Assembly (NCBI RefSeq): GCF_000455125.1
Contig: NZ_AUWR01000019.1
Span: forward strand, 1 to 54,952
Length of the DNA: 54,952 nucleotides
Source of the DNA: Mycobacterium sp. UM_WGJ
GTDB taxonomy: Bacteria > Actinomycetota > Actinomycetes > Mycobacteriales > Mycobacteriaceae
Direction of reading: 5' to 3'
Program-made: the position numbers and the translations under genes
In this document: positions 1 to 54,952 of the stretch, piece by piece
Position numbering within the stretch: position 1 is the first letter of the stretch
How the letters are laid out: each line of letters begins with the position of its first letter
Notes under the pieces: generated by a model
What the model saw: only the letters and a program-made list of their open reading frames with translations
What the model was told of the DNA's origin: nothing
Databases searched by the model: none

Positions 1-10
1 GGGCCGCCGA

Positions 11-712
11 TCAGCCGGCCGCGATGGCCAGCGCGGTGACGCAGGCGGCGCCCAAGGCGGCCGGATCGGCACCGATCTGGTCCAGGGTGACGGTGCGCAG
101 CGCCGCGCGCGGGGCGGCGGCGGCCCATTCGGCGGCGGTCTGCAGCGGATGAACCGCGTCGTCAACCGCCGCGGTCAGACCCATCGGCACGGTCAGGCCC
201 GCCAGCTCGGCGTGCGTCGGCGCGACGTAGCTCGCGGCCTCCTCCAGCGCGTCGGGCAGCTGCGGCCACTGAGCAGTCCATGAGCGGGTCAATTCGTCGC
301 CGAGCCACGTCGGGCTCGATGCCCGCATCTGGGCCAGCACGGCGGCCAGGCCGTCGCTGCGCAACTGCCCGGCGCTATAGCGCGCGGCCTGGGCTGCCGG
401 GGCGTCCTCGGGGGTGCCGCTCCAAGCGGGCAGCGCAGCCAGCACCCCGACCACTCGTTCGGGATGGCGCAGGGCCCACGTGGTGGCCACCGCCGCGCCG
501 ATCGAGACCCCGCCGGCGAGGATCGGGCCACAGTGTGTGGCCGCCGCATCCAGCGCCTCGAGGTAGCCCTCGACAAGACGGTCGGGCTGCGGGCGAGGAG
601 TGACCAATTCGGCACCCACCTGCTGCAACGGAGACGAGAACGCTCGGCGGATGTAGTCGTCGTCGGATCCGGTCCCCGGCAGCAGGACGGCCGTCACGCC
701 GCGCAGAACCAT
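11..712 (-). CDS. Alpha/beta-hydrolase-fold protein (Rv2695-like)
   Basis: The product is 233 aa and soluble. It has an early beta strand (VTAVLLPGTGSDDD) followed by a nucleophile-elbow motif GGVSIGAAV that fits GxSxG of alpha/beta hydrolases. A late Asp/His pair (AAVDDAVHP) could complete a triad. The substrate is unknown. The start was set at the ATG at 712 because AAGGGG lies about four bases upstream on the minus strand. A GTG at 748 would add 12 residues (MADNTQTRSRGG) without a clear ribosome site. The gene diverges from the OB-fold gene at 825, as I recall for Rv2695/Rv2694c. No upstream gene is visible in the 10 bases left of its stop. Confidence 0.75.
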   Translation of the reverse strand: MVLRGVTAVLLPGTGSDDDYIRRAFSSPLQQVGAELVTPRPQPDRLVEGYLEALDAAATHCGPILAGGVSIGAAVATTWALRHPERVVGVLAALPAWSGTPEDAPAAQAARYSAGQLRSDGLAAVLAQMRASSPTWLGDELTRSWTAQWPQLPDALEEAASYVAPTHAELAGLTVPMGLTAAVDDAVHPLQTAAEWAAAAPRAALRTVTLDQIGADPAALGAACVTALAIAAG

Positions 713-824
713 GCCACCCCTTGATCGTGTTTGGGTGTTGTCAGCCACCCCGTGGGCAGGTCATGTGGCATTCGATATTCAACAGGTCTACCGTAGCGTG
801 CGCACACGATTGAGGGAGAGGGCA
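713..824. promoter_or_regulatory. Divergent intergenic region with weak promoter for the OB-fold gene
   Basis: This 112-base gap separates two divergent starts. TACCGT at 789-794 fits the mycobacterial -10 consensus TANNNT for the plus-strand gene. The hexamer 17 bases upstream (TGGCAT) is a poor -35. A GGGAGAG ribosome site precedes the ATG at 825. No palindrome was seen. Confidence 0.3.
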
Positions 825-1196
825 ATGGCTGCTCCGAAAGGGTACCTGCGCCGGCTGACTCGGCGATTGACGGAAGATCCCGAGCTGCGTGACGTCGAAG
901 AGCTGTCGGATGAGGCGCTCAATACCGGCGCACAGCGTGCGATCGACTGCCAACGCGGCCAAGAGGTCACCATGGTCGGGGTACTGCGCAGCGTCGAAGC
1001 CAACGCCAAGGGCTGCGTGGGCGGCGTCCGTGCCGAGCTTTTCGACGGCACCGACACGGTGACGCTGGTTTGGCTGGGGCAGCGACGCATCCCGGGAATC
1101 GACTCCGGCCGCACTTTGCGGGTGCACGGCCGGCTGGGCAAACTCGAAAGCGGCTGCAAGGCCATCTACAACCCCCACTACGAAATCCAGCAGTGA
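825..1196 (+). CDS. OB-fold nucleic-acid-binding protein (Rv2694c-like)
   Basis: The protein is 123 aa. After a charged N-terminal segment (KGYLRRLTRRLTEDPELRD) comes an OB-fold-like core: QEVTMVGVLRSVEAN, VRAELFDGTDTVTLVWLG and GRTLRVHGRLG. This is the strand pattern of tRNA-anticodon/RecG-type OB domains. No catalytic residues are apparent, so binding of DNA or RNA is inferred from the fold only. The ATG at 825 was chosen because GGGAGAG lies seven bases upstream; an in-frame extension to 711 covers the divergent promoter. The DUF3159 membrane protein follows 28 bases later on the same strand and is probably co-transcribed. Confidence 0.8.
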   Translation: MAAPKGYLRRLTRRLTEDPELRDVEELSDEALNTGAQRAIDCQRGQEVTMVGVLRSVEANAKGCVGGVRAELFDGTDTVTLVWLGQRRIPGIDSGRTLRVHGRLGKLESGCKAIYNPHYEIQQ

Positions 1197-1224
1197 TCGC
1201 GCCTTCCTTCGGGCCGGTGCAGCG

Positions 1225-1899
1225 ATGAGCGAGGAATACGGCGCCGAGGGCGCCCAGGGACCGCAGCGGCTGCTGGAACAGATCGGCGGCCTGGCCGGGG
1301 TGATCTACTCCTCGTTACCGATCGTGGTGTTCGTGCCGACCTCCAATCTCTTCGGACTGCGCGCCGCCGTCCTGGCGGCGTTGGGTGTGGCCGCGGCGGT
1401 GCTGGTCTGGCGCCTGATCCGCAAGCAATCCAGCCAACCGGCCATCTCCGGGTTCTTCGGGGTCGCCGTCTGCACCCTGATCGCCTATCTGATGGGCGAC
1501 TCCAAGGGCTATTTCCTGCTCGGAATCTGGACATCGCTGGTGTGGGCGGTCGTGTTCGCCGCATCGATCCTGATCCGCCGTCCAGCGGTCGGCTACATCT
1601 GGTCATGGGCCAGCGGCCAGCCCCAGACCTGGCGCGAGCTGCGGTCGGCCATTTACGCCTATGATCTCGCGACGTTGACCTGGGCGCTGGTGTTCGGCTC
1701 CCGCTTCGTGGTCCAGCGACTGCTCTACAACGCCGATCAGACCGGCTGGCTGGGAGTGGCGCGCATCGCCATGGGCTGGCCGTTGACCGCGGTGGCAGCG
1801 GTGGTCACCTACCTGGCGGTCAAATACGTGCAGCGCGCGCTGGATGAGCGCCAGGCCGTCGGCGAGGCCGAGCCCGAACCGCGCTCAGTGGGCCGGTAG
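1225..1899 (+). CDS. DUF3159 family integral membrane protein (Rv2693c-like)
   Basis: A 224-aa protein with several hydrophobic helices (GVIYSSLPIVVFVPTSNLF, AAVLAALGVAAAVLVW, FFGVAVCTLIAYLMG, LGIWTSLVWAVVFAASILI and a C-terminal pair). The opening LLEQIGGLAGVIYSSLPI is typical of actinobacterial DUF3159. Function is unknown; the length matches the M. tuberculosis family member. It lies downstream of the OB-fold gene and converges on ceoC, overlapping its 3' end by 15 bases. Confidence 0.8.
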   Translation: MSEEYGAEGAQGPQRLLEQIGGLAGVIYSSLPIVVFVPTSNLFGLRAAVLAALGVAAAVLVWRLIRKQSSQPAISGFFGVAVCTLIAYLMGDSKGYFLLGIWTSLVWAVVFAASILIRRPAVGYIWSWASGQPQTWRELRSAIYAYDLATLTWALVFGSRFVVQRLLYNADQTGWLGVARIAMGWPLTAVAAVVTYLAVKYVQRALDERQAVGEAEPEPRSVGR

Positions 1900-2547
1900 C
1901 AGCAGCGCGCGCAGTTCGGTCTCGACGCCACTGGATGCGACGAACAACAGCTCGTCGCCGCCTTCGAGCGGCTCGTCGTCCTGCGGCACGATCACCCGTG
2001 TCCCACGCAGGATCGTCACCAGCGCGGCATCGCGCGGTAGGGCGAGTTTGCGCACCGGCTTTCCGCCCCAAGGGGTGTCGTCGGGAAGTGTGATCTCCAG
2101 CAGGTTGGCCTGACCCTTGCGGAACTCCATGAGCCGGACCAGGTCTCCGACCGCGACCGCCTCCTCGACCAGTGAGGCCAGCATGCGCGGCGTGGAGACC
2201 GCAACGTCTACCCCCCATGCGTCGGTGAACAGCCACTCGTTGCGGGGATCGTTGACCCGGGCCACCACCCGCGGTACCGCGAATTCGGTCTTGGCGAGCA
2301 AGGACAGCACCACGTTGGCCTTGTCGTCGCCGGTGGCGGCGATCACCACGTCGAAGGATTCCAGGTGCACCGACTCCAGCAGGCTGAGCTCGCAGGCATC
2401 GCCCAGATGCCACTCCGCGTCGGCGATGTCCTCGGTGTCGACGTGGTCCGGGTTGCGCTCGATCAGCGTCACCTGGTGATCGCTGTCGAGCAGCTCGCGC
2501 GCAATCGATCGTCCGACCGCGCCGGCGCCGGCTACGACTACTTTCAT
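1885..2547 (-). CDS. ceoC: TrkA-family K+ uptake regulatory protein CeoC
   Basis: This 220-aa cytosolic protein has an RCK/KTN architecture. An N-terminal Rossmann domain opens with VVVAGAGAVGRSIARELL (GxGxxG nucleotide site) and an acidic strand end (TLIERN). It is followed by a TrkA-C domain from about residue 140 (NLLEITLPDDTPWGGKPV onward). RCK proteins bind NAD(H) or ATP and gate K+ channels or transporters at the membrane. ceoB lies 61 bases upstream on the same strand, and both are separate single-RCK subunits as in M. tuberculosis. The ATG is kept because it begins the first Rossmann strand directly. The 3' end overlaps the convergent DUF3159 gene. Confidence 0.9.
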   Translation of the reverse strand: MKVVVAGAGAVGRSIARELLDSDHQVTLIERNPDHVDTEDIADAEWHLGDACELSLLESVHLESFDVVIAATGDDKANVVLSLLAKTEFAVPRVVARVNDPRNEWLFTDAWGVDVAVSTPRMLASLVEEAVAVGDLVRLMEFRKGQANLLEITLPDDTPWGGKPVRKLALPRDAALVTILRGTRVIVPQDDEPLEGGDELLFVASSGVETELRALLLPAH

Positions 2548-2608
2548 TTGCGCCGCTCCTCAACCCTGGCTACCCGGGCTCCGTCCGCGCCTTCATCGAC
2601 GGCGCGCT

Positions 2609-3280
2609 TCATTTGTCCAGGTCCTCGCTCGGGGGCAACGCGGCGATCGCGATCGCCTCGGCGACCCGGCCGGACACCGCCACGATGTACACCTGGTCGC
2701 TGGCCTGAATCACCGTCTTGGGCTCGGGCAGGATTCCGGTGCCGAACCGGATCAAGAACGCCACACGGGCGTTGGTTGCCGCCTCCAGGTCGGTGACGGG
2801 GCGGCCGATCCAGTCCTCGTGCAGGACGACCTCGGCCACGGCGACGGTGCCGGTGGGGTCACGCCACTTGGTGGTCTCACTTTCCCGGGTGAGTGCGTCG
2901 AGGAGCCGGTCGGTGGTCCACGGCACGGTGGCGATGGTCGGAATGCCCAGGCGCTCGTATACCGCGGCCCGCTTGGCGTCGTAGATACGGGCGACCACCC
3001 GCGAAACGCCGAACGTCTCTCGGGCCAGCCGCGCCGCGATGATGTTGGAGTTGTCACCCGAGGACACCGCGGCGAACGCAGCGGCTTCTTCGATGCCGGC
3101 TCGCAGCAGCACATCGCGGTCGAAGCCCATGCCGAGCACTCGCTCACCGTTGAACTCCGGGCTGAGCCGGTTGAACGCGGTGCTGTCTCGGTCGATGATG
3201 GCGACCTCGTGGCCGATCCGGGACAGTCCGTCGGCGAGCGAGGCTCCCACCCGGCCGCAACCCATCACAACTACCCGCAC
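2609..3280 (-). CDS. ceoB: TrkA-family K+ uptake regulatory protein CeoB
   Basis: A 223-aa RCK protein paralogous to its downstream neighbour ceoC. The Rossmann motif is VVVMGCGRVGASLADGL, then AIIDRD at the end of strand 2; a TrkA-C-like domain occupies about residues 140-215. The pair most likely forms the hetero-oligomeric cytosolic ring that regulates a Trk/Ceo K+ channel; no channel gene is adjacent here. The GTG start at 3280 is supported by GAAAGGA about 10 bases upstream. It diverges from an APC permease gene. Confidence 0.9.
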   Translation of the reverse strand: MRVVVMGCGRVGASLADGLSRIGHEVAIIDRDSTAFNRLSPEFNGERVLGMGFDRDVLLRAGIEEAAAFAAVSSGDNSNIIAARLARETFGVSRVVARIYDAKRAAVYERLGIPTIATVPWTTDRLLDALTRESETTKWRDPTGTVAVAEVVLHEDWIGRPVTDLEAATNARVAFLIRFGTGILPEPKTVIQASDQVYIVAVSGRVAEAIAIAALPPSEDLDK

Positions 3281-3394
3281 GTGCTGTGTCCTTTCAGGTT
3301 CTCTGGGCCGACTTTCGGCTGGTTATCGACTGCGATAGTGCCTGTATTCGGTGAACGCTACCGCCAGTGCCCGCCTGGCTTACCCTTGGCTCTC
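3281..3394. promoter_or_regulatory. Divergent ceoB / APC permease promoter region
   Basis: A 114-base gap. On the plus strand, TACCCT (3381-3386) lies eight bases before the GTG of the permease and no Shine-Dalgarno sequence is seen, which suggests a near-leaderless transcript. The ceoB side carries a good ribosome site (GAAAGGA). No strong palindrome was found. Confidence 0.3.
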
Positions 3395-5392
3395 GTGTCG
3401 AAGATTTCCACCGCTGCACGGCGCCTGGTTCTGGGTCGGCCCTTTCGTAGCGATCGGCTGAGTCACACGCTGCTGCCCAAGCGCATCGCCCTGCCGGTAT
3501 TCGCCTCCGACGCGCTGTCTTCGGTGGCCTACGGACCCGAAGAAGTCTTTCTGGTGTTGTCGGTGGCGGGCCTGGCCGCCTATCGGATGACGCTGTGGGT
3601 GGGCCTGGCTGTCGCCTTCGTGTTCATTACCGTGGTGGCCTCCTACCGCCAGAATGTGCACGCCTACCCCTCCGGTGGCGGCGACTACGAGGTGGTCACC
3701 ACCAATCTGGGTGCTACCGCTGGCCTCACCGTGGCCAGCGCGTTGATGGTGGATTACGTTCTGACGGTTGCGGTCTCGATCTCATCGGGGATCGCCAACA
3801 TCGGCTCGGCGATACCGTTCATCGCCGACCACAAGGTGGCGTTCGCGGTCGGGACCGTGATCGTGGTGGCGGCGGCCAATCTGCGGGGCATTCGAGAATC
3901 GGGCACCGCGTTCGCCATCCCGACGTACGCGTTCATGATCGGGGTCTTCGCCATGCTGGGGTGGGGGCTGTTCCAGATCTTCGTGATGGACAACCCATTG
4001 CAGGCCGAGTCGGCCGAGTTCAAGATCCACTCCACCCAGGGCGAAATGGTCGGGGTTGCCCTGGTGTTCCTGGTGGCGAAATCGTTCTCGTCGGGGTGTG
4101 CCGCACTGACCGGGGTGGAGGCGATCAGCAACGGTGTGCCGGCCTTCCGCAAGCCGAAGTCGCGCAACGCCGCCACCACGCTGCTGATGCTGGGGGTGAT
4201 CGCGGTGACACTGATGATGGGCATCATCGTGCTGGCCCGCGAGACCGGGGTGAAGATCGCCGCGCGCCCGCACGAACAGCTGATCGGGGCGCCGGCGGAC
4301 TATGACCAGAAGACCTTGCTGGCTCAGCTGGCCGAAACGGTGTTCCGGGGCTTTCCGCCCGGTTTGTGGATCATCGCCGGAGTCACGGCGCTGATCCTGG
4401 CGCTGGCCGCCAACACCGCGTTCAACGGCTTCCCGGTTCTGGGTTCGATCTTGGCGCAGGACCGCTACCTGCCCCGCCAGCTGCACACCCGCGGCGACCG
4501 GCTGGCGTTCTCCAACGGCATCGTGTTCCTCGCGGTGGTGGCCGTCGCCTTCATCGTGGCGTTCGGGGCGGAGGTGACCGCGCTGATCCAGCTCTACATC
4601 GTCGGGGTCTTCGTCTCCTTCACGCTGAGTCAGATCGGTATGGTTCGGCACTGGAACAGGTTGTTGCGCAATGAAACCGACCATGCCGCCCGAGTCAAGA
4701 TGATGCGTTCCCGGGTGGTGAACACGATCGGATTCCTCGCTACCGGGGTGGTATTGATCGTGGTGATCGCCACTAAGTTCGTGGCCGGTGCGTGGATCGC
4801 GATCGTCGCGATGTCGGTGCTGTTCCTCTTGATGAAAATGATCCGCCGGCACTACGACACCGTCAGTCAGGAGTTGGCCGAGCAGTCGGCCGCCCTGGAC
4901 GACCAGGCGGTGCTGCCCAGTCGCAACCACGCTCTGGTCCTGGTGTCCAAGCTGCATCTGCCGACTCGCCGCGCGCTGGCCTACGCGCGCGCGACGCGAC
5001 CCGACGCACTGGAGGCGATCACGGTCAATGTCGATGACACCGAAACCCGCGCGCTGGTGCGCGAGTGGGAGGATAGCGAGGTCACCGTCCCGCTCAAGGT
5101 GATCGCATCGCCGTACCGCGAGGTCACCCGGCCGGTGCTCGATTACGTCAAACGCATCAGCAAGGAGTCGCCGCGCACCGTGGTGACCGTCTACATCCCC
5201 GAATACGTGGTGGGCCACTGGTGGGAGCAGTTGCTCCACAACCAGAGTGCGCTGCGGCTCAAGACCCGGCTGTTGTTCATGCCGCAGGTCATGGTCACCT
5301 CGGTGCCCTGGCAGCTGAACTCTTCGGAGCGGCGCAACGTCTTGGAGCCGCATCACGCGCCCGGCGACACCCGGAGAGGCTTCTTGGAGTGA
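3395..5392 (+). CDS. APC-superfamily amino-acid/polyamine-type permease with C-terminal cytosolic domain
   Basis: A 665-aa protein (the Rv2690c-type length is about 657). Conserved APC features include PVFASDALSSVAYGPEEVF in TM1, AYPSGGGDYEVV and FSSGCAALTGVEAISNGVPAF. About 12 transmembrane segments end near residue 490. A soluble tail of about 170 aa follows (LPSRNHALVLVSKLHLPTRRALAYARA), resembling a USP-like cytosolic regulatory domain. The substrate is not determined. The adjacent divergent ceoBC genes suggest a possible link to K+ or osmotic physiology. The GTG at 3395 was chosen because translation from there begins SKISTAARRLVLGRP and the frame upstream is antisense to ceoB. The stop overlaps the next start by four bases (GTGA). 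Confidence 0.85.
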   Translation: MSKISTAARRLVLGRPFRSDRLSHTLLPKRIALPVFASDALSSVAYGPEEVFLVLSVAGLAAYRMTLWVGLAVAFVFITVVASYRQNVHAYPSGGGDYEVVTTNLGATAGLTVASALMVDYVLTVAVSISSGIANIGSAIPFIADHKVAFAVGTVIVVAAANLRGIRESGTAFAIPTYAFMIGVFAMLGWGLFQIFVMDNPLQAESAEFKIHSTQGEMVGVALVFLVAKSFSSGCAALTGVEAISNGVPAFRKPKSRNAATTLLMLGVIAVTLMMGIIVLARETGVKIAARPHEQLIGAPADYDQKTLLAQLAETVFRGFPPGLWIIAGVTALILALAANTAFNGFPVLGSILAQDRYLPRQLHTRGDRLAFSNGIVFLAVVAVAFIVAFGAEVTALIQLYIVGVFVSFTLSQIGMVRHWNRLLRNETDHAARVKMMRSRVVNTIGFLATGVVLIVVIATKFVAGAWIAIVAMSVLFLLMKMIRRHYDTVSQELAEQSAALDDQAVLPSRNHALVLVSKLHLPTRRALAYARATRPDALEAITVNVDDTETRALVREWEDSEVTVPLKVIASPYREVTRPVLDYVKRISKESPRTVVTVYIPEYVVGHWWEQLLHNQSALRLKTRLLFMPQVMVTSVPWQLNSSERRNVLEPHHAPGDTRRGFLE

Positions 5393-6564
5393 TCGACCAG
5401 CAGTTGGTTTTGACGACCGGCGCACCGGCGAACGGCGGCAGTTGTGTGGCCCGCTACGACGGCCGAGTTGTTTTCGTGCGCTACGCGTTGCCCGGTGAGC
5501 AGGTTCGGGTTCGGATCACCGCTGAGCGGGGATCGTATTGGCACGGTGAATGTGTCGAGGTGCTCGAACCCGCGGCGGGCCGGATCGACTCGCTGTGCCC
5601 GATCGCGGGGGTGGACGGTGCCGGCTGCTGTGATCTGGCGTTCGCCGAGCCGGCCACGGTGCGTTCCCTCAAGGGGGAGGTGGTGGCCAACCAACTGGCG
5701 AGGCTGGGCGGCTACGACTGGGAGGGATCTGTCGAACCCGTCGGTGAGGACGGTCCGACCGGCTGGCGCACCCGGGTCCGGTTGGACGTCGGTGCCGACG
5801 GCCGGGCCGGATTTCACCGGTATCACAGTGATGAGCTGGTCACCGACCTGCGGTGTGGGCAGCTTCCAGCCGGAATGATCAAAGGACTGGCCGAGCAGAG
5901 CTGGCGGCCCGGCGATCACCTGCACGTGGTGGCCGACGACGACGGTGTCCGGCATGTGGTCAGCACCGGGCGCGGTCACCGTCCGCAGGTCCTGGAGGGT
6001 GACTACCACGCCACTCAGTGGGTGGGCCGGCGGCGTTGGCAGATTCCGGTGACCTCGTTCTGGCAGGCGCATCGCCGGGCGGCCGCGCTCTACAGCGCGC
6101 TGGTCGGCCAGTGGGCGCAGGCCGACACCGGGATGACGGCCTGGGATCTTTACGGCGGCGCCGGGATCTTCGCCGCGGCGCTGGCCGAGACGGTGGGGGA
6201 GTCGGGCCGGGTGATCAGTGCCGACACGTCGCGGGCCGCGACCGGGGCCGCGCGGGCCGCGTTGGCCGACCTGCCGCAGGTTTCGGTGCGTACCGATTCG
6301 GTGCGCAGGGTGTTGAGTGATGCGCACTCCGGCGCCGACGTCGCGGTGCTGGACCCGCCGCGCGCTGGTGCCGGGCGGGAGGTGATCGAGGCGCTGGCCG
6401 CCGCGGGTGTACCGCGAATTGTGCACATCGGTTGTGAGGCAGCGTCTTTCGCTCGGGATATCGGTCTGTACCGTGCCCAGGGGTATGCCGTGGAGCAGAT
6501 CCGGGTGTTTGATGCGTTCCCGTTGACCCATCACGTGGAGTGCGTGGCGCTGCTAACCCGCTGA
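5389..6564 (+). CDS. TRAM-domain SAM-dependent RNA (uracil-C5) methyltransferase, RlmD/TrmA class
   Basis: A 391-aa protein. An N-terminal TRAM domain (about residues 1-55, VLTTGAPANGGSCVARYDG) precedes a cysteine patch (LCPIAGVDGAGCCDLAF) that could ligate a 4Fe-4S cluster. The C-terminal Rossmann methyltransferase has WDLYGGAGIFAAAL, LDPPRAGAGREV, the catalytic-Cys segment HIGCEAASFARDI and the terminal FPLTHHVECVALL. These are hallmarks of m5U RNA methyltransferases. The target position in rRNA or tRNA is not determined. Its start overlaps the permease stop (GTGA), so the two are translationally coupled. Confidence 0.88.
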   Translation: MIDQQLVLTTGAPANGGSCVARYDGRVVFVRYALPGEQVRVRITAERGSYWHGECVEVLEPAAGRIDSLCPIAGVDGAGCCDLAFAEPATVRSLKGEVVANQLARLGGYDWEGSVEPVGEDGPTGWRTRVRLDVGADGRAGFHRYHSDELVTDLRCGQLPAGMIKGLAEQSWRPGDHLHVVADDDGVRHVVSTGRGHRPQVLEGDYHATQWVGRRRWQIPVTSFWQAHRRAAALYSALVGQWAQADTGMTAWDLYGGAGIFAAALAETVGESGRVISADTSRAATGAARAALADLPQVSVRTDSVRRVLSDAHSGADVAVLDPPRAGAGREVIEALAAAGVPRIVHIGCEAASFARDIGLYRAQGYAVEQIRVFDAFPLTHHVECVALLTR

Positions 6565-6574
6565 CTCCCGGTGC

Positions 6575-6628
6575 CAGCGGCCGCGTAGCGCGGGTGGGTC
6601 TGGGGTCGCGATCCGGGGGCGGCCGCTG
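6575..6628. terminator. Inverted repeat between convergent genes, possible bidirectional terminator
   Basis: CAGCGGCCGC at 6575-6584 is perfectly complementary to GCGGCCGCTG at 6619-6628, with a 34-base loop. It fills the gap between a plus-strand methyltransferase stop and the minus-strand transporter stop. There is no U-tract, so intrinsic termination is uncertain. Confidence 0.4.
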
Positions 6629-7918
6629 TCAGCCGAATACGAAGTAGCGCAACCACAGGTACAGCGCCGACAACGTCACCGACACCAGTGTGACCACAAT
6701 TCCCTTGCGGGTGAACTCCCAGAACGAGATGGGACTTCCTGCCCGACGGGCGATTCCGAGCATCACCACATTGGCGCTCGCGCCGACTGCGGTCAGGTTG
6801 CCCCCGAAGTCGGCGCCCAGCGCCAGGGCCCACCACAGGGAATCGGGATGCAGATCGTTCGGGAGGGTGGTGCTCAGCTCCGCCACGATCGGCGTCATGG
6901 TCGCGACATAGGGGATGTTGTCGATGATTCCGGACACCGGTGCGGACACTCCGAGGATCCCCATCGTGGTCAGCAGCGCATTACCGCCGGTCACCTCGGT
7001 GGCGGCCTTGGCCAGGGCGGCGATCGCGCCGGTGTCTACCAGGGCGCCGACCATCACGAACAGCCCGGCGAAGAACAACAGCGTCTCCCACTCGACTCCG
7101 GACAGGTACTCCGAGCGCTCCAAGCGAGAGATCACGATCAGCACGCCGGCACCCAGCAGCGCCACCACCGAGGGCTCCAGATGCATCGCCGAATGCCCGA
7201 TGAACGCGGAAAACACCGCGGCGAGCACCAGACCGCATTTGATCAACAGGCCGCGGTCTCGGATCGCCTCACCTTCTTCCAAGGCCATCACGTCGGCGAC
7301 CCGTTCGGCCTCGACGGAAAACGATCCGGGAAACAGCCGGGGCAGCATGGCGATGAACACCACCATGACAATCGCGACGATCGGTGCCAGGTGAAGCAGA
7401 AAGGAGTTGAACGACAATCCCGCTCGGCTGGCGATGATGATGTTGGGTGGATCACCGACCAGGGTTGCGGCGCCGCCGATATTGGATGCGAACACCTCGG
7501 CCATGAGGAAAGGCGCGGGGCTGATTTCGAGCCGGTCGCAGACCAGCAGCGTCACCGGGGCGATCAACAACACCGTGGTGACGTTGTCCAACAGCGCTGA
7601 GGCCACCGCGGTCACCAGCACCAGCAGGATCATGATCCGCAGCGGAGAACCCTTGGCGCGCTTGGCCGCCCAGATGGCGATGTACTCGAAGACGCCGGTC
7701 TGGCGCAACACGCTGACGATGATCATCATGCCCAGCAGCAGGAAGATGACATCCCAGTCGATGCCGGTCTCGCGGGAATAGAAGATGTCATCGGAGGAAA
7801 TGACCGGCAAGATGACGACTGCCGCCGCGCCGGTCAGCGCTACCACCGTTTTGTTGATCCGATCGGCGGCGATGAACGCGTAGGCGGTCAGAAACACCGC
7901 TACCGCGATAAAGGCCAT
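6629..7918 (-). CDS. ArsB/NhaD-type (IT superfamily) ion transporter
   Basis: A 429-aa integral membrane protein with about 11 helices. It shows the IT-superfamily/ArsB-P-protein signatures [22 protein letters not shown] (Asn/Thr re-entrant motif) and [33 protein letters not shown], and a repeated pseudo-symmetric half. Length and context match the Rv2684/Rv2685 proteins annotated ArsA/ArsB1. Those names do not prove arsenite export, and a Na+/H+ antiporter or other anion role is equally possible. The CBS-domain gene ends eight bases upstream of its ATG, so the two form an operon. Confidence 0.8.
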
Positions 7919-7926
7919 CCGCGGGA

Positions 7927-8370
7927 TCAGACCTTCAGCGCCGCGGCCAGCAGCCGCGACGCGGTAATCACCCCGTGCAATTCGCCGCCCTTGACGACGG
8001 CAATTAGTGGACTGCGCATTCTGGCCATCGTAGTGGCGACTTCGATGATGGTTTCGTTGGCATCGGCGGTCGGGAAGTCATGGAGGTGCTCGGGGAGCAC
8101 GTCGCGCACGGTCTTGCCGCGTAGCTTCTCGGCGGCACGGTCGGCCATGGTCTCGCTGAGGACTCCCGCCAGAGATGGGTCATCTTGGATGTAGCCCGGC
8201 ACGATAAAGCGCACCACCTGAGAGGCCGGCAGCACCGCATACGGTTTGCCGGCCGAGTCGGTGACGACGATCCCGGGTAGCCGGTGCTCGGCCAATAATT
8301 TGGCGGCCTCCAACGCATTGGAGTCGATGGTCACCACTGGGAAGTCTTCGGTGATCTCCTGGGCGCGCAT
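7927..8370 (-). CDS. CBS-domain-pair protein (Rv2683-like)
   Basis: A 147-aa protein with two tandem CBS motifs. The first is at about residues 9-60 ([21 protein letters not shown]...[20 protein letters not shown]). The second is at about 85-147 ([39 protein letters not shown]...GVITASRLL). Such pairs bind adenosyl nucleotides and regulate partner proteins; the co-transcribed transporter eight bases downstream is the obvious candidate. The ATG at 8370 was chosen because upstream in-frame sequence runs into the divergent dxs gene. Confidence 0.82.
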
Positions 8371-8405
8371 ACGACGACCATACGGGGGGTGCCCGCAGCC
8401 ATGCG

Positions 8406-8411
8406 TAGACT
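8406..8411 (+). promoter_or_regulatory. Leaderless promoter -10 element of dxs
   Basis: TAGACT fits TANNNT and ends six bases (GGCCGG) before the dxs ATG at 8418, placing the start of transcription at or next to the A of ATG. No Shine-Dalgarno sequence precedes the ATG and no good -35 is visible, both common for mycobacterial leaderless genes. Confidence 0.5.
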
Positions 8412-8417
8412 GGCCGG

Positions 8418-10331
8418 ATGCTTGAAGGGATCCGCGGCCCCGCCGATCTGCAGCACCTCTCGCAGGCTCAACTGACCGATCTGGCGGCGGAGATCCGTGA
8501 GTTCCTGATCCACAAGGTCGCCGCGACCGGTGGGCATCTGGGCCCCAACCTGGGTGTGGTGGAGCTGACCTTGGCGCTGCACCGGGTGTTCGACTCCCCA
8601 CATGACCCGATCATCTTCGACACCGGGCATCAGTCCTACGTGCACAAGATGCTGACCGGGCGTAGCCGCGACTTCGACACCCTGCGCAAAAGGGGCGGGC
8701 TGTCGGGCTACCCGTCGCGTGCCGAGAGCGAGCACGACTGGGTGGAGTCCAGTCACGCCAGCTCGGCGCTGTCCTACGCCGACGGCCTGGCCAAAGCCTT
8801 CGAGCTGACCGGGCACCGCAACCGGCATGTGGTGGCCGTTGTCGGTGACGGCGCCCTGACCGGCGGGATGTGCTGGGAGGCGCTCAACAACATCGCCGCA
8901 GGCAACCGACCGGTGGTGGTCGTGGTCAACGACAACGGTCGGAGCTACGCGCCCACCATTGGTGGCTTCGCCGACCATCTGGCCGCGCTGCGGTTGCAGC
9001 CCGCCTACGAGCGACTACTGGAGCGGGGCCGCACCGCGATCCGCGGGGTGCCGGTCGTCGGAGAACTCGGCTACCAGGTGATCCACAGCTTCAAAGCGGG
9101 TCTCAAAGATGCGCTGGCGCCGCAGGCACTCTTCACCGATCTGGGCCTGAAATACCTGGGGCCGATCGACGGTCATGACGAGGCCGCGGTGGAATCCGCG
9201 CTACGCCGCGCGCGGGGGTTCGGCGGGCCGGTGATCGTTCACGTGGTCACGCAAAAGGGCAAGGGCTACGGCCCGGCCGAGAACGACGAGGCCGAGCAGA
9301 TGCACGCCTGCGGGGTGATCGATCCGCTGACCGGTTACGCAACTGAAACCGCGGGGCGCGGCTGGACGGCGGTGTTCTCCGACGCGCTGATCGAGTACGG
9401 CACCAAGCGCCGCGACGTCGTCGCCATCACCGCCGCGATGCCGGGTCCCACCGGGCTCGCGCCGTTCGGACAGCGCTTTCCGGACCGGATGTTCGACGTC
9501 GGGATCGCCGAGCAACACGCGATGACGTCCGCGGCCGGGCTGGCAATGGGCGGCTTGCACCCGGTGGTGGCGGTGTATTCGACGTTCCTCAACCGTGCCT
9601 TCGACCAGCTTGTGATGGATGTCGCACTGCACCAGCTGCCGGTCACGCTGGTGTTGGACCGGTCCGGGATCACCGGGCCAGACGGTGCCAGTCACAACGG
9701 CATGTGGGATCTGTCGATCTTGGGGATCGTGCCCGGTATCCGAGTGGCCGCACCCCGCGACGGCATCCGGCTGCGCGAAGCCCTCGGCGAAGCGCTCGAC
9801 GTCAATGACGGGCCCACTGCCTTGCGATTCCCGAAGGGCGATGTGGGCGAAGACATTCCCGCCATCGAGCGACGCTCGGGGGTGGACGTCCTAGCGCTGC
9901 CGGCCGACGGATTGCCCCAAGACGTCCTGCTGGTCGCGGTCGGCGCGTTCGCGCCCATGGCGTTGGCGGTGGCCGACCGGCTGCACAACCAGGGCATCGG
10001 GGTGACGGTGATCGACCCGCGTTGGGTGCTTCCGGTGCCGGAGGTGCTCGTCGAGCTGGCCGGCGCACACAAGCTGGTGGTGACCTGCGAGGACAATGGC
10101 GTGGCCGGTGGTATCGGCTCGGCGGTCTCGGCGGCCCTGCGGCGTGCCGACATCGACGTGCCCTGCCGTGACGTAGGGCTGCCGCAGCGTTTCTACGAGC
10201 ACGCCTCGCGCGGTGAGCTGCTGGCCGAGGTCGGCCTGACCGCTCAGGATGTGGCCCGCCAGATCACCGGTTGGGTGGCGGCGATGGGCGCCACCAACTG
10301 CGTCGCCGAGGTCAGCGAGCGGCTGGACTAG
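8418..10331 (+). CDS. dxs: 1-deoxy-D-xylulose-5-phosphate synthase
   Basis: A 637-aa thiamine-diphosphate transketolase-like enzyme. It condenses pyruvate and glyceraldehyde 3-phosphate to DXP, the entry step of the MEP isoprenoid pathway. Seen: substrate His in [12 protein letters not shown], the TPP motif [16 protein letters not shown] beginning at about residue 143, [15 protein letters not shown] with the conserved Glu, and a full C-terminal transketolase domain. The length matches the family (about 620-640). It is transcribed divergently from the CBS/transporter operon, apparently as a leaderless message. Its last 20 bases overlap the convergent PACE gene. Confidence 0.97.
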
Positions 10332-10740
10332 CTGCCCTGACCGGCGGCCACACCGCGTCGAACAACCAGGCGAACACGAACGTGTAGGCCAGGAAGAACA
10401 CCAGCAGGCCGATCTCAAGACCGAACGCCTGCGCCAGCGAGACCTTCAACAGCGCGGCCACGATCGGCAACAACAGCACCACCAGGCCACCTTCGAAGCC
10501 GATGGCGTGCACGATCCGGCGGCCCACCGTGCGGGTCGCGGAGTCCTGCCGGCGCTCCCATGCCTCGAAGAGGGTGGTCCAGACGTAGTTCCACACCACC
10601 GCGACTGTTGATGCCGCCACCGCGACGGCACCTGAACCGCCGCTGCCGAACCCCAGCAGGGTCAATCCCAAGGTGGTCAGCGCAACAGCGACAAGCTCGT
10701 AGCTGCTGACGTAGACGATGCGACGAAAAATTGGTGACAC
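10312..10740 (-). CDS. PACE-family (AceI-like) multidrug/polyamine efflux transporter
   Basis: A 142-aa, four-helix protein built from two bacterial transmembrane pair (BTP) repeats. PACE signatures are visible: [12 protein letters not shown] with the conserved membrane Glu15, [23 protein letters not shown] (RxxHaxxFE) and [14 protein letters not shown]. Family members export chlorhexidine, acriflavine and short-chain diamines using the proton gradient. The GTG at 10740 has an excellent ribosome site (GGGAGGA). The stop lies inside the last codons of convergent dxs. I do not recall a PACE gene between dxs and the RNase D gene in M. tuberculosis, so it is probably an accessory insertion. Confidence 0.85.
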
Positions 10741-10900
10741 GAGGTCCTCCCAGGAAAATCAACCATGGGAAGTCCTTGACGGTTCGCGTCCACGGTCAGC
10801 GTGACGTGAGAAGCACTGGCCGAAACGTGAATACGGCTTGCTCCACAGACAAGTCTAGCAACCGCTGCGCCGGGCCACGGCTGCCGAGAGTTCGGCCCGG

Positions 10901-12151
10901 CTAGGTGCCGAGAGCCTGTGCCAGCACCGGCACCGTCAGCTCGCGCTGCCAGGGGCGCGCGCCGCCAGCGGCCAAGAACTCCTCGATCACCGCTGCCGCG
11001 TTCGGCGCCGCCGGTTTCCAATCCCAGCACAACCGGCGCACCAGGTCCGGGGTGAGCAGGTTCTCGGTCGGCACGTGCACCTGCTCGGATAGCGCACCCA
11101 GCGCGGCGCGGACGGCCTCCAGTCGTGCGGCGGCCTCGGGCTTGCGTCGCGCCCAGCGCGTTGGCGGCGGTGGGCCGCTGGTGGACTCGCCGGCTTCCGG
11201 CGGCTCGGGGTTGTCACGCGCCGCGGCCAGCGCTGCCAGCCAGGTCGATGCGCTGCGCCGCTGTTTGGGTCCGCCGAAGACCGGCAGGGCGAGCAGCTCT
11301 TCGACGGTGGTGGGGTTGGCGACGGCAGCGGCGATGATCGCCGAGTCGGGCAGGATGCGTCCGGGCGCGATGTCACGGCGCGCTGCGATCTGGTCGCGGA
11401 CCGTCCAGAGCTCTCGGACGGCGGCCAAGCCGCGCCGATCGCGCACCTTGTGGATACCCGACGTCCGCCGCCAGCGGTCCCGGCGCGTGGTCGTGGTGAA
11501 GTCGGTTACCCGGACGTGATTGAATTCCTGTGCCGCCCAATCGGTTTTGCCCTGCTCGGACAGTACCTCCGCGACCGCCTGGCGCAGTTCGATGAGCACC
11601 TCGACGTCGAGAGCCGCATAGTTGAGCCAATCGGCCGGCAGCGGTCGTTTCGACCAGTCGGCGGCGCCGTGGCCCTTGGCCAGGCCCAGTCCCAACAGTC
11701 GCTGCACCATCGCGGCCAGGTTGACCCGGTCGAAGCCGGCCAGCCGTCCCGCCAGTTCGGTGTCGTAGAGCGCCTTGGGCCACATGCCGACCTCCGCCAG
11801 GCAGGCCAGGTCCTGGTCGGCGGCGTGCAGAATCCACTCGTCGTCGTCGAGCACCTCGGCCACCGGCCGCAGCAGGGCAGCGGGGTCCTCGCCGGCGCCG
11901 ACCGGATCGATCAGCACCGTTCCGGCTCCCGCTCGGCGTATCTGGATGAGGTAGGCCCGGTTGGAATAGCGGAAACCCGACGCCCGCTCGGCGTCCACGG
12001 CGAACGGACCGTGGCCGCCTGCCAGCAGGCCGGCGGCGGCATCGATCTGCCTGCGGGTGACCGACACCTCCGGCACCCCATCGGCAGGATGCGGCAGTGG
12101 TGTCAGCTCGGGCTCTTCGGTGACGGCCGGTTCGGTGGTCTGGTCGGACAT
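10901..12151 (-). CDS. RNase D-like 3'-5' exoribonuclease with HRDC domain (Rv2681-like)
   Basis: A 416-aa protein with a DEDDy exonuclease domain: FAVDAERASGFRY (D53, E55), HAADQDLACL (Asp) and LNYAALDVEVLIEL (Tyr/Asp). An HRDC domain follows at about residues 225-305 (RRGLAAVRELWTVRDQIAARRDIAPGRILP...). This architecture is RNase D, which trims tRNA 3' ends. The DUF3000 gene ends only one base upstream of its ATG, so the two are co-transcribed. Downstream, a gap of about 160 bases separates it from the PACE gene. Confidence 0.9.
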   Translation of the reverse strand: MSDQTTEPAVTEEPELTPLPHPADGVPEVSVTRRQIDAAAGLLAGGHGPFAVDAERASGFRYSNRAYLIQIRRAGAGTVLIDPVGAGEDPAALLRPVAEVLDDDEWILHAADQDLACLAEVGMWPKALYDTELAGRLAGFDRVNLAAMVQRLLGLGLAKGHGAADWSKRPLPADWLNYAALDVEVLIELRQAVAEVLSEQGKTDWAAQEFNHVRVTDFTTTTRRDRWRRTSGIHKVRDRRGLAAVRELWTVRDQIAARRDIAPGRILPDSAIIAAAVANPTTVEELLALPVFGGPKQRRSASTWLAALAAARDNPEPPEAGESTSGPPPPTRWARRKPEAAARLEAVRAALGALSEQVHVPTENLLTPDLVRRLCWDWKPAAPNAAAVIEEFLAAGGARPWQRELTVPVLAQALGT

Positions 12152-12152
12152 C

Positions 12153-12734
12153 TCAGACGCGGGTTCGCGAGCTCAGATCGGTGATCCCGACCGGCGGTAG
12201 CCCCGCGGCGTGTTCCAGCACCTCACAGAACGCCTGGACATGGGTGCCCAGCTCCGGGGTGGTGGCGGTCCACGACGCGCGCAGCTCCAACTGATGACCC
12301 CGCGGCGGGCCGGAGATGTCGCCGTACCGAACCGACGTAGTGGCGGTCACGGTGCCACCCAATGCGGTCACGTGCTCGGTGCGGGCGCCCAGCGCCTCGA
12401 CCAGCCAACTCCAGGCGACCTCGGGCAGTAACGGGTCGATTGCCTCGTGCGGGTCCAGGTCAGCCTGGATGAAGGCCACCATCCGCATGGTGCCGTCCCA
12501 AGCGTCGGTGCCGTCGGGGTCGTACAGCAGGATCAACCGGCCGAAGGCGTCGCCGTCGGAGTCTTCCGGGACGAAGTCGGTCTCGGGATGTTTGACCTCG
12601 GCACCCAGCGCGTAGCTGTAGGGTGCCAGGCGCTGCGGCGGCCGGATCGGGCCCAGCTCGATTTCCGACCGAACGGTCGCGGCGTGCATCGTTGCCACCG
12701 CTTCCCGAAAGGGTGCAGGCTCGGCTGATGTCAC
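12153..12734 (-). CDS. DUF3000 family protein (Rv2680-like)
   Basis: A 193-aa soluble protein of unknown function confined to actinobacteria. Recognisable stretches are PFREAVATMHAATVRSEIEL, RLAPYSYALGAEV, GRLILLYDPDGTDAWDGTMRMVAFIQADL and a C-terminal ELRASWTATTPELGTHVQAFC. The GTG start at 12734 is supported by AAGGAG about eight bases upstream. Its stop lies two bases before the RNase D ATG, so the pair is an operon and a role alongside RNA processing is plausible but unproven. Confidence 0.8.
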   Translation of the reverse strand: MTSAEPAPFREAVATMHAATVRSEIELGPIRPPQRLAPYSYALGAEVKHPETDFVPEDSDGDAFGRLILLYDPDGTDAWDGTMRMVAFIQADLDPHEAIDPLLPEVAWSWLVEALGARTEHVTALGGTVTATTSVRYGDISGPPRGHQLELRASWTATTPELGTHVQAFCEVLEHAAGLPPVGITDLSSRTRV

Positions 12735-12871
12735 TGGTGCCGCTCCTTAACTGATTGCCGTGCGCCACGCCGCCGGCGGCCGGCACACAGGACTCTGTTG
12801 CGCACCGCCGCGACGCGGGTCACCGAATCTCACGCTAACCCCCGTCGCCGATCGGCGCAGACAGGCGCGCC

Positions 12872-12981
12872 GAAACGGCACGAGGCGAAGCCGGGACCGT
12901 CGCAGGAAACGGTACGGTTCGGCGAGGCTCGGCGGAGGCGAGGGGAAGCCGGGACCGCCGCAGGAAACGGCACGGTTCGGC
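12872..12981 (+). repeat. Short direct-repeat cluster upstream of hemE
   Basis: A 37-base unit at 12887-12923 recurs at 12945-12981 with only two substitutions (period 58). A shorter core, GAAACGG(C/T)ACG, occurs three times (12872-12882, 12906-12916, 12964-12974). The copies end 33 bases before the hemE ATG in the 280-base gap between the divergent DUF3000 gene and hemE. Two long copies without unique spacers of constant size exclude a CRISPR array. They could be regulatory sites or a local tandem duplication. Confidence 0.7.
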
Positions 12982-13014
12982 CTGCGGCAACCCGGCGTGG
13001 CAGCATTGAGCTCG

Positions 13015-14064
13015 ATGAGTGCCCGTCGTGAACTGCCTGATTCCCCGTACCTGGCCGCCGCTACCGGCCGGCAACCCGACCGGATACCGGTCTGGTTCAT
13101 GCGCCAGGCCGGCCGATCCCTGCCGGAATATCGTCAGCTGCGCGCCCAGCACAGCATGCTGGCGGCCTGTTTTGACCCCGAACTGGTCTGCGAGATCACG
13201 CTGCAGCCGGTCCGTCGCCACGACGTCGATGCGGCGATTCTGTTCTCCGACATCGTGGTGCCGCTGCGCGGCGCCGGGGTGGATCTGGACATCGTGCCCA
13301 ATGTCGGCCCGGTGATCGCCAACCCGGTGCGCACCGCGGCCGACGTCGCCGCCCTGCGGCCGTTGGAACCACAGCAGGTGACAGCCGTCGCGGCGGCGGT
13401 ATCGCTGCTGGTGGACGCGCTCGGAACGGTGCCGCTGATCGGCTTCGCCGGCGCGCCGTTCACCATGGCCTCCTATCTGGTCGAGGGCGGCCCCAGCCGC
13501 ACCCATGCCCGCACCAAGGCGATGATGCTGGCCGATCCGGACACCTGGCATGAGTTGATGACCCGGCTCACGGACTTGACTATCGCGTTTCTGACGGTGC
13601 AGCTCGACCACGGCGTGGACGCCATCCAGTTGTTCGACTCTTGGGCCGGAACGCTGTGCCTGGCCGACTACCGGCGCTTCGTGGCGCCACACAGTGCCCG
13701 GGTGTTCGCCACCCTCGCCGACCGGGAGGTGCCGATGACGCACTTCGGCGTGCAGACCGGTGAGCTCTTGGGTGAGATGGCCGCCGCCGGCGCCACGGTC
13801 GTCGGTGTGGACTGGCGTACTTCGCTGACCGACGCCGCCGCCCGAGTGGGCGCCGGTCGGGCTTTGCAGGGCAACCTGGATCCGGCGGTGCTGCTGGCGG
13901 GCTGGCCCGCCGTGGAGCGTGCCGCCAAGGCCGTCGTCGCCGACGGGCGTGCCGCTGTCGCGGCCGGGGCGTCGGGGCACGTGTTCAACCTCGGCCACGG
14001 CGTGCTGCCGGAGATCGACCCGGGGGTGCTGACCGACTTGGTCTCGCTGGTTCATTCATTGTGA
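13015..14064 (+). CDS. hemE: Uroporphyrinogen III decarboxylase
   Basis: A 349-aa enzyme that removes four acetate carboxyls from uroporphyrinogen III to give coproporphyrinogen III. Signatures: [16 protein letters not shown] near the N-terminus (Arg pocket), [21 protein letters not shown] (catalytic Asp), [17 protein letters not shown] and [13 protein letters not shown] at the C-terminus. The ATG at 13015 was chosen because the family start is a few residues before the SPYLAA segment; upstream in-frame sequence is the repeat region. The stop overlaps hemY by four bases (GTGA). It is the first gene of the three-gene haem operon. Confidence 0.96.
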
Positions 14065-15422
14065 CCACGTCGTACTGCGTCGTCGGGGGCGGAATCTCCG
14101 GTCTGGCCGCCGCCCACCGCCTGCGGGCGACACTCGGCGACGCAGTCGACATCACCATTTTCGATCCGGCCGACCGGCTCGGGGGGCTGTTGCGCACCGA
14201 GACCCTGGGCGGGATGGCCGTGGACGTGGGTGCCGAGGCATTCATCGCCCGCCGGCCCGAAGTACCGGTACTGCTGGCCGAGCTGGGTTTGGCCGATCGG
14301 CAGCGCAGTACCACCGGAGTGCGGCCGTTGCTCTACAGCCGCCGGCTGCTGCATCGGTTGCCGCCGGACACCCTGAGCGGGATTCCGTCGTCGCCGGAGT
14401 CGATGGCTGGGCTGGTCGACAACGGAACTCTCGCCCGGATCGCAAGCGAGCCCACCCGGCCGTTGGCGTTCGAACCGGGCAGTGATCCGGCTCTGGGAGC
14501 GCTGGTGGCCGACCGGTTCGGGGCACAGGTGGTCGCCTGCTCGGTGGATCCGCTGATCGGCGGGGTGTATGCGGGTTCGGCGGCGACCATCGGGCTGCGC
14601 TCGGCGGTTCCGGGCCTGGCCACCCTGCTCGATGAGGGTGCGTCCAGCCTGACCGAGGCCGTGCGGCGAGCACTGCCCACGACCACGGGTGGGCCGGTGT
14701 TCGGGGCGATCACCGGCGGGTATCAAGTGCTGGTCAACGCGCTGGTGCGCAGCGCCAGGCCGCGCTGGGTGCAGTCGGCGGTGACCCAGATCGACCCGAC
14801 CGGCGATGGCTGGCTGTTACGAGACGCCAGCGGCGGGCATCATCGCGCCGACCGGGTGGTGGTCGCGGTGCCCGCCCCCGTGCTGGCCCGGTTGGCCACC
14901 GGCTTCGCGCCGCGTGCATCGGCAGCGGCCAGCCGGATCGGCAACGCGTCCTCGGTGGTGGTGGCGATGGCGGTACCCGCCGGTGCGGCGTTCCCGAACA
15001 ACTCCGGAGTGCTGGTTGCCACCGGGGAACGACTGCACGCCAAGGCGATCACTCTGACATCGCGCAAATGGGGCGACCGGGGATACGGCGGCAGGGTCGA
15101 GGTGCTGCGGTTGTCCTTCGGTCGGTTCGGCGACCCCCGCACCAGCGCCTCGGATGCGGAACTGGTGGCGTGGTCGGTGCAGGACCTGGAAGCCGTCTTC
15201 GGCCTCACGGTGGACCCTATCGACGTGCGCGTGCAACGCTGGCCTGCGGCGATGCCGCAATATCGATCCGGCCATGCCGCTTTGGTCACCGGACTGCGCG
15301 CCGCGCTGCCACCGACCGTGGCAGTGGCCGGCAACTACCTCGACGGCATCGGGGTGCCGGCTTGCATCGCCGCGGCCGACCGGGCCGTAGCGGCCGTGAT
15401 CAGCGCCACCCCGGCGCCCTAG
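14061..15422 (+). CDS. hemY: Coproporphyrinogen III / protoporphyrinogen oxidase (HemY/CgoX)
   Basis: A 453-aa FAD-dependent oxidase. The N-terminal dinucleotide site is [17 protein letters not shown] with [13 protein letters not shown]. The FAD-anchoring C-terminal stretch is [27 protein letters not shown]. In actinobacteria this enzyme, historically named HemY/HemG, oxidises coproporphyrinogen III to coproporphyrin III, which fits the chdC gene 35 bases downstream. The GTG start overlaps the hemE stop by four bases. Confidence 0.93.
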
Positions 15423-15457
15423 CGAACTTCACAGCGCATCGTGGCAGCATATGGGCC

Positions 15458-16159
15458 ATGGCGCACCTCGACTACGACAAGCTGAACTCCACTCTCCGCT
15501 ACGTGATGTTCTCGGTGTTCTCGGTGAATCCGAGTGGACTCGACGCGGGTTCGCAGACCCGAGAGGCGATCGCCGACCAGGTCGCCACCTTCTTGAAGCA
15601 GCAGGAAGAGCGCGGCGTGGTGGTCCGTGGGGTGTATGACGTCGCCGGTCTGCGCGCCGACGCCGACTTCATGATCTGGACGCACGCCGAGCGCATCGAG
15701 GATCTGCAGGCCACCTACGCCGGGTTCCGCCGCACCGCACTGGGCCGGGCCTGCGCGCCGGTGTGGAGCAGCGTGGCGTTGCACCGGCCGGCCGAGTTCA
15801 ACCGCAGTCATGTCCCGGCCTTCATCGCCGGTGAACCGGCAGGTGCGTACGTTTGCGTGTACCCCTTCGTGCGGTCGCTCGAGTGGTACGTCCTGCCCGA
15901 AGAGGACCGCCGCAGGATGCTGGCCGAGCACGGCATGGCGGCCCGGGAGTACAAGGATGTGCGGGCCAACACCGTGCCCGCGTTCGCCCTGGGGGACTAC
16001 GAGTGGATTCTGGCGTTCGAGGCGCCCGAACTCGACCGGATCGTCGACCTGATGCGCGATCTGCGCAACACCGAGGCCCGGTTGCATGCCCGGGAGGAAA
16101 CCCCGTTCTTCACCGGCCCCCGGGTCGAGGTAGACCAACTGGTGGCGTCGCTGCCGTAG
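15458..16159 (+). CDS. chdC: Coproheme decarboxylase (ChdC/HemQ, chlorite-dismutase-like)
   Basis: A 233-aa protein of the chlorite-dismutase fold that converts iron-coproporphyrin III to haem b with peroxide, the last step of the coproporphyrin-dependent pathway. The segment [26 protein letters not shown] holds the family's conserved Tyr and the proximal His region. TPFFTGPR near the C-terminus is also typical. The ATG at 15458 begins [20 protein letters not shown]; an earlier ATG at 15451 is out of frame. Its position after hemE and hemY makes the assignment firm. No ferrochelatase is in this window. Confidence 0.93.
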
Positions 16160-16247
16160 CGGCCCTCGAAGCTGTAGTTAGCGCGGGAAAGTGCTAGGTG
16201 GTGGCCACGGTAACAACAGGCTCGGTGTTCAGGACGCGACGCGTTCG

Positions 16248-16655
16248 TCAGGACGGCGGCACCAACCGCAGACAAATCGAGTTGATGCAGTAGCGCTGGT
16301 CGGTGGGGGTGGGGTAACCCTCGCCGGTGAACACGTGGCCCAAATGGCTGTGGCAGGACGCGCACAGCACCTCGGTGCGCCGCATCCCCAGTGAGTCATC
16401 AGAGCGAAGTATCACCGCGTCGGAATCGGCCGGGTCGAAGAACGAGGGCCAACCGCAGTGAGAAGGGAATTTCTCTGTGCTGCGGAACAGTTCGGCACCG
16501 CACGCCCGGCATTCATAGACGCCTTCGGCGGTGGTGTCGGTGTATTCGCCGGTGTTGGGCGGTTCGGTACCGGCGCGGCGCAGCACCGCGAACTCTTCGG
16601 GGGTCAGTTTCGCGCGCCACTCGTCGTCGGTGAGCGACACCTTGGGAGAGGTCAT
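16248..16655 (-). CDS. msrB: Peptide methionine-(R)-S-oxide reductase
   Basis: A 135-aa MsrB that repairs methionine-R-sulfoxide in proteins. Both zinc CxxC pairs are present (C49-C52 CRAC; C98-C101 CASC), as is the active-site C123 in RYCINSICLRL and the substrate pocket SHCGWPSFF. It converges with chdC, and an 88-base gap separates them with no obvious terminator. aftC lies upstream on the same strand, nine bases away. Confidence 0.96.
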   Translation of the reverse strand: MTSPKVSLTDDEWRAKLTPEEFAVLRRAGTEPPNTGEYTDTTAEGVYECRACGAELFRSTEKFPSHCGWPSFFDPADSDAVILRSDDSLGMRRTEVLCASCHSHLGHVFTGEGYPTPTDQRYCINSICLRLVPPS

Positions 16656-16664
16656 GCCTCCACG

Positions 16665-17963
16665 TTAGCGTTCGCGGTGACCCGCTGCGCCCGGCTCCGC
16701 CGTCAGCCACGCCGGATCGATCCCGTCATCCAGGCGGCCCTGCTCCTTGGCGTCCAGGTAGCGGTAACACAGCACCGTGCAGATCACGATCAGCAGCAGT
16801 GACCAGCCGTAGGTGATCTTGAGGTAGTCCAGCGGTCGTCCGACGTTCATCCACCGGAAGATCAGCCACTTGTCCAGGGTCATGAAGCCGTAGACCCCCA
16901 GCCACGCCGGCCAGTTGCGCAGCACAGAGTTCGGCAGCACCACGGTCATCAGGAACGGGAACAGCACGATCGAGTAGTAGCCCTGCCCCAGTGACAGCAC
17001 CAGGAACGACGCGGTCAGCAGCACACCCGACGAGGTCAGCATCCAGAACCGGGGGTCGCGGGTGCGGTAGTAGCGGTAGAGCAACCACAGGCTGACGGCG
17101 GCCAACACAGTGAACAGCACCCGCAGGAACAGGATCAGACCCGACGGCAGCCCGAAGAACACGCCGTTACCCAGGATCGAGGAGTTGAAGTAGTCGCGGG
17201 TGCCCATGATGTAGGGCACCGTCTGGGTGAAGTAGCTTTTCGGATCGCTGGCCAGCGGGAACGCCACCACGTTGAACAACACCGGCACCGCTATCGCCCC
17301 GACGAACGGCCGCCACTGCCGGCTCAGCAGCGGCAGTAGCAGCAGCGGTATCAGCACCGGTTTGACCACGATGGTCAGCCCGATGGCGACACCGGCCCAC
17401 CACTGGCGGCTCTCCCGGCCGTCCAGCAGCCAACGCAGGAACAACACTTCGGCCAGCAGAATCACGCCGTTGATGTTGGTGAACACCAGTGTGCTGCTCA
17501 CGCTTTCGGTGAGGAACATCGCGGCCAGCAGGGCCGGCGCGGCCACCGAGCTCAATCCGAATCCGAACATCCGCAACAGCAGGTAGGCGGCGAGCACGAT
17601 CGCAATCGTGTTGGTGGCGATGAACGTGTAGCGCGACAGGGTCTCCGGCAGATACCCGAACGGTGACATCAGCAGGGTGCCGCCGGGGGAGTACAGGTAG
17701 TGCGGATCGACGTAGTCGAAGTGCTCGTTGTAGATGTCCAGGCCGTGCCGGAAGTTCAGCACGGCCCGGTACACCGGTTTGAAGTCATCGGTGATGTTGC
17801 CGTTCAGCGGCAGGATGATGGCCCGATGGATCAACGACATGATGGCCACCGGCCACAGCACCGAACGCAGTACGGTGGCGGTGCTCGGCGGGGACGTGGG
17901 GGGCCGGAACGCGGCCTGTAGGGCGCTGCCCGCCCGGTGTGTCAAGGAGTCGGCTGCCGTCAC
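16665..17963 (-). CDS. aftC: Alpha-(1,3)-arabinofuranosyltransferase AftC
   Basis: A 432-aa GT-C membrane glycosyltransferase (DUF2029/GT87 type; the M. tuberculosis protein is 433 aa). It adds alpha-1,3 branch arabinofuranose from decaprenyl-phosphoarabinose to arabinan of the cell wall. About ten hydrophobic helices are visible. The first periplasmic loop contains ITDDFKPVYRAVLNF, with the acidic pair expected for GT-C catalysis, and HYLYSPGGTLLMSPFGYLP. The GTG at 17963 gives the family length and starts TAADSLTHRAGSAL; longer in-frame starts enter the neighbouring gene. The next gene upstream (18002) is on the same strand. Confidence 0.88.
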   Translation of the reverse strand: MTAADSLTHRAGSALQAAFRPPTSPPSTATVLRSVLWPVAIMSLIHRAIILPLNGNITDDFKPVYRAVLNFRHGLDIYNEHFDYVDPHYLYSPGGTLLMSPFGYLPETLSRYTFIATNTIAIVLAAYLLLRMFGFGLSSVAAPALLAAMFLTESVSSTLVFTNINGVILLAEVLFLRWLLDGRESRQWWAGVAIGLTIVVKPVLIPLLLLPLLSRQWRPFVGAIAVPVLFNVVAFPLASDPKSYFTQTVPYIMGTRDYFNSSILGNGVFFGLPSGLILFLRVLFTVLAAVSLWLLYRYYRTRDPRFWMLTSSGVLLTASFLVLSLGQGYYSIVLFPFLMTVVLPNSVLRNWPAWLGVYGFMTLDKWLIFRWMNVGRPLDYLKITYGWSLLLIVICTVLCYRYLDAKEQGRLDDGIDPAWLTAEPGAAGHRER

Positions 17964-18001
17964 CAGCGAACCGTACCCCGGACCGGTCCCGGGAGTCCGG
18001 G

Positions 18002-19585
18002 TCAGGCCGGGCAGTAGACGTCGGTGTCGGGCAACTTGCCGCTGTCGAGGTAGCCGATCAGGGGCGGCAGCGTGCACGCCGAATACACCGCGGCGCCATG
18101 GCCGATGCCCTGCCACATCACCCGCTTGCTGGCCGATCCGGCGTTGATGACGGCCGCGGCGGTGGCCGCCACACCTTCCTCCCCGACGATCGGATCGTTC
18201 TGCACTCCCAGCAGCAGCACATCGATTTTGAGTTCCTTGGGCAGGTCCGGGGTGCTGCTGCTGGGCCAGCTCAGGCATTGCGCCATGTCCAGCGCGCCGA
18301 CCGTGCCGAACTGCGGGTATTCCTTGCCCCAGGCGACCACCAGTTCCCGGACCCGGTCTGGCGTAGGCCGGTTGAGCGCGTCGGCGCATGAGTTGATGAA
18401 GTGGCCGTCACTGCCGGTGGTGCCTTGGGCCCGGTTGATCAGGTTGTTCAACAGGTTGGCGTCGCCGGAATTGGCCGAGGCCAGCGCCTTGGCCAACTCG
18501 TTGGTGGTGTTGACGCGATCGCCGGTGGGATAACCCAGGGCCGTCACGATCGCATTGGTCACCGCGGCCACCGAGGCGCCGCCGGGACCCTGCCCGGAGC
18601 GGGCGGAGTCCAGCACCGCGTTGACCGCACCCTTCGGATCCGGACCCAGTGCACAGCTCACCGCGACGCACTGCGCGGCGAACGCCTCGAAGGCCGCCTG
18701 CTGGCCCTTGACCCGTTCCTCGGCCGCGGCCTCGGCGGCGACTCCGAGCGGGATGGGGGAGTCCAGTGCCAGCCGGGCCACCTTCCCGGGATGCGAACCG
18801 GCGTAGGCCAGGGCGATCTGAGCGCCGTTGCCGATGCCGACCAGCGCGAGCGCGGGGATGTCCCAAATGCTGCGTAGCCGTTCGAGATCGGTGGCGGCGT
18901 GGGTGTTGTCGTAGGAGGATTCACCCGGCGAGATGGAGTCGGTGCAGTCGGTGGTGGCTTCCATGGTGACCGTGCCGAGACTGGCCACCGGGTCGTCGCC
19001 CGGGGCGAATTGCGCCTGATTCCACATTTCGTCGCGCTGGCTGCGATCACGGCAATCCACCGGGCTGGACATCCCGATGCCGCGCCGGTCCACGGCGACG
19101 ATCGGGTGGCTCTTGAGCACGTCCGCGCCGGCCCGCGCCAGCCAGATCGGCAGCTGCAGCGACGACGGCAGGTCCCAGCCGGTGGTGAACACGACGGGAC
19201 CGGCATCGCCCGGGGTCTGCACGGAGCGCGCCCGCACCACCCCGATGCCGATCGACCCGGAGCCGCCGCCGAGTGGGTCGACGTCGGCGTCGTAACTGGC
19301 GCAGTCCAGCCGCACCCCGGGTGTGGCTGGAACCGCGGCGTCGCCGAAGACCCGGGCGGTGCAGTCATGCCACGGCAGGTCGTTCTTGGGCACCTCCACC
19401 GGCGGCGGCCCGGCGTGATCCGAGGTGGATTCCGGTTGCCCCTGGGGTCCCGCGCCGGAGTTGGTTGCGAAACGCGGGTCGGCGGCCAGCCCGGGCGCGC
19501 AACCGGCCAGCAGGGGCGCGGACCCGGCCAGCACGACGGCAGCCGTCACCACCGCGATCCGGGCGAACCTCGAAGAGCTGGTCAT
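18002..19585 (-). CDS. Exported alpha/beta-hydrolase-type lipoprotein (Rv2672-like, TAP-like C-terminus)
   Basis: A 527-aa protein with a lipoprotein signal (FARIAVVTAAVVLAG then LLAGC, lipidated Cys29), so it is likely anchored outside the cytoplasmic membrane. The alpha/beta-hydrolase region contains VAVDRRGIGMSSP (oxyanion strand) and a TAP-like C-terminal domain (LLLGVQNDPIVGEEGV, QGIGHGAAV with the expected Asp and His). The nucleophile elbow reads ALVGIGNGAQIALAY, so Gly252 replaces the Ser expected for GxSxG. Protease activity, as in the usual annotation, is therefore doubtful unless another Ser serves. The ATG at 19585 was chosen because it starts the signal peptide. Confidence 0.85.
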   Translation of the reverse strand: MTSSSRFARIAVVTAAVVLAGSAPLLAGCAPGLAADPRFATNSGAGPQGQPESTSDHAGPPPVEVPKNDLPWHDCTARVFGDAAVPATPGVRLDCASYDADVDPLGGGSGSIGIGVVRARSVQTPGDAGPVVFTTGWDLPSSLQLPIWLARAGADVLKSHPIVAVDRRGIGMSSPVDCRDRSQRDEMWNQAQFAPGDDPVASLGTVTMEATTDCTDSISPGESSYDNTHAATDLERLRSIWDIPALALVGIGNGAQIALAYAGSHPGKVARLALDSPIPLGVAAEAAAEERVKGQQAAFEAFAAQCVAVSCALGPDPKGAVNAVLDSARSGQGPGGASVAAVTNAIVTALGYPTGDRVNTTNELAKALASANSGDANLLNNLINRAQGTTGSDGHFINSCADALNRPTPDRVRELVVAWGKEYPQFGTVGALDMAQCLSWPSSSTPDLPKELKIDVLLLGVQNDPIVGEEGVAATAAAVINAGSASKRVMWQGIGHGAAVYSACTLPPLIGYLDSGKLPDTDVYCPA

Positions 19586-19595
19586 GCCGTTCACC

Positions 19596-20378
19596 TTATA
19601 GGCGCGCGCTTTTGACGTAGCGGCCGTAGAGGTAGCCGGATTCGTCGGAGAGCAGATGCGCACATCGCATCGGCGTCGTCAGCTCACCCGGGCCGGTGGC
19701 GATCCGGCGGGCCAGGCCACCGACCAGATAGGGGGCCATGGTCAGGCACAGCTCGTCGAGCAGCTCTCGCTCGATGAACGATCCCAGCAGGGTCGGGCCG
19801 CCTTCGGTGAGGACCCGGAACTGCTCGCGCTGCGCCAGCTCGGCCAGCACTACGGCTTCATCGACCCGTCCGGGGTCATCGCCCGAACAGTCCAGTACTT
19901 CGGCGTAGCCGGCCAACCGCCGCCGGGTGTCGTCGGCGACCGCGGAACAGGTCAACACCAGCGGTGCCAGCTCAGTGTCGTTGAACACCCGCAGGTCTCG
20001 GTCCAGTTGCCCGGACTGGGTGACGATCGCCAGCCGGGGTAGCTCGGACTGTCCGCGGTCACGGCGGCCCTGGCGTTGGGCAACACCGAGCCGCGCTCCG
20101 CCGTAGTTCTCGACTCGGACCGTGCCCGCGCCGACCAGCACGATGTCGGCCAGCGCCCGCAGCAGCATGAACAGGGATCGATCACCGGCTCCGGCCAGCC
20201 CGCCGGAGGTGCCGGCCACCGTTGCGCCGCCGTCGATGCTGCCGATGAAATTGGCGCGCAGCCACACGCGTGGCGCGTCGGTTTCGGGATAGGCGTACAG
20301 CCGGCCCAGTTCGGCGTCGTCGACGGGCGCCGTGGAGCCCAGCAGGGTGAATCCGGGGTCTGCGGTGAGGTCGGACAT
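19596..20378 (-). CDS. ribD: RibD C-terminal-domain reductase (Rv2671-like)
   Basis: A 260-aa protein containing only the RibD reductase (DHFR-like) domain and lacking the deaminase zinc motif of bifunctional RibD. Key stretches: PRVWLRANFIGSIDGGATVAG, LRALADIVLVGAGTVRVENYG and VLTEGGPTLLGSFIERELLDELCLTMAPYLVGG. In M. tuberculosis the orthologue is named RibD. From recall, its overexpression confers para-aminosalicylate resistance through dihydrofolate-reductase-like activity, so riboflavin synthesis is not its only possible role. It starts 34 bases from the divergent AFG1 gene and is followed on the same strand by the lipoprotein gene after 10 bases. Confidence 0.87.
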   Translation of the reverse strand: MSDLTADPGFTLLGSTAPVDDAELGRLYAYPETDAPRVWLRANFIGSIDGGATVAGTSGGLAGAGDRSLFMLLRALADIVLVGAGTVRVENYGGARLGVAQRQGRRDRGQSELPRLAIVTQSGQLDRDLRVFNDTELAPLVLTCSAVADDTRRRLAGYAEVLDCSGDDPGRVDEAVVLAELAQREQFRVLTEGGPTLLGSFIERELLDELCLTMAPYLVGGLARRIATGPGELTTPMRCAHLLSDESGYLYGRYVKSARL

Positions 20379-20400
20379 GGCCTCGATTGCACCATGTGAC

Positions 20401-20406
20401 TACAGT
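20401..20406 (+). promoter_or_regulatory. Leaderless -10 element of the AFG1/ZapE-like gene
   Basis: TACAGT (TANNNT) is followed by six bases and then GTG at 20413, the spacing expected if transcription starts at the first base of the start codon. No Shine-Dalgarno sequence is present. This supports the GTG at 20413 over an upstream in-frame ATG at 20377 that would overlap the ribD start. Confidence 0.45.
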
Positions 20407-20412
20407 TCGTGC

Positions 20413-21462
20413 GTGCCCAATCCAGCCGCCGAGTCGATAGACCATCTGGTGGACCGGCATCCGGCGGTATCCCCAGAACGGTTGATCGCGCAGCTCAAGC
20501 CGCCGCCGACGTTCGCGGGTGCCAGCTTCGCCAGCTACCGGCCAGACCCGGCGCAACCCAGCCAGGCGGCCGCGGTGACCGCGTGCACCGCGTTCTGCGC
20601 GCAGGCCGTGACCCGGCGCGCCGGACGGCGCAAGCTGCTGGGCAAGCGTGAGGTGTTGCCGGGCGTGGGTATCTACCTCGACGGCGGTTTCGGTGTCGGC
20701 AAGACGCACCTGCTGGCCTCGATCTATCACACGATCACCGGCGCCGGGGATGGCGCTGGGCAGGCGCCTGGCACGGCATTTGCGACGTTTATGGAGCTGA
20801 CCCAGTTGGCCGGGGTGTTCGGTTTCACCGAGTGCATCGAGTTGCTCGGCGGCTATACCGTGGTGTGCATCGACGAGTTCGAACTCGACGATCCGGGCAA
20901 CACCACCCTGGTGTCCCGGTTGTTGTCGGAGCTGGTGGCGCGCGGGGTCTCGATTGCCGCGACCTCGAATACGTTGCCTGAGCAGCTCGGCGAAGGTCGT
21001 TTCGCGGTGCAGGACTTTTTACGCGAGATCAGTGCGCTGGCAAGTATTTTCACCCCGGTACGCGTGGACGGTCCGGACTATCGGCACCGGGATCTGCCGC
21101 CGGCGCCCGAACCGCCCTCAGCGGAACAGGTCACGCAGCGCGCAGCGGCGAGCCCCGGGGCGACACTGGACGACTTCGACGGGCTGTGTGTCCACCTGGC
21201 CACCATGCATCCGTCGCGCTACCTGACTCTGATCGAGGGGGTCACCGCGGTGTTTCTCACCGGTGCGCACCCCATTGACGATCAGAATGTGGCACTGCGG
21301 TTGGTCGCTCTCACCGACCGTCTGTACGACGCGGGCATTCCGGTGGTGGCGTCCGGGGCCAAACTCGACCAGATCTTCAGCGCCGAGATGCTGGCGGGCG
21401 GTTATCGCAAGAAGTACCTGCGGGCCACCTCCCGGCTGCTTGCGCTCAGCAGCGGGGGTTAG
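20413..21462 (+). CDS. zapE: AFG1/ZapE-family AAA+ ATPase (Rv2670c-like)
   Basis: A 349-aa P-loop ATPase. Seen: Walker A in LDGGFGVGKTHLLASI, Walker B in VVCIDEFELDDPGNT, sensor-like IAATSNTLPEQL, and the family C-terminus LTDRLYDAGIPVVASGAKLDQIF. In E. coli ZapE associates with the division ring; mitochondrial AFG1 aids protein quality control; the mycobacterial role is unknown. The start is set at the GTG preceded by a leaderless promoter; the alternative ATG at 20377 would add 12 residues. It diverges from ribD and converges with an exported-protein gene. Confidence 0.88.
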   Translation: MPNPAAESIDHLVDRHPAVSPERLIAQLKPPPTFAGASFASYRPDPAQPSQAAAVTACTAFCAQAVTRRAGRRKLLGKREVLPGVGIYLDGGFGVGKTHLLASIYHTITGAGDGAGQAPGTAFATFMELTQLAGVFGFTECIELLGGYTVVCIDEFELDDPGNTTLVSRLLSELVARGVSIAATSNTLPEQLGEGRFAVQDFLREISALASIFTPVRVDGPDYRHRDLPPAPEPPSAEQVTQRAAASPGATLDDFDGLCVHLATMHPSRYLTLIEGVTAVFLTGAHPIDDQNVALRLVALTDRLYDAGIPVVASGAKLDQIFSAEMLAGGYRKKYLRATSRLLALSSGG

Positions 21463-21490
21463 CGAGCCTCGACGTAGGAGAGGCGACGCT
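21461..21490. terminator. Imperfect inverted repeat between convergent genes
   Basis: AGCGAGCCTC (21461-21470) can pair imperfectly with GAGGCGACGCT (21480-21490) across a nine-base loop. It lies between the converging stops of the AFG1-like gene and the exported protein. There is no T-tract, so this is a weak call. Confidence 0.25.
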
Positions 21491-21494
21491 GGAC

Positions 21495-22031
21495 TCACAG
21501 ATTCCACTGCGCCAGGCGCAGGCCGGTATTGCGCGACAGCATCACCACGTGGGTGACCAAGCCGCGGTAGACGTCCCAGTACACGCCACCGTCGACGGTG
21601 GAGCCCGCGGGAGCGTTGGTAAGCACCGCGTCCAGGGTGGTCGGGTCATCGGTGTGCTTGGCCACGTATGCGTCGCCGCCGGGCGTGACACCGTCGAAGG
21701 TGACTGAGGCCGCCATGATGTAGGGGTTGGGTACCGAGATCGGGTGCACGGTCACGTTCGCCCGCCACGGCCCGCCCTGGTTGCGCCAGCGCGGCGAGCC
21801 GTTCGCGCCCCAGCCCGGGGGGATCTCGCTGGGCACCACGTCATGCACCGTGACGTCGGCGACGATCGGGCCGAATGCCTCATCGTGGTAGGAGATGCGC
21901 AGGGTGTCGCCGAGGCGACCGATCGGCGCTTCCGGGGTGGTGGTCGGCGTGGCGTACCCGGCGGCCGGCGCTATCAGGGCAGTCAACGCGGTGACGACGG
22001 AAGTGACCAGGGCCAGAATCCAGCGGTGCAT
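21495..22031 (-). CDS. Exported protein (Rv2668-like)
   Basis: A 178-aa secreted protein of unknown function. The signal peptide starts MHRWILALVTSVVTALTALIAPAAGYA with an AxA-like cleavage site. The mature part is rich in beta-strand segments: GDTLRISYHDEAFGPIVADVTVHDVVP, PISVPNPYIMAASVTFDG and STVDGGVYWDVYRGLVTHVV. No catalytic motif is visible. ATG 22031 was preferred because it begins the signal peptide directly; an in-frame ATG at 22049 adds MCHHAQ. It lies 55 bases downstream of clpC2 on the same strand, the order recalled for Rv2667/Rv2668. Confidence 0.75.
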   Translation of the reverse strand: MHRWILALVTSVVTALTALIAPAAGYATPTTTPEAPIGRLGDTLRISYHDEAFGPIVADVTVHDVVPSEIPPGWGANGSPRWRNQGGPWRANVTVHPISVPNPYIMAASVTFDGVTPGGDAYVAKHTDDPTTLDAVLTNAPAGSTVDGGVYWDVYRGLVTHVVMLSRNTGLRLAQWNL

Positions 22032-22086
22032 CTGGGCATGATGGCACATCGAGATCGCGGGTGCAGCGGCCTTGGGGTTTGACGGG

Positions 22087-22833
22087 TCAGTTCGCGGTTT
22101 CAGGACCGGGGGAGGCCGGGTTCACGGTGATCGCCTCCAGTGCTCGAGCCAGATCGGCTTCGGCCCGGCCCCGGTCGACGCCGGCACGGTGTAAGGGGCC
22201 GGTGCCATCCTCGGCTTCCAGCAGCGCCAGCAGCAGGTGTTCGGTCCCGATGTAGTTGTGACCGAGGCGCAGTGCGGTGCGGAAGGTCAGCTCCAGTGCC
22301 TTGCGGGCCGGGCCGTTGAACGGGATCAGTGCGGGCGGTTCGGTGTCGCCGGGCTCAAGGGTGACGGCGGCGGCAAGGGATTGCGGGTCGATCTGCTGCG
22401 CGGTGAGCAATGCGGTGGCCAGCGCGCCGGGATCGTGCAGGAGTCCCAAGACCAGATGATCGGGGGTGATCTCGGTGTTGCGTGCTCGGTGGGCGGCGTT
22501 CTGGGCCGCAACCACAGCACTGCGCGCCCGCGGGGTGAAGCGGGCGAAGCCCTGTTCGGGATCGAGCGTGGCGACCTCGGGACGCGGGACGAACTTCTGC
22601 TGCGCCGCCTGCTTGGTGACGCCCATGCACTTTCCGATATCGGTCCACGAAGCCCCTGATCGGCGCGCCTGGTCGACGAAGTGCCCGATCAGATGGTCGG
22701 CGACTTCGCCGAGGTGCTCGGCGGCCAGTACGGCATCGGTCAACCGCTTCAGGGCGTCGTCGTGCACGCCGGTGATGGCGTTGATCAGGTCGTCGAGGCG
22801 GACGGAGGGCACGAGCGGCGTCGGATCGGCCAT
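22087..22833 (-). CDS. clpC2: ClpC2: Clp N-domain protein with N-terminal helix-turn-helix
   Basis: A 248-aa protein without an ATPase module. Residues about 60-80 (ASWTDIGKCMGVTKQAAQQKF) form a recognisable helix-turn-helix. Residues about 90-245 hold a double Clp N-domain (FTPRARSAVVAAQNAAHRARNTEITPDHLVLGLLHDP and GPARKALELTFRTALRLGHNYIGTEHLLLALL). The repeated pattern matches the ClpC1 N-terminal domain that binds cyclomarin-class antibiotics. From recall, ClpC2 can bind such compounds and protect ClpC1. The combination suggests a ligand-sensing autorepressor, supported by two palindromes in its own promoter. The message appears leaderless with the ATG at 22833. Confidence 0.88.
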   Translation of the reverse strand: MADPTPLVPSVRLDDLINAITGVHDDALKRLTDAVLAAEHLGEVADHLIGHFVDQARRSGASWTDIGKCMGVTKQAAQQKFVPRPEVATLDPEQGFARFTPRARSAVVAAQNAAHRARNTEITPDHLVLGLLHDPGALATALLTAQQIDPQSLAAAVTLEPGDTEPPALIPFNGPARKALELTFRTALRLGHNYIGTEHLLLALLEAEDGTGPLHRAGVDRGRAEADLARALEAITVNPASPGPETAN

Positions 22834-22836
22834 GCC

Positions 22837-22881
22837 GTCAACGTTAGGTTGACGCTAGAGAATCGTCAACGGTTAGTTGAC
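22837..22881 (-). promoter_or_regulatory. clpC2 promoter with two palindromic operators
   Basis: Two perfect 6-5-6 palindromes occur: GTCAAC-GTTAG-GTTGAC (22837-22853) and GTCAAC-GGTTA-GTTGAC (22865-22881), with centres 28 bases apart. On the minus strand, TTGACG (22869-22864) is a strong -35. A 17-base spacer then leads to TAACGT (22846-22841) as -10, seven bases before the ATG at 22833. Each palindrome therefore covers one promoter element. The layout is a textbook repressor target, and the HTH of ClpC2 itself is the natural candidate binder. The distal operator also overlaps the stop of the upstream lipoprotein gene. Confidence 0.75.
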
Positions 22882-23460
22882 GACCGGGGACGGGACGGCA
22901 CGGCTGGGGGAGGGCAACAGCCATTCCCCGAAGCCGTCGGCGAACCCGGATGACGGGGCATACCTGACTTTCGCCGGGCTGACACCCGCAGGCAAGGCGA
23001 ACACCACGCAGCCGGTCGCGGACTCGCCGGGGGCGATGTGGAACATGCCGGCGTCGAAGTTCGTGCACTCGCCGACATCTTTGAGATTCGGCGCGTAGCG
23101 CTGCCCGTCGGAACCGAACGCCCAGACGTTGGTGTTGACGTCGCCGTTCATGGTTGCGGTTCCCGGGTTGGCGATCGTGAACTGCGTTGCGATGTAACTG
23201 ATGCCCGGGTCGCCGGGGCCGGGCGTGATGGTCGCGGGGTCGAACACCTTGTCCAAGGTGACGGTGACGGTGCTGCCATCGACTCGGGTCAGGGACAGAG
23301 TGTCGCCGGTGTGCCCCGCAGGTTTCGGGGTGGCCGGGCTCGATCCGCTGAGGGTGCCGGCCGCGGGTGGCGCACTCGTCGAGTCGGTGTGGCTCGAACA
23401 CGCCGCTGACATGGCGGCGGCCAGGGCCAATACCGACAGGGCGACGATGGGTCGATTCAT
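22873..23460 (-). CDS. Secreted lipoprotein with DUF4352-like domain
   Basis: A 195-aa lipoprotein. The signal peptide MNRPIVALSVLALAAA is followed by MSAACSS, which fits a lipobox (SAAC), then a low-complexity Ser/Thr/Pro/Ala linker and a beta-rich domain. That domain resembles DUF4352: GDTLSLTRVDGSTVTVTLDKV, YIATQFTIANPGTATMNGDV and VWAFGSDGQRYAPNL. Function is unknown. ATG 23460 starts the signal peptide directly; an in-frame ATG at 23493 would add 11 polar residues. Its stop codon lies inside the distal clpC2 operator. Confidence 0.78.
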   Translation of the reverse strand: MNRPIVALSVLALAAAMSAACSSHTDSTSAPPAAGTLSGSSPATPKPAGHTGDTLSLTRVDGSTVTVTLDKVFDPATITPGPGDPGISYIATQFTIANPGTATMNGDVNTNVWAFGSDGQRYAPNLKDVGECTNFDAGMFHIAPGESATGCVVFALPAGVSPAKVRYAPSSGFADGFGEWLLPSPSRAVPSPVVN

Positions 23461-23493
23461 GGGGCCACGTTTCGCAATTCCCGCTTCGTGCAT

Positions 23494-23845
23494 TGCTAAC
23501 GATTGTGGTGCTTACCAGCCGGTGGCTTCGTCCCGGCCCGGGATTCCGCTCGATCTCCGCTAATGCGACTTTGTGCAGCGTGATCCGGTCTGTGGATGCA
23601 GCTAACAAAGCCGCGCAACGTCCGCGATGGACCGGGCGATGGTCGAATCGCTGCTCGCAGGTGCTACCGGCGGCCCGCACGGGAGCAACAGAATCGACAC
23701 CTCGGCAAAGGTCCGCGTCCGGGCGGGATTGGGAGTCTGCTCGGTTGCGGCCTCGGGGGGCTGGTCGGTGGCAGCGTGTTGGGCACCATCGTGACCGCGC
23801 TCGTCGGCATGGCGCTCAAAGGCGAACAAGGCCTAGTTGTTCGAA
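23494..23845. other. Gene-poor stretch with one doubtful glycine-zipper reading frame
   Basis: About 350 bases between the lipoprotein gene and the tRNA terminator hold no confident gene. The only suggestive frame runs 23596-23898 on the plus strand (100 codons). Its middle encodes a hydrophobic glycine-zipper-like helix (SLLGCGLGGLVGGSVLG then TIVTALVGMAL). However, it has no ribosome site, its first half is Arg-rich like random high-GC sequence, and its 3' end runs through a terminator stem. It could be a small membrane peptide or a decayed gene. No promoter or palindrome was recognised. Confidence 0.3.
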
Positions 23846-23884
23846 ACGGAAAAACCCCTGTCGTCACGCGGTGGCGGCAGGGGT
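23846..23884 (-). terminator. Intrinsic terminator of the minus-strand tRNA cluster
   Basis: On the minus strand a long hairpin (arms 23854-23869 and 23870-23884, outer stem ACCCCTG/CAGGGGT, inner stem CGTCAC/GTGGCG around GCG) is followed by TTTTTCC. It lies about 18 bases beyond the CCA end of tRNA-Val(GAC), as expected for the end of the Gly-Cys-Val transcript. Confidence 0.7.
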
Positions 23885-23904
23885 CTTCACAGTGTTGAGT
23901 CTGG

Positions 23905-23976
23905 TGCGCGGTACTGGGATTGAACCAGCGACCTCTTCCGTGTCAGGGAAGCGCTCTCCCGCTGAGCTAACCGCGC
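23905..23976 (-). tRNA. tRNA-Val (anticodon GAC)
   Basis: A complete cloverleaf on the minus strand. The acceptor starts GCGCGGT; the D arm is TAGCTCAGCGGGAGAGC; the anticodon arm is CTTCC-CTGACAC-GGAAG with GAC; the T arm contains GGTTCAATCC. The discriminator is A at 23905 and CCA is encoded next (23904-23902). It is last of three tRNAs transcribed leftward. Confidence 0.95.
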
Positions 23977-23993
23977 TTAGAGCCTTGGGACGG

Positions 23994-24064
23994 AGGTGGA
24001 GACGGGAATCGAACCCGTGTGCACGGCTTTGCAGGCCGTTGCCTCACCACTCGGCCACTCCACC
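23994..24064 (-). tRNA. tRNA-Cys (anticodon GCA)
   Basis: A minus-strand cloverleaf. The acceptor GGTGGAG/CTCCACC has discriminator U, the identity base for tRNA-Cys. The anticodon loop reads CTGCAAA (GCA), and the T arm has GGTTCGATTCC. CCA is not encoded. It lies 17 bases upstream of tRNA-Val(GAC) in the same transcript. Confidence 0.95.
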
Positions 24065-24094
24065 GCAAGGGGTTGATGCCACTTGACACCCTCG

Positions 24095-24167
24095 AGCGGA
24101 TGACGGGATTCGAACCCGCGACCCTCACCTTGGCAAGGTGATGCGCTACCAACTGCGCTACATCCGC
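24095..24167 (-). tRNA. tRNA-Gly (anticodon GCC)
   Basis: A minus-strand cloverleaf. The acceptor is GCGGATG/CATCCGC with discriminator U; the D arm is TAGCGCAGTTGGTAGCGC; the anticodon stem-loop is ACCTTGCCAAGGT (GCC); the T arm is GGTTCGAATCC. CCA is not encoded. It is the first gene of the leftward Gly-Cys-Val unit. Confidence 0.95.
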
Positions 24168-24204
24168 GTGCCTCGGGCGAGATCGTCGCCCGGTGCGATG
24201 CAGA

Positions 24205-24234
24205 ACATTAGCCGACTGATGTGAGACAACACAA
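24205..24234 (-). promoter_or_regulatory. Promoter of the leftward tRNA-Gly/Cys/Val unit
   Basis: On the minus strand TTGTGT (24234-24229) and TAATGT (24210-24205) are separated by 18 bases. They lie about 37 bases upstream of the tRNA-Gly 5' end, a normal leader for a processed tRNA precursor. Both hexamers fit the vegetative sigma consensus. Confidence 0.55.
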
Positions 24235-24279
24235 CTTTGCATGTCAGAGCGGCGAGTCGCCCGAAAGGCGGCCTGCGCA

Positions 24280-24310
24280 TTGATGCTTAGCGGGTTCGGC
24301 GTGCTAGTGT
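24280..24310 (+). promoter_or_regulatory. Promoter of rightward tRNA-Val(CAC)
   Basis: TAGTGT at 24305-24310 is preceded by TGC, giving an extended -10. TTGATG at 24280-24285 is a possible -35 with a long 19-base spacer. The predicted start is about 10 bases before the tRNA 5' end. Confidence 0.5.
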
Positions 24311-24326
24311 TCGTCCTCGTTCATCC

Positions 24327-24398
24327 GGTCTCGTAGCTCAGGGGGAGAGCGTCCGCCTCACACGCGGAAGGTCGCTGGTTCGATCCCAGCCGGGACCA
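24327..24398 (+). tRNA. tRNA-Val (anticodon CAC)
   Basis: A plus-strand cloverleaf. The acceptor GGTCTCG pairs with CGGGACC (one U-G pair); discriminator A; D arm TAGCTCAGGGGGAGAGC; anticodon loop CTCACAC (CAC); T arm GGTTCGATCCC. CCA is not encoded. It is a single-gene unit, divergent from the Gly-Cys-Val cluster and followed at once by a terminator. In M. tuberculosis H37Rv the phiRv2 prophage lies in the corresponding interval, by recall next to a tRNA-Val; here the gene is intact with no phage genes. Confidence 0.95.
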
Positions 24399-24402
24399 CA
24401 AG

Positions 24403-24429
24403 AAAGCCACCTGGTGACAGGTGGCTTTT
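24403..24429 (+). terminator. Intrinsic terminator of tRNA-Val(CAC)
   Basis: A perfect 11-bp stem AAAGCCACCTG / CAGGTGGCTTT with a GTGA loop and a run of Ts begins four bases after the tRNA. This is one of the clearest terminators in the window. Confidence 0.85.
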
Positions 24430-24483
24430 CTCGTTCTGTGGCAAGCCAGACCGTGTCAACGACGGTGTCGATGCTCCGGCGCT

Positions 24484-24520
24484 CAAACTGAGACTAATCT
24501 GCAGCTGCGTCTTCAGTTTG
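24484..24520. promoter_or_regulatory. Inverted repeat and -10 upstream of the carotenoid oxygenase gene
   Basis: CAAACTGA (24484-24491) is mirrored by TCAGTTTG (24513-24520), a perfect 8-bp repeat. TAATCT (24495-24500), a TANNNT -10, lies between the arms. The layout could place a regulator over the promoter of the gene at 24556. No -35 is evident and no adjacent regulator gene was seen. Confidence 0.35.
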
Positions 24521-24555
24521 GTTCGTTGGCGAGCGCCGCTAGGTGAGGAGTTCCC

Positions 24556-26061
24556 GTGACGTCCTACAGTCCGACGCCGAATGCAGCCTCCGCCGCGCAC
24601 CCGGGCCTGGAGCGATATCTGGCGACGTTGACGACCGGCGAGCGGCACTGTGCGGCAGCACGGCTCGCCGGCCTCGCCGACGCCGACCACTGCAGCCTCG
24701 GAGTCAGTGAACCGCAACCCGTCGAGTACGACTACCGCGTCACCGAGATCGAGGGATCGCTGCCCGCCGACTTAGCTGGGACGCTCTATCGCAATGGCCC
24801 CGGACGGTGGGAGGACCACACCGGGCGGCCGCTGCATCACCTCTTCGACGGCGACGGCATGGTCTCGGCGTTCACCATCGGCGACGGGAACGTGCACTAC
24901 CGCAATCGCTACGTCCGCACGCGCCACTACCTCGGCAAAACGGGAACCCGACACTTGGGCACCGCCGCGGCCGGCGGCTGGCGGACCAACATCGGCAGGA
25001 TCCCGCCAAATCTGGCCAACACCAACATTGTTGAGCATGCCGGCCACCTTTATGCACTGTGGGAGGGCGGTCCGCCACACGAGATCGACCCCGTCACCTT
25101 GGAGACGCGGGGCGTTCGCCGATTCGGCGGGCGGCTGCGATGGATGGGTTCCTACTCGGCGCACCCGAGCTTCTGCCCTCGCAGCGGGGAGATGTTCAAC
25201 TTCGGGGTCGAATTCATCCCGCGGCCGCACCTGCGCATCTACCGCACCGATGTGCGTGGACGCCTGACGCACTTTCGCTCGGCGGGGCTGCCTTACGTCG
25301 CCATGGTGCACGATTTCGCGCTCACGGAGCGCTACCTGGTGTTCCTGGTGTCGCCGATCATTCCCGACGCGGTGCCGATCGCCTTAGGGCTCAAGCCGCT
25401 CGGCGACGCCATGCACTATCGACCCGAGCGTGGCAGCGCGTTCATCCTGGTCCCGCGCGACGGCGGTGACATCCGCCAGGTCGGGTGCGACCCCGTGCTC
25501 CAGTTCCATCTGAGCAATGCCTACGACGACGGCAGCGATGTGGTCGTCGACTCGATCACCTACGCCGACGGCCGGCTGCTGGAGCGCATCGCACGATTTC
25601 ACACCAGCACCCTGGTGGATGCCCGGTCGGAGTTCACCCGATTCCGCATCACCGCATCGGGTCGTGTCACCCGTGAACCGTTGAGTGACACGCCTTGCGA
25701 GTTTCCCCGCCACCACGGCGGCTACGAGGGACGGCCGCACCGATACGCCTATGTCAGCAGCCGCAGGCGACTGGGCTCGTTCTACGACTCGATCACCAAG
25801 CTCGACTTGATCGAGCGCACCGAAACCACCTACACCGCCCAGGGGACCGGCGACAGCTTCTGCGAGCCCGTCTTCACCCCGCGGCCCAACGCCACCGCGG
25901 AGGACGACGGTTGGCTGCTCACCGTGGAATACCATGCCGCGCAGCACAGGTCACGATTGGTGATCTTCGACGCGCGCGATCTCGACCGCGGCCCCGTTGC
26001 CACCGCCCAGCTGACCCACCACATCCCGCAGGGGTTTCACGGCAATTTCAGCCCCGGCTAG
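24556..26061 (+). CDS. Carotenoid cleavage oxygenase (RPE65 family)
   Basis: A 501-aa non-haem iron oxygenase. The four Fe-ligand histidines expected for the seven-bladed propeller are in place: H203 (YSAHPSFCPRSGEM), H252 (MVHDFALTERYLVF), H318 (FHLSNAYDDG) and H495 (QGFHGNFSPG). The N-terminal LYRNGPGRWEDH and HHLFDGDGMVSAF are also diagnostic. Such enzymes split carotenoids or apocarotenoids at C=C bonds; the M. tuberculosis homologue Rv0654 has the same length. GTG 24556 has GAGGAG five bases upstream. No carotenoid biosynthesis gene lies nearby, and its site beside a tRNA suggests an accessory gene. Confidence 0.92.
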   Translation: MTSYSPTPNAASAAHPGLERYLATLTTGERHCAAARLAGLADADHCSLGVSEPQPVEYDYRVTEIEGSLPADLAGTLYRNGPGRWEDHTGRPLHHLFDGDGMVSAFTIGDGNVHYRNRYVRTRHYLGKTGTRHLGTAAAGGWRTNIGRIPPNLANTNIVEHAGHLYALWEGGPPHEIDPVTLETRGVRRFGGRLRWMGSYSAHPSFCPRSGEMFNFGVEFIPRPHLRIYRTDVRGRLTHFRSAGLPYVAMVHDFALTERYLVFLVSPIIPDAVPIALGLKPLGDAMHYRPERGSAFILVPRDGGDIRQVGCDPVLQFHLSNAYDDGSDVVVDSITYADGRLLERIARFHTSTLVDARSEFTRFRITASGRVTREPLSDTPCEFPRHHGGYEGRPHRYAYVSSRRRLGSFYDSITKLDLIERTETTYTAQGTGDSFCEPVFTPRPNATAEDDGWLLTVEYHAAQHRSRLVIFDARDLDRGPVATAQLTHHIPQGFHGNFSPG

Positions 26062-26085
26062 GCCAGAGCAAACTCCGCCGGGAGC

Positions 26086-26706
26086 TCAGGCCATCTCGGG
26101 CACGTTGAGATGGGCTATCGCCAGATCGAATTCCGCGACTTCGAGCACCTCGGCACCCGCGTCATTGACGGCGCGGGCCCAGATCGCCTGCTCGCTGGCG
26201 CGACTGGCCACCAGCGCCGCTCGGTCGTCGAAGCTGACCGACGACACCGCGCGTCCCGAGTGCCGATCCACCAGCAAGGTGGTGCTGCAGAAACCGTGCA
26301 GATCCTCCAACTCAGGGATCAGCGCCAGCTTGTAGGTGTCGATCATCCGCTCGCAGCCCGCCGGGTCGGTCCGCAGCCAGGTGACGCGCACACCCGCGTG
26401 CCGCCGAGACCGGTGATCACGGCGCACCGCGGCGATCTCCCAGCGGGTGATCTCGGCAGTGGCGTGGAAGATCTCCGCGGCACGGTCGCACATCTGCTGA
26501 GCGCCGGCCTCGCTTGCTCGCAAGGTGTCCTCATCCAGCCAGGACGAGGTGACGATGCACCGGCCGGCGTCGCGGTCGACCAGCATTGACATCCCCGCAC
26601 AGCCGTCCATGTCGGCCAGGGTCGGCATCACTACGCCGCGGACGTGGGTGATCCCCTCATCAAGGAAGGACGGATGGGCGTGAATGGTGGTTGCGCGCGC
26701 GAACAT
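26086..26706 (-). CDS. Tandem antibiotic-biosynthesis-monooxygenase (ABM)-like domain protein
   Basis: A 206-aa protein made of two similar dimeric alpha/beta-barrel-like halves. Half one is FARATTIHAHPSFLDEGITH with GCAGMSMLVDRDAGRCIVTS and SWLDEDTLRAS. Half two is VTWLRTDPAGCERMIDTYK with GFCSTTLLVDRHSGRAVSSV and SFDDRAALVAS. The parallel LVDR(D/H)xGR and F/W-DD motifs show internal duplication. ABM folds act as small oxygenases or ligand-binding proteins; no cofactor residue can be named. ATG 26706 is supported by GGAGG six bases upstream. It converges with the carotenoid oxygenase gene. Confidence 0.65.
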   Translation of the reverse strand: MFARATTIHAHPSFLDEGITHVRGVVMPTLADMDGCAGMSMLVDRDAGRCIVTSSWLDEDTLRASEAGAQQMCDRAAEIFHATAEITRWEIAAVRRDHRSRRHAGVRVTWLRTDPAGCERMIDTYKLALIPELEDLHGFCSTTLLVDRHSGRAVSSVSFDDRAALVASRASEQAIWARAVNDAGAEVLEVAEFDLAIAHLNVPEMA

Positions 26707-26813
26707 AAGGGCCTCCGGGTGATCGGGCGACGCCCCGGCGGCGCCGCCGGTCCCTTCCACCATGCTCTCGCTTGGGTGCGGGGACAACCCTTATTCGCCC
26801 ACCAATTCGCTGG

Positions 26814-27470
26814 CTATTCGGTGACGGGGTCCCGCTGGGCTCGATGTTGGGCATCTAGCTCCGCGATCTGGGCACCGACGCGGCCCTTCAGTGCGAGGGC
26901 AGCGATCAGCCCGGCGAGCAGCGCGATCAGCAGCGCCACCCAGGAGAACCGGGACAGCCAGTGTTCGGCTGCGACGCCGGCGTAATACACCAGGGCGGTA
27001 GTCCCGCCGGCCCAGAAAATCGCGCCGGTCACGTTCGCTATCAGAAAGTGCGGGTAGTGCATCTTCAGAGCCCCGGCCAGCGGGCCGGCCAGGATACGCA
27101 GCAGTGCCACGAATCGACCGAAGAACACCGCGCTGGCGCCCCAACGGCCGAAGGACCGTTCGGCGAAGGCGACATGGCCGGGGCCGAAGTGATTCGGAAA
27201 TCGACGGCCCAGGCGGTCGAAGAGCGGCATACCGAATCGCCGGCCGATCGAATAGCCGATTGAGTCACCGATCACCGCACCGATCACCGCCGCCACCGCG
27301 ACACCGACCGGATCGACCCCCAACTCGTGCCGCGATGACAACAGCGCGGCGCCGACCAGCATGAGTTCGCCCGGCAACGGGACGCCCAGGCTCTCTACCC
27401 CGATGACCGCGCCGACGAGCAGATAGATCAAGACGGGCGGGATCGAGTACAGAAGGACATCCACCGACAT
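26814..27470 (-). CDS. dedA: DedA-family membrane protein (Rv2637-like)
   Basis: A 218-aa DedA/SNARE-associated (PF09335) protein with about five to six hydrophobic segments. Family signatures are ESLGVPLPGELMLVGAALLSS, AAVIGAVIGDSIGYSIGRRFG, VFFGRFVALLRILAGPLAGALKM and GAIFWAGGTTALVYYAG. DedA proteins are implicated in undecaprenyl-phosphate/lipid recycling and membrane homeostasis. ATG 27470 gives the same length as the M. tuberculosis protein; an ATG at 27482 would add four residues. Divergent from the FadD gene. Confidence 0.9.
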   Translation of the reverse strand: MSVDVLLYSIPPVLIYLLVGAVIGVESLGVPLPGELMLVGAALLSSRHELGVDPVGVAVAAVIGAVIGDSIGYSIGRRFGMPLFDRLGRRFPNHFGPGHVAFAERSFGRWGASAVFFGRFVALLRILAGPLAGALKMHYPHFLIANVTGAIFWAGGTTALVYYAGVAAEHWLSRFSWVALLIALLAGLIAALALKGRVGAQIAELDAQHRAQRDPVTE

Positions 27471-27582
27471 GCGGCCAAGCATGCCTGACGTTGCCCAGGA
27501 AAGCCCGTCACGACCGTCGGCGGCCCGGAGATGTGTCACCTAGTAGCGTTGCCCAGGCGTTGCGATCGATCGAGGAGGGGTA
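27471..27582. promoter_or_regulatory. Divergent dedA / fadD promoter region
   Basis: GTTGCCCAGG is present twice in direct orientation (27490-27499 and 27548-27557). TAGCGT (27544-27549), a TANNNT element for the rightward gene, abuts the second copy. A strong GAGGAGG ribosome site precedes the GTG at 27583. Confidence 0.35.
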
Positions 27583-29250
27583 GTGGAATTCAACCTCGCC
27601 CAAGTGTTCTCAGCAGTTGCGGCGGCCATCGGCGATCGGGACTGCATCGTCTTCGGCGACCGGCGATTCAGCTATCAGCTGATCGAGGACCGATCCCGCC
27701 GGTTGGCGCGGGCGCTGCATGAGCGCGGCTTGGGCGCACGCCGCGAGCGGTCCGAGCTGGCCCCCGATGAATCCGGTCAGAGTCACCTCGCGCTGTACCT
27801 GGCCAACGGCAACGAATATCTGGAAGGCATGCTCGGTGCCTACAACGCCCGGGTCGCGCCGTTCAACGTCAACTACCGCTACGTCGCGGACGAATTGGTC
27901 TACCTGCTGGCCAACGCCTCCACCGAGGCGATCATGTACCACGCCCGGTACGCCCCCACCTTGGCCGAAGCGCTGCAGCAGGCCGGTGACCTGCTGCCCG
28001 CGATGCCGCTGATCCACGTCGATGACGCCTCGGGGAATGCGCCGCTGCCCGGTGCGGTGCGCTACGAGGAGCTGCTGGCCACCACCTCCGCCGAACCGTT
28101 GGGCCTGGCGCTGTCCCCGGACGATCTATACCTGCTTTACACCGGTGGCACCACCGGCATGCCCAAAGGCGTGTTGTGGCGTCAGCACGACATCTTCGTT
28201 GGCGCCATGGGCGGCCGTCAGTTCGGCACCGGCGCCGTGCCCACCACCGTGGAAGAGATCGTCGAACGCGCCCGAACGGCAGCGGCCGCCGGCTCGATGA
28301 CGGTGGCGCCGTTGATGCACGGCGCAGCCCAGTGGGCCGCCTTCATCACCCTGCTGGGCGGGCGGCCCTTCGTGATGTCGGCGACCACCGACCGGTTCGA
28401 CCCGGTCGGGGCCTGGGAACTGGCGGCCAAAGAGCGGGTCATATCGCTCTCGATCGTCGGCGATGCCTTCGCGCGCCCGCTCGCCGACGCACTGGAAGCC
28501 GGAGGCGCCGCGCTGGCGGACGATCTGTCGGGACTGTTGGTGCTGGCCAGCGGCGGAGCGCCGCTCACCGTGCCGATCAAGCAACGCCTCTTGGATCTGC
28601 TGCCGCAGCTGTCGATCCTCGACGCCGGCGGCTCCTCGGAGACCGGGGCGCAGATGGGGCAGACCACCAGCCGGGCTCAGGCCTCCACCGGCCGCTTCAC
28701 CCCGAACCCGGGCGCGGTCGTGGTCAGCGAGGACATGGCCCGCATTCTGCGGCCCGGCGACGACGAGATCGGCTGGCTGGCACAGCAGGGATATGTGCCG
28801 CTGGGTTATCTCGGCGACCCGGAGAAGTCCGCGCGCACCTTCCCGGTCATCGAGGGGATCCGGCATTCGGTCCCCGGCGACCGGGCCCGCTGGGACGCCG
28901 ACGGTGGCATCGAGCTGCTGGGCCGAGACTCGGTGACGATCAACTCCGGCGGCGAGAAGATCTTCGCCGAGGAGGTCGAAGCCGCGATCGCGCATCATCC
29001 CGCGGTCTACGACGTTGTGGTGGTGGGCCGGCCCAGCGAGCGGTGGGGCAACGAGGTGGTCGCGGTGGTTCAGCTGGCGCCGGGCGCCGACGCCGGGGCG
29101 CAGGACATCGTCACCGAGGCCGCCAACTACATCGCGCGTTACAAGCTGCCCAAGGACGTGGTGTTCTGCGCCCAGCTGCAGCGTTCACCGTCGGGCAAGG
29201 CCGACTACCGCTGGGCCAAGGAACAGGCGCTCGGCGCGCAACGGGTCTGA
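27583..29250 (+). CDS. Acyl-CoA synthetase / AMP-dependent ligase (FadD19-like)
   Basis: A 555-aa adenylate-forming ligase that activates a carboxylic acid to acyl-AMP and then acyl-CoA. Seen: the P-loop YTGGTTGMPKG (from about residue 185), GGSSETGAQMG (A5), HSVPGDRARWDADGGIELLGRD (A7/A8 hinge) and SPSGKADYRWAKEQ with the A10 catalytic Lys. The general pattern (LLYTGGTTGMPKGVLWRQHDI; PDYRWAKEQ-like end) resembles FadD19/FadD17-type enzymes acting on steroid side chains, but substrate cannot be assigned. GTG 27583 follows GAGGAGG. It converges with a crotonase gene 12 bases away. Confidence 0.9.
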   Translation: MEFNLAQVFSAVAAAIGDRDCIVFGDRRFSYQLIEDRSRRLARALHERGLGARRERSELAPDESGQSHLALYLANGNEYLEGMLGAYNARVAPFNVNYRYVADELVYLLANASTEAIMYHARYAPTLAEALQQAGDLLPAMPLIHVDDASGNAPLPGAVRYEELLATTSAEPLGLALSPDDLYLLYTGGTTGMPKGVLWRQHDIFVGAMGGRQFGTGAVPTTVEEIVERARTAAAAGSMTVAPLMHGAAQWAAFITLLGGRPFVMSATTDRFDPVGAWELAAKERVISLSIVGDAFARPLADALEAGGAALADDLSGLLVLASGGAPLTVPIKQRLLDLLPQLSILDAGGSSETGAQMGQTTSRAQASTGRFTPNPGAVVVSEDMARILRPGDDEIGWLAQQGYVPLGYLGDPEKSARTFPVIEGIRHSVPGDRARWDADGGIELLGRDSVTINSGGEKIFAEEVEAAIAHHPAVYDVVVVGRPSERWGNEVVAVVQLAPGADAGAQDIVTEAANYIARYKLPKDVVFCAQLQRSPSGKADYRWAKEQALGAQRV

Positions 29251-29262
29251 GCGGCCGCCGGC

Positions 29263-30072
29263 TCAGCCGAACTGCGGCTTGCGCTTCTCCCGGATGGCGG
29301 CCAACCCCTCGTGCACGTCGGGACCGGAGAAACCGAGGAACTCCAGCCCCAACGCGGTCTCGAAGGCCGGCGCGAACTGCCGATACCAGTAGTTGAGGCT
29401 GTGCTTGGTGAAGCGGATCGCGTCTTGGGCGCCGTGCGCCAGGTCGTCGGCGATGCGGGTCGCGGTGGCCAGCACCTCGTCGTCGTCGACGCACTTGGAG
29501 ACCAGTCCGATTCGCTCGGCCTCCTCGCCGTGCAGCGTTTCGCAGGTCAGCAGGTAGTACTTGGCCTTGGCCATGCCTACCAGCAGCGGCCAGCAGATCG
29601 CCGCGTGATCCCCCGCGGCCACCCCGAGCTTGGTGTGGCCGTCGATCAGTCGGGCGGTGCGCCCCGCCACCGAGATGTCCGCGAGGAGTGCCACCACCAG
29701 TCCTGCGCCGACGGCCGGGCCATTGATCGCCGAGATCACCGGCTTGGAGAAGTTGACCATGTTCAGCACCAGATCGCGGGCCTCGCGCAGCACCTGCATC
29801 CGTCCGGCGTGATCACCGACGATCTTTTCGATCAGCTCGAAGCTGCCGCCGGCAGAGAAGGCCCTGCCCTCACCTCGCACCAGCACCGCCCGCACGTCGT
29901 CATCGCGGTCGAGAGCCGGCCACACGTCGGCGAGATCACGGTGCATCTGCGGGCCCACCGAGTTCAATCCCGGCGCGTCCAGCACCAGCTCCAGCACGCC
30001 GTTGTCGCCGGGCTCCAACCGAAGGCTGGGGAAGTCGGCGGAGGCACGGTAACGCGGGGCGTCAGTCATCAT
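29263..30072 (-). CDS. Enoyl-CoA hydratase/isomerase (crotonase) family protein
   Basis: A 269-aa crotonase-fold protein. Oxyanion-hole regions are [16 protein letters not shown] and [53 protein letters not shown] carries a Gly/Asp rather than the usual Glu pair, so hydratase activity is not certain and another crotonase reaction is possible. The C-terminal helix ([13 protein letters not shown]) is typical. Its stop is 12 bases from the convergent FadD gene. Beta-oxidation or sterol/fatty acid catabolism is inferred from context only. Confidence 0.87.
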
Positions 30073-30267
30073 TCGTTTCTACTCGACGGCCCCACGCCGC
30101 GACACTGCGGCCTCCCACTGGCACGTCCGTGAAACCGCCCCGCAGTGGACTGCTGTTCTGAGTGAATCCGCAACGAGCACAAGCGTTCTCGGGTCAGTCG
30201 GGTGGCCGCCGCGGGGGAGTGCCGAGACCCCGCATTCGGCCTCCCGAGATTTAGGTCTGCCTTTCTA

Positions 30268-30293
30268 GTTTCTACAAAATCCCTTGTGTAAAC
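30268..30293. promoter_or_regulatory. Palindrome over the fdxA promoter
   Basis: GTTTCTACAA-N6-TTGTGTAAAC spans 30268-30293; the arms match at eight of ten positions. TAAACT (30289-30294), a TANNNT -10, overlaps the right arm and lies eight bases before the fdxA ATG at 30303, suggesting a near-leaderless transcript. A weak -35 (TAGTTT, 30266-30271) overlaps the left arm. Binding here would block the promoter. The regulator encoded second in the operon is a candidate binder. The sequence does not match the DosR box I recall. Confidence 0.5.
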
Positions 30294-30302
30294 TCTCTGC
30301 CC

Positions 30303-30647
30303 ATGGCATATGTGATCGGGAAGCCGTGCGTTGACGTGATGGACCGGGCCTGCGTGGAGGAGTGCCCGGTTGACTGCATCTACGAAGGCGGACGAGCCCT
30401 TTACATCCACCCGGACGAGTGTGTGGACTGCGGAGCCTGCGAGCCGGTGTGCCCGGTCGAGGCCATCTACTACGAAGATGACCTCCCGGACGAGCTCCAG
30501 CCGCACCTGGCCGACAACGCGGAGTTCTTCACCGAGGCGCTGCCCGGGCGCGATGAGGCGCTCGGCTCGCCCGGCGGCGCCGCCAAGATCGGCCCGCTGG
30601 GCATCGACACCCCGCTGGTGGCCAGTTACCCACCCCAGGGGGAGTGA
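30303..30647 (+). CDS. fdxA: Seven-iron ferredoxin FdxA
   Basis: A 114-aa 7Fe-8S ferredoxin, an electron carrier. The first cluster region is PCVDVMDRACVEECPVDCIY (3Fe-4S/4Fe-4S ligands) and the second is CVDCGACEPVCPVEAIYY. The long C-terminal tail (LPGRDEALGSPGGAAKIGPLG) and the length agree with M. tuberculosis FdxA (114 aa) rather than the shorter FdxC. No Shine-Dalgarno sequence precedes the ATG, which fits a leaderless message. The stop overlaps the next gene by four bases (GTGA), so the ferredoxin and its regulator are translationally coupled. Confidence 0.93.
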   Translation: MAYVIGKPCVDVMDRACVEECPVDCIYEGGRALYIHPDECVDCGACEPVCPVEAIYYEDDLPDELQPHLADNAEFFTEALPGRDEALGSPGGAAKIGPLGIDTPLVASYPPQGE

Positions 30648-31378
30648 GCGACATCGCCAAGCCGCCTGTACCACCTGGAGGACGTCGCCTCGACGTTCTG
30701 CGGCTGGTACAGGCCGCCGACGAACCGCTGAGCATCGCCCAGATCGCCGACGAGCTGGGGGTGCACCCCAACACGGTGCGTTTTCACCTGGACACCCTGG
30801 TTGAAGAAGGTCGCGTCGAGCACACCGAGCCCGATCACAAAGGACGCGGACGCCCCGCGCTGATGTTCCAGGCCATCCGCCAGATGGACCGGGGCGGAAC
30901 CCGCCGGTTCCGGCTGCTCGCCGAGATCCTCACCATCGGGCTGGCCGCCGACGCCGACCCCAGCGGCAAAGCACTGGCTGCCGGCCGGGCGTGGGGGCAT
31001 CGGCTGCGGCCGCTGCACCAGCCATCCGGTCCCGTCGACGCCGAAGAATCCACCGACCACCTGCTCGAGATGCTCGACGAGCTGGGCTTCGAACCCGAAC
31101 GCCTGGAATCCAATGACCCGGGAGACGAGCAACTCGGTCTGCGACACTGCCCGTTTCTGGAGCTCGCTGAAACCTCCACTCAAGTGGTCTGCCCGATCCA
31201 TCTCGGGCTGATGCAGGGAGCCCTGGAGGCCTGGGACTCGCCGGTGACCGTCGACCGACTCGATCCGTTCGCCAAACCCGATCTGTGCGTGGCGCACCTG
31301 AAGTCGGCCACCCGCAACGGAAGCCCGGTCGATCTCTCGCCCCCCACCGCGGTACGTGCGGAAGGGCCCACCGGGTGA
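30644..31378 (+). CDS. Winged-helix regulator with conserved C-terminal cysteines (Rv2621c-like)
   Basis: A 244-aa transcription factor. The winged-helix domain at about residues 14-70 (RLDVLRLVQAADEPLSIAQ-IADELGVHPNTVRFHLDTL...GRGRPALMFQ) resembles ArsR/SufR-type regulators. The C-terminal half has three cysteines in HCPFLELAETSTQVVCPIHL and KPDLCVAHL (C-x13-C-x31-C), reminiscent of Fe-S-sensing SufR-family proteins, although the spacing is not the classical SufR pattern. Coupled to fdxA by a GTGA overlap. A palindrome over the fdxA promoter suggests autoregulation in response to Fe-S or redox state. That role is inference. Confidence 0.8.
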   Translation: MSDIAKPPVPPGGRRLDVLRLVQAADEPLSIAQIADELGVHPNTVRFHLDTLVEEGRVEHTEPDHKGRGRPALMFQAIRQMDRGGTRRFRLLAEILTIGLAADADPSGKALAAGRAWGHRLRPLHQPSGPVDAEESTDHLLEMLDELGFEPERLESNDPGDEQLGLRHCPFLELAETSTQVVCPIHLGLMQGALEAWDSPVTVDRLDPFAKPDLCVAHLKSATRNGSPVDLSPPTAVRAEGPTG

Positions 31379-31800
31379 GTGCCGGCGCCTCGGTCGCGAT
31401 CGCTGCGACATTCATCTGGCTGGGGATGGTGACCGCGATTTCGTTCATGGAGGCGCCGCTGAAGTTTCGGGCGCCCAACGCGACCATCCCGATCTGTCTC
31501 GGCATCGGCCGGTTGGTCTTTCGGGCCCTCAACTCCGCCGAATTCCTGCTGGCCGCCGTTATCGCGGTCACCTTCGCGATCGAGCGGCCGACCATGGGCG
31601 TCGTGGTGACCTACGCGGTTGCCCTGGGGATGCTGCTGGCGCAGGTGGTCGCGGTGCGCCCGGCATTAGGTCGACGCGCTGATCAGGTGCTGTCCGGGCT
31701 GGAGGCGCCCCGCTCGCGGGCGCACTACGCCTACGTCGCATTCGAGCTGGTCAAGGTCGCCGCGCTGGTGCCGCTGGGCGTCCTGCTGCTGTCCCGCTGA
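31375..31800 (+). CDS. Conserved four-helix membrane protein (Rv2620c-like)
   Basis: A 141-aa integral membrane protein of unknown function, the same length as the M. tuberculosis counterpart. Hydrophobic segments: VAIAATFIWLGMVTAISF, FLLAAVIAVTFAIE, MGVVVTYAVALGMLLAQVVA and AFELVKVAALVPLGVLLL. The loop MEAPLKFRAPNATIPICLGIG is charged and conserved-looking. Its GTG overlaps the regulator stop by four bases, third gene of the fdxA operon. Confidence 0.8.
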   Translation: MSAGASVAIAATFIWLGMVTAISFMEAPLKFRAPNATIPICLGIGRLVFRALNSAEFLLAAVIAVTFAIERPTMGVVVTYAVALGMLLAQVVAVRPALGRRADQVLSGLEAPRSRAHYAYVAFELVKVAALVPLGVLLLSR

Positions 31801-31830
31801 ACCGTCCCACCGAGTGTGAAGGAGAACCCG

Positions 31831-32169
31831 ATGGAATCGACCTCGCTGAATGTGTTGGCCGACGAGAAGCTCGCCGAGGCCACCCAACATCACAGCGGCC
31901 GGGCGGCCCACACCGTCTACGGCGGATCGGTGCATCACCTGCGCCAGACCTTGGTCGCACTGCAGGCCGGCCAGTCGCTGGCCGAGCATGACAGCCCGGG
32001 AGAGTCGACCCTGCAGGTGCTGCGCGGCCGGGTGCGCTTGACCGCCGGTGACGACAGCTGGGAGGGGGCGGCCGGCGACCTCGTCACGCTGCCGCGCACC
32101 CGCCACGCCCTGGAGTCGCTGGAAGACGCCGTGGTGCTGCTGACCGTCGCCAAGAGCGCCTCGCACTGA
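31831..32169 (+). CDS. Cupin-domain protein (Rv2619c-like)
   Basis: A 112-aa single-domain cupin. The two cupin motifs are degenerate but visible: VHHLRQTLVALQAGQSLAEHDSPGESTLQVLRGR-VRL and GDLVTLPRTRHALESLEDAVVLLTV. A metal site (His/Glu) is possible and the enzymatic role is unknown. ATG 31831 was selected because AAGGAG lies seven bases upstream; an in-frame GTG at 31816 would add five residues. Fourth gene of the fdxA-regulator operon; the nitronate monooxygenase gene starts two bases after its stop. Confidence 0.8.
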   Translation: MESTSLNVLADEKLAEATQHHSGRAAHTVYGGSVHHLRQTLVALQAGQSLAEHDSPGESTLQVLRGRVRLTAGDDSWEGAAGDLVTLPRTRHALESLEDAVVLLTVAKSASH

Positions 32170-32171
32170 GC

Positions 32172-33125
32172 GTGCCGCTGAGCACACCCTGGTCGCAGGG
32201 GGCCGGTCTGCGGGTGCCCATCCTCAACGCCCCGATGGGTGGGGTGGCCGGTGGGCGGCTGGCCGCCGCCGTCACCGCCGCGGGCGGGCTGGGAATGATC
32301 GGAATGGGCAGTACCGCCACGGCGGCCTCGCTGGCCACCGAGTTGGCCGCGCTCGGGGCCGCACCGCGGTTCGGGATCGGCTTGGTGGACTGGGTGATCC
32401 GCGATCAGCCGGACCTGCTGGATGCCGCGCTGGCTGCCGGCCCGGCGTTACTGTCGGTCAGCTTCGGAGCTGACCTGTCGTGGGTGCGGCGCGCCCACGC
32501 GGCCGGGATTCTGGCTGCCACCCAGGTCTATGACACCGACACCGCCCGACGTGCCGAAGACGCCGGGCTGGACGTGCTGGTGGCGCGCGGCGCCGAGGGC
32601 GGCGGCCACGGCGAGATCCGGCTGGCCACCTTGCCACTGCTCGACACCGTCCTGGACAGCGTCGAGGTTCCGGTGCTGGCCGCGGGCGGCATCTCCGGGC
32701 CGCGCAGCCTGGCCGCCGTGTTGGCCGCCGGTGCGGCCGGGGCGTGGCTGGGCACGGTCTTCTCGGCGTGCCCCGAGGCCCTGACCGGCGAGGCTGCCCG
32801 CCGCACACTGATCTCGGCCGCCGGCACCGACACGATCACCACCCGCGTCTTCGACGTCGGGCAGCGCCTGGACTGGCCGGCACGGTTTCCGTCGCGGGTG
32901 CTGCGCAATGACTTCACCGGCCGCTGGATCGGCCGCGAGGACGATCTGGCCGGCGACCGGGAGGCGGGCGCGGAACTGGCCGCCGGGATTGCCGCCGACG
33001 ATCAGCGCATCGCCCCGGTCGATGCCGGTCAGGGCGTGGGCATGCTCACCGACAGCCGCCCGGCGGCAACGGTCCTCAACGAGCTGTGCACCGGGGCGCA
33101 GCGCCTGCTGGCGCGCTGGAGCTGA
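32172..33125 (+). CDS. Nitronate monooxygenase / FMN-dependent 2-nitropropane dioxygenase family
   Basis: A 317-aa TIM-barrel flavoprotein. Signatures: PILNAPMGGVAGGRLAAAV near the N-terminus, AGGLGMIGMGS, VARGAEGGGHGEI with the family's substrate-binding His-Gly motif, and VPVLAAGGISGPRSLAAVLAAGAAGAWLGTVF for FMN phosphate binding. Such enzymes detoxify propionate-3-nitronate or act as enoyl reductases; the specific substrate is unknown. GTG 32172 lies two bases beyond the cupin stop, making it the last gene of the operon starting at fdxA. It converges with a DUF1990 gene. Confidence 0.87.
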   Translation: MPLSTPWSQGAGLRVPILNAPMGGVAGGRLAAAVTAAGGLGMIGMGSTATAASLATELAALGAAPRFGIGLVDWVIRDQPDLLDAALAAGPALLSVSFGADLSWVRRAHAAGILAATQVYDTDTARRAEDAGLDVLVARGAEGGGHGEIRLATLPLLDTVLDSVEVPVLAAGGISGPRSLAAVLAAGAAGAWLGTVFSACPEALTGEAARRTLISAAGTDTITTRVFDVGQRLDWPARFPSRVLRNDFTGRWIGREDDLAGDREAGAELAAGIAADDQRIAPVDAGQGVGMLTDSRPAATVLNELCTGAQRLLARWS

Positions 33126-33137
33126 CCCGCGGCAGCG

Positions 33138-33641
33138 TCACACCGCCCGCAGATAGCGCTTGGCGATGGTGCGCTGCGCCAGCCGCCCGATCGGACCGGC
33201 TGCCCTGGTCCACCAGGTGGCGGGCCGGGAGAACGCCCGCACCTGCGCGTACACCGTCTCGTCGGCCGGGTCGTAGCGCACCGAGAACAGTTCCTCACCG
33301 GATTCGGGATGCCCGGCCAGCGTGCCGTAGGCGAAACCGCGCCGGTTGAGCTCGTTGACGACGTAGACCACCCGGCACGGCGCGCTCAGCACGCCCAGAC
33401 GTACGCGCGCCACCGCGTCCACCGCGGCGATGTCGCTGTCGGCGTGCACCCGAACCCCCAGCCCAGCGCCGCGCAACATGCCCCAGCGCAGCACCGCATC
33501 GCCGGCCTCCTCGAAACGCCGGCGACCCTTGCCGATCGGTGCGCTCAGGTCGAGGTGGTGATACCCGTCGGGCAGCGTTGCGGCGGTAGCGCCCACTTCG
33601 GCGTAGGTGAGCGGCAACCCGCGCAGCGTGCTCAAGTCCAC
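33138..33641 (-). CDS. DUF1990 family protein
   Basis: A 167-aa protein of the DUF1990 group, of unknown function. Recognisable stretches: LPLTYAEVGATAATLPDGYHHL, ARVRLGVLSAPCRVVYVVNEL, RRGFAYGTLAGHPESGEELFSV and FSRPATWWTRAAGPIGRLAQR, the typical C-terminus. The GTG at 33641 has AAGG seven bases upstream; the longer in-frame extension overlaps the divergent thioesterase promoter. Confidence 0.82.
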   Translation of the reverse strand: MDLSTLRGLPLTYAEVGATAATLPDGYHHLDLSAPIGKGRRRFEEAGDAVLRWGMLRGAGLGVRVHADSDIAAVDAVARVRLGVLSAPCRVVYVVNELNRRGFAYGTLAGHPESGEELFSVRYDPADETVYAQVRAFSRPATWWTRAAGPIGRLAQRTIAKRYLRAV

Positions 33642-33705
33642 GGCCCAACCTTGCCATCGCGGGAGCGCCGCCGGCACCCCAATTGCCGGAACGTTAAATA
33701 GGGGA

Positions 33706-34320
33706 GTGAGTGCCCCACATGCCGGCGGCGGCTTCAACCCGCCCGAACCGACCGAAAAGGGCGGGCCGGACTACGGCCGGTTCTTGGAGAACGTGCGCGC
33801 CCTGCAGGACCACGCCCGTGCCGCCGACGCCCCCGCCGAGGTGATCAGCCGCGCCGCCGACGCACTGGCAGAGGTGTGCGCGCTGCTGGCGCCGTTCGAC
33901 ACCGATGAATGGTCCTCACCGTCCGGGCGACGGCTGGACCTGCCGATGCGCGGCAACCTGCTGGCAGTGCCGATGAAGCTCAAGAAGGGCGACGACGGGC
34001 GGTTGCGCGGCTGGGCCCGGTTCCGGCGATTCCACCTGGGGCGCAACGGCGCGGCGCACGGCGGGGCCATCGGGTTGCTGTTCGACTCGGTGCTGGGAAC
34101 CGCGTCCTGGCTGCTGACCGGTGGGCCCTATCAACGCACCGCCTACCTGCACCTCAACTACCGCCAGATCGTCCCGATCGACAAGGAGTTGCAGGTCGAA
34201 GCGTGGATCAGCCGGACGGAGGGACGCAAGATCTTCGTCGAGACCAGACTCTGCGACGGCGACACCGTGCTGACCGACGGCGAGGCGTTGTTCGTGGTGC
34301 TCAAACCCGGCCAACCATGA
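33706..34320 (+). CDS. PaaI-type hotdog thioesterase
   Basis: A 204-aa protein. The hotdog domain occupies about residues 80-200 and carries FHLGRNGAAHGGAIGLLFDSVLGTA. The HGG motif and following Asp are the acyl-CoA thioesterase signature. HLNYRQIVPIDKELQVEAWISRTEGRKIFVETRL is the central strand region. An alpha-helical N-terminal extension of about 80 aa is present. Substrate unknown. GTG 33706 starts SAPHAGGGFNPP; no clear ribosome site is present. Confidence 0.83.
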   Translation: MSAPHAGGGFNPPEPTEKGGPDYGRFLENVRALQDHARAADAPAEVISRAADALAEVCALLAPFDTDEWSSPSGRRLDLPMRGNLLAVPMKLKKGDDGRLRGWARFRRFHLGRNGAAHGGAIGLLFDSVLGTASWLLTGGPYQRTAYLHLNYRQIVPIDKELQVEAWISRTEGRKIFVETRLCDGDTVLTDGEALFVVLKPGQP

Positions 34321-34360
34321 ACCCGGCGTACTCGCGAACGGCTGGCCACCAGCGCCCCGA

Positions 34361-34366
34361 TAGCAT
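34361..34366 (+). promoter_or_regulatory. Possible -10 element for the thrS operon
   Basis: TAGCAT (TANNNT) lies 47 bases before the thrS ATG at 34414, in the 93-base gap behind the thioesterase gene. A TTGGAG ribosome site is present nearer the ATG. No T-box-like structure was recognised. Confidence 0.3.
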
Positions 34367-34413
34367 GGTCGCGGACGTTTCTAGCCCCTAGCTACCCCCT
34401 TGGAGACCACGTC

Positions 34414-36492
34414 ATGACCGCGCCCGCCATCCCCGCCCCGGCAAGCCCGATCCGGGTGGCTGCCGGGACCACCGCGGCCGCGGCGGTGCGCGCAGCGGGC
34501 CTGCCCGACCGGGGAGCCCCGAACGCCGTTGTGGTGGTGCGCGACGCCGAGGGCCGACTGCGCGACCTGAGCTGGACTCCCGAGGTCGACGCCGAGGTGA
34601 CCCCGGTGGCCGCCGACACCGACGACGGCCGCAGCGTGATCCGGCACTCGTGCGCCCACGTGCTGGCCCAGGCGGTGCAGGACCTGTTTCCGGCCGCCAA
34701 ACTCGGCATCGGCCCGCCGATCACCGACGGCTTCTACTACGACTTCGACGTACCCGAGGCGTTCACCCCCGAGGATCTGGCCAAGCTGGAGAAGCGGATG
34801 CGCGCCATCATCAAGGACGGGCAGCTGTTCTCTCGGCGCGTCTACGAATCCAAGGATGCCGCACGCGCTGAATTGGCCGGCGAGCCCTACAAGCTCGAGC
34901 TGGTCGACGACAAGTCTGGTGACAGCGACATCATGGAAGTCGGCGGCGACGAACTCACCGCCTACGACAACTTGAATCCCCGCACCCGGGAACGGGTTTG
35001 GGGTGATCTGTGCCGCGGCCCGCACATCCCGACCACCCGGTTCATCCCGGCTTTCAAGCTCACCCGATCCTCGGCCGCCTATTGGCGCGGTGACCAGAAC
35101 AACGCCAGCCTGCAGCGCGTCTACGGCACCGCATGGGAATCGCAGGAGGCACTGGACAGTCATCTCGAACTGATCGAGGAGGCGCTGCGCCGCGATCACC
35201 GCAAACTCGGGGTCGAGCTGGACCTGTTCAGCTTTCCCGACGAAATCGGTTCGGGGCTACCGGTTTTCCACCCCAAGGGCGGAATCATCCGTCGGGAGCT
35301 GGAGGAATACTCGCGGCGCAAGCACATCGAGGCCGGTTACCAGTTCGTCAACACCCCGCACATCACCAAGTCCGAACTCTACGAGACCTCCGGACACCTG
35401 GAGTGGTACCGCGAGGGCATGTACCCGGCGATGCACATCGACGCGGAGTTCGCCGAGGACGGCACGCTGCGCAAGCCGGGCCAGGACTACTACCTCAAGC
35501 CGATGAACTGCCCGATGCACCACCTGATCTTCCGGTCGCGGGGACGCTCCTACCGGGAACTTCCGTTGCGGCTCTTCGAGTTCGGCAGCGTCTACCGCTA
35601 CGAGCGTTCCGGCGTGGTGCACGGGCTGACCCGGGTGCGCGGGATGACTCAGGACGACGCGCACATCTACTGCACCCGCGAAAGCATGCGTGACGAGCTG
35701 ACCTCGTTGCTGCGCTTCGTGTTGGACCTGCTCGCCGACTACGGCCTGGACGACTACTTCCTGGAGCTGTCCACCAAGGACCCGGAGAAATATGTCGGCT
35801 CCGACGAGGTGTGGGAGGAGGCGACCGACACCCTGCGTGAGGTCGCCGAGGCGTCCGGACTGACCCTGGTACCGGACCCGGGCGGTGCCGCCTTCTACGG
35901 ACCGAAGATCTCGGTGCAGGTCAAAGATGCGCTCGGGCGCAGCTGGCAGATGTCGACCATCCAGCTCGACTTCAACATGCCCGACCGCTTCGAGCTGGAG
36001 TACACCGCCTCCGACGGGACCCGGCAGCGGCCCGTGCTCATCCACCGGGCGCTGTTCGGTTCGATCGAGCGCTTCTTCGGTGTGCTGACCGAGCACTACG
36101 CCGGCGCCTTCCCGGCCTGGCTGGCGCCGGTCCAGGTGGTCGGCATCCCGGTCGCCGACCAGCACGTGGCCTACCTGGACGACCTCGCCGGGCAACTGCG
36201 TCGCCACGGGGTGCGGGTCGAGGTCGACGCCAGCGACGACCGGATGCCGAAGAAGATCGTCAACCACACCAACCAGAAGGTGCCGTTCATGCTGCTGGCC
36301 GGCGACCGCGATGTCGAGGCGGGCGCGGTCAGCTTCCGGTTCGCCGACCGCACGCAGATCAACGGGGTGCCGCGCGATGAGGCGGTGGCGGCCATCGTCG
36401 GCTGGATCGCCGCACGCGCCAACACCGTGCCGACCGCGGAGACGGTCAAGGTGGGCCTCGAGGCGGGCTCCGAGGCGAGTGAGGCGAAGTGA
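34414..36492 (+). CDS. thrS: Threonyl-tRNA synthetase
   Basis: A 692-aa class II synthetase, the same length as in M. tuberculosis. Domains in order: TGS-like N-terminus (about 1-70), the editing domain with [16 protein letters not shown] (HxxxH) and [10 protein letters not shown], the catalytic core with [22 protein letters not shown] (motif 2 region, zinc ligand Cys) and [23 protein letters not shown] (motif 3), then the anticodon-binding domain from about 580. It charges tRNA-Thr. It heads a six-gene run with overlaps or near-overlaps (thrS, HIT, pgsA1, patA, pimA, NUDIX). The stop overlaps the HIT gene by four bases. Confidence 0.97.
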
Positions 36493-37058
36493 GCGGCGAG
36501 CAGACCGGCGAGGAGGCGATCGTCGACACCGGCGCCGGTGATCCCGACCGACTGGAGCGACTGTGGACGCCCTACCGGATGAACTATCTGGCCGAGGCGC
36601 CGCTGAAGCGTGCGGACTCCGGGTCGGCGCGATCCACCCAACCGTTCACCGACATCCCCACGCTCTCCGATGAGGACGGGCTGGTGGTGGCGCGCGGTGA
36701 TCACGTCTATGCGGTGCTCAATCTCTATCCGTACAACCCGGGCCATCTGATGGTGGTGCCCTACCGGCGGTTCTCGGAGTTCGAAGACCTCACCGATGAC
36801 GAGGGCAGCGAGCTGATGGCGTTCATCCAGAAGGCGATCCGCGTCATCAAGGCCGTGTCACGTCCGCACGGATTCAATGTCGGGATGAACCTCGGCGAGT
36901 CGGCCGGCGGGTCACTGGCCGAGCACCTGCACGTGCATGTGGTGCCGCGCTGGGGCGGTGACGCGAACTTCATCACGATCGTCGGCGGCTCCAAGGTGAT
37001 CCCGCAACTGCTGCGCGACACCCGCCGATTGCTCGCCGACGAGTGGGCCAAGCAGTAA
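36489..37058 (+). CDS. HIT-family AP4A phosphorylase-like protein (Rv2613c-like)
   Basis: A 189-aa histidine-triad protein. The triad HLHVHVVPR is at H146, H148 and H150, with the nucleotide-binding region [23 protein letters not shown] upstream. M. tuberculosis Rv2613c was characterised as a diadenosine tetraphosphate phosphorylase, and the same role is likely. The GTG start overlaps thrS by four bases; aminoacyl-tRNA synthetases are a source of AP4A, which makes the pairing sensible. The stop shares one base with the pgsA1 ATG (TAATG). Confidence 0.9.
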
Positions 37059-37732
37059 TGAGCAGGCTGCCGTTTCTGTCGCGGGCAACGTTCGCCGGCA
37101 TCACCACGCCGGTGGCGCGGGTCCTGCTGCGAGCCGGACTCACCGCCGACATCGTCACGATGGTGGGCACCGCCGGCGCGGTGTTGGCGGCGCTGACACT
37201 GTTCCCGACCGGTCAGCTGTTCGCCGGCACCCTGATCGTCTGGTTCTTCGTGCATTTCGACATGGTCGACGGAGCGATGGCTCGGCAAAGCGGCGGCGGC
37301 AGCGCGTTCGGTGCGGTCCTGGACGCCACCTGCGACCGGATCAGTGACGGCGCGGTGTTCTGCGGGCTGGCCTGGTGGGCGGCGTTCGGTCTGGACAACC
37401 CGCCACTGGTGGTGGCCACTTTGATCTGCCTGGTCACCTCGCAGGTGATCTCCTACATCAAGGCCCGCGCGGAGGCCAGCGGACTGCGCGGTGACGGCGG
37501 CTACATCGAGCGGCCCGAACGGCTGATCATCGTGCTGGTGGGCGCCGGATTGTCCGGCCTGCCGGTATTTCCGCTGCCGTGGGCGTTGCCGGTGGCGATG
37601 TGGCTGCTGGCAGTGGCCAGCCTGATCACCTGCGCCCAGCGCCTGCACACCGTGCGGACCTCGCCGGGCGCGGTGGAGCCGTTGCCGCAGATGTCCGACA
37701 GTTCCGACGGTGAGGAAACCGCGGGACCGTGA
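37058..37732 (+). CDS. pgsA1: Phosphatidylinositol phosphate synthase PgsA1
   Basis: A 224-aa membrane CDP-alcohol phosphotransferase. It makes phosphatidylinositol phosphate from CDP-diacylglycerol and inositol 1-phosphate, the precursor of PIM, LM and LAM. The full signature DGx2ARx8Gx3Dx3D is readable: D71-G72, A75-R76, G85, D89, D93, with an extra D68 just upstream as in the family. About six hydrophobic helices. ATG 37058 overlaps the HIT stop, and the stop overlaps patA by four bases. Confidence 0.95.
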   Translation: MSRLPFLSRATFAGITTPVARVLLRAGLTADIVTMVGTAGAVLAALTLFPTGQLFAGTLIVWFFVHFDMVDGAMARQSGGGSAFGAVLDATCDRISDGAVFCGLAWWAAFGLDNPPLVVATLICLVTSQVISYIKARAEASGLRGDGGYIERPERLIIVLVGAGLSGLPVFPLPWALPVAMWLLAVASLITCAQRLHTVRTSPGAVEPLPQMSDSSDGEETAGP

Positions 37733-38673
37733 CCTTCATTCCGAGCGGCCTGCGAGTTCCCGGGCTCAGCCAGCTGGATGCCTGGGCCACCGACGCCGGA
37801 TTCGCGGCGGGTTGGATGCTGGTGCGTGCGATGCCGGAATTCTTCGCTCGCAACGCATTCGACGCCGGCGCCCTGTTCGCCTCGCGCGGCGGGGGACCCG
37901 AGCAGTTGCGCAAGAACTTGGCCCGCGTCGTCGGGGTGGCGCCGCAGGAGGTCTCGGCGGAGCTGATGCGGGCCTCGCTGACGTCCTATGCGCGCTACTG
38001 GCGTGAGGCGTTCCGCCTGCCCGCCATGGACCACGCGGCGCTGGCGGCGCAGCTGCACGAAACGGTGCGGGGCCGCGACCACGTCACCGCGGCGCTGGCG
38101 GCCGGACGTGGGGCGGTGTTGGCGTTGCCGCACAGCGGCAACTGGGACATGGCCGGGGTATGGCTGGCCCAGACCCACGGCGGATTCACCACTGTCGCCG
38201 AGCGCCTCAAACCCGAATCGCTCTACCGGAGGTTCCTGGCGTTTCGGGAGAGCCTGGGTTTCGAGGTGCTGCCGTTGTCCGGCGGCCCCCGGCCACCGTT
38301 CGAGGTTCTCGCCGAGCGACTCTCCGGCAACGGCCTGGTGTGTCTTATGGCTGACCGCGACCTGACCCGCAACGGAGTGGCGGTCAACTTCTTCGGCGAC
38401 GTCACGCGGATGCCGGCCGGTTCGGCGAGACTCGCGATCGAGACCGGCGCACCGCTGCTCCCGGTGCACTGCTGGTTCGACGGAGCGGGCTGGGGCATCG
38501 ATATCCAGGCCCCGCTGGACTGCAGCAGCGGGGAGGTCGGCCTGATCACCCAGGCGCTGGCCGACAAGTTCGCCGAGGGCATCGCGACGTACCCGCAGGA
38601 CTGGCACATGATGCAGCCGCAGTGGATCGCCGACCTTCCCGAATCGCGACGGGCGCGCTTGGGGGAGACCTGA
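37729..38673 (+). CDS. patA: Phosphatidylinositol mannoside acyltransferase PatA
   Basis: A 314-aa LpxL/HtrB-type membrane-associated acyltransferase (Rv2611c is 316 aa). It transfers palmitate to the 6-position of the mannose on PIM. The HX4D catalytic motif is H135-SGNW-D140. RGAVLALPHSGNWDMAGVWLAQ and GTPLL-like ETGAPLLPVHCWFD support the family. GTG start overlaps pgsA1 by four bases; ATG of pimA overlaps its stop. Confidence 0.94.
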   Translation: MTFIPSGLRVPGLSQLDAWATDAGFAAGWMLVRAMPEFFARNAFDAGALFASRGGGPEQLRKNLARVVGVAPQEVSAELMRASLTSYARYWREAFRLPAMDHAALAAQLHETVRGRDHVTAALAAGRGAVLALPHSGNWDMAGVWLAQTHGGFTTVAERLKPESLYRRFLAFRESLGFEVLPLSGGPRPPFEVLAERLSGNGLVCLMADRDLTRNGVAVNFFGDVTRMPAGSARLAIETGAPLLPVHCWFDGAGWGIDIQAPLDCSSGEVGLITQALADKFAEGIATYPQDWHMMQPQWIADLPESRRARLGET

Positions 38674-39797
38674 TGCGGATCGGCATGGTCTGCCCCTACT
38701 CGTTCGATGTGCCGGGCGGGGTGCAGGCTCATGTGTTGCAGCTGGCGGAGGTGCTGCGCGCCCGCGGACACCACGTCAGCGTGTTGGCGCCGGCGTCGCC
38801 CGATGTCGTGCTGCCCGACTATGTGGTGTCTGCCGGCAAGGCCGTCGCGATCCCGTACAACGGTTCGGTGGCCCGACTTCAGTTCAGCCCGGCTGCCTAT
38901 CGCAAGGTCAAACGGTGGCTCATGAAGGGCGACTTTGATGTGCTGCACCTGCACGAGCCGAACGCCCCCAGCCTGTCGATGCTGGCGCTGAACGTGGCCG
39001 AGGGCCCGATCGTGGCGACGTTTCACACCTCGACCACAAAATCGCTGACATTGAGTGTGGTGCAGGGCCTGCTGCGGCCGATGCACGAGAAGATCATCGG
39101 CCGCATCGCGGTTTCCGATCTGGCCCGGCGCTGGCAGATGGAGGCCCTGGGCTCTGATGCGGTCGAGATACCCAACGGGGTCGACGTGGCTGCGTTCGCG
39201 ACGGCGCAGCCCCTGCCGGGTTATCCGCGGGCGGGCCGCACGGTGCTGTTTCTCGGCCGCTACGACGAACCGCGCAAGGGGATGTCGGTACTACTGGGAG
39301 CGCTGCCGGCTCTGGTCGAGCAACACGCCGACGTGCAGGTGTTGATCGTCGGGCGAGGCGACGAGGACGACTTACGCCGCAACGCAGGGGAATTGGCGAG
39401 CCACCTGCGTTTCTTGGGTCAGGTCGACGATGCCGAGAAGGCCTCGGCCCTGCGCAGCGCCGATGTGTACTGCGCTCCCAACACCGGTGGGGAGAGCTTC
39501 GGGATCGTCCTGGCCGAGGCGATGGCCGCCGGAACCGCGGTGGTCGCCAGCGACCTGGACGCCTTTCGCCGGGTGCTGGGCGACGGAGAAGCCGGTCGGT
39601 TGGTCCCGGTTGACGACTCCGCGGCGTTGGCCGCCGCCCTGATCGAAGTGCTCGACGATGATGTGCTGCGGGCGTCGTATGTGGCGGCCGGCGCGGAGGC
39701 GGTCCGCCGCTTCGACTGGCCGGTGGTCGCCGACCAGATCATCCGGGTCTACGAGACGGTCGCCGGGGTCGGCAGCAAGGTGACGGTGGGCGACTGA
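38673..39797 (+). CDS. pimA: Phosphatidylinositol mannosyltransferase PimA
   Basis: A 374-aa GT-B (GT4) glycosyltransferase that adds the first mannose from GDP-mannose to PI at the cytoplasmic face. Seen: the N-terminal GMVCPYSFDVPGGVQAHVLQLAEVL with its Gly-Gly loop, HLHEPNAPSLS, FLGRYDEPRKGMSVLLGAL, and the EX7E-type GGESFGIVLAEAMAAGTAVVAS. Start ATG 38673 sits behind GGGGGAG and overlaps patA. The NUDIX gene ATG overlaps its stop by one base. A longer in-frame start at 38622 is rejected. Confidence 0.96.
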   Translation: MRIGMVCPYSFDVPGGVQAHVLQLAEVLRARGHHVSVLAPASPDVVLPDYVVSAGKAVAIPYNGSVARLQFSPAAYRKVKRWLMKGDFDVLHLHEPNAPSLSMLALNVAEGPIVATFHTSTTKSLTLSVVQGLLRPMHEKIIGRIAVSDLARRWQMEALGSDAVEIPNGVDVAAFATAQPLPGYPRAGRTVLFLGRYDEPRKGMSVLLGALPALVEQHADVQVLIVGRGDEDDLRRNAGELASHLRFLGQVDDAEKASALRSADVYCAPNTGGESFGIVLAEAMAAGTAVVASDLDAFRRVLGDGEAGRLVPVDDSAALAAALIEVLDDDVLRASYVAAGAEAVRRFDWPVVADQIIRVYETVAGVGSKVTVGD

Positions 39798-40846
39798 TGG
39801 AGCTGACCATCGTGGCAACCGTGCTGGTGCTGGTCGTGGTGGCGGTGCTGGCCGCCGCGGTGGCCTGGGCGTACCAGACCGCCAACCGGCTCAACCGGCT
39901 GCATGTGCGCTGTGACCTGTCCTGGCAGGCGCTGGACGGGGCGCTGGCGCGCCGCGCGGTGGTGGCCCGGGCGGTCGCGATCGACGCCTACGGGGACCAG
40001 GTGGCCGGCCGGCGACTGGCGGCCGTTGCCGATGTCGCCGAGCGGGCGCCGCGCCACGCGCGGGAGGCCGCCGAGAACGCGCTGTCGGCCGAGTTGGCGA
40101 TGGTCGATGCCCAGTCGCTGCCGCATGTGATGGTCGCCGAATTGGCGGACGCCGAAGCGCGAGTGCTGTTGGCCCGCCGGTTCCACAATGACGCGGTCCG
40201 TGACACGGTGGCACTGCGGGAACGACCGCTGGTTCGGGTCCTGCACTTGGGCGGAACGGCGCCGATGCCAACGTATTTCGAGATTGTGGAGCGCGCAGGC
40301 ATGGTCGCCCACGGCGGTCTCGGAGTGCTGGACCCGCGCGTCTCGGCGCGGGTGGTGCTGCTCGACGAGGGCGGATCGGTGCTGTTGTTGTGCGGTCACG
40401 ATCCGGCGCTGGCCGATGATGCGGCCAACCCGGCGCCACGGTGGTGGTTCACCGTCGGCGGGCAGGTGCTGCCGGACGAGTCACTGGCCGAGGCGGCGGC
40501 CCGCGAACTGGCCGAGGAGACCGGTCTGCGGGTCGAACCCGGTGCGCTGGTCGGACCGATCTGGCGGCGCGACGCGGTGTTCGAGTTCAACGGCGAGCGC
40601 CTCGACAGCCAGGAGTTCTTCTTCGTCCACCGCACTGCGCGGTTCGAGCCGTCTGGGGTGGGCCGGACCGGGCTGGAGCAGCGCTACCTGCACGGTCACC
40701 GCTGGTGTGATCCCGCAGAGATCGCGTCCCTGGCCGCCGGCGGTCAAAAGGTTTACCCGCTGCAACTGGGTGACCGTCTGGCCGAGGCGGCTCGCGCGGC
40801 CGACGGCGTCGCCGGAGCCGATGCCGATCTTCGGCGGATTTCCTGA
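39797..40846 (+). CDS. Membrane-anchored NUDIX hydrolase (Rv2609c-like)
   Basis: A 349-aa protein. An N-terminal transmembrane helix (TIVATVLVLVVVAVLAAAVAW) precedes a coiled, LemA-like helical region (about 40-130). The C-terminal NUDIX domain carries the complete box GGQVLPDESLAEAAARELAEETGLRV (GX5EX7REUXEEXGU). The substrate nucleotide diphosphate is unknown. It is the last gene of the thrS-to-PIM operon and shares one base with the pimA stop. In M. tuberculosis, PPE42 and pdxH follow; here an alcohol dehydrogenase follows instead. Confidence 0.87.
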   Translation: MELTIVATVLVLVVVAVLAAAVAWAYQTANRLNRLHVRCDLSWQALDGALARRAVVARAVAIDAYGDQVAGRRLAAVADVAERAPRHAREAAENALSAELAMVDAQSLPHVMVAELADAEARVLLARRFHNDAVRDTVALRERPLVRVLHLGGTAPMPTYFEIVERAGMVAHGGLGVLDPRVSARVVLLDEGGSVLLLCGHDPALADDAANPAPRWWFTVGGQVLPDESLAEAAARELAEETGLRVEPGALVGPIWRRDAVFEFNGERLDSQEFFFVHRTARFEPSGVGRTGLEQRYLHGHRWCDPAEIASLAAGGQKVYPLQLGDRLAEAARAADGVAGADADLRRIS

Positions 40847-40906
40847 CCTACGCGGCTTAGGCTGAACTGGCCTTGGCCCGTCATCCTCGCTACCCAGGGA
40901 GCCGCC

Positions 40907-41920
40907 ATGCCAACACATCGCGCTGTTCACGTAGCCGCTGTCGATGCGCCGCTGACGCTTGTCGATGTCGAGACCGCCGCGCCCGGGCCCGGTCAGGTCC
41001 GTATCGCCGTCGCCGCCTGCGGTGTCTGCGGCACCGATCACGCCTTCGTCAGCGGTGGCTTCCCCGCCATGACCTGGCCGCTGACCCTGGGCCACGAGAT
41101 CGCCGGCACGATCGTCGAATTGGGGTCGGGCGTGACGGATTGGCAGCTCGGCGAACGGGTCGCGGTCGGCTGGTTCGGCGGACACTGCAACCACTGCATT
41201 CCTTGCCGCAAAGGCGATTTCATTCACTGCGTCAACGCCTCGGTGCCCAGCTGGCACTACCCGGGAGGTTACGCCGAATCGGTGACGGTTCCGGCCAACG
41301 CGTTGGCCCGAATCCCCGACGAGCTGTCCTTCGTCGAAGCCGCGCCCATGGGCTGCGCCGGTGTCACCACCTACCACGCGCTGCGGTCTACCCGGGCGCG
41401 TCCGGGGGATCGGGTCGCGGTGCTCGGCCTGGGTGGTTTGGGGCACCTGGGCGTGCAGTTCGCCCGGGCGATGGGCTTCGAGACCATCGCGATCGCACGT
41501 GGAGCAGCCAAGGAAGCCGACGCGCTTGCGCTCGGTGCCCACCACTACATCGACTCGACCGCCGGCGACGTCGCTGCGGCGATGGCCGCGCTGGGCGGTG
41601 CGTCGGTGGTGCTGGCCACGGCGGCCAATTCGCGAGCGATGGCCGACACTCTCGGCGGGCTGGCGCCGCGCGGGGAACTGGTGATCATCGGGGTCACCGG
41701 CGAGCCACTGCCGATCGCCCCCGTACAGCTGATCACCCCCGGGCTCAGCGTCACCGGCCACCCGTCGGGCACCGCCCGCGATATCGAGGAGACCATGGCC
41801 TTCGCGGTGCTGTCCGGGGTTCGGGCCCATGTCGAGGAGCGTCCGCTGGCCCAGGCCGCCGAAGCCTATGCCGCCATGGCAGAGGGGCGGGCCCGCTACC
41901 GCATGGTCTTGACCGTCTGA
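40907..41920 (+). CDS. Zinc-dependent alcohol dehydrogenase (MDR family)
   Basis: A 337-aa medium-chain dehydrogenase. Catalytic zinc ligands are C41 (CGVCGTDHAF) and H63-E64 (LGHEIAGTIVELG). A structural-zinc-like cluster is CNHCIPCRKGDFIHC. The NAD(P) Rossmann motif is VAVLGLGGLGHLGVQFA. Substrate unknown. ATG 40907 has GGGAG six bases upstream. TAGGCT at 40858-40863 may be its -10. It converges with a COQ4-like gene 13 bases away. It occupies the site where M. tuberculosis has PPE42/pdxH. Confidence 0.9.
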   Translation: MPTHRAVHVAAVDAPLTLVDVETAAPGPGQVRIAVAACGVCGTDHAFVSGGFPAMTWPLTLGHEIAGTIVELGSGVTDWQLGERVAVGWFGGHCNHCIPCRKGDFIHCVNASVPSWHYPGGYAESVTVPANALARIPDELSFVEAAPMGCAGVTTYHALRSTRARPGDRVAVLGLGGLGHLGVQFARAMGFETIAIARGAAKEADALALGAHHYIDSTAGDVAAAMAALGGASVVLATAANSRAMADTLGGLAPRGELVIIGVTGEPLPIAPVQLITPGLSVTGHPSGTARDIEETMAFAVLSGVRAHVEERPLAQAAEAYAAMAEGRARYRMVLTV

Positions 41921-41933
41921 CCGACGGCCGGAT

Positions 41934-42722
41934 TCAGGCGGCCGGCAACGTCGCGTCGTAATCCCAGCGGGTCGGCGGTCTCATGCCCGGCGGCATCCAG
42001 CTGATGAACATATGACCGGCCGGGTGGGCGCTAGGCGTCGGCATCACGCCCAACGCCGCGCGAACCTCGGTGATCGGCTGGTCCAGCAGCTCCTCATAGG
42101 GCGCTGCCATCAGGTTGTCGGCGCGTTGGCCGCGGCGGACCGCTTCGCGGAAGTAACGGAGTTTGCGCACTGGCGAGGCCGGGATGAGGGGTCCGAGCAG
42201 CCCGAGGGTCAGCGCCTTGAGTGCGCCGGACGGTTCCATCTGGCCGCAGTGAAACCCCAGATTGCCGAACTCGCCGCCCATGTCCGGACCGTAGCCGCCC
42301 AGGGTGTGGAACATGTCGTGTAGGGCGGTGCCGCGCCGCATCATGTAGAAGAAATCGTCGTCCCAGCCGCGACGCTCCGCGATCGGCCGGATCACCGTGT
42401 CCACGTCGAACACCCCGGCGTCCAAGCGATTGGTGCGCAGAAACGAGCGGTAGGCGTGGCCGAGCGAGCCGTGCGGCAACGAGGCCAGATAGTCGTCGTC
42501 GCCGAGCAGCGCTAACAGATCGGGCTTCTCGGCGAACAGGCGCCGGCCGTTGGGATGCGCGCGCAGTTGGTGATAACTGCGGGCCAGAATCGGAGCCGCC
42601 AAGCCGACGATCAACTCGAAGGCGGATCCTCCGTTGCGGCCCGGATCGGCCAGCAGGCGCCAGGAGCCGGCCACGGCCCGCCAGTCTCGTTGCTCGGGAA
42701 CGCCGGTAGTCGTTGCCGCCAT
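41934..42722 (-). CDS. COQ4-family protein
   Basis: A 262-aa protein containing the full COQ4 metal motif HDxxHx11E: H135, D136, H139 and E151 within GTALHDMFHTLGGYGPDMGGE, followed by FGNLGFH. The helical surroundings (RPIAERRGWDDDFFYMMRRGTALHD; LKALTLGLLGPLIPASPVRKL) also fit COQ4. Eukaryotic and proteobacterial COQ4 acts on C1 of the ubiquinone head-group precursor. Mycobacteria use menaquinone, so a different quinone-like or lipid substrate is implied. The ATG has GGAAGG eight bases upstream. Divergent from a TetR gene with a palindrome between them. Confidence 0.82.
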   Translation of the reverse strand: MAATTTGVPEQRDWRAVAGSWRLLADPGRNGGSAFELIVGLAAPILARSYHQLRAHPNGRRLFAEKPDLLALLGDDDYLASLPHGSLGHAYRSFLRTNRLDAGVFDVDTVIRPIAERRGWDDDFFYMMRRGTALHDMFHTLGGYGPDMGGEFGNLGFHCGQMEPSGALKALTLGLLGPLIPASPVRKLRYFREAVRRGQRADNLMAAPYEELLDQPITEVRAALGVMPTPSAHPAGHMFISWMPPGMRPPTRWDYDATLPAA

Positions 42723-42770
42723 ACGACGAGCCTTCCGTCGGAAACGCGGGGTGATGCAGTGCGGTTAATA

Positions 42771-42796
42771 ATAGACATATGCCTTGGAATGTCCAT
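42771..42796. promoter_or_regulatory. Palindromic operator between the COQ4-like gene and tetR
   Basis: ATAGACAT (42771-42778), N10, ATGTCCAT (42789-42796) forms an 8+8 palindrome with one mismatched pair. On the minus strand TATTAT (42773-42768) is a perfect TANNNT -10 for the COQ4-like gene, with TGGACA 16 bases further up as -35, so the palindrome covers the promoter. This is typical of a TetR regulator repressing its divergent neighbour. Confidence 0.55.
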
Positions 42797-42816
42797 ATAA
42801 CTCGGCCGGGCGAGAC

Positions 42817-43470
42817 GTGACGCTTCGCGGCCGGGGGCGACCGCGCGGCGGCGGGAACCCGCCCGAGCACTCCCGAGAGCTACTGTTGGACGCCGCAGAG
42901 CGATCCTTCGCTCTGCGCGGATATCGGGCCTCGACCATGCAGGTGATAGCGCGGGAAGCCGGATACACCCGTGCGGTGATCTACCGCCACTTCGCCACCC
43001 GGGACGAACTGCTGGACGCATTGGTGGTGCGGGTGGCCGCACGCAAGATCGCCGAGATAACCGCGCGGCTGGGACCGCCCCATGACGCGGGCCACCTGGT
43101 GACGGAGTCCCTGGTCATCGTGGCGACCGAGGTTGCCCAGGACCCACTGCTGCGGGTGATCTCCGAGCACACCGATGAGGGCAACGTCGCAGCGCTGATC
43201 GCCCGGTCGGCGACGCTGGGTGAGCTGCTGGCCGGGCTCTATGAAGCGGGATTCCGGCAGGCCGGCCCGCAACTGCGGGCCGGCCTGCATTCGGGCGATG
43301 CGGCCCGGTTCGTGCTGTCGACCGCACTGGGATTGCTGCTGGGCCTCATCCCCGGTGTCATTCCCGTTCCGGACGCCGACCAGGTCCGCCGCTATGTCCG
43401 GGTGTTCGTATTGCCTGCGCTGCTCGCCGATCCGCCGCCGGCGGGGCCGGTGTTCACGGTGTCGCGGTAA
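42817..43470 (+). CDS. TetR/AcrR-family transcriptional regulator
   Basis: A 217-aa regulator. The N-terminal TetR HTH spans about residues 16-62 (SRELLLDAAERSFALRGYRA-STMQVIAREAGYTRAVIYRHFATRDELLDAL). The C-terminal ligand domain is divergent and hydrophobic (ARFVLSTALGLLLGLIPGVIPV). The basic N-terminus TLRGRGRPRGGG is usual. The GTG at 42817 was chosen; a TTG at 42784 would fall within the operator palindrome. It likely represses itself and the COQ4-like gene. pdxS begins 72 bases downstream. Confidence 0.88.
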   Translation: MTLRGRGRPRGGGNPPEHSRELLLDAAERSFALRGYRASTMQVIAREAGYTRAVIYRHFATRDELLDALVVRVAARKIAEITARLGPPHDAGHLVTESLVIVATEVAQDPLLRVISEHTDEGNVAALIARSATLGELLAGLYEAGFRQAGPQLRAGLHSGDAARFVLSTALGLLLGLIPGVIPVPDADQVRRYVRVFVLPALLADPPPAGPVFTVSR

Positions 43471-43500
43471 TGAGCGGGAAAACGGTTGGCGTCGGCCCAC

Positions 43501-43506
43501 TACACT
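43501..43506 (+). promoter_or_regulatory. pdxS -10 element
   Basis: TACACT (TANNNT) lies 36 bases before the GTG of pdxS, giving a predicted leader of about 30 bases that carries AAGGAG nine bases before the start. No clear -35 was found. Confidence 0.4.
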
Positions 43507-43542
43507 GAGCGGGTATCGCAGGCCAGCAAGGAGAAGCATTCA

Positions 43543-44460
43543 GTGGACAGCGCGGCGCAGAACGGTTCGGCACCCGACGGACAAACGGGTACTGCGCGAG
43601 TAAAGCGAGGCATGGCCGAGATGCTCAAGGGCGGCGTCATCATGGACGTCGTCACCCCGGACCAGGCCCGCATCGCTGAGGCCGCCGGCGCCGTCGCGGT
43701 GATGGCACTGGAGCGGGTGCCCGCCGACATCCGTGCCCAGGGCGGGGTTTCGCGAATGAGCGACCCGGACATGATCGAGGGCATCATCGCCGCGGTCACC
43801 ATTCCGGTGATGGCCAAAGTGCGAATCGGGCACTTCGTCGAGGCGCAGATCCTGCAGAGCCTCGGAGTGGACTACATCGACGAGTCCGAGGTGCTGACTC
43901 CGGCCGACTACACCCACCACATCGACAAGTGGCAGTACACCGTGCCATTCGTGTGTGGAGCGACCAACCTGGGCGAGGCGCTGCGCCGGATCACCGAGGG
44001 TGCGGCCATGATTCGCTCCAAGGGTGAGGCCGGCACCGGTGACGTCTCCAACGCCACCACCCACATGCGGTCCATCGGTGGCGAGATTCGCCGGCTCACG
44101 TCGCTCTCCGAAGACGAATTGTTCGTCGCCGCAAAGGAACTGCAGGCGCCCTACGAGCTAGTCGCAGAGGTGGCCAAGGCCGGGAAGCTGCCGGTGACGC
44201 TGTTCACCGCGGGCGGCATCGCCACCCCGGCGGATGCCGCGATGATGATGCAGCTTGGCGCGGAGGGCGTGTTCGTCGGTTCCGGCATCTTCAAGTCCGG
44301 TGACCCCGCCGCGCGTGCGGCGGCCATCGTCAAGGCCACCACATTCTACGACGACCCCGACGTGTTGGCCCGGGTATCGCGCGGGCTGGGCGAAGCGATG
44401 GTCGGCATCAATGTGGAGGACATCGCGCAACCGCACCGGCTTGCCGAACGCGGTTGGTAG
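43543..44460 (+). CDS. pdxS: Pyridoxal 5'-phosphate synthase subunit PdxS
   Basis: A 305-aa TIM-barrel synthase that forms PLP from ribose 5-phosphate, glyceraldehyde 3-phosphate and ammonia supplied by PdxT. Seen: [18 protein letters not shown] with the active-site Asp, [17 protein letters not shown] with Schiff-base K92, the [13 protein letters not shown] phosphate loop, and [39 protein letters not shown] 43543 follows AAGGAG. Its final 22 bases (coding LAERGW-stop) are repeated at 51996-52017, so the gene's 3' end is the left border of the island. In M. tuberculosis it is directly followed by tesB2 and pdxT. Confidence 0.97.
44439..44460 (+). repeat. Left 22-bp direct repeat (pdxS 3' end, att-like)
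   Basis: GCTTGCCGAACGCGG, then T, then TGGTAG. The same sequence with C in place of T is found at 51996-52017. It encodes the last six residues and stop of PdxS. Together the copies bracket the 7.5-kb defence island. Confidence 0.85.
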
Positions 44461-44486
44461 ACGCCGCGGGGCCAAGTCCATGGACC

Positions 44487-45683
44487 TCACGTGCGTTCGA
44501 TGAACCTCCGCTGATGCGTGTCATAGGCGTAGTTGACGATATCGCCGGAGACGATCAGCTCGATGGCCTGGTTGATGACGTTGCGAGGAACCACGAACCA
44601 CTCGGAGGGGTCGTAGGGGTGGCCCTTGCGGTCGATTTGGGTCAGATCGAGGCGGACCTCGGCGAAGACACGGTGCAGCAGATTCTCCAGTGCCGAGGTT
44701 TTGAGGTTGTAGGTGCGGTAGCTGGCAACCACCTCGACCGGAGCCATCAGATACGTCGGTGACTTCTCGGCGTTGTTGATACGCCTTTCCACCGGTCCGC
44801 GGGAGAAGCCGATCTTGTGCAGGTCCGTCATCGCGGCAATCTGCGGGTCGTCGCTGAGGGACCGGAGCACATAGATGTATCCGCTCTCGACATCGGCGTC
44901 GAGCACCTCGTCCTCGGAGAGTCCGGTTCGGACGATGGCCTGTCCGTCTTGCTCGAAGAGGCGGATCGAGAGCGATTGGCGATACATCGACGACTCGGTG
45001 CCGTTCTCGAAGATCACCCGCAGGCGTTGCTTCTGCTCCGGCTTTCCGCCGACGATCATCTCCCTCGTCTCGCCGACCTCGGCGACGAACAACATCACAC
45101 CGGCCAGAACGAAGAAGCGGCCCTCGGCGACCGTGCTCAGGCCCTTGAACGGTGCAAGTGTGACTGTGCCGTCCGCGAGCTCGGCGTGCTTCATCTTGAA
45201 TAGGTTCGCGAATTGATCGAAGTCGTGGCACTTCTTGCGTTTGGCAACCGACTCCGCGGCATCCGGGTTTTTCCGCGCAGGCAGATCCGATATGTCGAGC
45301 AGGCCGGACTCGTCGCCCAGGAGTTCGAACTGATCGCCGTCAAGGAGGTCATCGATCGTCATCGGGGCCTCTGGAATCGTCAGGAGACGGAACTCGTCGA
45401 GTGGTCGGAGGGCGGCGGTCTTGTCCTCGTTGGCGAGGATCCCGTCCAGACGTGCGCCGAGTTTGCGCTCAGCGATCTCGCGGGTCGTTGAGCTGGGAGC
45501 CCGGCCGTGGATGCGCCGGAACTCCACGATTTCGTGGAACGCCCGCTCCAGCCGATCGGCAGAGGTCACCCGCGCCGGCTTCTCGGGCGCATCCAACAAG
45601 CCACCGACATCGGAGGCGAGCAGCGCGTCGATACTGGCTGGAGTGGCGAAGCCGGCGGACTGATTGTCGTTGTCGTCGCTCAT
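44487..45683 (-). CDS. GIY-YIG nuclease (T5orf172/MUG113-like) of the island
   Basis: A 398-aa protein. The C-terminal nuclease domain (about 265-345) has GYIYVLRSLSDDPQIA, LHKIGFSRGPVERRINNAE and the catalytic Glu in KTSALENLLHRVF (E333), the T5orf172-type GIY-YIG pattern. The N-terminal segment at about 44-82 (LERAFHEIVEFRRIHGRAP...) shares a GRxP-centred pattern with the C-terminus of the neighbouring helicase. The middle (150-260) is a beta-rich region of unknown role. Its ATG overlaps the helicase stop by four bases (ATGA), so the two are translationally coupled. Probably the DNA-cutting subunit of the island's system. Confidence 0.85.
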   Translation of the reverse strand: MSDDNDNQSAGFATPASIDALLASDVGGLLDAPEKPARVTSADRLERAFHEIVEFRRIHGRAPSSTTREIAERKLGARLDGILANEDKTAALRPLDEFRLLTIPEAPMTIDDLLDGDQFELLGDESGLLDISDLPARKNPDAAESVAKRKKCHDFDQFANLFKMKHAELADGTVTLAPFKGLSTVAEGRFFVLAGVMLFVAEVGETREMIVGGKPEQKQRLRVIFENGTESSMYRQSLSIRLFEQDGQAIVRTGLSEDEVLDADVESGYIYVLRSLSDDPQIAAMTDLHKIGFSRGPVERRINNAEKSPTYLMAPVEVVASYRTYNLKTSALENLLHRVFAEVRLDLTQIDRKGHPYDPSEWFVVPRNVINQAIELIVSGDIVNYAYDTHQRRFIERT

Positions 45684-47656
45684 GATTCGTCGTCCCGTTG
45701 TGCGGCGCGCTGAGCGACTGCCCGCTGCTGCTTCTGCCGCTGCAAGTACAGCAGGATCTCGGCGTGGCGCTTCTCCGTCGGGTCATCGGCGCGCACGTCG
45801 GGCTTGCGTCCGTTGACCTTGGCCCACTGCTGGATCTTCGGCCAGGCCGCCAGCGCCTCTTCCTCGGTGACCTCGACGCGGGTTGCGGTGATCGCGTCGG
45901 AGATGATCCGCAGCACCGGCGGCGTGACCGATTTGGACATCACCTCGAAGGCGCGCTGGAACGGGTTGACCGAGTCGATCAGATTGATGTTGATGTCATC
46001 GATGTTGACGAACTTCTCCGACATCCGGATGAACCGCTTATCGCCGACCTCGCGGACCTCGCCATTCTTGATCACCGAATCCACCACGACCTGCTGACGC
46101 AGTTCCTCGACCTGAGATTCGTCCAGGTCGGGGTAACGCTCGCGGATGATTTTTGGGATCAGAACCTTGTTGGTGGTCTCCGGATCGACCGAACCGGCTG
46201 CGGCCTTGGCGAAGGTGTCGTCCTGCAAGATGGTGGCCTTCAGATCGTTGAGATCGGTCTCGACGATCTGCTTGACCCGCTCCGACGACGGTTCTTTGAA
46301 GCCCTTGATCTTGATGACACCCGGAGGGGTCGGGTCCGCGTCGCCGCTGCGTTTGGTTTTGAACGTGAAGTTCTGCGCCAGCACCTGCTCCATCAGCAGC
46401 GACGCGGTGATGGCCTTGAGCATGTTGTTCACCGACACCTTCACCTCGCTCTGGGAGGCGTCGGGCTCGGCGATCAGGTTGGTGAACTGGGCGTGCTCCT
46501 TGTCGGGGCTGTCGCGGGTGACGCGGCCGATGATCTGGATGACCTCGGTCAGCGAGGCGCGGTAGCCGACCGTCAACGCGTGTTCGGCGAACGGCCAGTC
46601 GAAGCCCTCCTTGGCCATTCCGAGCGCGATGATCACATCCACGGCGTCGCGGTCTTTCGAGGCGATGGACGACAGGTAGTGCAGGGTATCGGCGCGTTTC
46701 TTCTGGTCGGTGTCATCGACCAGGTCTGCGACGTGGACGATCTTGCCGGTGTCGGCACGGCGGATGCCAATGATTCCGGTGTCGGGATCGGTGGATTCCA
46801 CGTGACCGATCGAGTCGATGATGAACCCGACCTCTTCGATCTTGTCTTTGGTGGACTCACCGGAGTTCACGTTCGGGATGTGGATGATCGTTTTCTTGTC
46901 CAGGTCGAACACCTCACCGATCGCGTCGGTGTAGCGGCCCTGATAGAAGTGGTGGCCGATGCCGAGTGAGCGCAGATGCTCGTAGCCGTTGAGCTGGTCG
47001 TAATAGTTGAAGGTGACCGGGGTAAACCGCGCTTCGTCCTCGGCGGAGAGCACCGGCACCGAGTCGCCCCGGAAGTACGAGCCGGTCATGGCAACGATGT
47101 GCACGTCAGAGCCGTTCATCACATCGCGGAGCAATGCGCCGAGCCGGCTGGCTTCGGTATCGGCGGAGACGTGGTGGAACTCGTCGATTGCGAGCGCCGT
47201 GCCGTTGAACGCATCGGGGGAGAGCCTCTCGAAAGCGAACCGCAGCGTGGCATGCGTGCAGATCAGGATCGCGTCCGGGCCGTTGAGGAACTCGATGAAA
47301 ACGCCGACCTTGCCCGCCGAAGAGCCGGGATCACACAGGTTGAGCTCCGGCTTGACGTCCCAGTCGGCGAAGAACCCGAACTTGGTCAGGTCCGTCGAGG
47401 AGAACGACGCACCGATCGACCGCTCGGGAACGGCGACGATCACCTTCTTGCGGCCCTGGTTGTAGAGCTTGTCGAGTGCCACGAACATCAGCGCGCGCGA
47501 CTTGCCGGAAGCCGGCGGGGCTTTGACCAGCAGGTGCTGGGCATTCCGCTTGGCGAACACCCTCCGCTGCATCTCCCGCATGCCCATCGCGTCGGTGTGC
47601 ACCGAATCGCCGGTGCGGGCGTAGGTGACGTCGACGATGTTCGGTTGGGCGTTCAC
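45680..47656 (-). CDS. SF2 DEAD/DEAH-box helicase of the island
   Basis: A 658-aa ATPase. Walker A is LLVKAPPASGKSRAL (G51-K52-S53), Walker B is AIDEFHH (D158-E159-F-H161), motif III-like is AMTGSY, and motif VI is QIIGRVTRDSP, giving two RecA lobes within about residues 40-400. The C-terminal region includes WPKIQQWAKVNGRKP (605-619) and a charged tail. It resembles helicase subunits of restriction systems that translocate on DNA; a nuclease motif was not found in this chain. GTG 47656 begins NAQPNIVDVTYARTG. It is coupled to the GIY-YIG gene downstream and divergent from mntA. Confidence 0.87.
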   Translation of the reverse strand: MNAQPNIVDVTYARTGDSVHTDAMGMREMQRRVFAKRNAQHLLVKAPPASGKSRALMFVALDKLYNQGRKKVIVAVPERSIGASFSSTDLTKFGFFADWDVKPELNLCDPGSSAGKVGVFIEFLNGPDAILICTHATLRFAFERLSPDAFNGTALAIDEFHHVSADTEASRLGALLRDVMNGSDVHIVAMTGSYFRGDSVPVLSAEDEARFTPVTFNYYDQLNGYEHLRSLGIGHHFYQGRYTDAIGEVFDLDKKTIIHIPNVNSGESTKDKIEEVGFIIDSIGHVESTDPDTGIIGIRRADTGKIVHVADLVDDTDQKKRADTLHYLSSIASKDRDAVDVIIALGMAKEGFDWPFAEHALTVGYRASLTEVIQIIGRVTRDSPDKEHAQFTNLIAEPDASQSEVKVSVNNMLKAITASLLMEQVLAQNFTFKTKRSGDADPTPPGVIKIKGFKEPSSERVKQIVETDLNDLKATILQDDTFAKAAAGSVDPETTNKVLIPKIIRERYPDLDESQVEELRQQVVVDSVIKNGEVREVGDKRFIRMSEKFVNIDDININLIDSVNPFQRAFEVMSKSVTPPVLRIISDAITATRVEVTEEEALAAWPKIQQWAKVNGRKPDVRADDPTEKRHAEILLYLQRQKQQRAVAQRAAQRDDES

Positions 47657-47830
47657 GTTGCGGACCCCTGGGCGTCGGTGGCTGCTGGTGGCTCATTTCT
47701 ACCGGATGGGGCAGACACCAGTTTCTGTCTCGGGTCATTGTGTCCAGGGCAGATCGACGGGTTGGGTGGTTCGCGACCGACCGACCAGGTCAGCCGTCCC
47801 AAGGTTCGTTGCCGCACGTGCGGTCGCCGG

Positions 47831-47836
47831 TAGTCT
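47831..47836 (+). promoter_or_regulatory. mntA -10 element
   Basis: TAGTCT (TANNNT) is followed by seven bases and then the mntA GTG at 47844, suggesting a leaderless or very short leader. GGAGGT in those seven bases would also serve as a ribosome site if transcription began earlier. It lies in the 187-base divergent gap with the helicase gene. Confidence 0.45.
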
Positions 47837-47843
47837 GGAGGTC

Positions 47844-48149
47844 GTGATCGACTTAGCTGGGGCAGACCACGAAGCGCTGGTGCGTGCGTGCCGGCAGTGC
47901 GGTGTCGCGCGGCTACGTGTGTTTGGCTCGGCGGTGACGAGTGAATTCGATCCTGAGACAAGCGATATCGACTTCCTGGTGGACTTTGCCGCCGATGCGC
48001 CGAAGGGAATTGCCCCGTTCCTCGCGCTGCAAGAGGAGCTGCGGCGCATCTTCGGCCGCAACGTGGACCTGGTCGAGGCAAATGCCGTCCGGAACCCGTT
48101 CTTCGCCCGGCGTGCGTTCGGCGAGGCTGTGGACGTGTATGCGGCCTGA
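47844..48149 (+). CDS. mntA: MntA-type nucleotidyltransferase antitoxin
   Basis: A 101-aa minimal nucleotidyltransferase. The active site reads FGSAVTSEFDPETSDIDFLVDF, i.e. GSX11DXD, with NVDLVEANAVRNPFF downstream supplying the third acidic region. In HepT-MntA modules, MntA neutralises the toxin by adding AMP to a tyrosine next to the HEPN motif. GTG 47844 was chosen for its leaderless-type promoter and typical length. It overlaps hepT by 11 bases. The pair is on the opposite strand to the restriction genes flanking it. Confidence 0.88.
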   Translation: MIDLAGADHEALVRACRQCGVARLRVFGSAVTSEFDPETSDIDFLVDFAADAPKGIAPFLALQEELRRIFGRNVDLVEANAVRNPFFARRAFGEAVDVYAA

Positions 48150-48489
48150 GTCCGCGGCCCTCATCTGGGACGCGCTCGATGCCGCCAAGTCGATAAGCAG
48201 CTTCATTGAGGGCATATCGCTGGACGCGTACCGGAGCGACTTGCTGCGCCGCCGCGCGGTGGAGCGGGGATTCGAGATCGTCGGTGAAGCGCTCGGAAAG
48301 CTGCGTCAGATCGATCCGGAGACAACCGGGCGCGTGCCTGGCCTGGCCAACGCGGTGGGGTTGCGGAACGTGCTGATCCACGGATATGCCGAGATTGTTG
48401 ACGAGCGCATCTATGACACCGCCGTCGCGGATGTTCCTGGGTTGATCGAGGTGCTTACCTCGTTGATGGCTGAGGCTGGAGAACCGTAG
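48139..48489 (+). CDS. hepT: HepT-type HEPN (DUF86) ribonuclease toxin
   Basis: A 116-aa all-helical HEPN protein. The RX4HXY motif is intact as RNVLIHGY in NAVGLRNVLIHGYAEIVDERIYDTA. Arg and His are the RNase residues, and the Tyr is the residue adenylylated by MntA in characterised pairs. The N-terminal half (IWDALDAAKSISSFIEGISLDAY; VERGFEIVGEALGKL) is typical DUF86. ATG 48139 overlaps mntA by 11 bases. The stop is five bases from the convergent methyltransferase stop. Confidence 0.9.
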   Translation: MRPESAALIWDALDAAKSISSFIEGISLDAYRSDLLRRRAVERGFEIVGEALGKLRQIDPETTGRVPGLANAVGLRNVLIHGYAEIVDERIYDTAVADVPGLIEVLTSLMAEAGEP

Positions 48490-48494
48490 ATGGA

Positions 48495-51176
48495 TCATCC
48501 TTTGGCTTCGGCCGCCGTCATCGCCTCATACATGGCGAACAAGTCCGACAGGCGCTGTTCGTCGGTCTCGTAGCCGCGCTTGGAGTAGATGGAGTCGACC
48601 AGAGCGTCCACTTCCGCGTGGGCCCGGCGCAGATCGTCGGGCATCAGGTCGGGGTCGTACAGCTCGGCCAGCGTCTTTTCGCAGTGGTATTCGCGCACGT
48701 CCAGCACCCGCAGCGCGGTGACGGCGAGCTTCTCCTTGGTGTCGTCGGAGAGTGGAGGGACTGGGAAGTTGTTGTAGACGATCGTGTTGGAGTATTGATA
48801 GTTGATACGCATTCGTCCAGAAACTGCTTTGACCCACACCATATGCATATTTGAAGTCAGCAGGGAAAATAACCAGGGATCGGCCCCGTAGATCGCGAAT
48901 CCCTTGTTGGAGATCACGGTGTCGGGGCCAAGGTAGTCAATCGGAATGTATTTTCGCAGGCCAGACGAGATGCTCGGGACGATGATCGAATCCGTCGGCT
49001 TGTAGCTGATTTGGACAAACCGGTGGGGTTCTGCGGCATACGCCGCTGTGCTTTCCGCTTTGCTCATAGCCCGTTCGGCAGCTACTCGATCCAACCTGGA
49101 TGAGATCGAGGGAATCGAACGTGCGAGCGTTGCGGAGTCGTCGGGTATCCAGAGACAATACCGCTCGCCATCATTGATTGCCTCGGCTGATCCCATGTAG
49201 CGCTTGATGAATTCGCTGCTGCGTTGATCCTCCCGAATCATCTGGTGGCGCTCGGCCGGCGTCAGGGTAAGCCAGCCACCATCGCGAGGCATCGAGCCGA
49301 ATACCATCTCTGGGCGCGGTGCCCCAAGGGGGGTCTTGCGTCGCTCGATTATTATATTGGCACCGTCGGCAAGGTAGCCGTTGATGTTGCTTGCCGTGAT
49401 TTGAAGGTCGTTTGAGTATAAATATTTTGGGCTCGATCGCGTTACCCGCAACCCAATGACAGCAACGGTCACGTCAGCATTTTTCTTCGCGTTGTTGTCC
49501 CACTGGAATCCGGGGTATGCGAACCCAATTTCGATTTCCTTGGAGAAGATCATGGGGAACATCAACCCCACGTGTTCACCTTGAGTCACCGTCTTAGTGG
49601 TAACGAATGCAAGCTCAGCTTGCGTTCCTTCGATGTAGTCGGCCCCCTTGATAAACCACAGTGCGATGTAGTTGAGGTTTTTCGAGTGCGGCCTCGCCCC
49701 GAATGCAAAGGCGTAATCTTCCTTCTGCTCAGGTGTCTGCCGCTTGGCGCCATAGTAGGGCGGATTCCCAATCAGATAGATCTCACCACCGTCGTTGGGG
49801 CACACGGTATTCCAGTCGATCCGGGTGGCGTTACCCTGGCGGATCTGCCCGGTCTCCTTGAGTGGGATCAGCGGGATGTCCTCGCCGAACTTGGCTTTGA
49901 ACTCCACATTCATCTGGTGCTTGGCGATCCACAGCGAGAGGATCGCCACCTCGACAGCGAAGTCGTCGATCTCGATGCCGTAGAAGTTCTCGATGTTGAT
50001 CCGGGAGCCCAGTAGGTGGCCCTGGTGCGAGCCTCGCAGCTCGGCGAGGCGCTCCAGGATGGCGTGCTCGAGCTTGCGCAACTCTTTGTAGGCGATGACC
50101 AGGAAATTGCCCGAGCCACAGGCCGGGTCGAACACCTTGATCGCGGCGATCCGCGACAGCAGCCCCTCCAATTTCTTCTCGCTGTCAAAGCCGGCATCGA
50201 GTTCCTCTTTGAGGCGATCGAGGAACAGCGGCTCGATGGTCTTGAGGATGTTGGGCACCGAGGTGTAGTGCTGGCCCAGGTCTGATCGCGCGCCGGGGGT
50301 GACGATCGCCTGAAACATCGAACCGAAGATGTCGGGGTTGATCTCCCGCCAGATCAACGTCCCGGATTCGATGAGCAGTTCGCGGGCCTTCTTGGTGAAC
50401 GTCGGTACCGCATGCTCGGCCGAGACGGCGAACAACCGGCCGTTGACGTACGGGAACCCGGCCAGGTGCGTGGGCTTGTGCGCGGGATCTTCGGTGTCGA
50501 GTGCGGCGAAGAGATCGGTGAGGAAATCCGCCACATCGGAGCCATCAACCTGAGTGTGAGAGCCGACGGCGTTGGTGAACTGGTTCTCAGCGAATATGCC
50601 GGTGTCTTCGGCAAAGAAGCAGAACAACAGCCGGGTGAAGAAGAGATTGAGCGCGTGGCGCCCGTTCGGTTGGTGCAGCAGGCCGGGGTTCGCGCCGAGC
50701 AACTCGTCGAACAGCTTGCCCATCCGCTCGGCGGCCTTGACGTCGGCGTGCGCCTCGGCGACGTACTGCGCCTTCTCCATCCCGGCCCAGGGCAGGAAGA
50801 AGGTGAAGTGCTGGTCGATGTCGCGGATCGGGATGATCAGGTTCTCGCCGGTCTTGGTGTCGATGGCGAGCAACTCGGTGTAGTCGGTGACGATAACGAA
50901 CCGTGTGTTGTAGCGCACCACCGTCGGTGAGGTCCTCAGCGCGTCGATCACCGCCAGCGGATCGCCGGTCGTCTCTTTGAAGTAGACGACGTTCTTCTGC
51001 GCCACTTCGGTTTCCGGATTGTCGGCGACATTGAGCGAGCCGTTGCGCAGCCGGGTGACATTGCCCTGCGGCTTCCCGTATGCCAGCAGCAGGTCGAAGA
51101 TGAACTCGCGGTCGTAGGATTCCCGGCCCCCAAGCGGTGCGACCCGCTCCTCAACCGCCTTCAGATTGAGTCTCAC
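48495..51176 (-). CDS. Large N6-adenine DNA methyltransferase with MmeI-like core
   Basis: An 893-aa protein. The N-terminal domain (about 1-130: REFIFDLLLAYGKPQGNVTRL, RFVIVTDYTELLAIDTK) is unlike the MmeI nuclease I know, and I could not identify a convincing PD-(D/E)xK set. A helical spacer (FFTRLLFCFFAEDTGIF) follows. The methyltransferase core has GQHYTSVPNI, motif I FDPACGSGNF (349-358) and motif IV NPPY (471-474). A target-recognition region at about 590-790 precedes a conserved C-terminus (DLMPDDLRRAHAEVDALVDSIY). It probably modifies host DNA and sets specificity. GTG 51176 lacks a good ribosome site. The recognition region is A+T-richer than the rest. Confidence 0.88.
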   Translation of the reverse strand: MRLNLKAVEERVAPLGGRESYDREFIFDLLLAYGKPQGNVTRLRNGSLNVADNPETEVAQKNVVYFKETTGDPLAVIDALRTSPTVVRYNTRFVIVTDYTELLAIDTKTGENLIIPIRDIDQHFTFFLPWAGMEKAQYVAEAHADVKAAERMGKLFDELLGANPGLLHQPNGRHALNLFFTRLLFCFFAEDTGIFAENQFTNAVGSHTQVDGSDVADFLTDLFAALDTEDPAHKPTHLAGFPYVNGRLFAVSAEHAVPTFTKKARELLIESGTLIWREINPDIFGSMFQAIVTPGARSDLGQHYTSVPNILKTIEPLFLDRLKEELDAGFDSEKKLEGLLSRIAAIKVFDPACGSGNFLVIAYKELRKLEHAILERLAELRGSHQGHLLGSRINIENFYGIEIDDFAVEVAILSLWIAKHQMNVEFKAKFGEDIPLIPLKETGQIRQGNATRIDWNTVCPNDGGEIYLIGNPPYYGAKRQTPEQKEDYAFAFGARPHSKNLNYIALWFIKGADYIEGTQAELAFVTTKTVTQGEHVGLMFPMIFSKEIEIGFAYPGFQWDNNAKKNADVTVAVIGLRVTRSSPKYLYSNDLQITASNINGYLADGANIIIERRKTPLGAPRPEMVFGSMPRDGGWLTLTPAERHQMIREDQRSSEFIKRYMGSAEAINDGERYCLWIPDDSATLARSIPSISSRLDRVAAERAMSKAESTAAYAAEPHRFVQISYKPTDSIIVPSISSGLRKYIPIDYLGPDTVISNKGFAIYGADPWLFSLLTSNMHMVWVKAVSGRMRINYQYSNTIVYNNFPVPPLSDDTKEKLAVTALRVLDVREYHCEKTLAELYDPDLMPDDLRRAHAEVDALVDSIYSKRGYETDEQRLSDLFAMYEAMTAAEAKG

Positions 51177-51188
51177 CCGCGCAGTCTC

Positions 51189-51202
51189 GCCTTCACGAAG
51201 GC
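51189..51202. promoter_or_regulatory. Short palindrome upstream of the methyltransferase gene
   Basis: GCCTTC-AC-GAAGGC is a perfect 6-2-6 palindrome centred about 20 bases before the methyltransferase GTG, in the 59-base gap behind the VapC-like gene. It could be an operator controlling methyltransferase expression, or the stem of a weak hairpin. Confidence 0.35.
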
Positions 51203-51235
51203 AAGCTCACCAGAAGCCGCTGACACCACGGCTCA

Positions 51236-51637
51236 TTATGGCTGTTCGACGGGATCGGTCACCCGCAAGCCCAGGTGCTCGGCAACCTCTTTCATGGTGG
51301 TGTCGTGCGTCGCCACGGTGACAACCTCGCCGATCAGTAGGGCGGTCGCCAGGTGCAGGGCGTCGGGGGTTCTGATGTGGCGTTCGATCGACTCAGCGAC
51401 GGTGTGTGTCTCCCGGGTGATGTCCAGCATCCCGACACGGTCCAGCAGCGGTGCCGCGTCGGAGAGCGGACGGTCGTCGCGGCGCAGCGTGCGAACCACC
51501 TCGGTGCGAAGGAGTCTGGAGGACAGAAACGTCGTCGCTGGCGTCCGCATCCAGGATTGGAGGTGCTCGCGTTCGGGAACGGCGAGGATGGTGCGCAGCG
51601 CCACCGAGGTGTCTAGGTAGACCAGGGTTGGCGCCAC
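51236..51637 (-). CDS. vapC: PIN-domain (VapC-type) ribonuclease toxin
   Basis: A 133-aa PIN protein. Acidic active-site residues are in LVYLDTSVALRTIL (D9), LLRTEVVRTLRR (Glu), RTPDALHLATALL (Asp) and VATHDTTMKEVAEHLG (Asp). VapC toxins usually cleave tRNA or rRNA. Its start lies three bases from the antitoxin stop, on the same strand. It is at the right edge of the island, 59 bases upstream of the methyltransferase gene. Confidence 0.9.
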   Translation of the reverse strand: MAPTLVYLDTSVALRTILAVPEREHLQSWMRTPATTFLSSRLLRTEVVRTLRRDDRPLSDAAPLLDRVGMLDITRETHTVAESIERHIRTPDALHLATALLIGEVVTVATHDTTMKEVAEHLGLRVTDPVEQP

Positions 51638-51640
51638 GAT

Positions 51641-51919
51641 TCAGTGATCCCCGCGCATCTCATCGAGTAACGCGTCGACCTGACCGCCGCTGTAGGACGG
51701 TCCGCCCGGGGCACTCGGCCAGGGTGCGGGTTTGGCGGCGGGTGGGGTGTAGCGACCCTCGCGCTCCAGGCGCGCCAGCGTGGAATCTTGAGCGCGGACA
51801 GCGCTCACCCGCCAGCGCGGCCTACCCCGCTCGGTCACCACGAGGTCGTCCGTTTCTGTGACTTGATCGAGCACCGCAGCGGTCCGCTGATTGAGCTCTC
51901 GTTTGGTAACTGTCGGCAC
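51641..51919 (-). CDS. vapB: Phd/YefM-type antitoxin partner of the PIN toxin
   Basis: A 92-aa protein. The N-terminal DNA-binding region TKRELNQRTAAVLDQVTETD-DLVVTERGRPRWRV is the Phd/YefM antitoxin pattern. The disordered Pro/Ala/Ser-rich C-terminus (about 55-92) would wrap the toxin. The GTG start at 51919 lies six bases behind TACACT (51931-51926), indicating a leaderless autoregulated promoter. Pairing a Phd-type antitoxin with a PIN toxin is common in actinobacteria. Confidence 0.88.
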   Translation of the reverse strand: MPTVTKRELNQRTAAVLDQVTETDDLVVTERGRPRWRVSAVRAQDSTLARLEREGRYTPPAAKPAPWPSAPGGPSYSGGQVDALLDEMRGDH

Positions 51920-51925
51920 GCGCCC

Positions 51926-51931
51926 AGTGTA
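51926..51931 (-). promoter_or_regulatory. Leaderless -10 of the vapBC-like operon
   Basis: On the minus strand TACACT is followed by six bases and the GTG of the antitoxin gene, the spacing for a leaderless start. No good -35 was identified. This could also drive the downstream methyltransferase gene. Confidence 0.5.
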
Positions 51932-51995
51932 CTACCTTTGTCAGACATCGACACCGATATTCTGGCGGAATGCTTGGCACCTCTTCCTTAGCGCC

Positions 51996-52017
51996 GCTTG
52001 CCGAACGCGGCTGGTAG
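51996..52017 (+). repeat. Right 22-bp direct repeat (second copy of pdxS 3' end)
   Basis: GCTTGCCGAACGCGG, then C, then TGGTAG: 21 of 22 bases match the pdxS end at 44439-44460. The one difference is synonymous (GGT/GGC Gly), so this copy also codes LAERGW-stop but has no pdxS body upstream. It ends nine bases before the tesB GTG, the close spacing expected of an uninterrupted pdxS-tesB junction. It marks the right border of the island and is probably the original chromosomal end of pdxS. Confidence 0.85.
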
Positions 52018-52026
52018 AGCTTCTTC

Positions 52027-52872
52027 GTGGCGATCGAAGAGATCCTCGATCTGGAACAACTCGAGGTCAACATCTACCGCGGGAGTGTGTTCAGCCCGCT
52101 CTCTGCGGACAACCAGCGCACCTTCGGCGGACACGTCGCCGGCCAGGCATTGGTGTCCGCGGTGCGCACCGTGGATCCGCGTTACCGGGTCCATTCGCTG
52201 CACGGATACTTTCTGCGTCCCGGAGATGCCAAGGCGCCCACGGTGTTCACCGTGGAGCGGGTCCGCGACGGCGGCTCGTTCTGCACGCGGCGTGTCAACG
52301 CCGTTCAGCACGGCGAAACCATCTTCAACATGTCGGCCTCGTTCCAGACCGAGCAACAGGGCATTGAGCACCAAGATGTGATGCCCGATGCCCCCGACCC
52401 CAAGGACCTGCCCGACATCGCTGCGATGAAGGCCTTCGACGACGAAGGCTTCAAAGCGTTCGCCGAGTGGGATCTGCGCCGGGTGCCGCGTGAGCAGTTG
52501 CCGCACATGCCGGGCAAGGTTGCCGAGCAGCAGGTCTGGTTCCGCCACCGCGACCGGCTGCCCGACGATCCGGTGCTGCACATCTGCGCGCTGGCCTACA
52601 TGAGTGACCTGACCCTGCTGGGCACCTCCTGGGCGATCCACCCGAGTGAGCGGGACCACTTGCAGGTGGCGTCGCTCGATCACGCGATGTGGTTCATGCG
52701 CCCCTTCCGAGCCGACGAATGGCTGCTCTATGACCAGTCATCGCCTTCGGCGGGCGCCGGCCGGGCGCTGACCCAGGGCAAGATCTACAACCGATCCGGG
52801 GACATGGTGGCCGCGGTCATGCAGGAGGGGCTGACCCGCTATCCGTCCGGATTTCAGCCGACGGGCCAGTGA
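52027..52872 (+). CDS. tesB: Acyl-CoA thioesterase II
   Basis: A 281-aa double-hotdog thioesterase that hydrolyses acyl-CoA. Characteristic stretches: [51 protein letters not shown] in the first hotdog, and [39 protein letters not shown] in the second, with the Asp/Gln/Thr active-site network. The length matches TesB (about 285). The GTG lies nine bases after the second pdxS-end copy. In M. tuberculosis it is co-transcribed between pdxS and pdxT; here the island has separated it from the pdxS promoter. The stop overlaps pdxT by four bases. Confidence 0.94.
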
Positions 52873-53465
52873 GCGGCTCGCACATCGGTGTCCTCGCATT
52901 GCAGGGCGACGTCCGTGAACACCTCGCCGCCCTGAACGCTGTCGGTGCCGATCCGGTGCCGGTACGCCGCCGCTCCGAGCTGGACGCGGTGGACGCGTTG
53001 CTGATTCCCGGCGGGGAGTCGACCACGATCAGTCACCTGCTGCGCGAGCTGGAGCTGGCGGACCCGCTGCGAGACCGGCTGGCAGAGGGGATGCCGGCGT
53101 ACGGCTCCTGCGCGGGAATGATCCTGCTGGCCAGCGAGATCCTCGATGCCGGCGCGCAGGGGCGCGCCGCAATTCCGTTGTCAGGCATCGATATGGCTGT
53201 GCGGCGCAATGCTTTCGGTCGTCAAGTCGATTCTTTCGAGGGTGATATCGACTTCGACGGTTTGGATGAGCCAGTGCACGCGGTGTTCATCCGGGCACCC
53301 TGGGTGGAGCGGATCGGCGAGGGCGTTCAGGTGCTCGCCGAGGCCGCCGGCCATCCTGTTGCGGTGCGGCAAGGGCGCGTGCTGGCCACCTCGTTTCACC
53401 CGGAGGTGACCGGAGACCGCCGTATTCACCGGCTCTTCGTCGACATCGTCGAGGGGCGGGCCTGA
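52869..53465 (+). CDS. pdxT: Pyridoxal 5'-phosphate synthase glutaminase subunit PdxT
   Basis: A 198-aa class I glutamine amidotransferase that supplies ammonia to PdxS. The catalytic triad is readable: C81 in [12 protein letters not shown], and His/Glu in SFHPEVTGD. The [11 protein letters not shown] loop and [13 protein letters not shown] start are diagnostic. The GTG overlaps the tesB stop (GTGA). It is now 8.4 kb from its partner pdxS because of the inserted island, though both remain on the same strand. Confidence 0.97.
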
Positions 53466-53540
53466 CCAGCGCGCCCGTGGCTGGCCGTCCGTTGGGTGAC
53501 CGGGGTACCGTCGTCGGGATCGGCCAGGCATGATGTCCGC

Positions 53541-54902
53541 ATGGCAGATCTTGCGCGGGGCGGATTTCGCCGCGCAGTAAAACTGGCGAGCCTCCCGGCC
53601 GGAGTGGCAGGCCGCGCAGCGCTCGGTGTGGGCAAACGGATGACCGGCAAGACCAAAGACGAGGTCAACGCCGAGCTGCTGGAGAAGGCCGCCGACGAGA
53701 TGTTCAAGGTGCTCGGCGAGCTCAAGGGCGGCGCGATGAAGGTCGGCCAGGCGCTGTCGGTGATGGAGGCTGCGATTCCTCCGCAGTTCGCCGAGCCGTT
53801 CCGCGAGGCGTTGGTCAAGCTCCAGAGCGAAGCACCGCCGCTGCCGGCCGCCAAGGTTCACCGGGTGCTCGACGCGCAGCTCGGCACCAAGTGGCGCGAG
53901 CGTTTCGCGTCCTTCGACGACACCCCCGCTGCCTCGGCGAGCATCGGGCAGGTTCACCGGGCGGTCTGGAAGGACGGCCGTGAGGTCGCCGTGAAGATCC
54001 AATATCCCGGCGCCGACGAGGCGCTGCGCGCCGACCTCAAGTTGATTCAGCGGTTCAACTGGGTCGCCAAGCAAGTCGTTCCCGGCGCTGACGTGGACCG
54101 GCTGGTCTCGGAGATCAACGACACCCTGGAAGCCGAACTCGAATACCGCCAGGAGGCCGATAATCAGCGGGCCTTCGCCAAGGCCTATGCCGACGACCCG
54201 AAGTTCTTCGTCCCGGCGGTGATCGCCAGCGCGCCGAAAGTGATCGTCTCGGAGTGGATCGACGGTCGGCGGCTGTCGGAGATCATCAAAAGTGGCACCA
54301 AGGAAGAGCGCGACTCGGCCTGCGCGTTGCTGCTGGAGTTCACCTTGAGCTCGCCGGCGCGGGCCGGGCTGGTGCATGCCGACCCGCACCCGGGCAACTT
54401 CATGATGTTGCCCGACGGCCGGCTGGGCGTCATCGACTTCGGTGCGGTGGCAGAACATCCCGAGGGCATCCCGCCGGGATTCGCCGAACTGCTGTGCTGG
54501 GCCCGTGACGAGCAATGGGACGAGGCAATCCGCCTGCTCAAGCAACTCGGGTTCATGCCGGCCGACTACGACTTGAGTGCCGAGCAGCTGGTGGAGTACA
54601 TCCAGCCGCTGTGGCCCTACATCGACCCGCTGCGTTCGGGGGAGTTCCACTTCACCCGCGAGTGGTTCCAGAAGTCTGCGCTGGTCACCACCGATCCGAT
54701 GGCGGAGGGGTTCGCCGACCGCTTCAAGATGGCACGCCGGCTGACCATCCCCGCTGGTTACGTCATGTTGCTGCGCACACTGGGCGGTTTGCTGGGCGTC
54801 GCCGTGCAGTTGGACGCCCACGTCGAGTACGCCGCGCTGATCGAACGATGGGCGCCGGGATTCTTCCCGCCCGAGCAGCCCCCAGCACGCGATCAGGACT
54901 GA
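53541..54902 (+). CDS. ABC1/UbiB (AarF)-family atypical kinase
   Basis: A 453-aa protein-kinase-like ABC1 protein. The KxGQ motif is in LKGGAMKVGQALSVMEA, the Ala-rich loop in PAASASIGQVHRAVW, the nucleotide Lys in VAVKIQYPG, the catalytic loop in HADPHPGNFMMLPDG and the metal Asp in LGVIDFGAVAE. The family includes UbiB/COQ8, ATPases supporting quinone and lipid metabolism. It resembles M. tuberculosis Rv3197 but looks like a paralogue. ATG 53541 is used. In H37Rv I recall a YebC-like gene after pdxT instead, so the junction here is rearranged. Confidence 0.88.
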   Translation: MADLARGGFRRAVKLASLPAGVAGRAALGVGKRMTGKTKDEVNAELLEKAADEMFKVLGELKGGAMKVGQALSVMEAAIPPQFAEPFREALVKLQSEAPPLPAAKVHRVLDAQLGTKWRERFASFDDTPAASASIGQVHRAVWKDGREVAVKIQYPGADEALRADLKLIQRFNWVAKQVVPGADVDRLVSEINDTLEAELEYRQEADNQRAFAKAYADDPKFFVPAVIASAPKVIVSEWIDGRRLSEIIKSGTKEERDSACALLLEFTLSSPARAGLVHADPHPGNFMMLPDGRLGVIDFGAVAEHPEGIPPGFAELLCWARDEQWDEAIRLLKQLGFMPADYDLSAEQLVEYIQPLWPYIDPLRSGEFHFTREWFQKSALVTTDPMAEGFADRFKMARRLTIPAGYVMLLRTLGGLLGVAVQLDAHVEYAALIERWAPGFFPPEQPPARDQD

Positions 54903-54952
54903 CACGTAGACTCGTCGCGCGAAGTTTTTGATGCAACAGTGAGGTAGGGCAA
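54903..54952 (+). promoter_or_regulatory. Window-end intergenic sequence with a TANNNT element
   Basis: The last 50 bases hold TAGACT (54908-54913) and a GTTTTT run, then GTGAGGTAGGGCAA. This could be the promoter and leader of a gene beyond the window; nothing further can be concluded. Confidence 0.25.

Follow-up and report, generated by a model that had tools for sequence, protein, structure and literature searches.

The locus examined here raises the question of whether an adenine methyltransferase, a helicase and a nuclease encoded side by side in a mycobacterial genomic island act together as a restriction-modification (R-M) system and, if so, whether that system is of a new kind. The window, that is, the whole 54,952-nucleotide stretch of Mycobacterium sp. 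UM_WGJ DNA that was analyzed (contig NZ_AUWR01000019.1), carries all three genes on its minus strand. They encode an 893-aa MmeI-family adenine methyltransferase (MTase; 48495..51176) without the MmeI N-terminal nuclease motif, a 658-aa YeeB-like SF2 helicase (45680..47656) and a 398-aa candidate GIY-YIG nuclease of the T5orf172/MUG113 type that is YeeC-like (44487..45683). Assignments were based on ORFs and Pfam, together with phmmer and alignment for the MTase, motif alignment for the helicase and residue alignment for the GIY-YIG protein. The ORF listing agrees with an earlier note on this DNA as to the three genes, their coordinates, their common strand and the 4 bp (45680-45683) shared by the helicase and GIY-YIG ORFs; an 838-bp gap separates the MTase and helicase genes.

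The trio lies between pdxS on the left (43486..44460, plus strand; ORF, Pfam SOR_SNZ) and a tesB-like acyl-CoA thioesterase gene on the right (52027..52872, plus strand; ORF, Pfam). That this region is an island, as had been claimed, is supported by a G+C content of 0.58-0.64 in most of its 2-kb windows, against about 0.65-0.71 around it, and by its absence from all 29 relatives examined, which have empty sites. Within the genus, the island was found in 1 of 118 genomes surveyed, with a 37-residue remnant in one other. Comparison of the ends uncovered a 23-bp direct repeat, the left copy of which is the 3’ end of pdxS (44439..44461) and the right copy of which lies just before tesB (51996..52018); the copies are identical at 22 of 23 positions and have an exact core of 14 bp. 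The repeats and empty sites locate entry of the island at the pdxS 3’ end, possibly by means of a recombinase. A toxin-like PIN-domain protein (51236..51637, minus strand; ORF, Pfam) and a Phd/YefM-like antitoxin (51641..51919, minus strand; phd_fam above cut-off, Pfam PhdYeFM_antitox below) are also encoded in the island; like the end repeats, this pair is absent from the earlier note.

In the window MTase, MmeI_N, MmeI_hel, MmeI_Mtase, MmeI_TRD and MmeI_C all score above the Pfam cut-off, and phmmer aligned residues 90-888 to MmeI (PDB 5hr4) with an E of 2.5e-168, confirming the proposed likeness to single-chain MmeI enzymes. The proposed lack of the expected nuclease motif at its N-terminus was likewise borne out by alignments: residues 10-91 hold no Asp, Glu or Lys with 90% conservation across the 62 trio MTases aligned. 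A loose form of the nuclease pattern occurs at scattered positions in 10 of these 62, which cuts against a simple reading, and in 1 of 28 MTases of the IMG/VR set. Among 19 distinct readable solitary MmeI relatives, 16 have the N-terminal D-x(8-12)-E-x-K motif; of the other three, L083 and L084 have a different N-terminus and L100 begins at the edge of its locus. This sample comprised ORFs of 700 aa or longer (E <= 1e-20) from loci L083-L121, leaving out the window’s own locus (L092), shorter or split ORFs, and L119 and L121 as repeats of L111 and L112. No helicase match was obtained in any of 22 genomes with solitary-type MTase matches (20 of the 21 other match genomes, omitting G119, plus G035 and G047), 14 of which hold a motif-bearing relative; the window’s own genome, used as the positive control, gave a match. 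Scores against PADLOC model REase_MTase_IIG (PDLC03598) are 939 bits for the window MTase and 994 and 998 bits for two more trio MTases, with nearly full-length matches in each case. The label implies a nuclease-methyltransferase fusion, whereas the trio MTases have no conserved nuclease residues.

The profile check suggested in the earlier note for each protein also gave matches above the Pfam cut-off for the remaining two. The helicase matches DEAD, with Helicase_C and ResIII below their cut-offs (ResIII at 19.2 bits against 22.5), and its helicase motifs are invariant in all 81 aligned sequences. The third protein matches MUG113 and T5orf172, with the GIY-YIG domain lying in its last third. 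Its catalytic-type residues Y271, R301, N326, E333 and H337 are invariant in 78 of 78 sequences, a conservation that points to DNA cleavage as the predicted activity. The helicase C-terminus and the N-terminus of the GIY-YIG protein share a small domain (94% by HHalign, against no more than 10% in any of 100 column shuffles). The helicase model was poor (pLDDT 69), and its fold matches mix EcoR124I HsdR with ordinary DEAD-box helicases. A fold search of the PDB with the GIY-YIG protein model (pLDDT 82) gave nothing at E <= 0.001, its best weak matches including the SH3/KOW-like barrels of EF-P and eIF5A, and phmmer found no credible relative of either protein among PDB sequences.

A genomic-neighborhood survey, also suggested previously, demonstrated that the three genes co-occur. 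Among the best 80 of 577 confirmed helicase matches, a set that is therefore biased to close relatives and from which the window (L001) was dropped for relative counts, a GIY-YIG gene lies no more than 200 bp downstream on the same strand at 79 of 80 helicase loci, and the MTase lies upstream on the same strand at all 51 loci with at least 7 kb of upstream DNA. In the more divergent IMG/VR set of 43 loci, the corresponding counts are 39 of 42 and, where there was enough DNA, 29 of 29; the three testable loci without a GIY-YIG gene (L256, L288 and L289) all have shortened helicase matches. The trio proteins diverge together (r 0.88-0.92 over 59 sets, and 0.79-0.83 over the 40 sets left when the closest group is removed; 0 of 2000 permutations), a correlation that was computed among these three proteins alone. 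Among the matches listed, the cluster extends across numerous bacterial phyla and reaches the archaea in at least one metagenome-assembled genome. Helicase matches also turn up in 264 plasmid records, with at least 80% of the helicase covered in 153. The trio is one unit, with the same gene order kept in very different microbes. Previously it was proposed that cutting had been moved to the helicase and GIY-YIG pair. The pair does occupy the place of the nuclease that is built into solitary MmeI relatives; that it restricts DNA is something we infer.

As to whether the trio is of a new kind, the claim fails because the DnmA-YeeB-YeeC cluster has already been described. PMC7261158 and PMC9973331 present the same trio around YeeA/DnmA of Bacillus subtilis, crediting Morgan et al. 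2009 with having noticed it first and with the idea of a possible Type I-like system, and PMC9973331 surveyed its conserved neighborhood. By published description, gene content and order, the window trio matches this cluster, in which the gene for an MmeI-like MTase lacking the nuclease motif is followed by those for an SF2 helicase and, last, a T5orf172/GIY-YIG protein. The B. subtilis control genome gave profile matches to MmeI_Mtase and T5orf172, which fits the cluster. Unlike that cluster, the window copy has its MTase and helicase genes separated by an MntA-HepT-like pair and belongs to an island inserted in an actinobacterial genome at the pdxS 3’ end. Under the conditions tested, the B. 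subtilis cluster restricted neither plasmid uptake (PMC7261158) nor three phages (PMC9973331). PMC9973331 also finds no depletion of the B. subtilis motif among phage genomes, reports that YeeB and YeeC are without several C-terminal stretches, and describes greater sensitivity to some phages after deletions in a Vibrio crassostreae copy. In open-licence papers, the trio was not found under any system name, which is no proof that there is none. Details that may be new are the MntA-HepT-like pair, the accessory slot that it occupies, the domain common to helicase and nuclease, and the pdxS 3’ insertion.

The pair in question (47625-48489), absent from the earlier note, is encoded between helicase and MTase on the opposite strand. 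It consists of an MntA-like nucleotidyltransferase ORF (47625..48149, plus strand; domain at residues 87-169; NTP_transf_2, PDC-S09) and a putative HepT-like HEPN RNase ORF (47941..48489, plus strand; domain at residues 79-173; Pfam HepT-like), which score 33 bits against MntA_antitoxin and 31 bits against HepT_toxin, each below the cut-off of 60. The true starts of both proteins are probably inside their ORFs. We rejected the pair as common cargo of the slot, since neither protein gave a tblastn match in the 80 relatives, the best of 577; among 60 control regions there was a single weak HEPN match (E 1.6e-4), in HsdR region L198. Slot gene families as a whole were present at 24 loci in 52.7 kb of slot and at 4 loci in 888 kb of flank, a comparison that is partly circular because the families were defined from slots. 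Independent of that definition are 40 HsdR regions, 20 arbitrary regions and 6 of 11 loci without the MTase. The families occur in 16 of the 40 HsdR regions, picked by HsdR rather than by a complete hsdM-hsdS-hsdR operon, and in 0 of the 20 arbitrary regions, whose coordinates were picked by hand and not drawn at random. With these two sets as controls, the overlap between slot and HsdR regions may reflect general clustering in defense islands. Region L198 starts where trio locus L058 ends and has no slot-family match. Of the 47 slot ORFs with 90 aa or more, 30 were run through Pfam, the remainder being assigned by BLAST cluster or left unnamed, and L068, in which the MTase is downstream, was excluded from the slot count.

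The trio resembles several known systems in part. Type IIL MmeI has the same five domains in a single chain, whereas the window MTase lacks the conserved N-terminal D...E-x-K and the trio nuclease is a separate protein. Type I systems also have separate modification and motor genes, and some slot families near HsdR; in the trio, however, recognition is assigned to the MTase and the nuclease is of the GIY-YIG type. Type III and Type ISP enzymes modify one strand and use a helicase, as is expected of the trio too, yet the trio is made up of three separate genes with a GIY-YIG nuclease, and ResIII stays below its cut-off. As the earlier note had it, HsdS, PglZ-type, DrmB (DUF1998) and PLD genes of Type I, BREX and DISARM systems are absent from the seven island ORFs scanned with Pfam, and HSDR_N has no match in them either.

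We consider it probable, judging from sequence comparisons, that clusters of the DnmA-YeeB-YeeC type are helicase-dependent R-M systems with an MmeI-type recognition subunit. By analogy with its family, the TRD of the MmeI-like subunit would recognize a short asymmetric site, at which adenine would be methylated on one strand. On unmodified DNA, this subunit would recruit or license the SF2 helicase, which may move or signal along DNA at the expense of ATP, and cutting would fall to the GIY-YIG protein, which the helicase would hold. Cutting by Type III and Type ISP enzymes takes two unmodified sites that face in opposite directions. With only one strand of each asymmetric site marked, the trio would be expected to behave in the same way. 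A bolder version, which we hold tentatively and think rather unlikely as a whole, is that the trio represents a further ATP-dependent restriction architecture, composed of a nuclease-less MmeI-type enzyme, a helicase and a GIY-YIG protein, with a contact through the duplicated domain and an interchangeable slot for suicide genes. The small duplicated domain would allow helicase and nuclease to hold each other or DNA, and the slot would take up back-up suicide genes, as in Type I operons, such that the MntA-HepT-like pair of the window would act when restriction is blocked.

Other readings account for part of the evidence. It is improbable, though deserving of consideration, that the trio provides a non-cutting, BREX-like defense in which the MTase marks self while helicase and GIY-YIG protein block or process replicating phage DNA and make no cut at the recognition site. 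The window MTase has distant similarity to the PglX and DrmMI models, co-occurrence fits such a defense equally, and PMC9973331 argues, from the lack of depletion of the B. subtilis motif in phages, that any effect on phages cannot be that of canonical R-M; the invariant GIY-YIG active site and the lack of a PglZ-type gene among the seven island ORFs scanned speak against it. Less probable still is an orphan MTase with a role in regulatory methylation, the other two genes being decaying restriction relics. Such a state has been proposed for B. subtilis, the results from which (PMC7261158 and PMC9973331) favor this reading, as does the rarity of the island in the genus. However, the three window ORFs are open with conserved motifs kept, and decaying genes would not be expected to keep their helicase and nuclease motifs across distant loci.

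Helicase-nuclease pairs that attack foreign modified DNA exist, and a Type IV-like action of this sort, with the MTase as a separate passenger, is another reading of the trio. The presence of the MTase upstream at every locus with enough DNA in both sets, and the joint divergence of the three proteins, make it very unlikely. Toxin-antitoxin-like genes beside and between the trio genes might suggest chance neighbors in a defense island, an explanation that the counts from both locus sets contradict and that only a biased sample could save; we give it almost no weight.

In the restriction system that we favor, recognition, motor and cutter would be split over three genes. The cluster is widespread and without a name that we could find, and its MTase is labeled by PADLOC as a fused Type IIG enzyme. 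The common helicase/nuclease domain and the accessory slot are concrete things to test, and with the trio one can ask whether B. subtilis gave a negative result because its copy has decayed.

The three genes lie on one strand, as the earlier note had described them. ORF coordinates and Pfam matches place an MmeI-family methyltransferase of 893 aa (48495-51176), an SF2 helicase of 658 aa (45680-47656) and a GIY-YIG protein of 398 aa (44487-45683) on the minus strand, with the helicase and GIY-YIG genes overlapping by 4 bp. Absent from that description are two plus-strand ORFs between helicase and methyltransferase, assigned by Pfam to a MntA-kind nucleotidyltransferase (47625-48149) and a HepT-like HEPN protein (47941-48489); we name the pair MntA-HepT-like because Pfam scores pass the cut-off while NCBIfam equivalog scores fall short. 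A Phd/PIN pair recognized by profile matches (51236-51919) comes next after the methyltransferase.

This trio is a further example of a kind that is already described and apparently unnamed. Passages in two reports (PMC7261158, PMC9973331) present B. subtilis DnmA as an MmeI homologue that lacks the nuclease motif and methylates GACGAG, list YeeB (helicase) and YeeC (T5orf172) as its neighbours, and name Morgan et al. 2009 as the first to point out the arrangement and to consider that it might be a Type I-like system; the conserved neighbourhood of dnmA is surveyed in PMC9973331. The window trio fits this cluster, the B. subtilis proteins being compared by description, and the proposal of a new kind of system is not supported; no system name for the kind was found in the literature searched. 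A B. subtilis control genome matched both marker families in a profile search. For helicase and nuclease, PADLOC gave no more than weak, partial matches, and it called the methyltransferase Type IIG.

Relatives were sought with the helicase as query in one genome per species (84,980 species), and the best 80 of at least 577 confirmed stretches were analysed. Among these 80, the GIY-YIG gene follows within 200 bp on the same strand in 79, the sole exception (L066) being cut by a contig end and retaining a weak partial GIY-YIG match. All 51 loci that extend 7 kb or more upstream carry the methyltransferase on that side, on the same strand. In an IMG/VR set, with relatives down to 45% identity, the GIY-YIG gene was present in 39/42 loci and the methyltransferase in all 29 with enough DNA, so the co-occurrence raised in the earlier note holds elsewhere. 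The three proteins diverge in a correlated manner (r 0.88-0.92, 59 sets; reached by 0 of 2000 permutations), also without the closest group (r 0.79-0.83, 40 sets), as judged against permutations alone, without unrelated genes as control. Mean identity over the same 59 sets was higher for the helicase (0.68) than for the methyltransferase (0.52) and nuclease (0.44). Merely two helicase matches, both partial, were found in 50,697 phage records. A complete trio, its genes under generic names, occurs on an E. coli plasmid; a survey of 5426 complete E. coli genomes found near copies of this trio in 4, of which 3 extended over at least 80%, a count silent on more distant trios. A Methanosarcinaceae archaeon MAG holds a full trio (L046:7157-12888). 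A trio is also present in a Candidatus Saccharibacteria MAG (L021:7213-13098), whose helicase is 73% identical to that of the window, compared with at most 65% for other non-actinobacterial loci among the best 80 of at least 577. Saccharibacteria live on Actinobacteria, and transfer or MAG contamination is therefore possible for the latter trio.

The island is flanked by pdxS (end 44460) and tesB (start 52027). The pdxS-end query matched in 115 of 118 congeners. At the loci of the 29 best-matching relatives inspected, tesB always starts within ~50 bp of pdxS, and island sequence gave no match. Gene order in this genus resembles that of mycobacteria. A 23-bp repeat of the pdxS 3' end occurs at 44439-44461 and 51996-52018, identical at 22/23 positions; the right copy has the same base as six relatives compared, and the left copy, the present pdxS end, differs by one base. 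Repeats and empty sites suggest a trace of site-specific integration into the gene end; the pdxS 3' end appears to be an integration site, unoccupied in the 29 relatives covered. No recombinase was found among the seven island ORFs scanned. Within the 118 congeners, the helicase search found the gene solely in the window's own genome; a 37-residue helicase remnant, 84% identical, lies in one congener (L152, G012:C2:7856-7966).

Of the 68 loci holding both genes, 25 have more than 150 bp between them. The contents of this slot between methyltransferase and helicase, assigned by Pfam or BLAST cluster, are Schlafen AlbA_2/HATPase_c_4-type proteins (9 loci), RhuM (4), Bro-N (3), Doc-like pairs (3), Fic (2) and, among others, single cases of AAA_13, HigBA, Abi_C and DUF1016. 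The AAA_13 protein occupies the slot at L050:5787-7967 and belongs to what we take to be the family of PrrC/RloC anticodon nucleases. Homologues of slot families occur in 16 of 40 regions containing HsdR, the Type I restriction subunit, from trio-carrying genomes, and in none of 20 arbitrary regions from 12 such genomes. This overlap supports, without proving, a Type I-like organisation; it may also reflect general clustering in defence islands. A role for such neighbours of Type I enzymes is known: according to PMC2610378, the Type I enzyme linked to PrrC keeps it silent, and an anti-restriction factor of a phage activates it. Galbibacter orientalis has an HsdR gene (L198) ~9 kb away from a trio (L058). 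In 20 actinobacterial relatives (L002-L020, L022) the methyltransferase and helicase genes overlap by 4 bp with no insert, and none of the other 80 loci yielded the MntA-HepT-like insert; the insert-free relatives argue that it is a local addition in the window.

The nuclease motif D-x(8-12)-E-x-K (for example DVWIPDAGVLIEQK) is present in 16 of 19 distinct readable solitary MmeI relatives, which belong to the phylum of the window. The N-terminus of the trio methyltransferase had been noted to lack the expected motif, and the alignment agrees: across 62 trio methyltransferases no Asp, Glu or Lys is 90% conserved in residues 10-91, and a loose nuclease pattern occurs in 10 of the 62 at scattered positions. 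The helicase was found in none of 22 genomes with solitary-type methyltransferase hits, 14 of which hold a motif-bearing MmeI relative; built-in nuclease and helicase/GIY-YIG pair are therefore mutually exclusive in this sample. The helicase C-terminus and the GIY-YIG N-terminus contain a similar helical segment, roughly F.EI..F....GR.P (HHalign probability 94%, 37 columns; best of 100 column shuffles, 10%). Among 51 segments from three alignments, the two overlapping the GIY-YIG N-terminus scored 94% and 85%, and the next 15%. The segment may be a docking or DNA-contact domain of both proteins.

The trio probably works through a methyltransferase that would recognize the site and methylate one strand, a helicase that would supply ATP-driven motion and a GIY-YIG protein that would cut. 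Because methylation would mark one strand only, cutting would probably require two opposed unmodified sites. Of the earlier suggestion that cutting had moved to the helicase/GIY-YIG pair, the anatomy is shown, the activities are all inferred, and the mechanism is reasonable. Its main rivals are an orphan methyltransferase with relics beside it and a non-cutting, BREX-like defence. GIY-YIG residues Y271, R301, N326, E333 and H337, which presumably correspond to the catalytic residues of I-TevI-type enzymes, are invariant (78/78), as are helicase motifs PPASGKS, DEFH, TGS and QIIGR.TRD (81/81). PMC9973331 reports no phage protection by the B. subtilis cluster, and higher sensitivity to some phages upon deletions in a Vibrio crassostreae copy. 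Several details of the window trio render its function testable.
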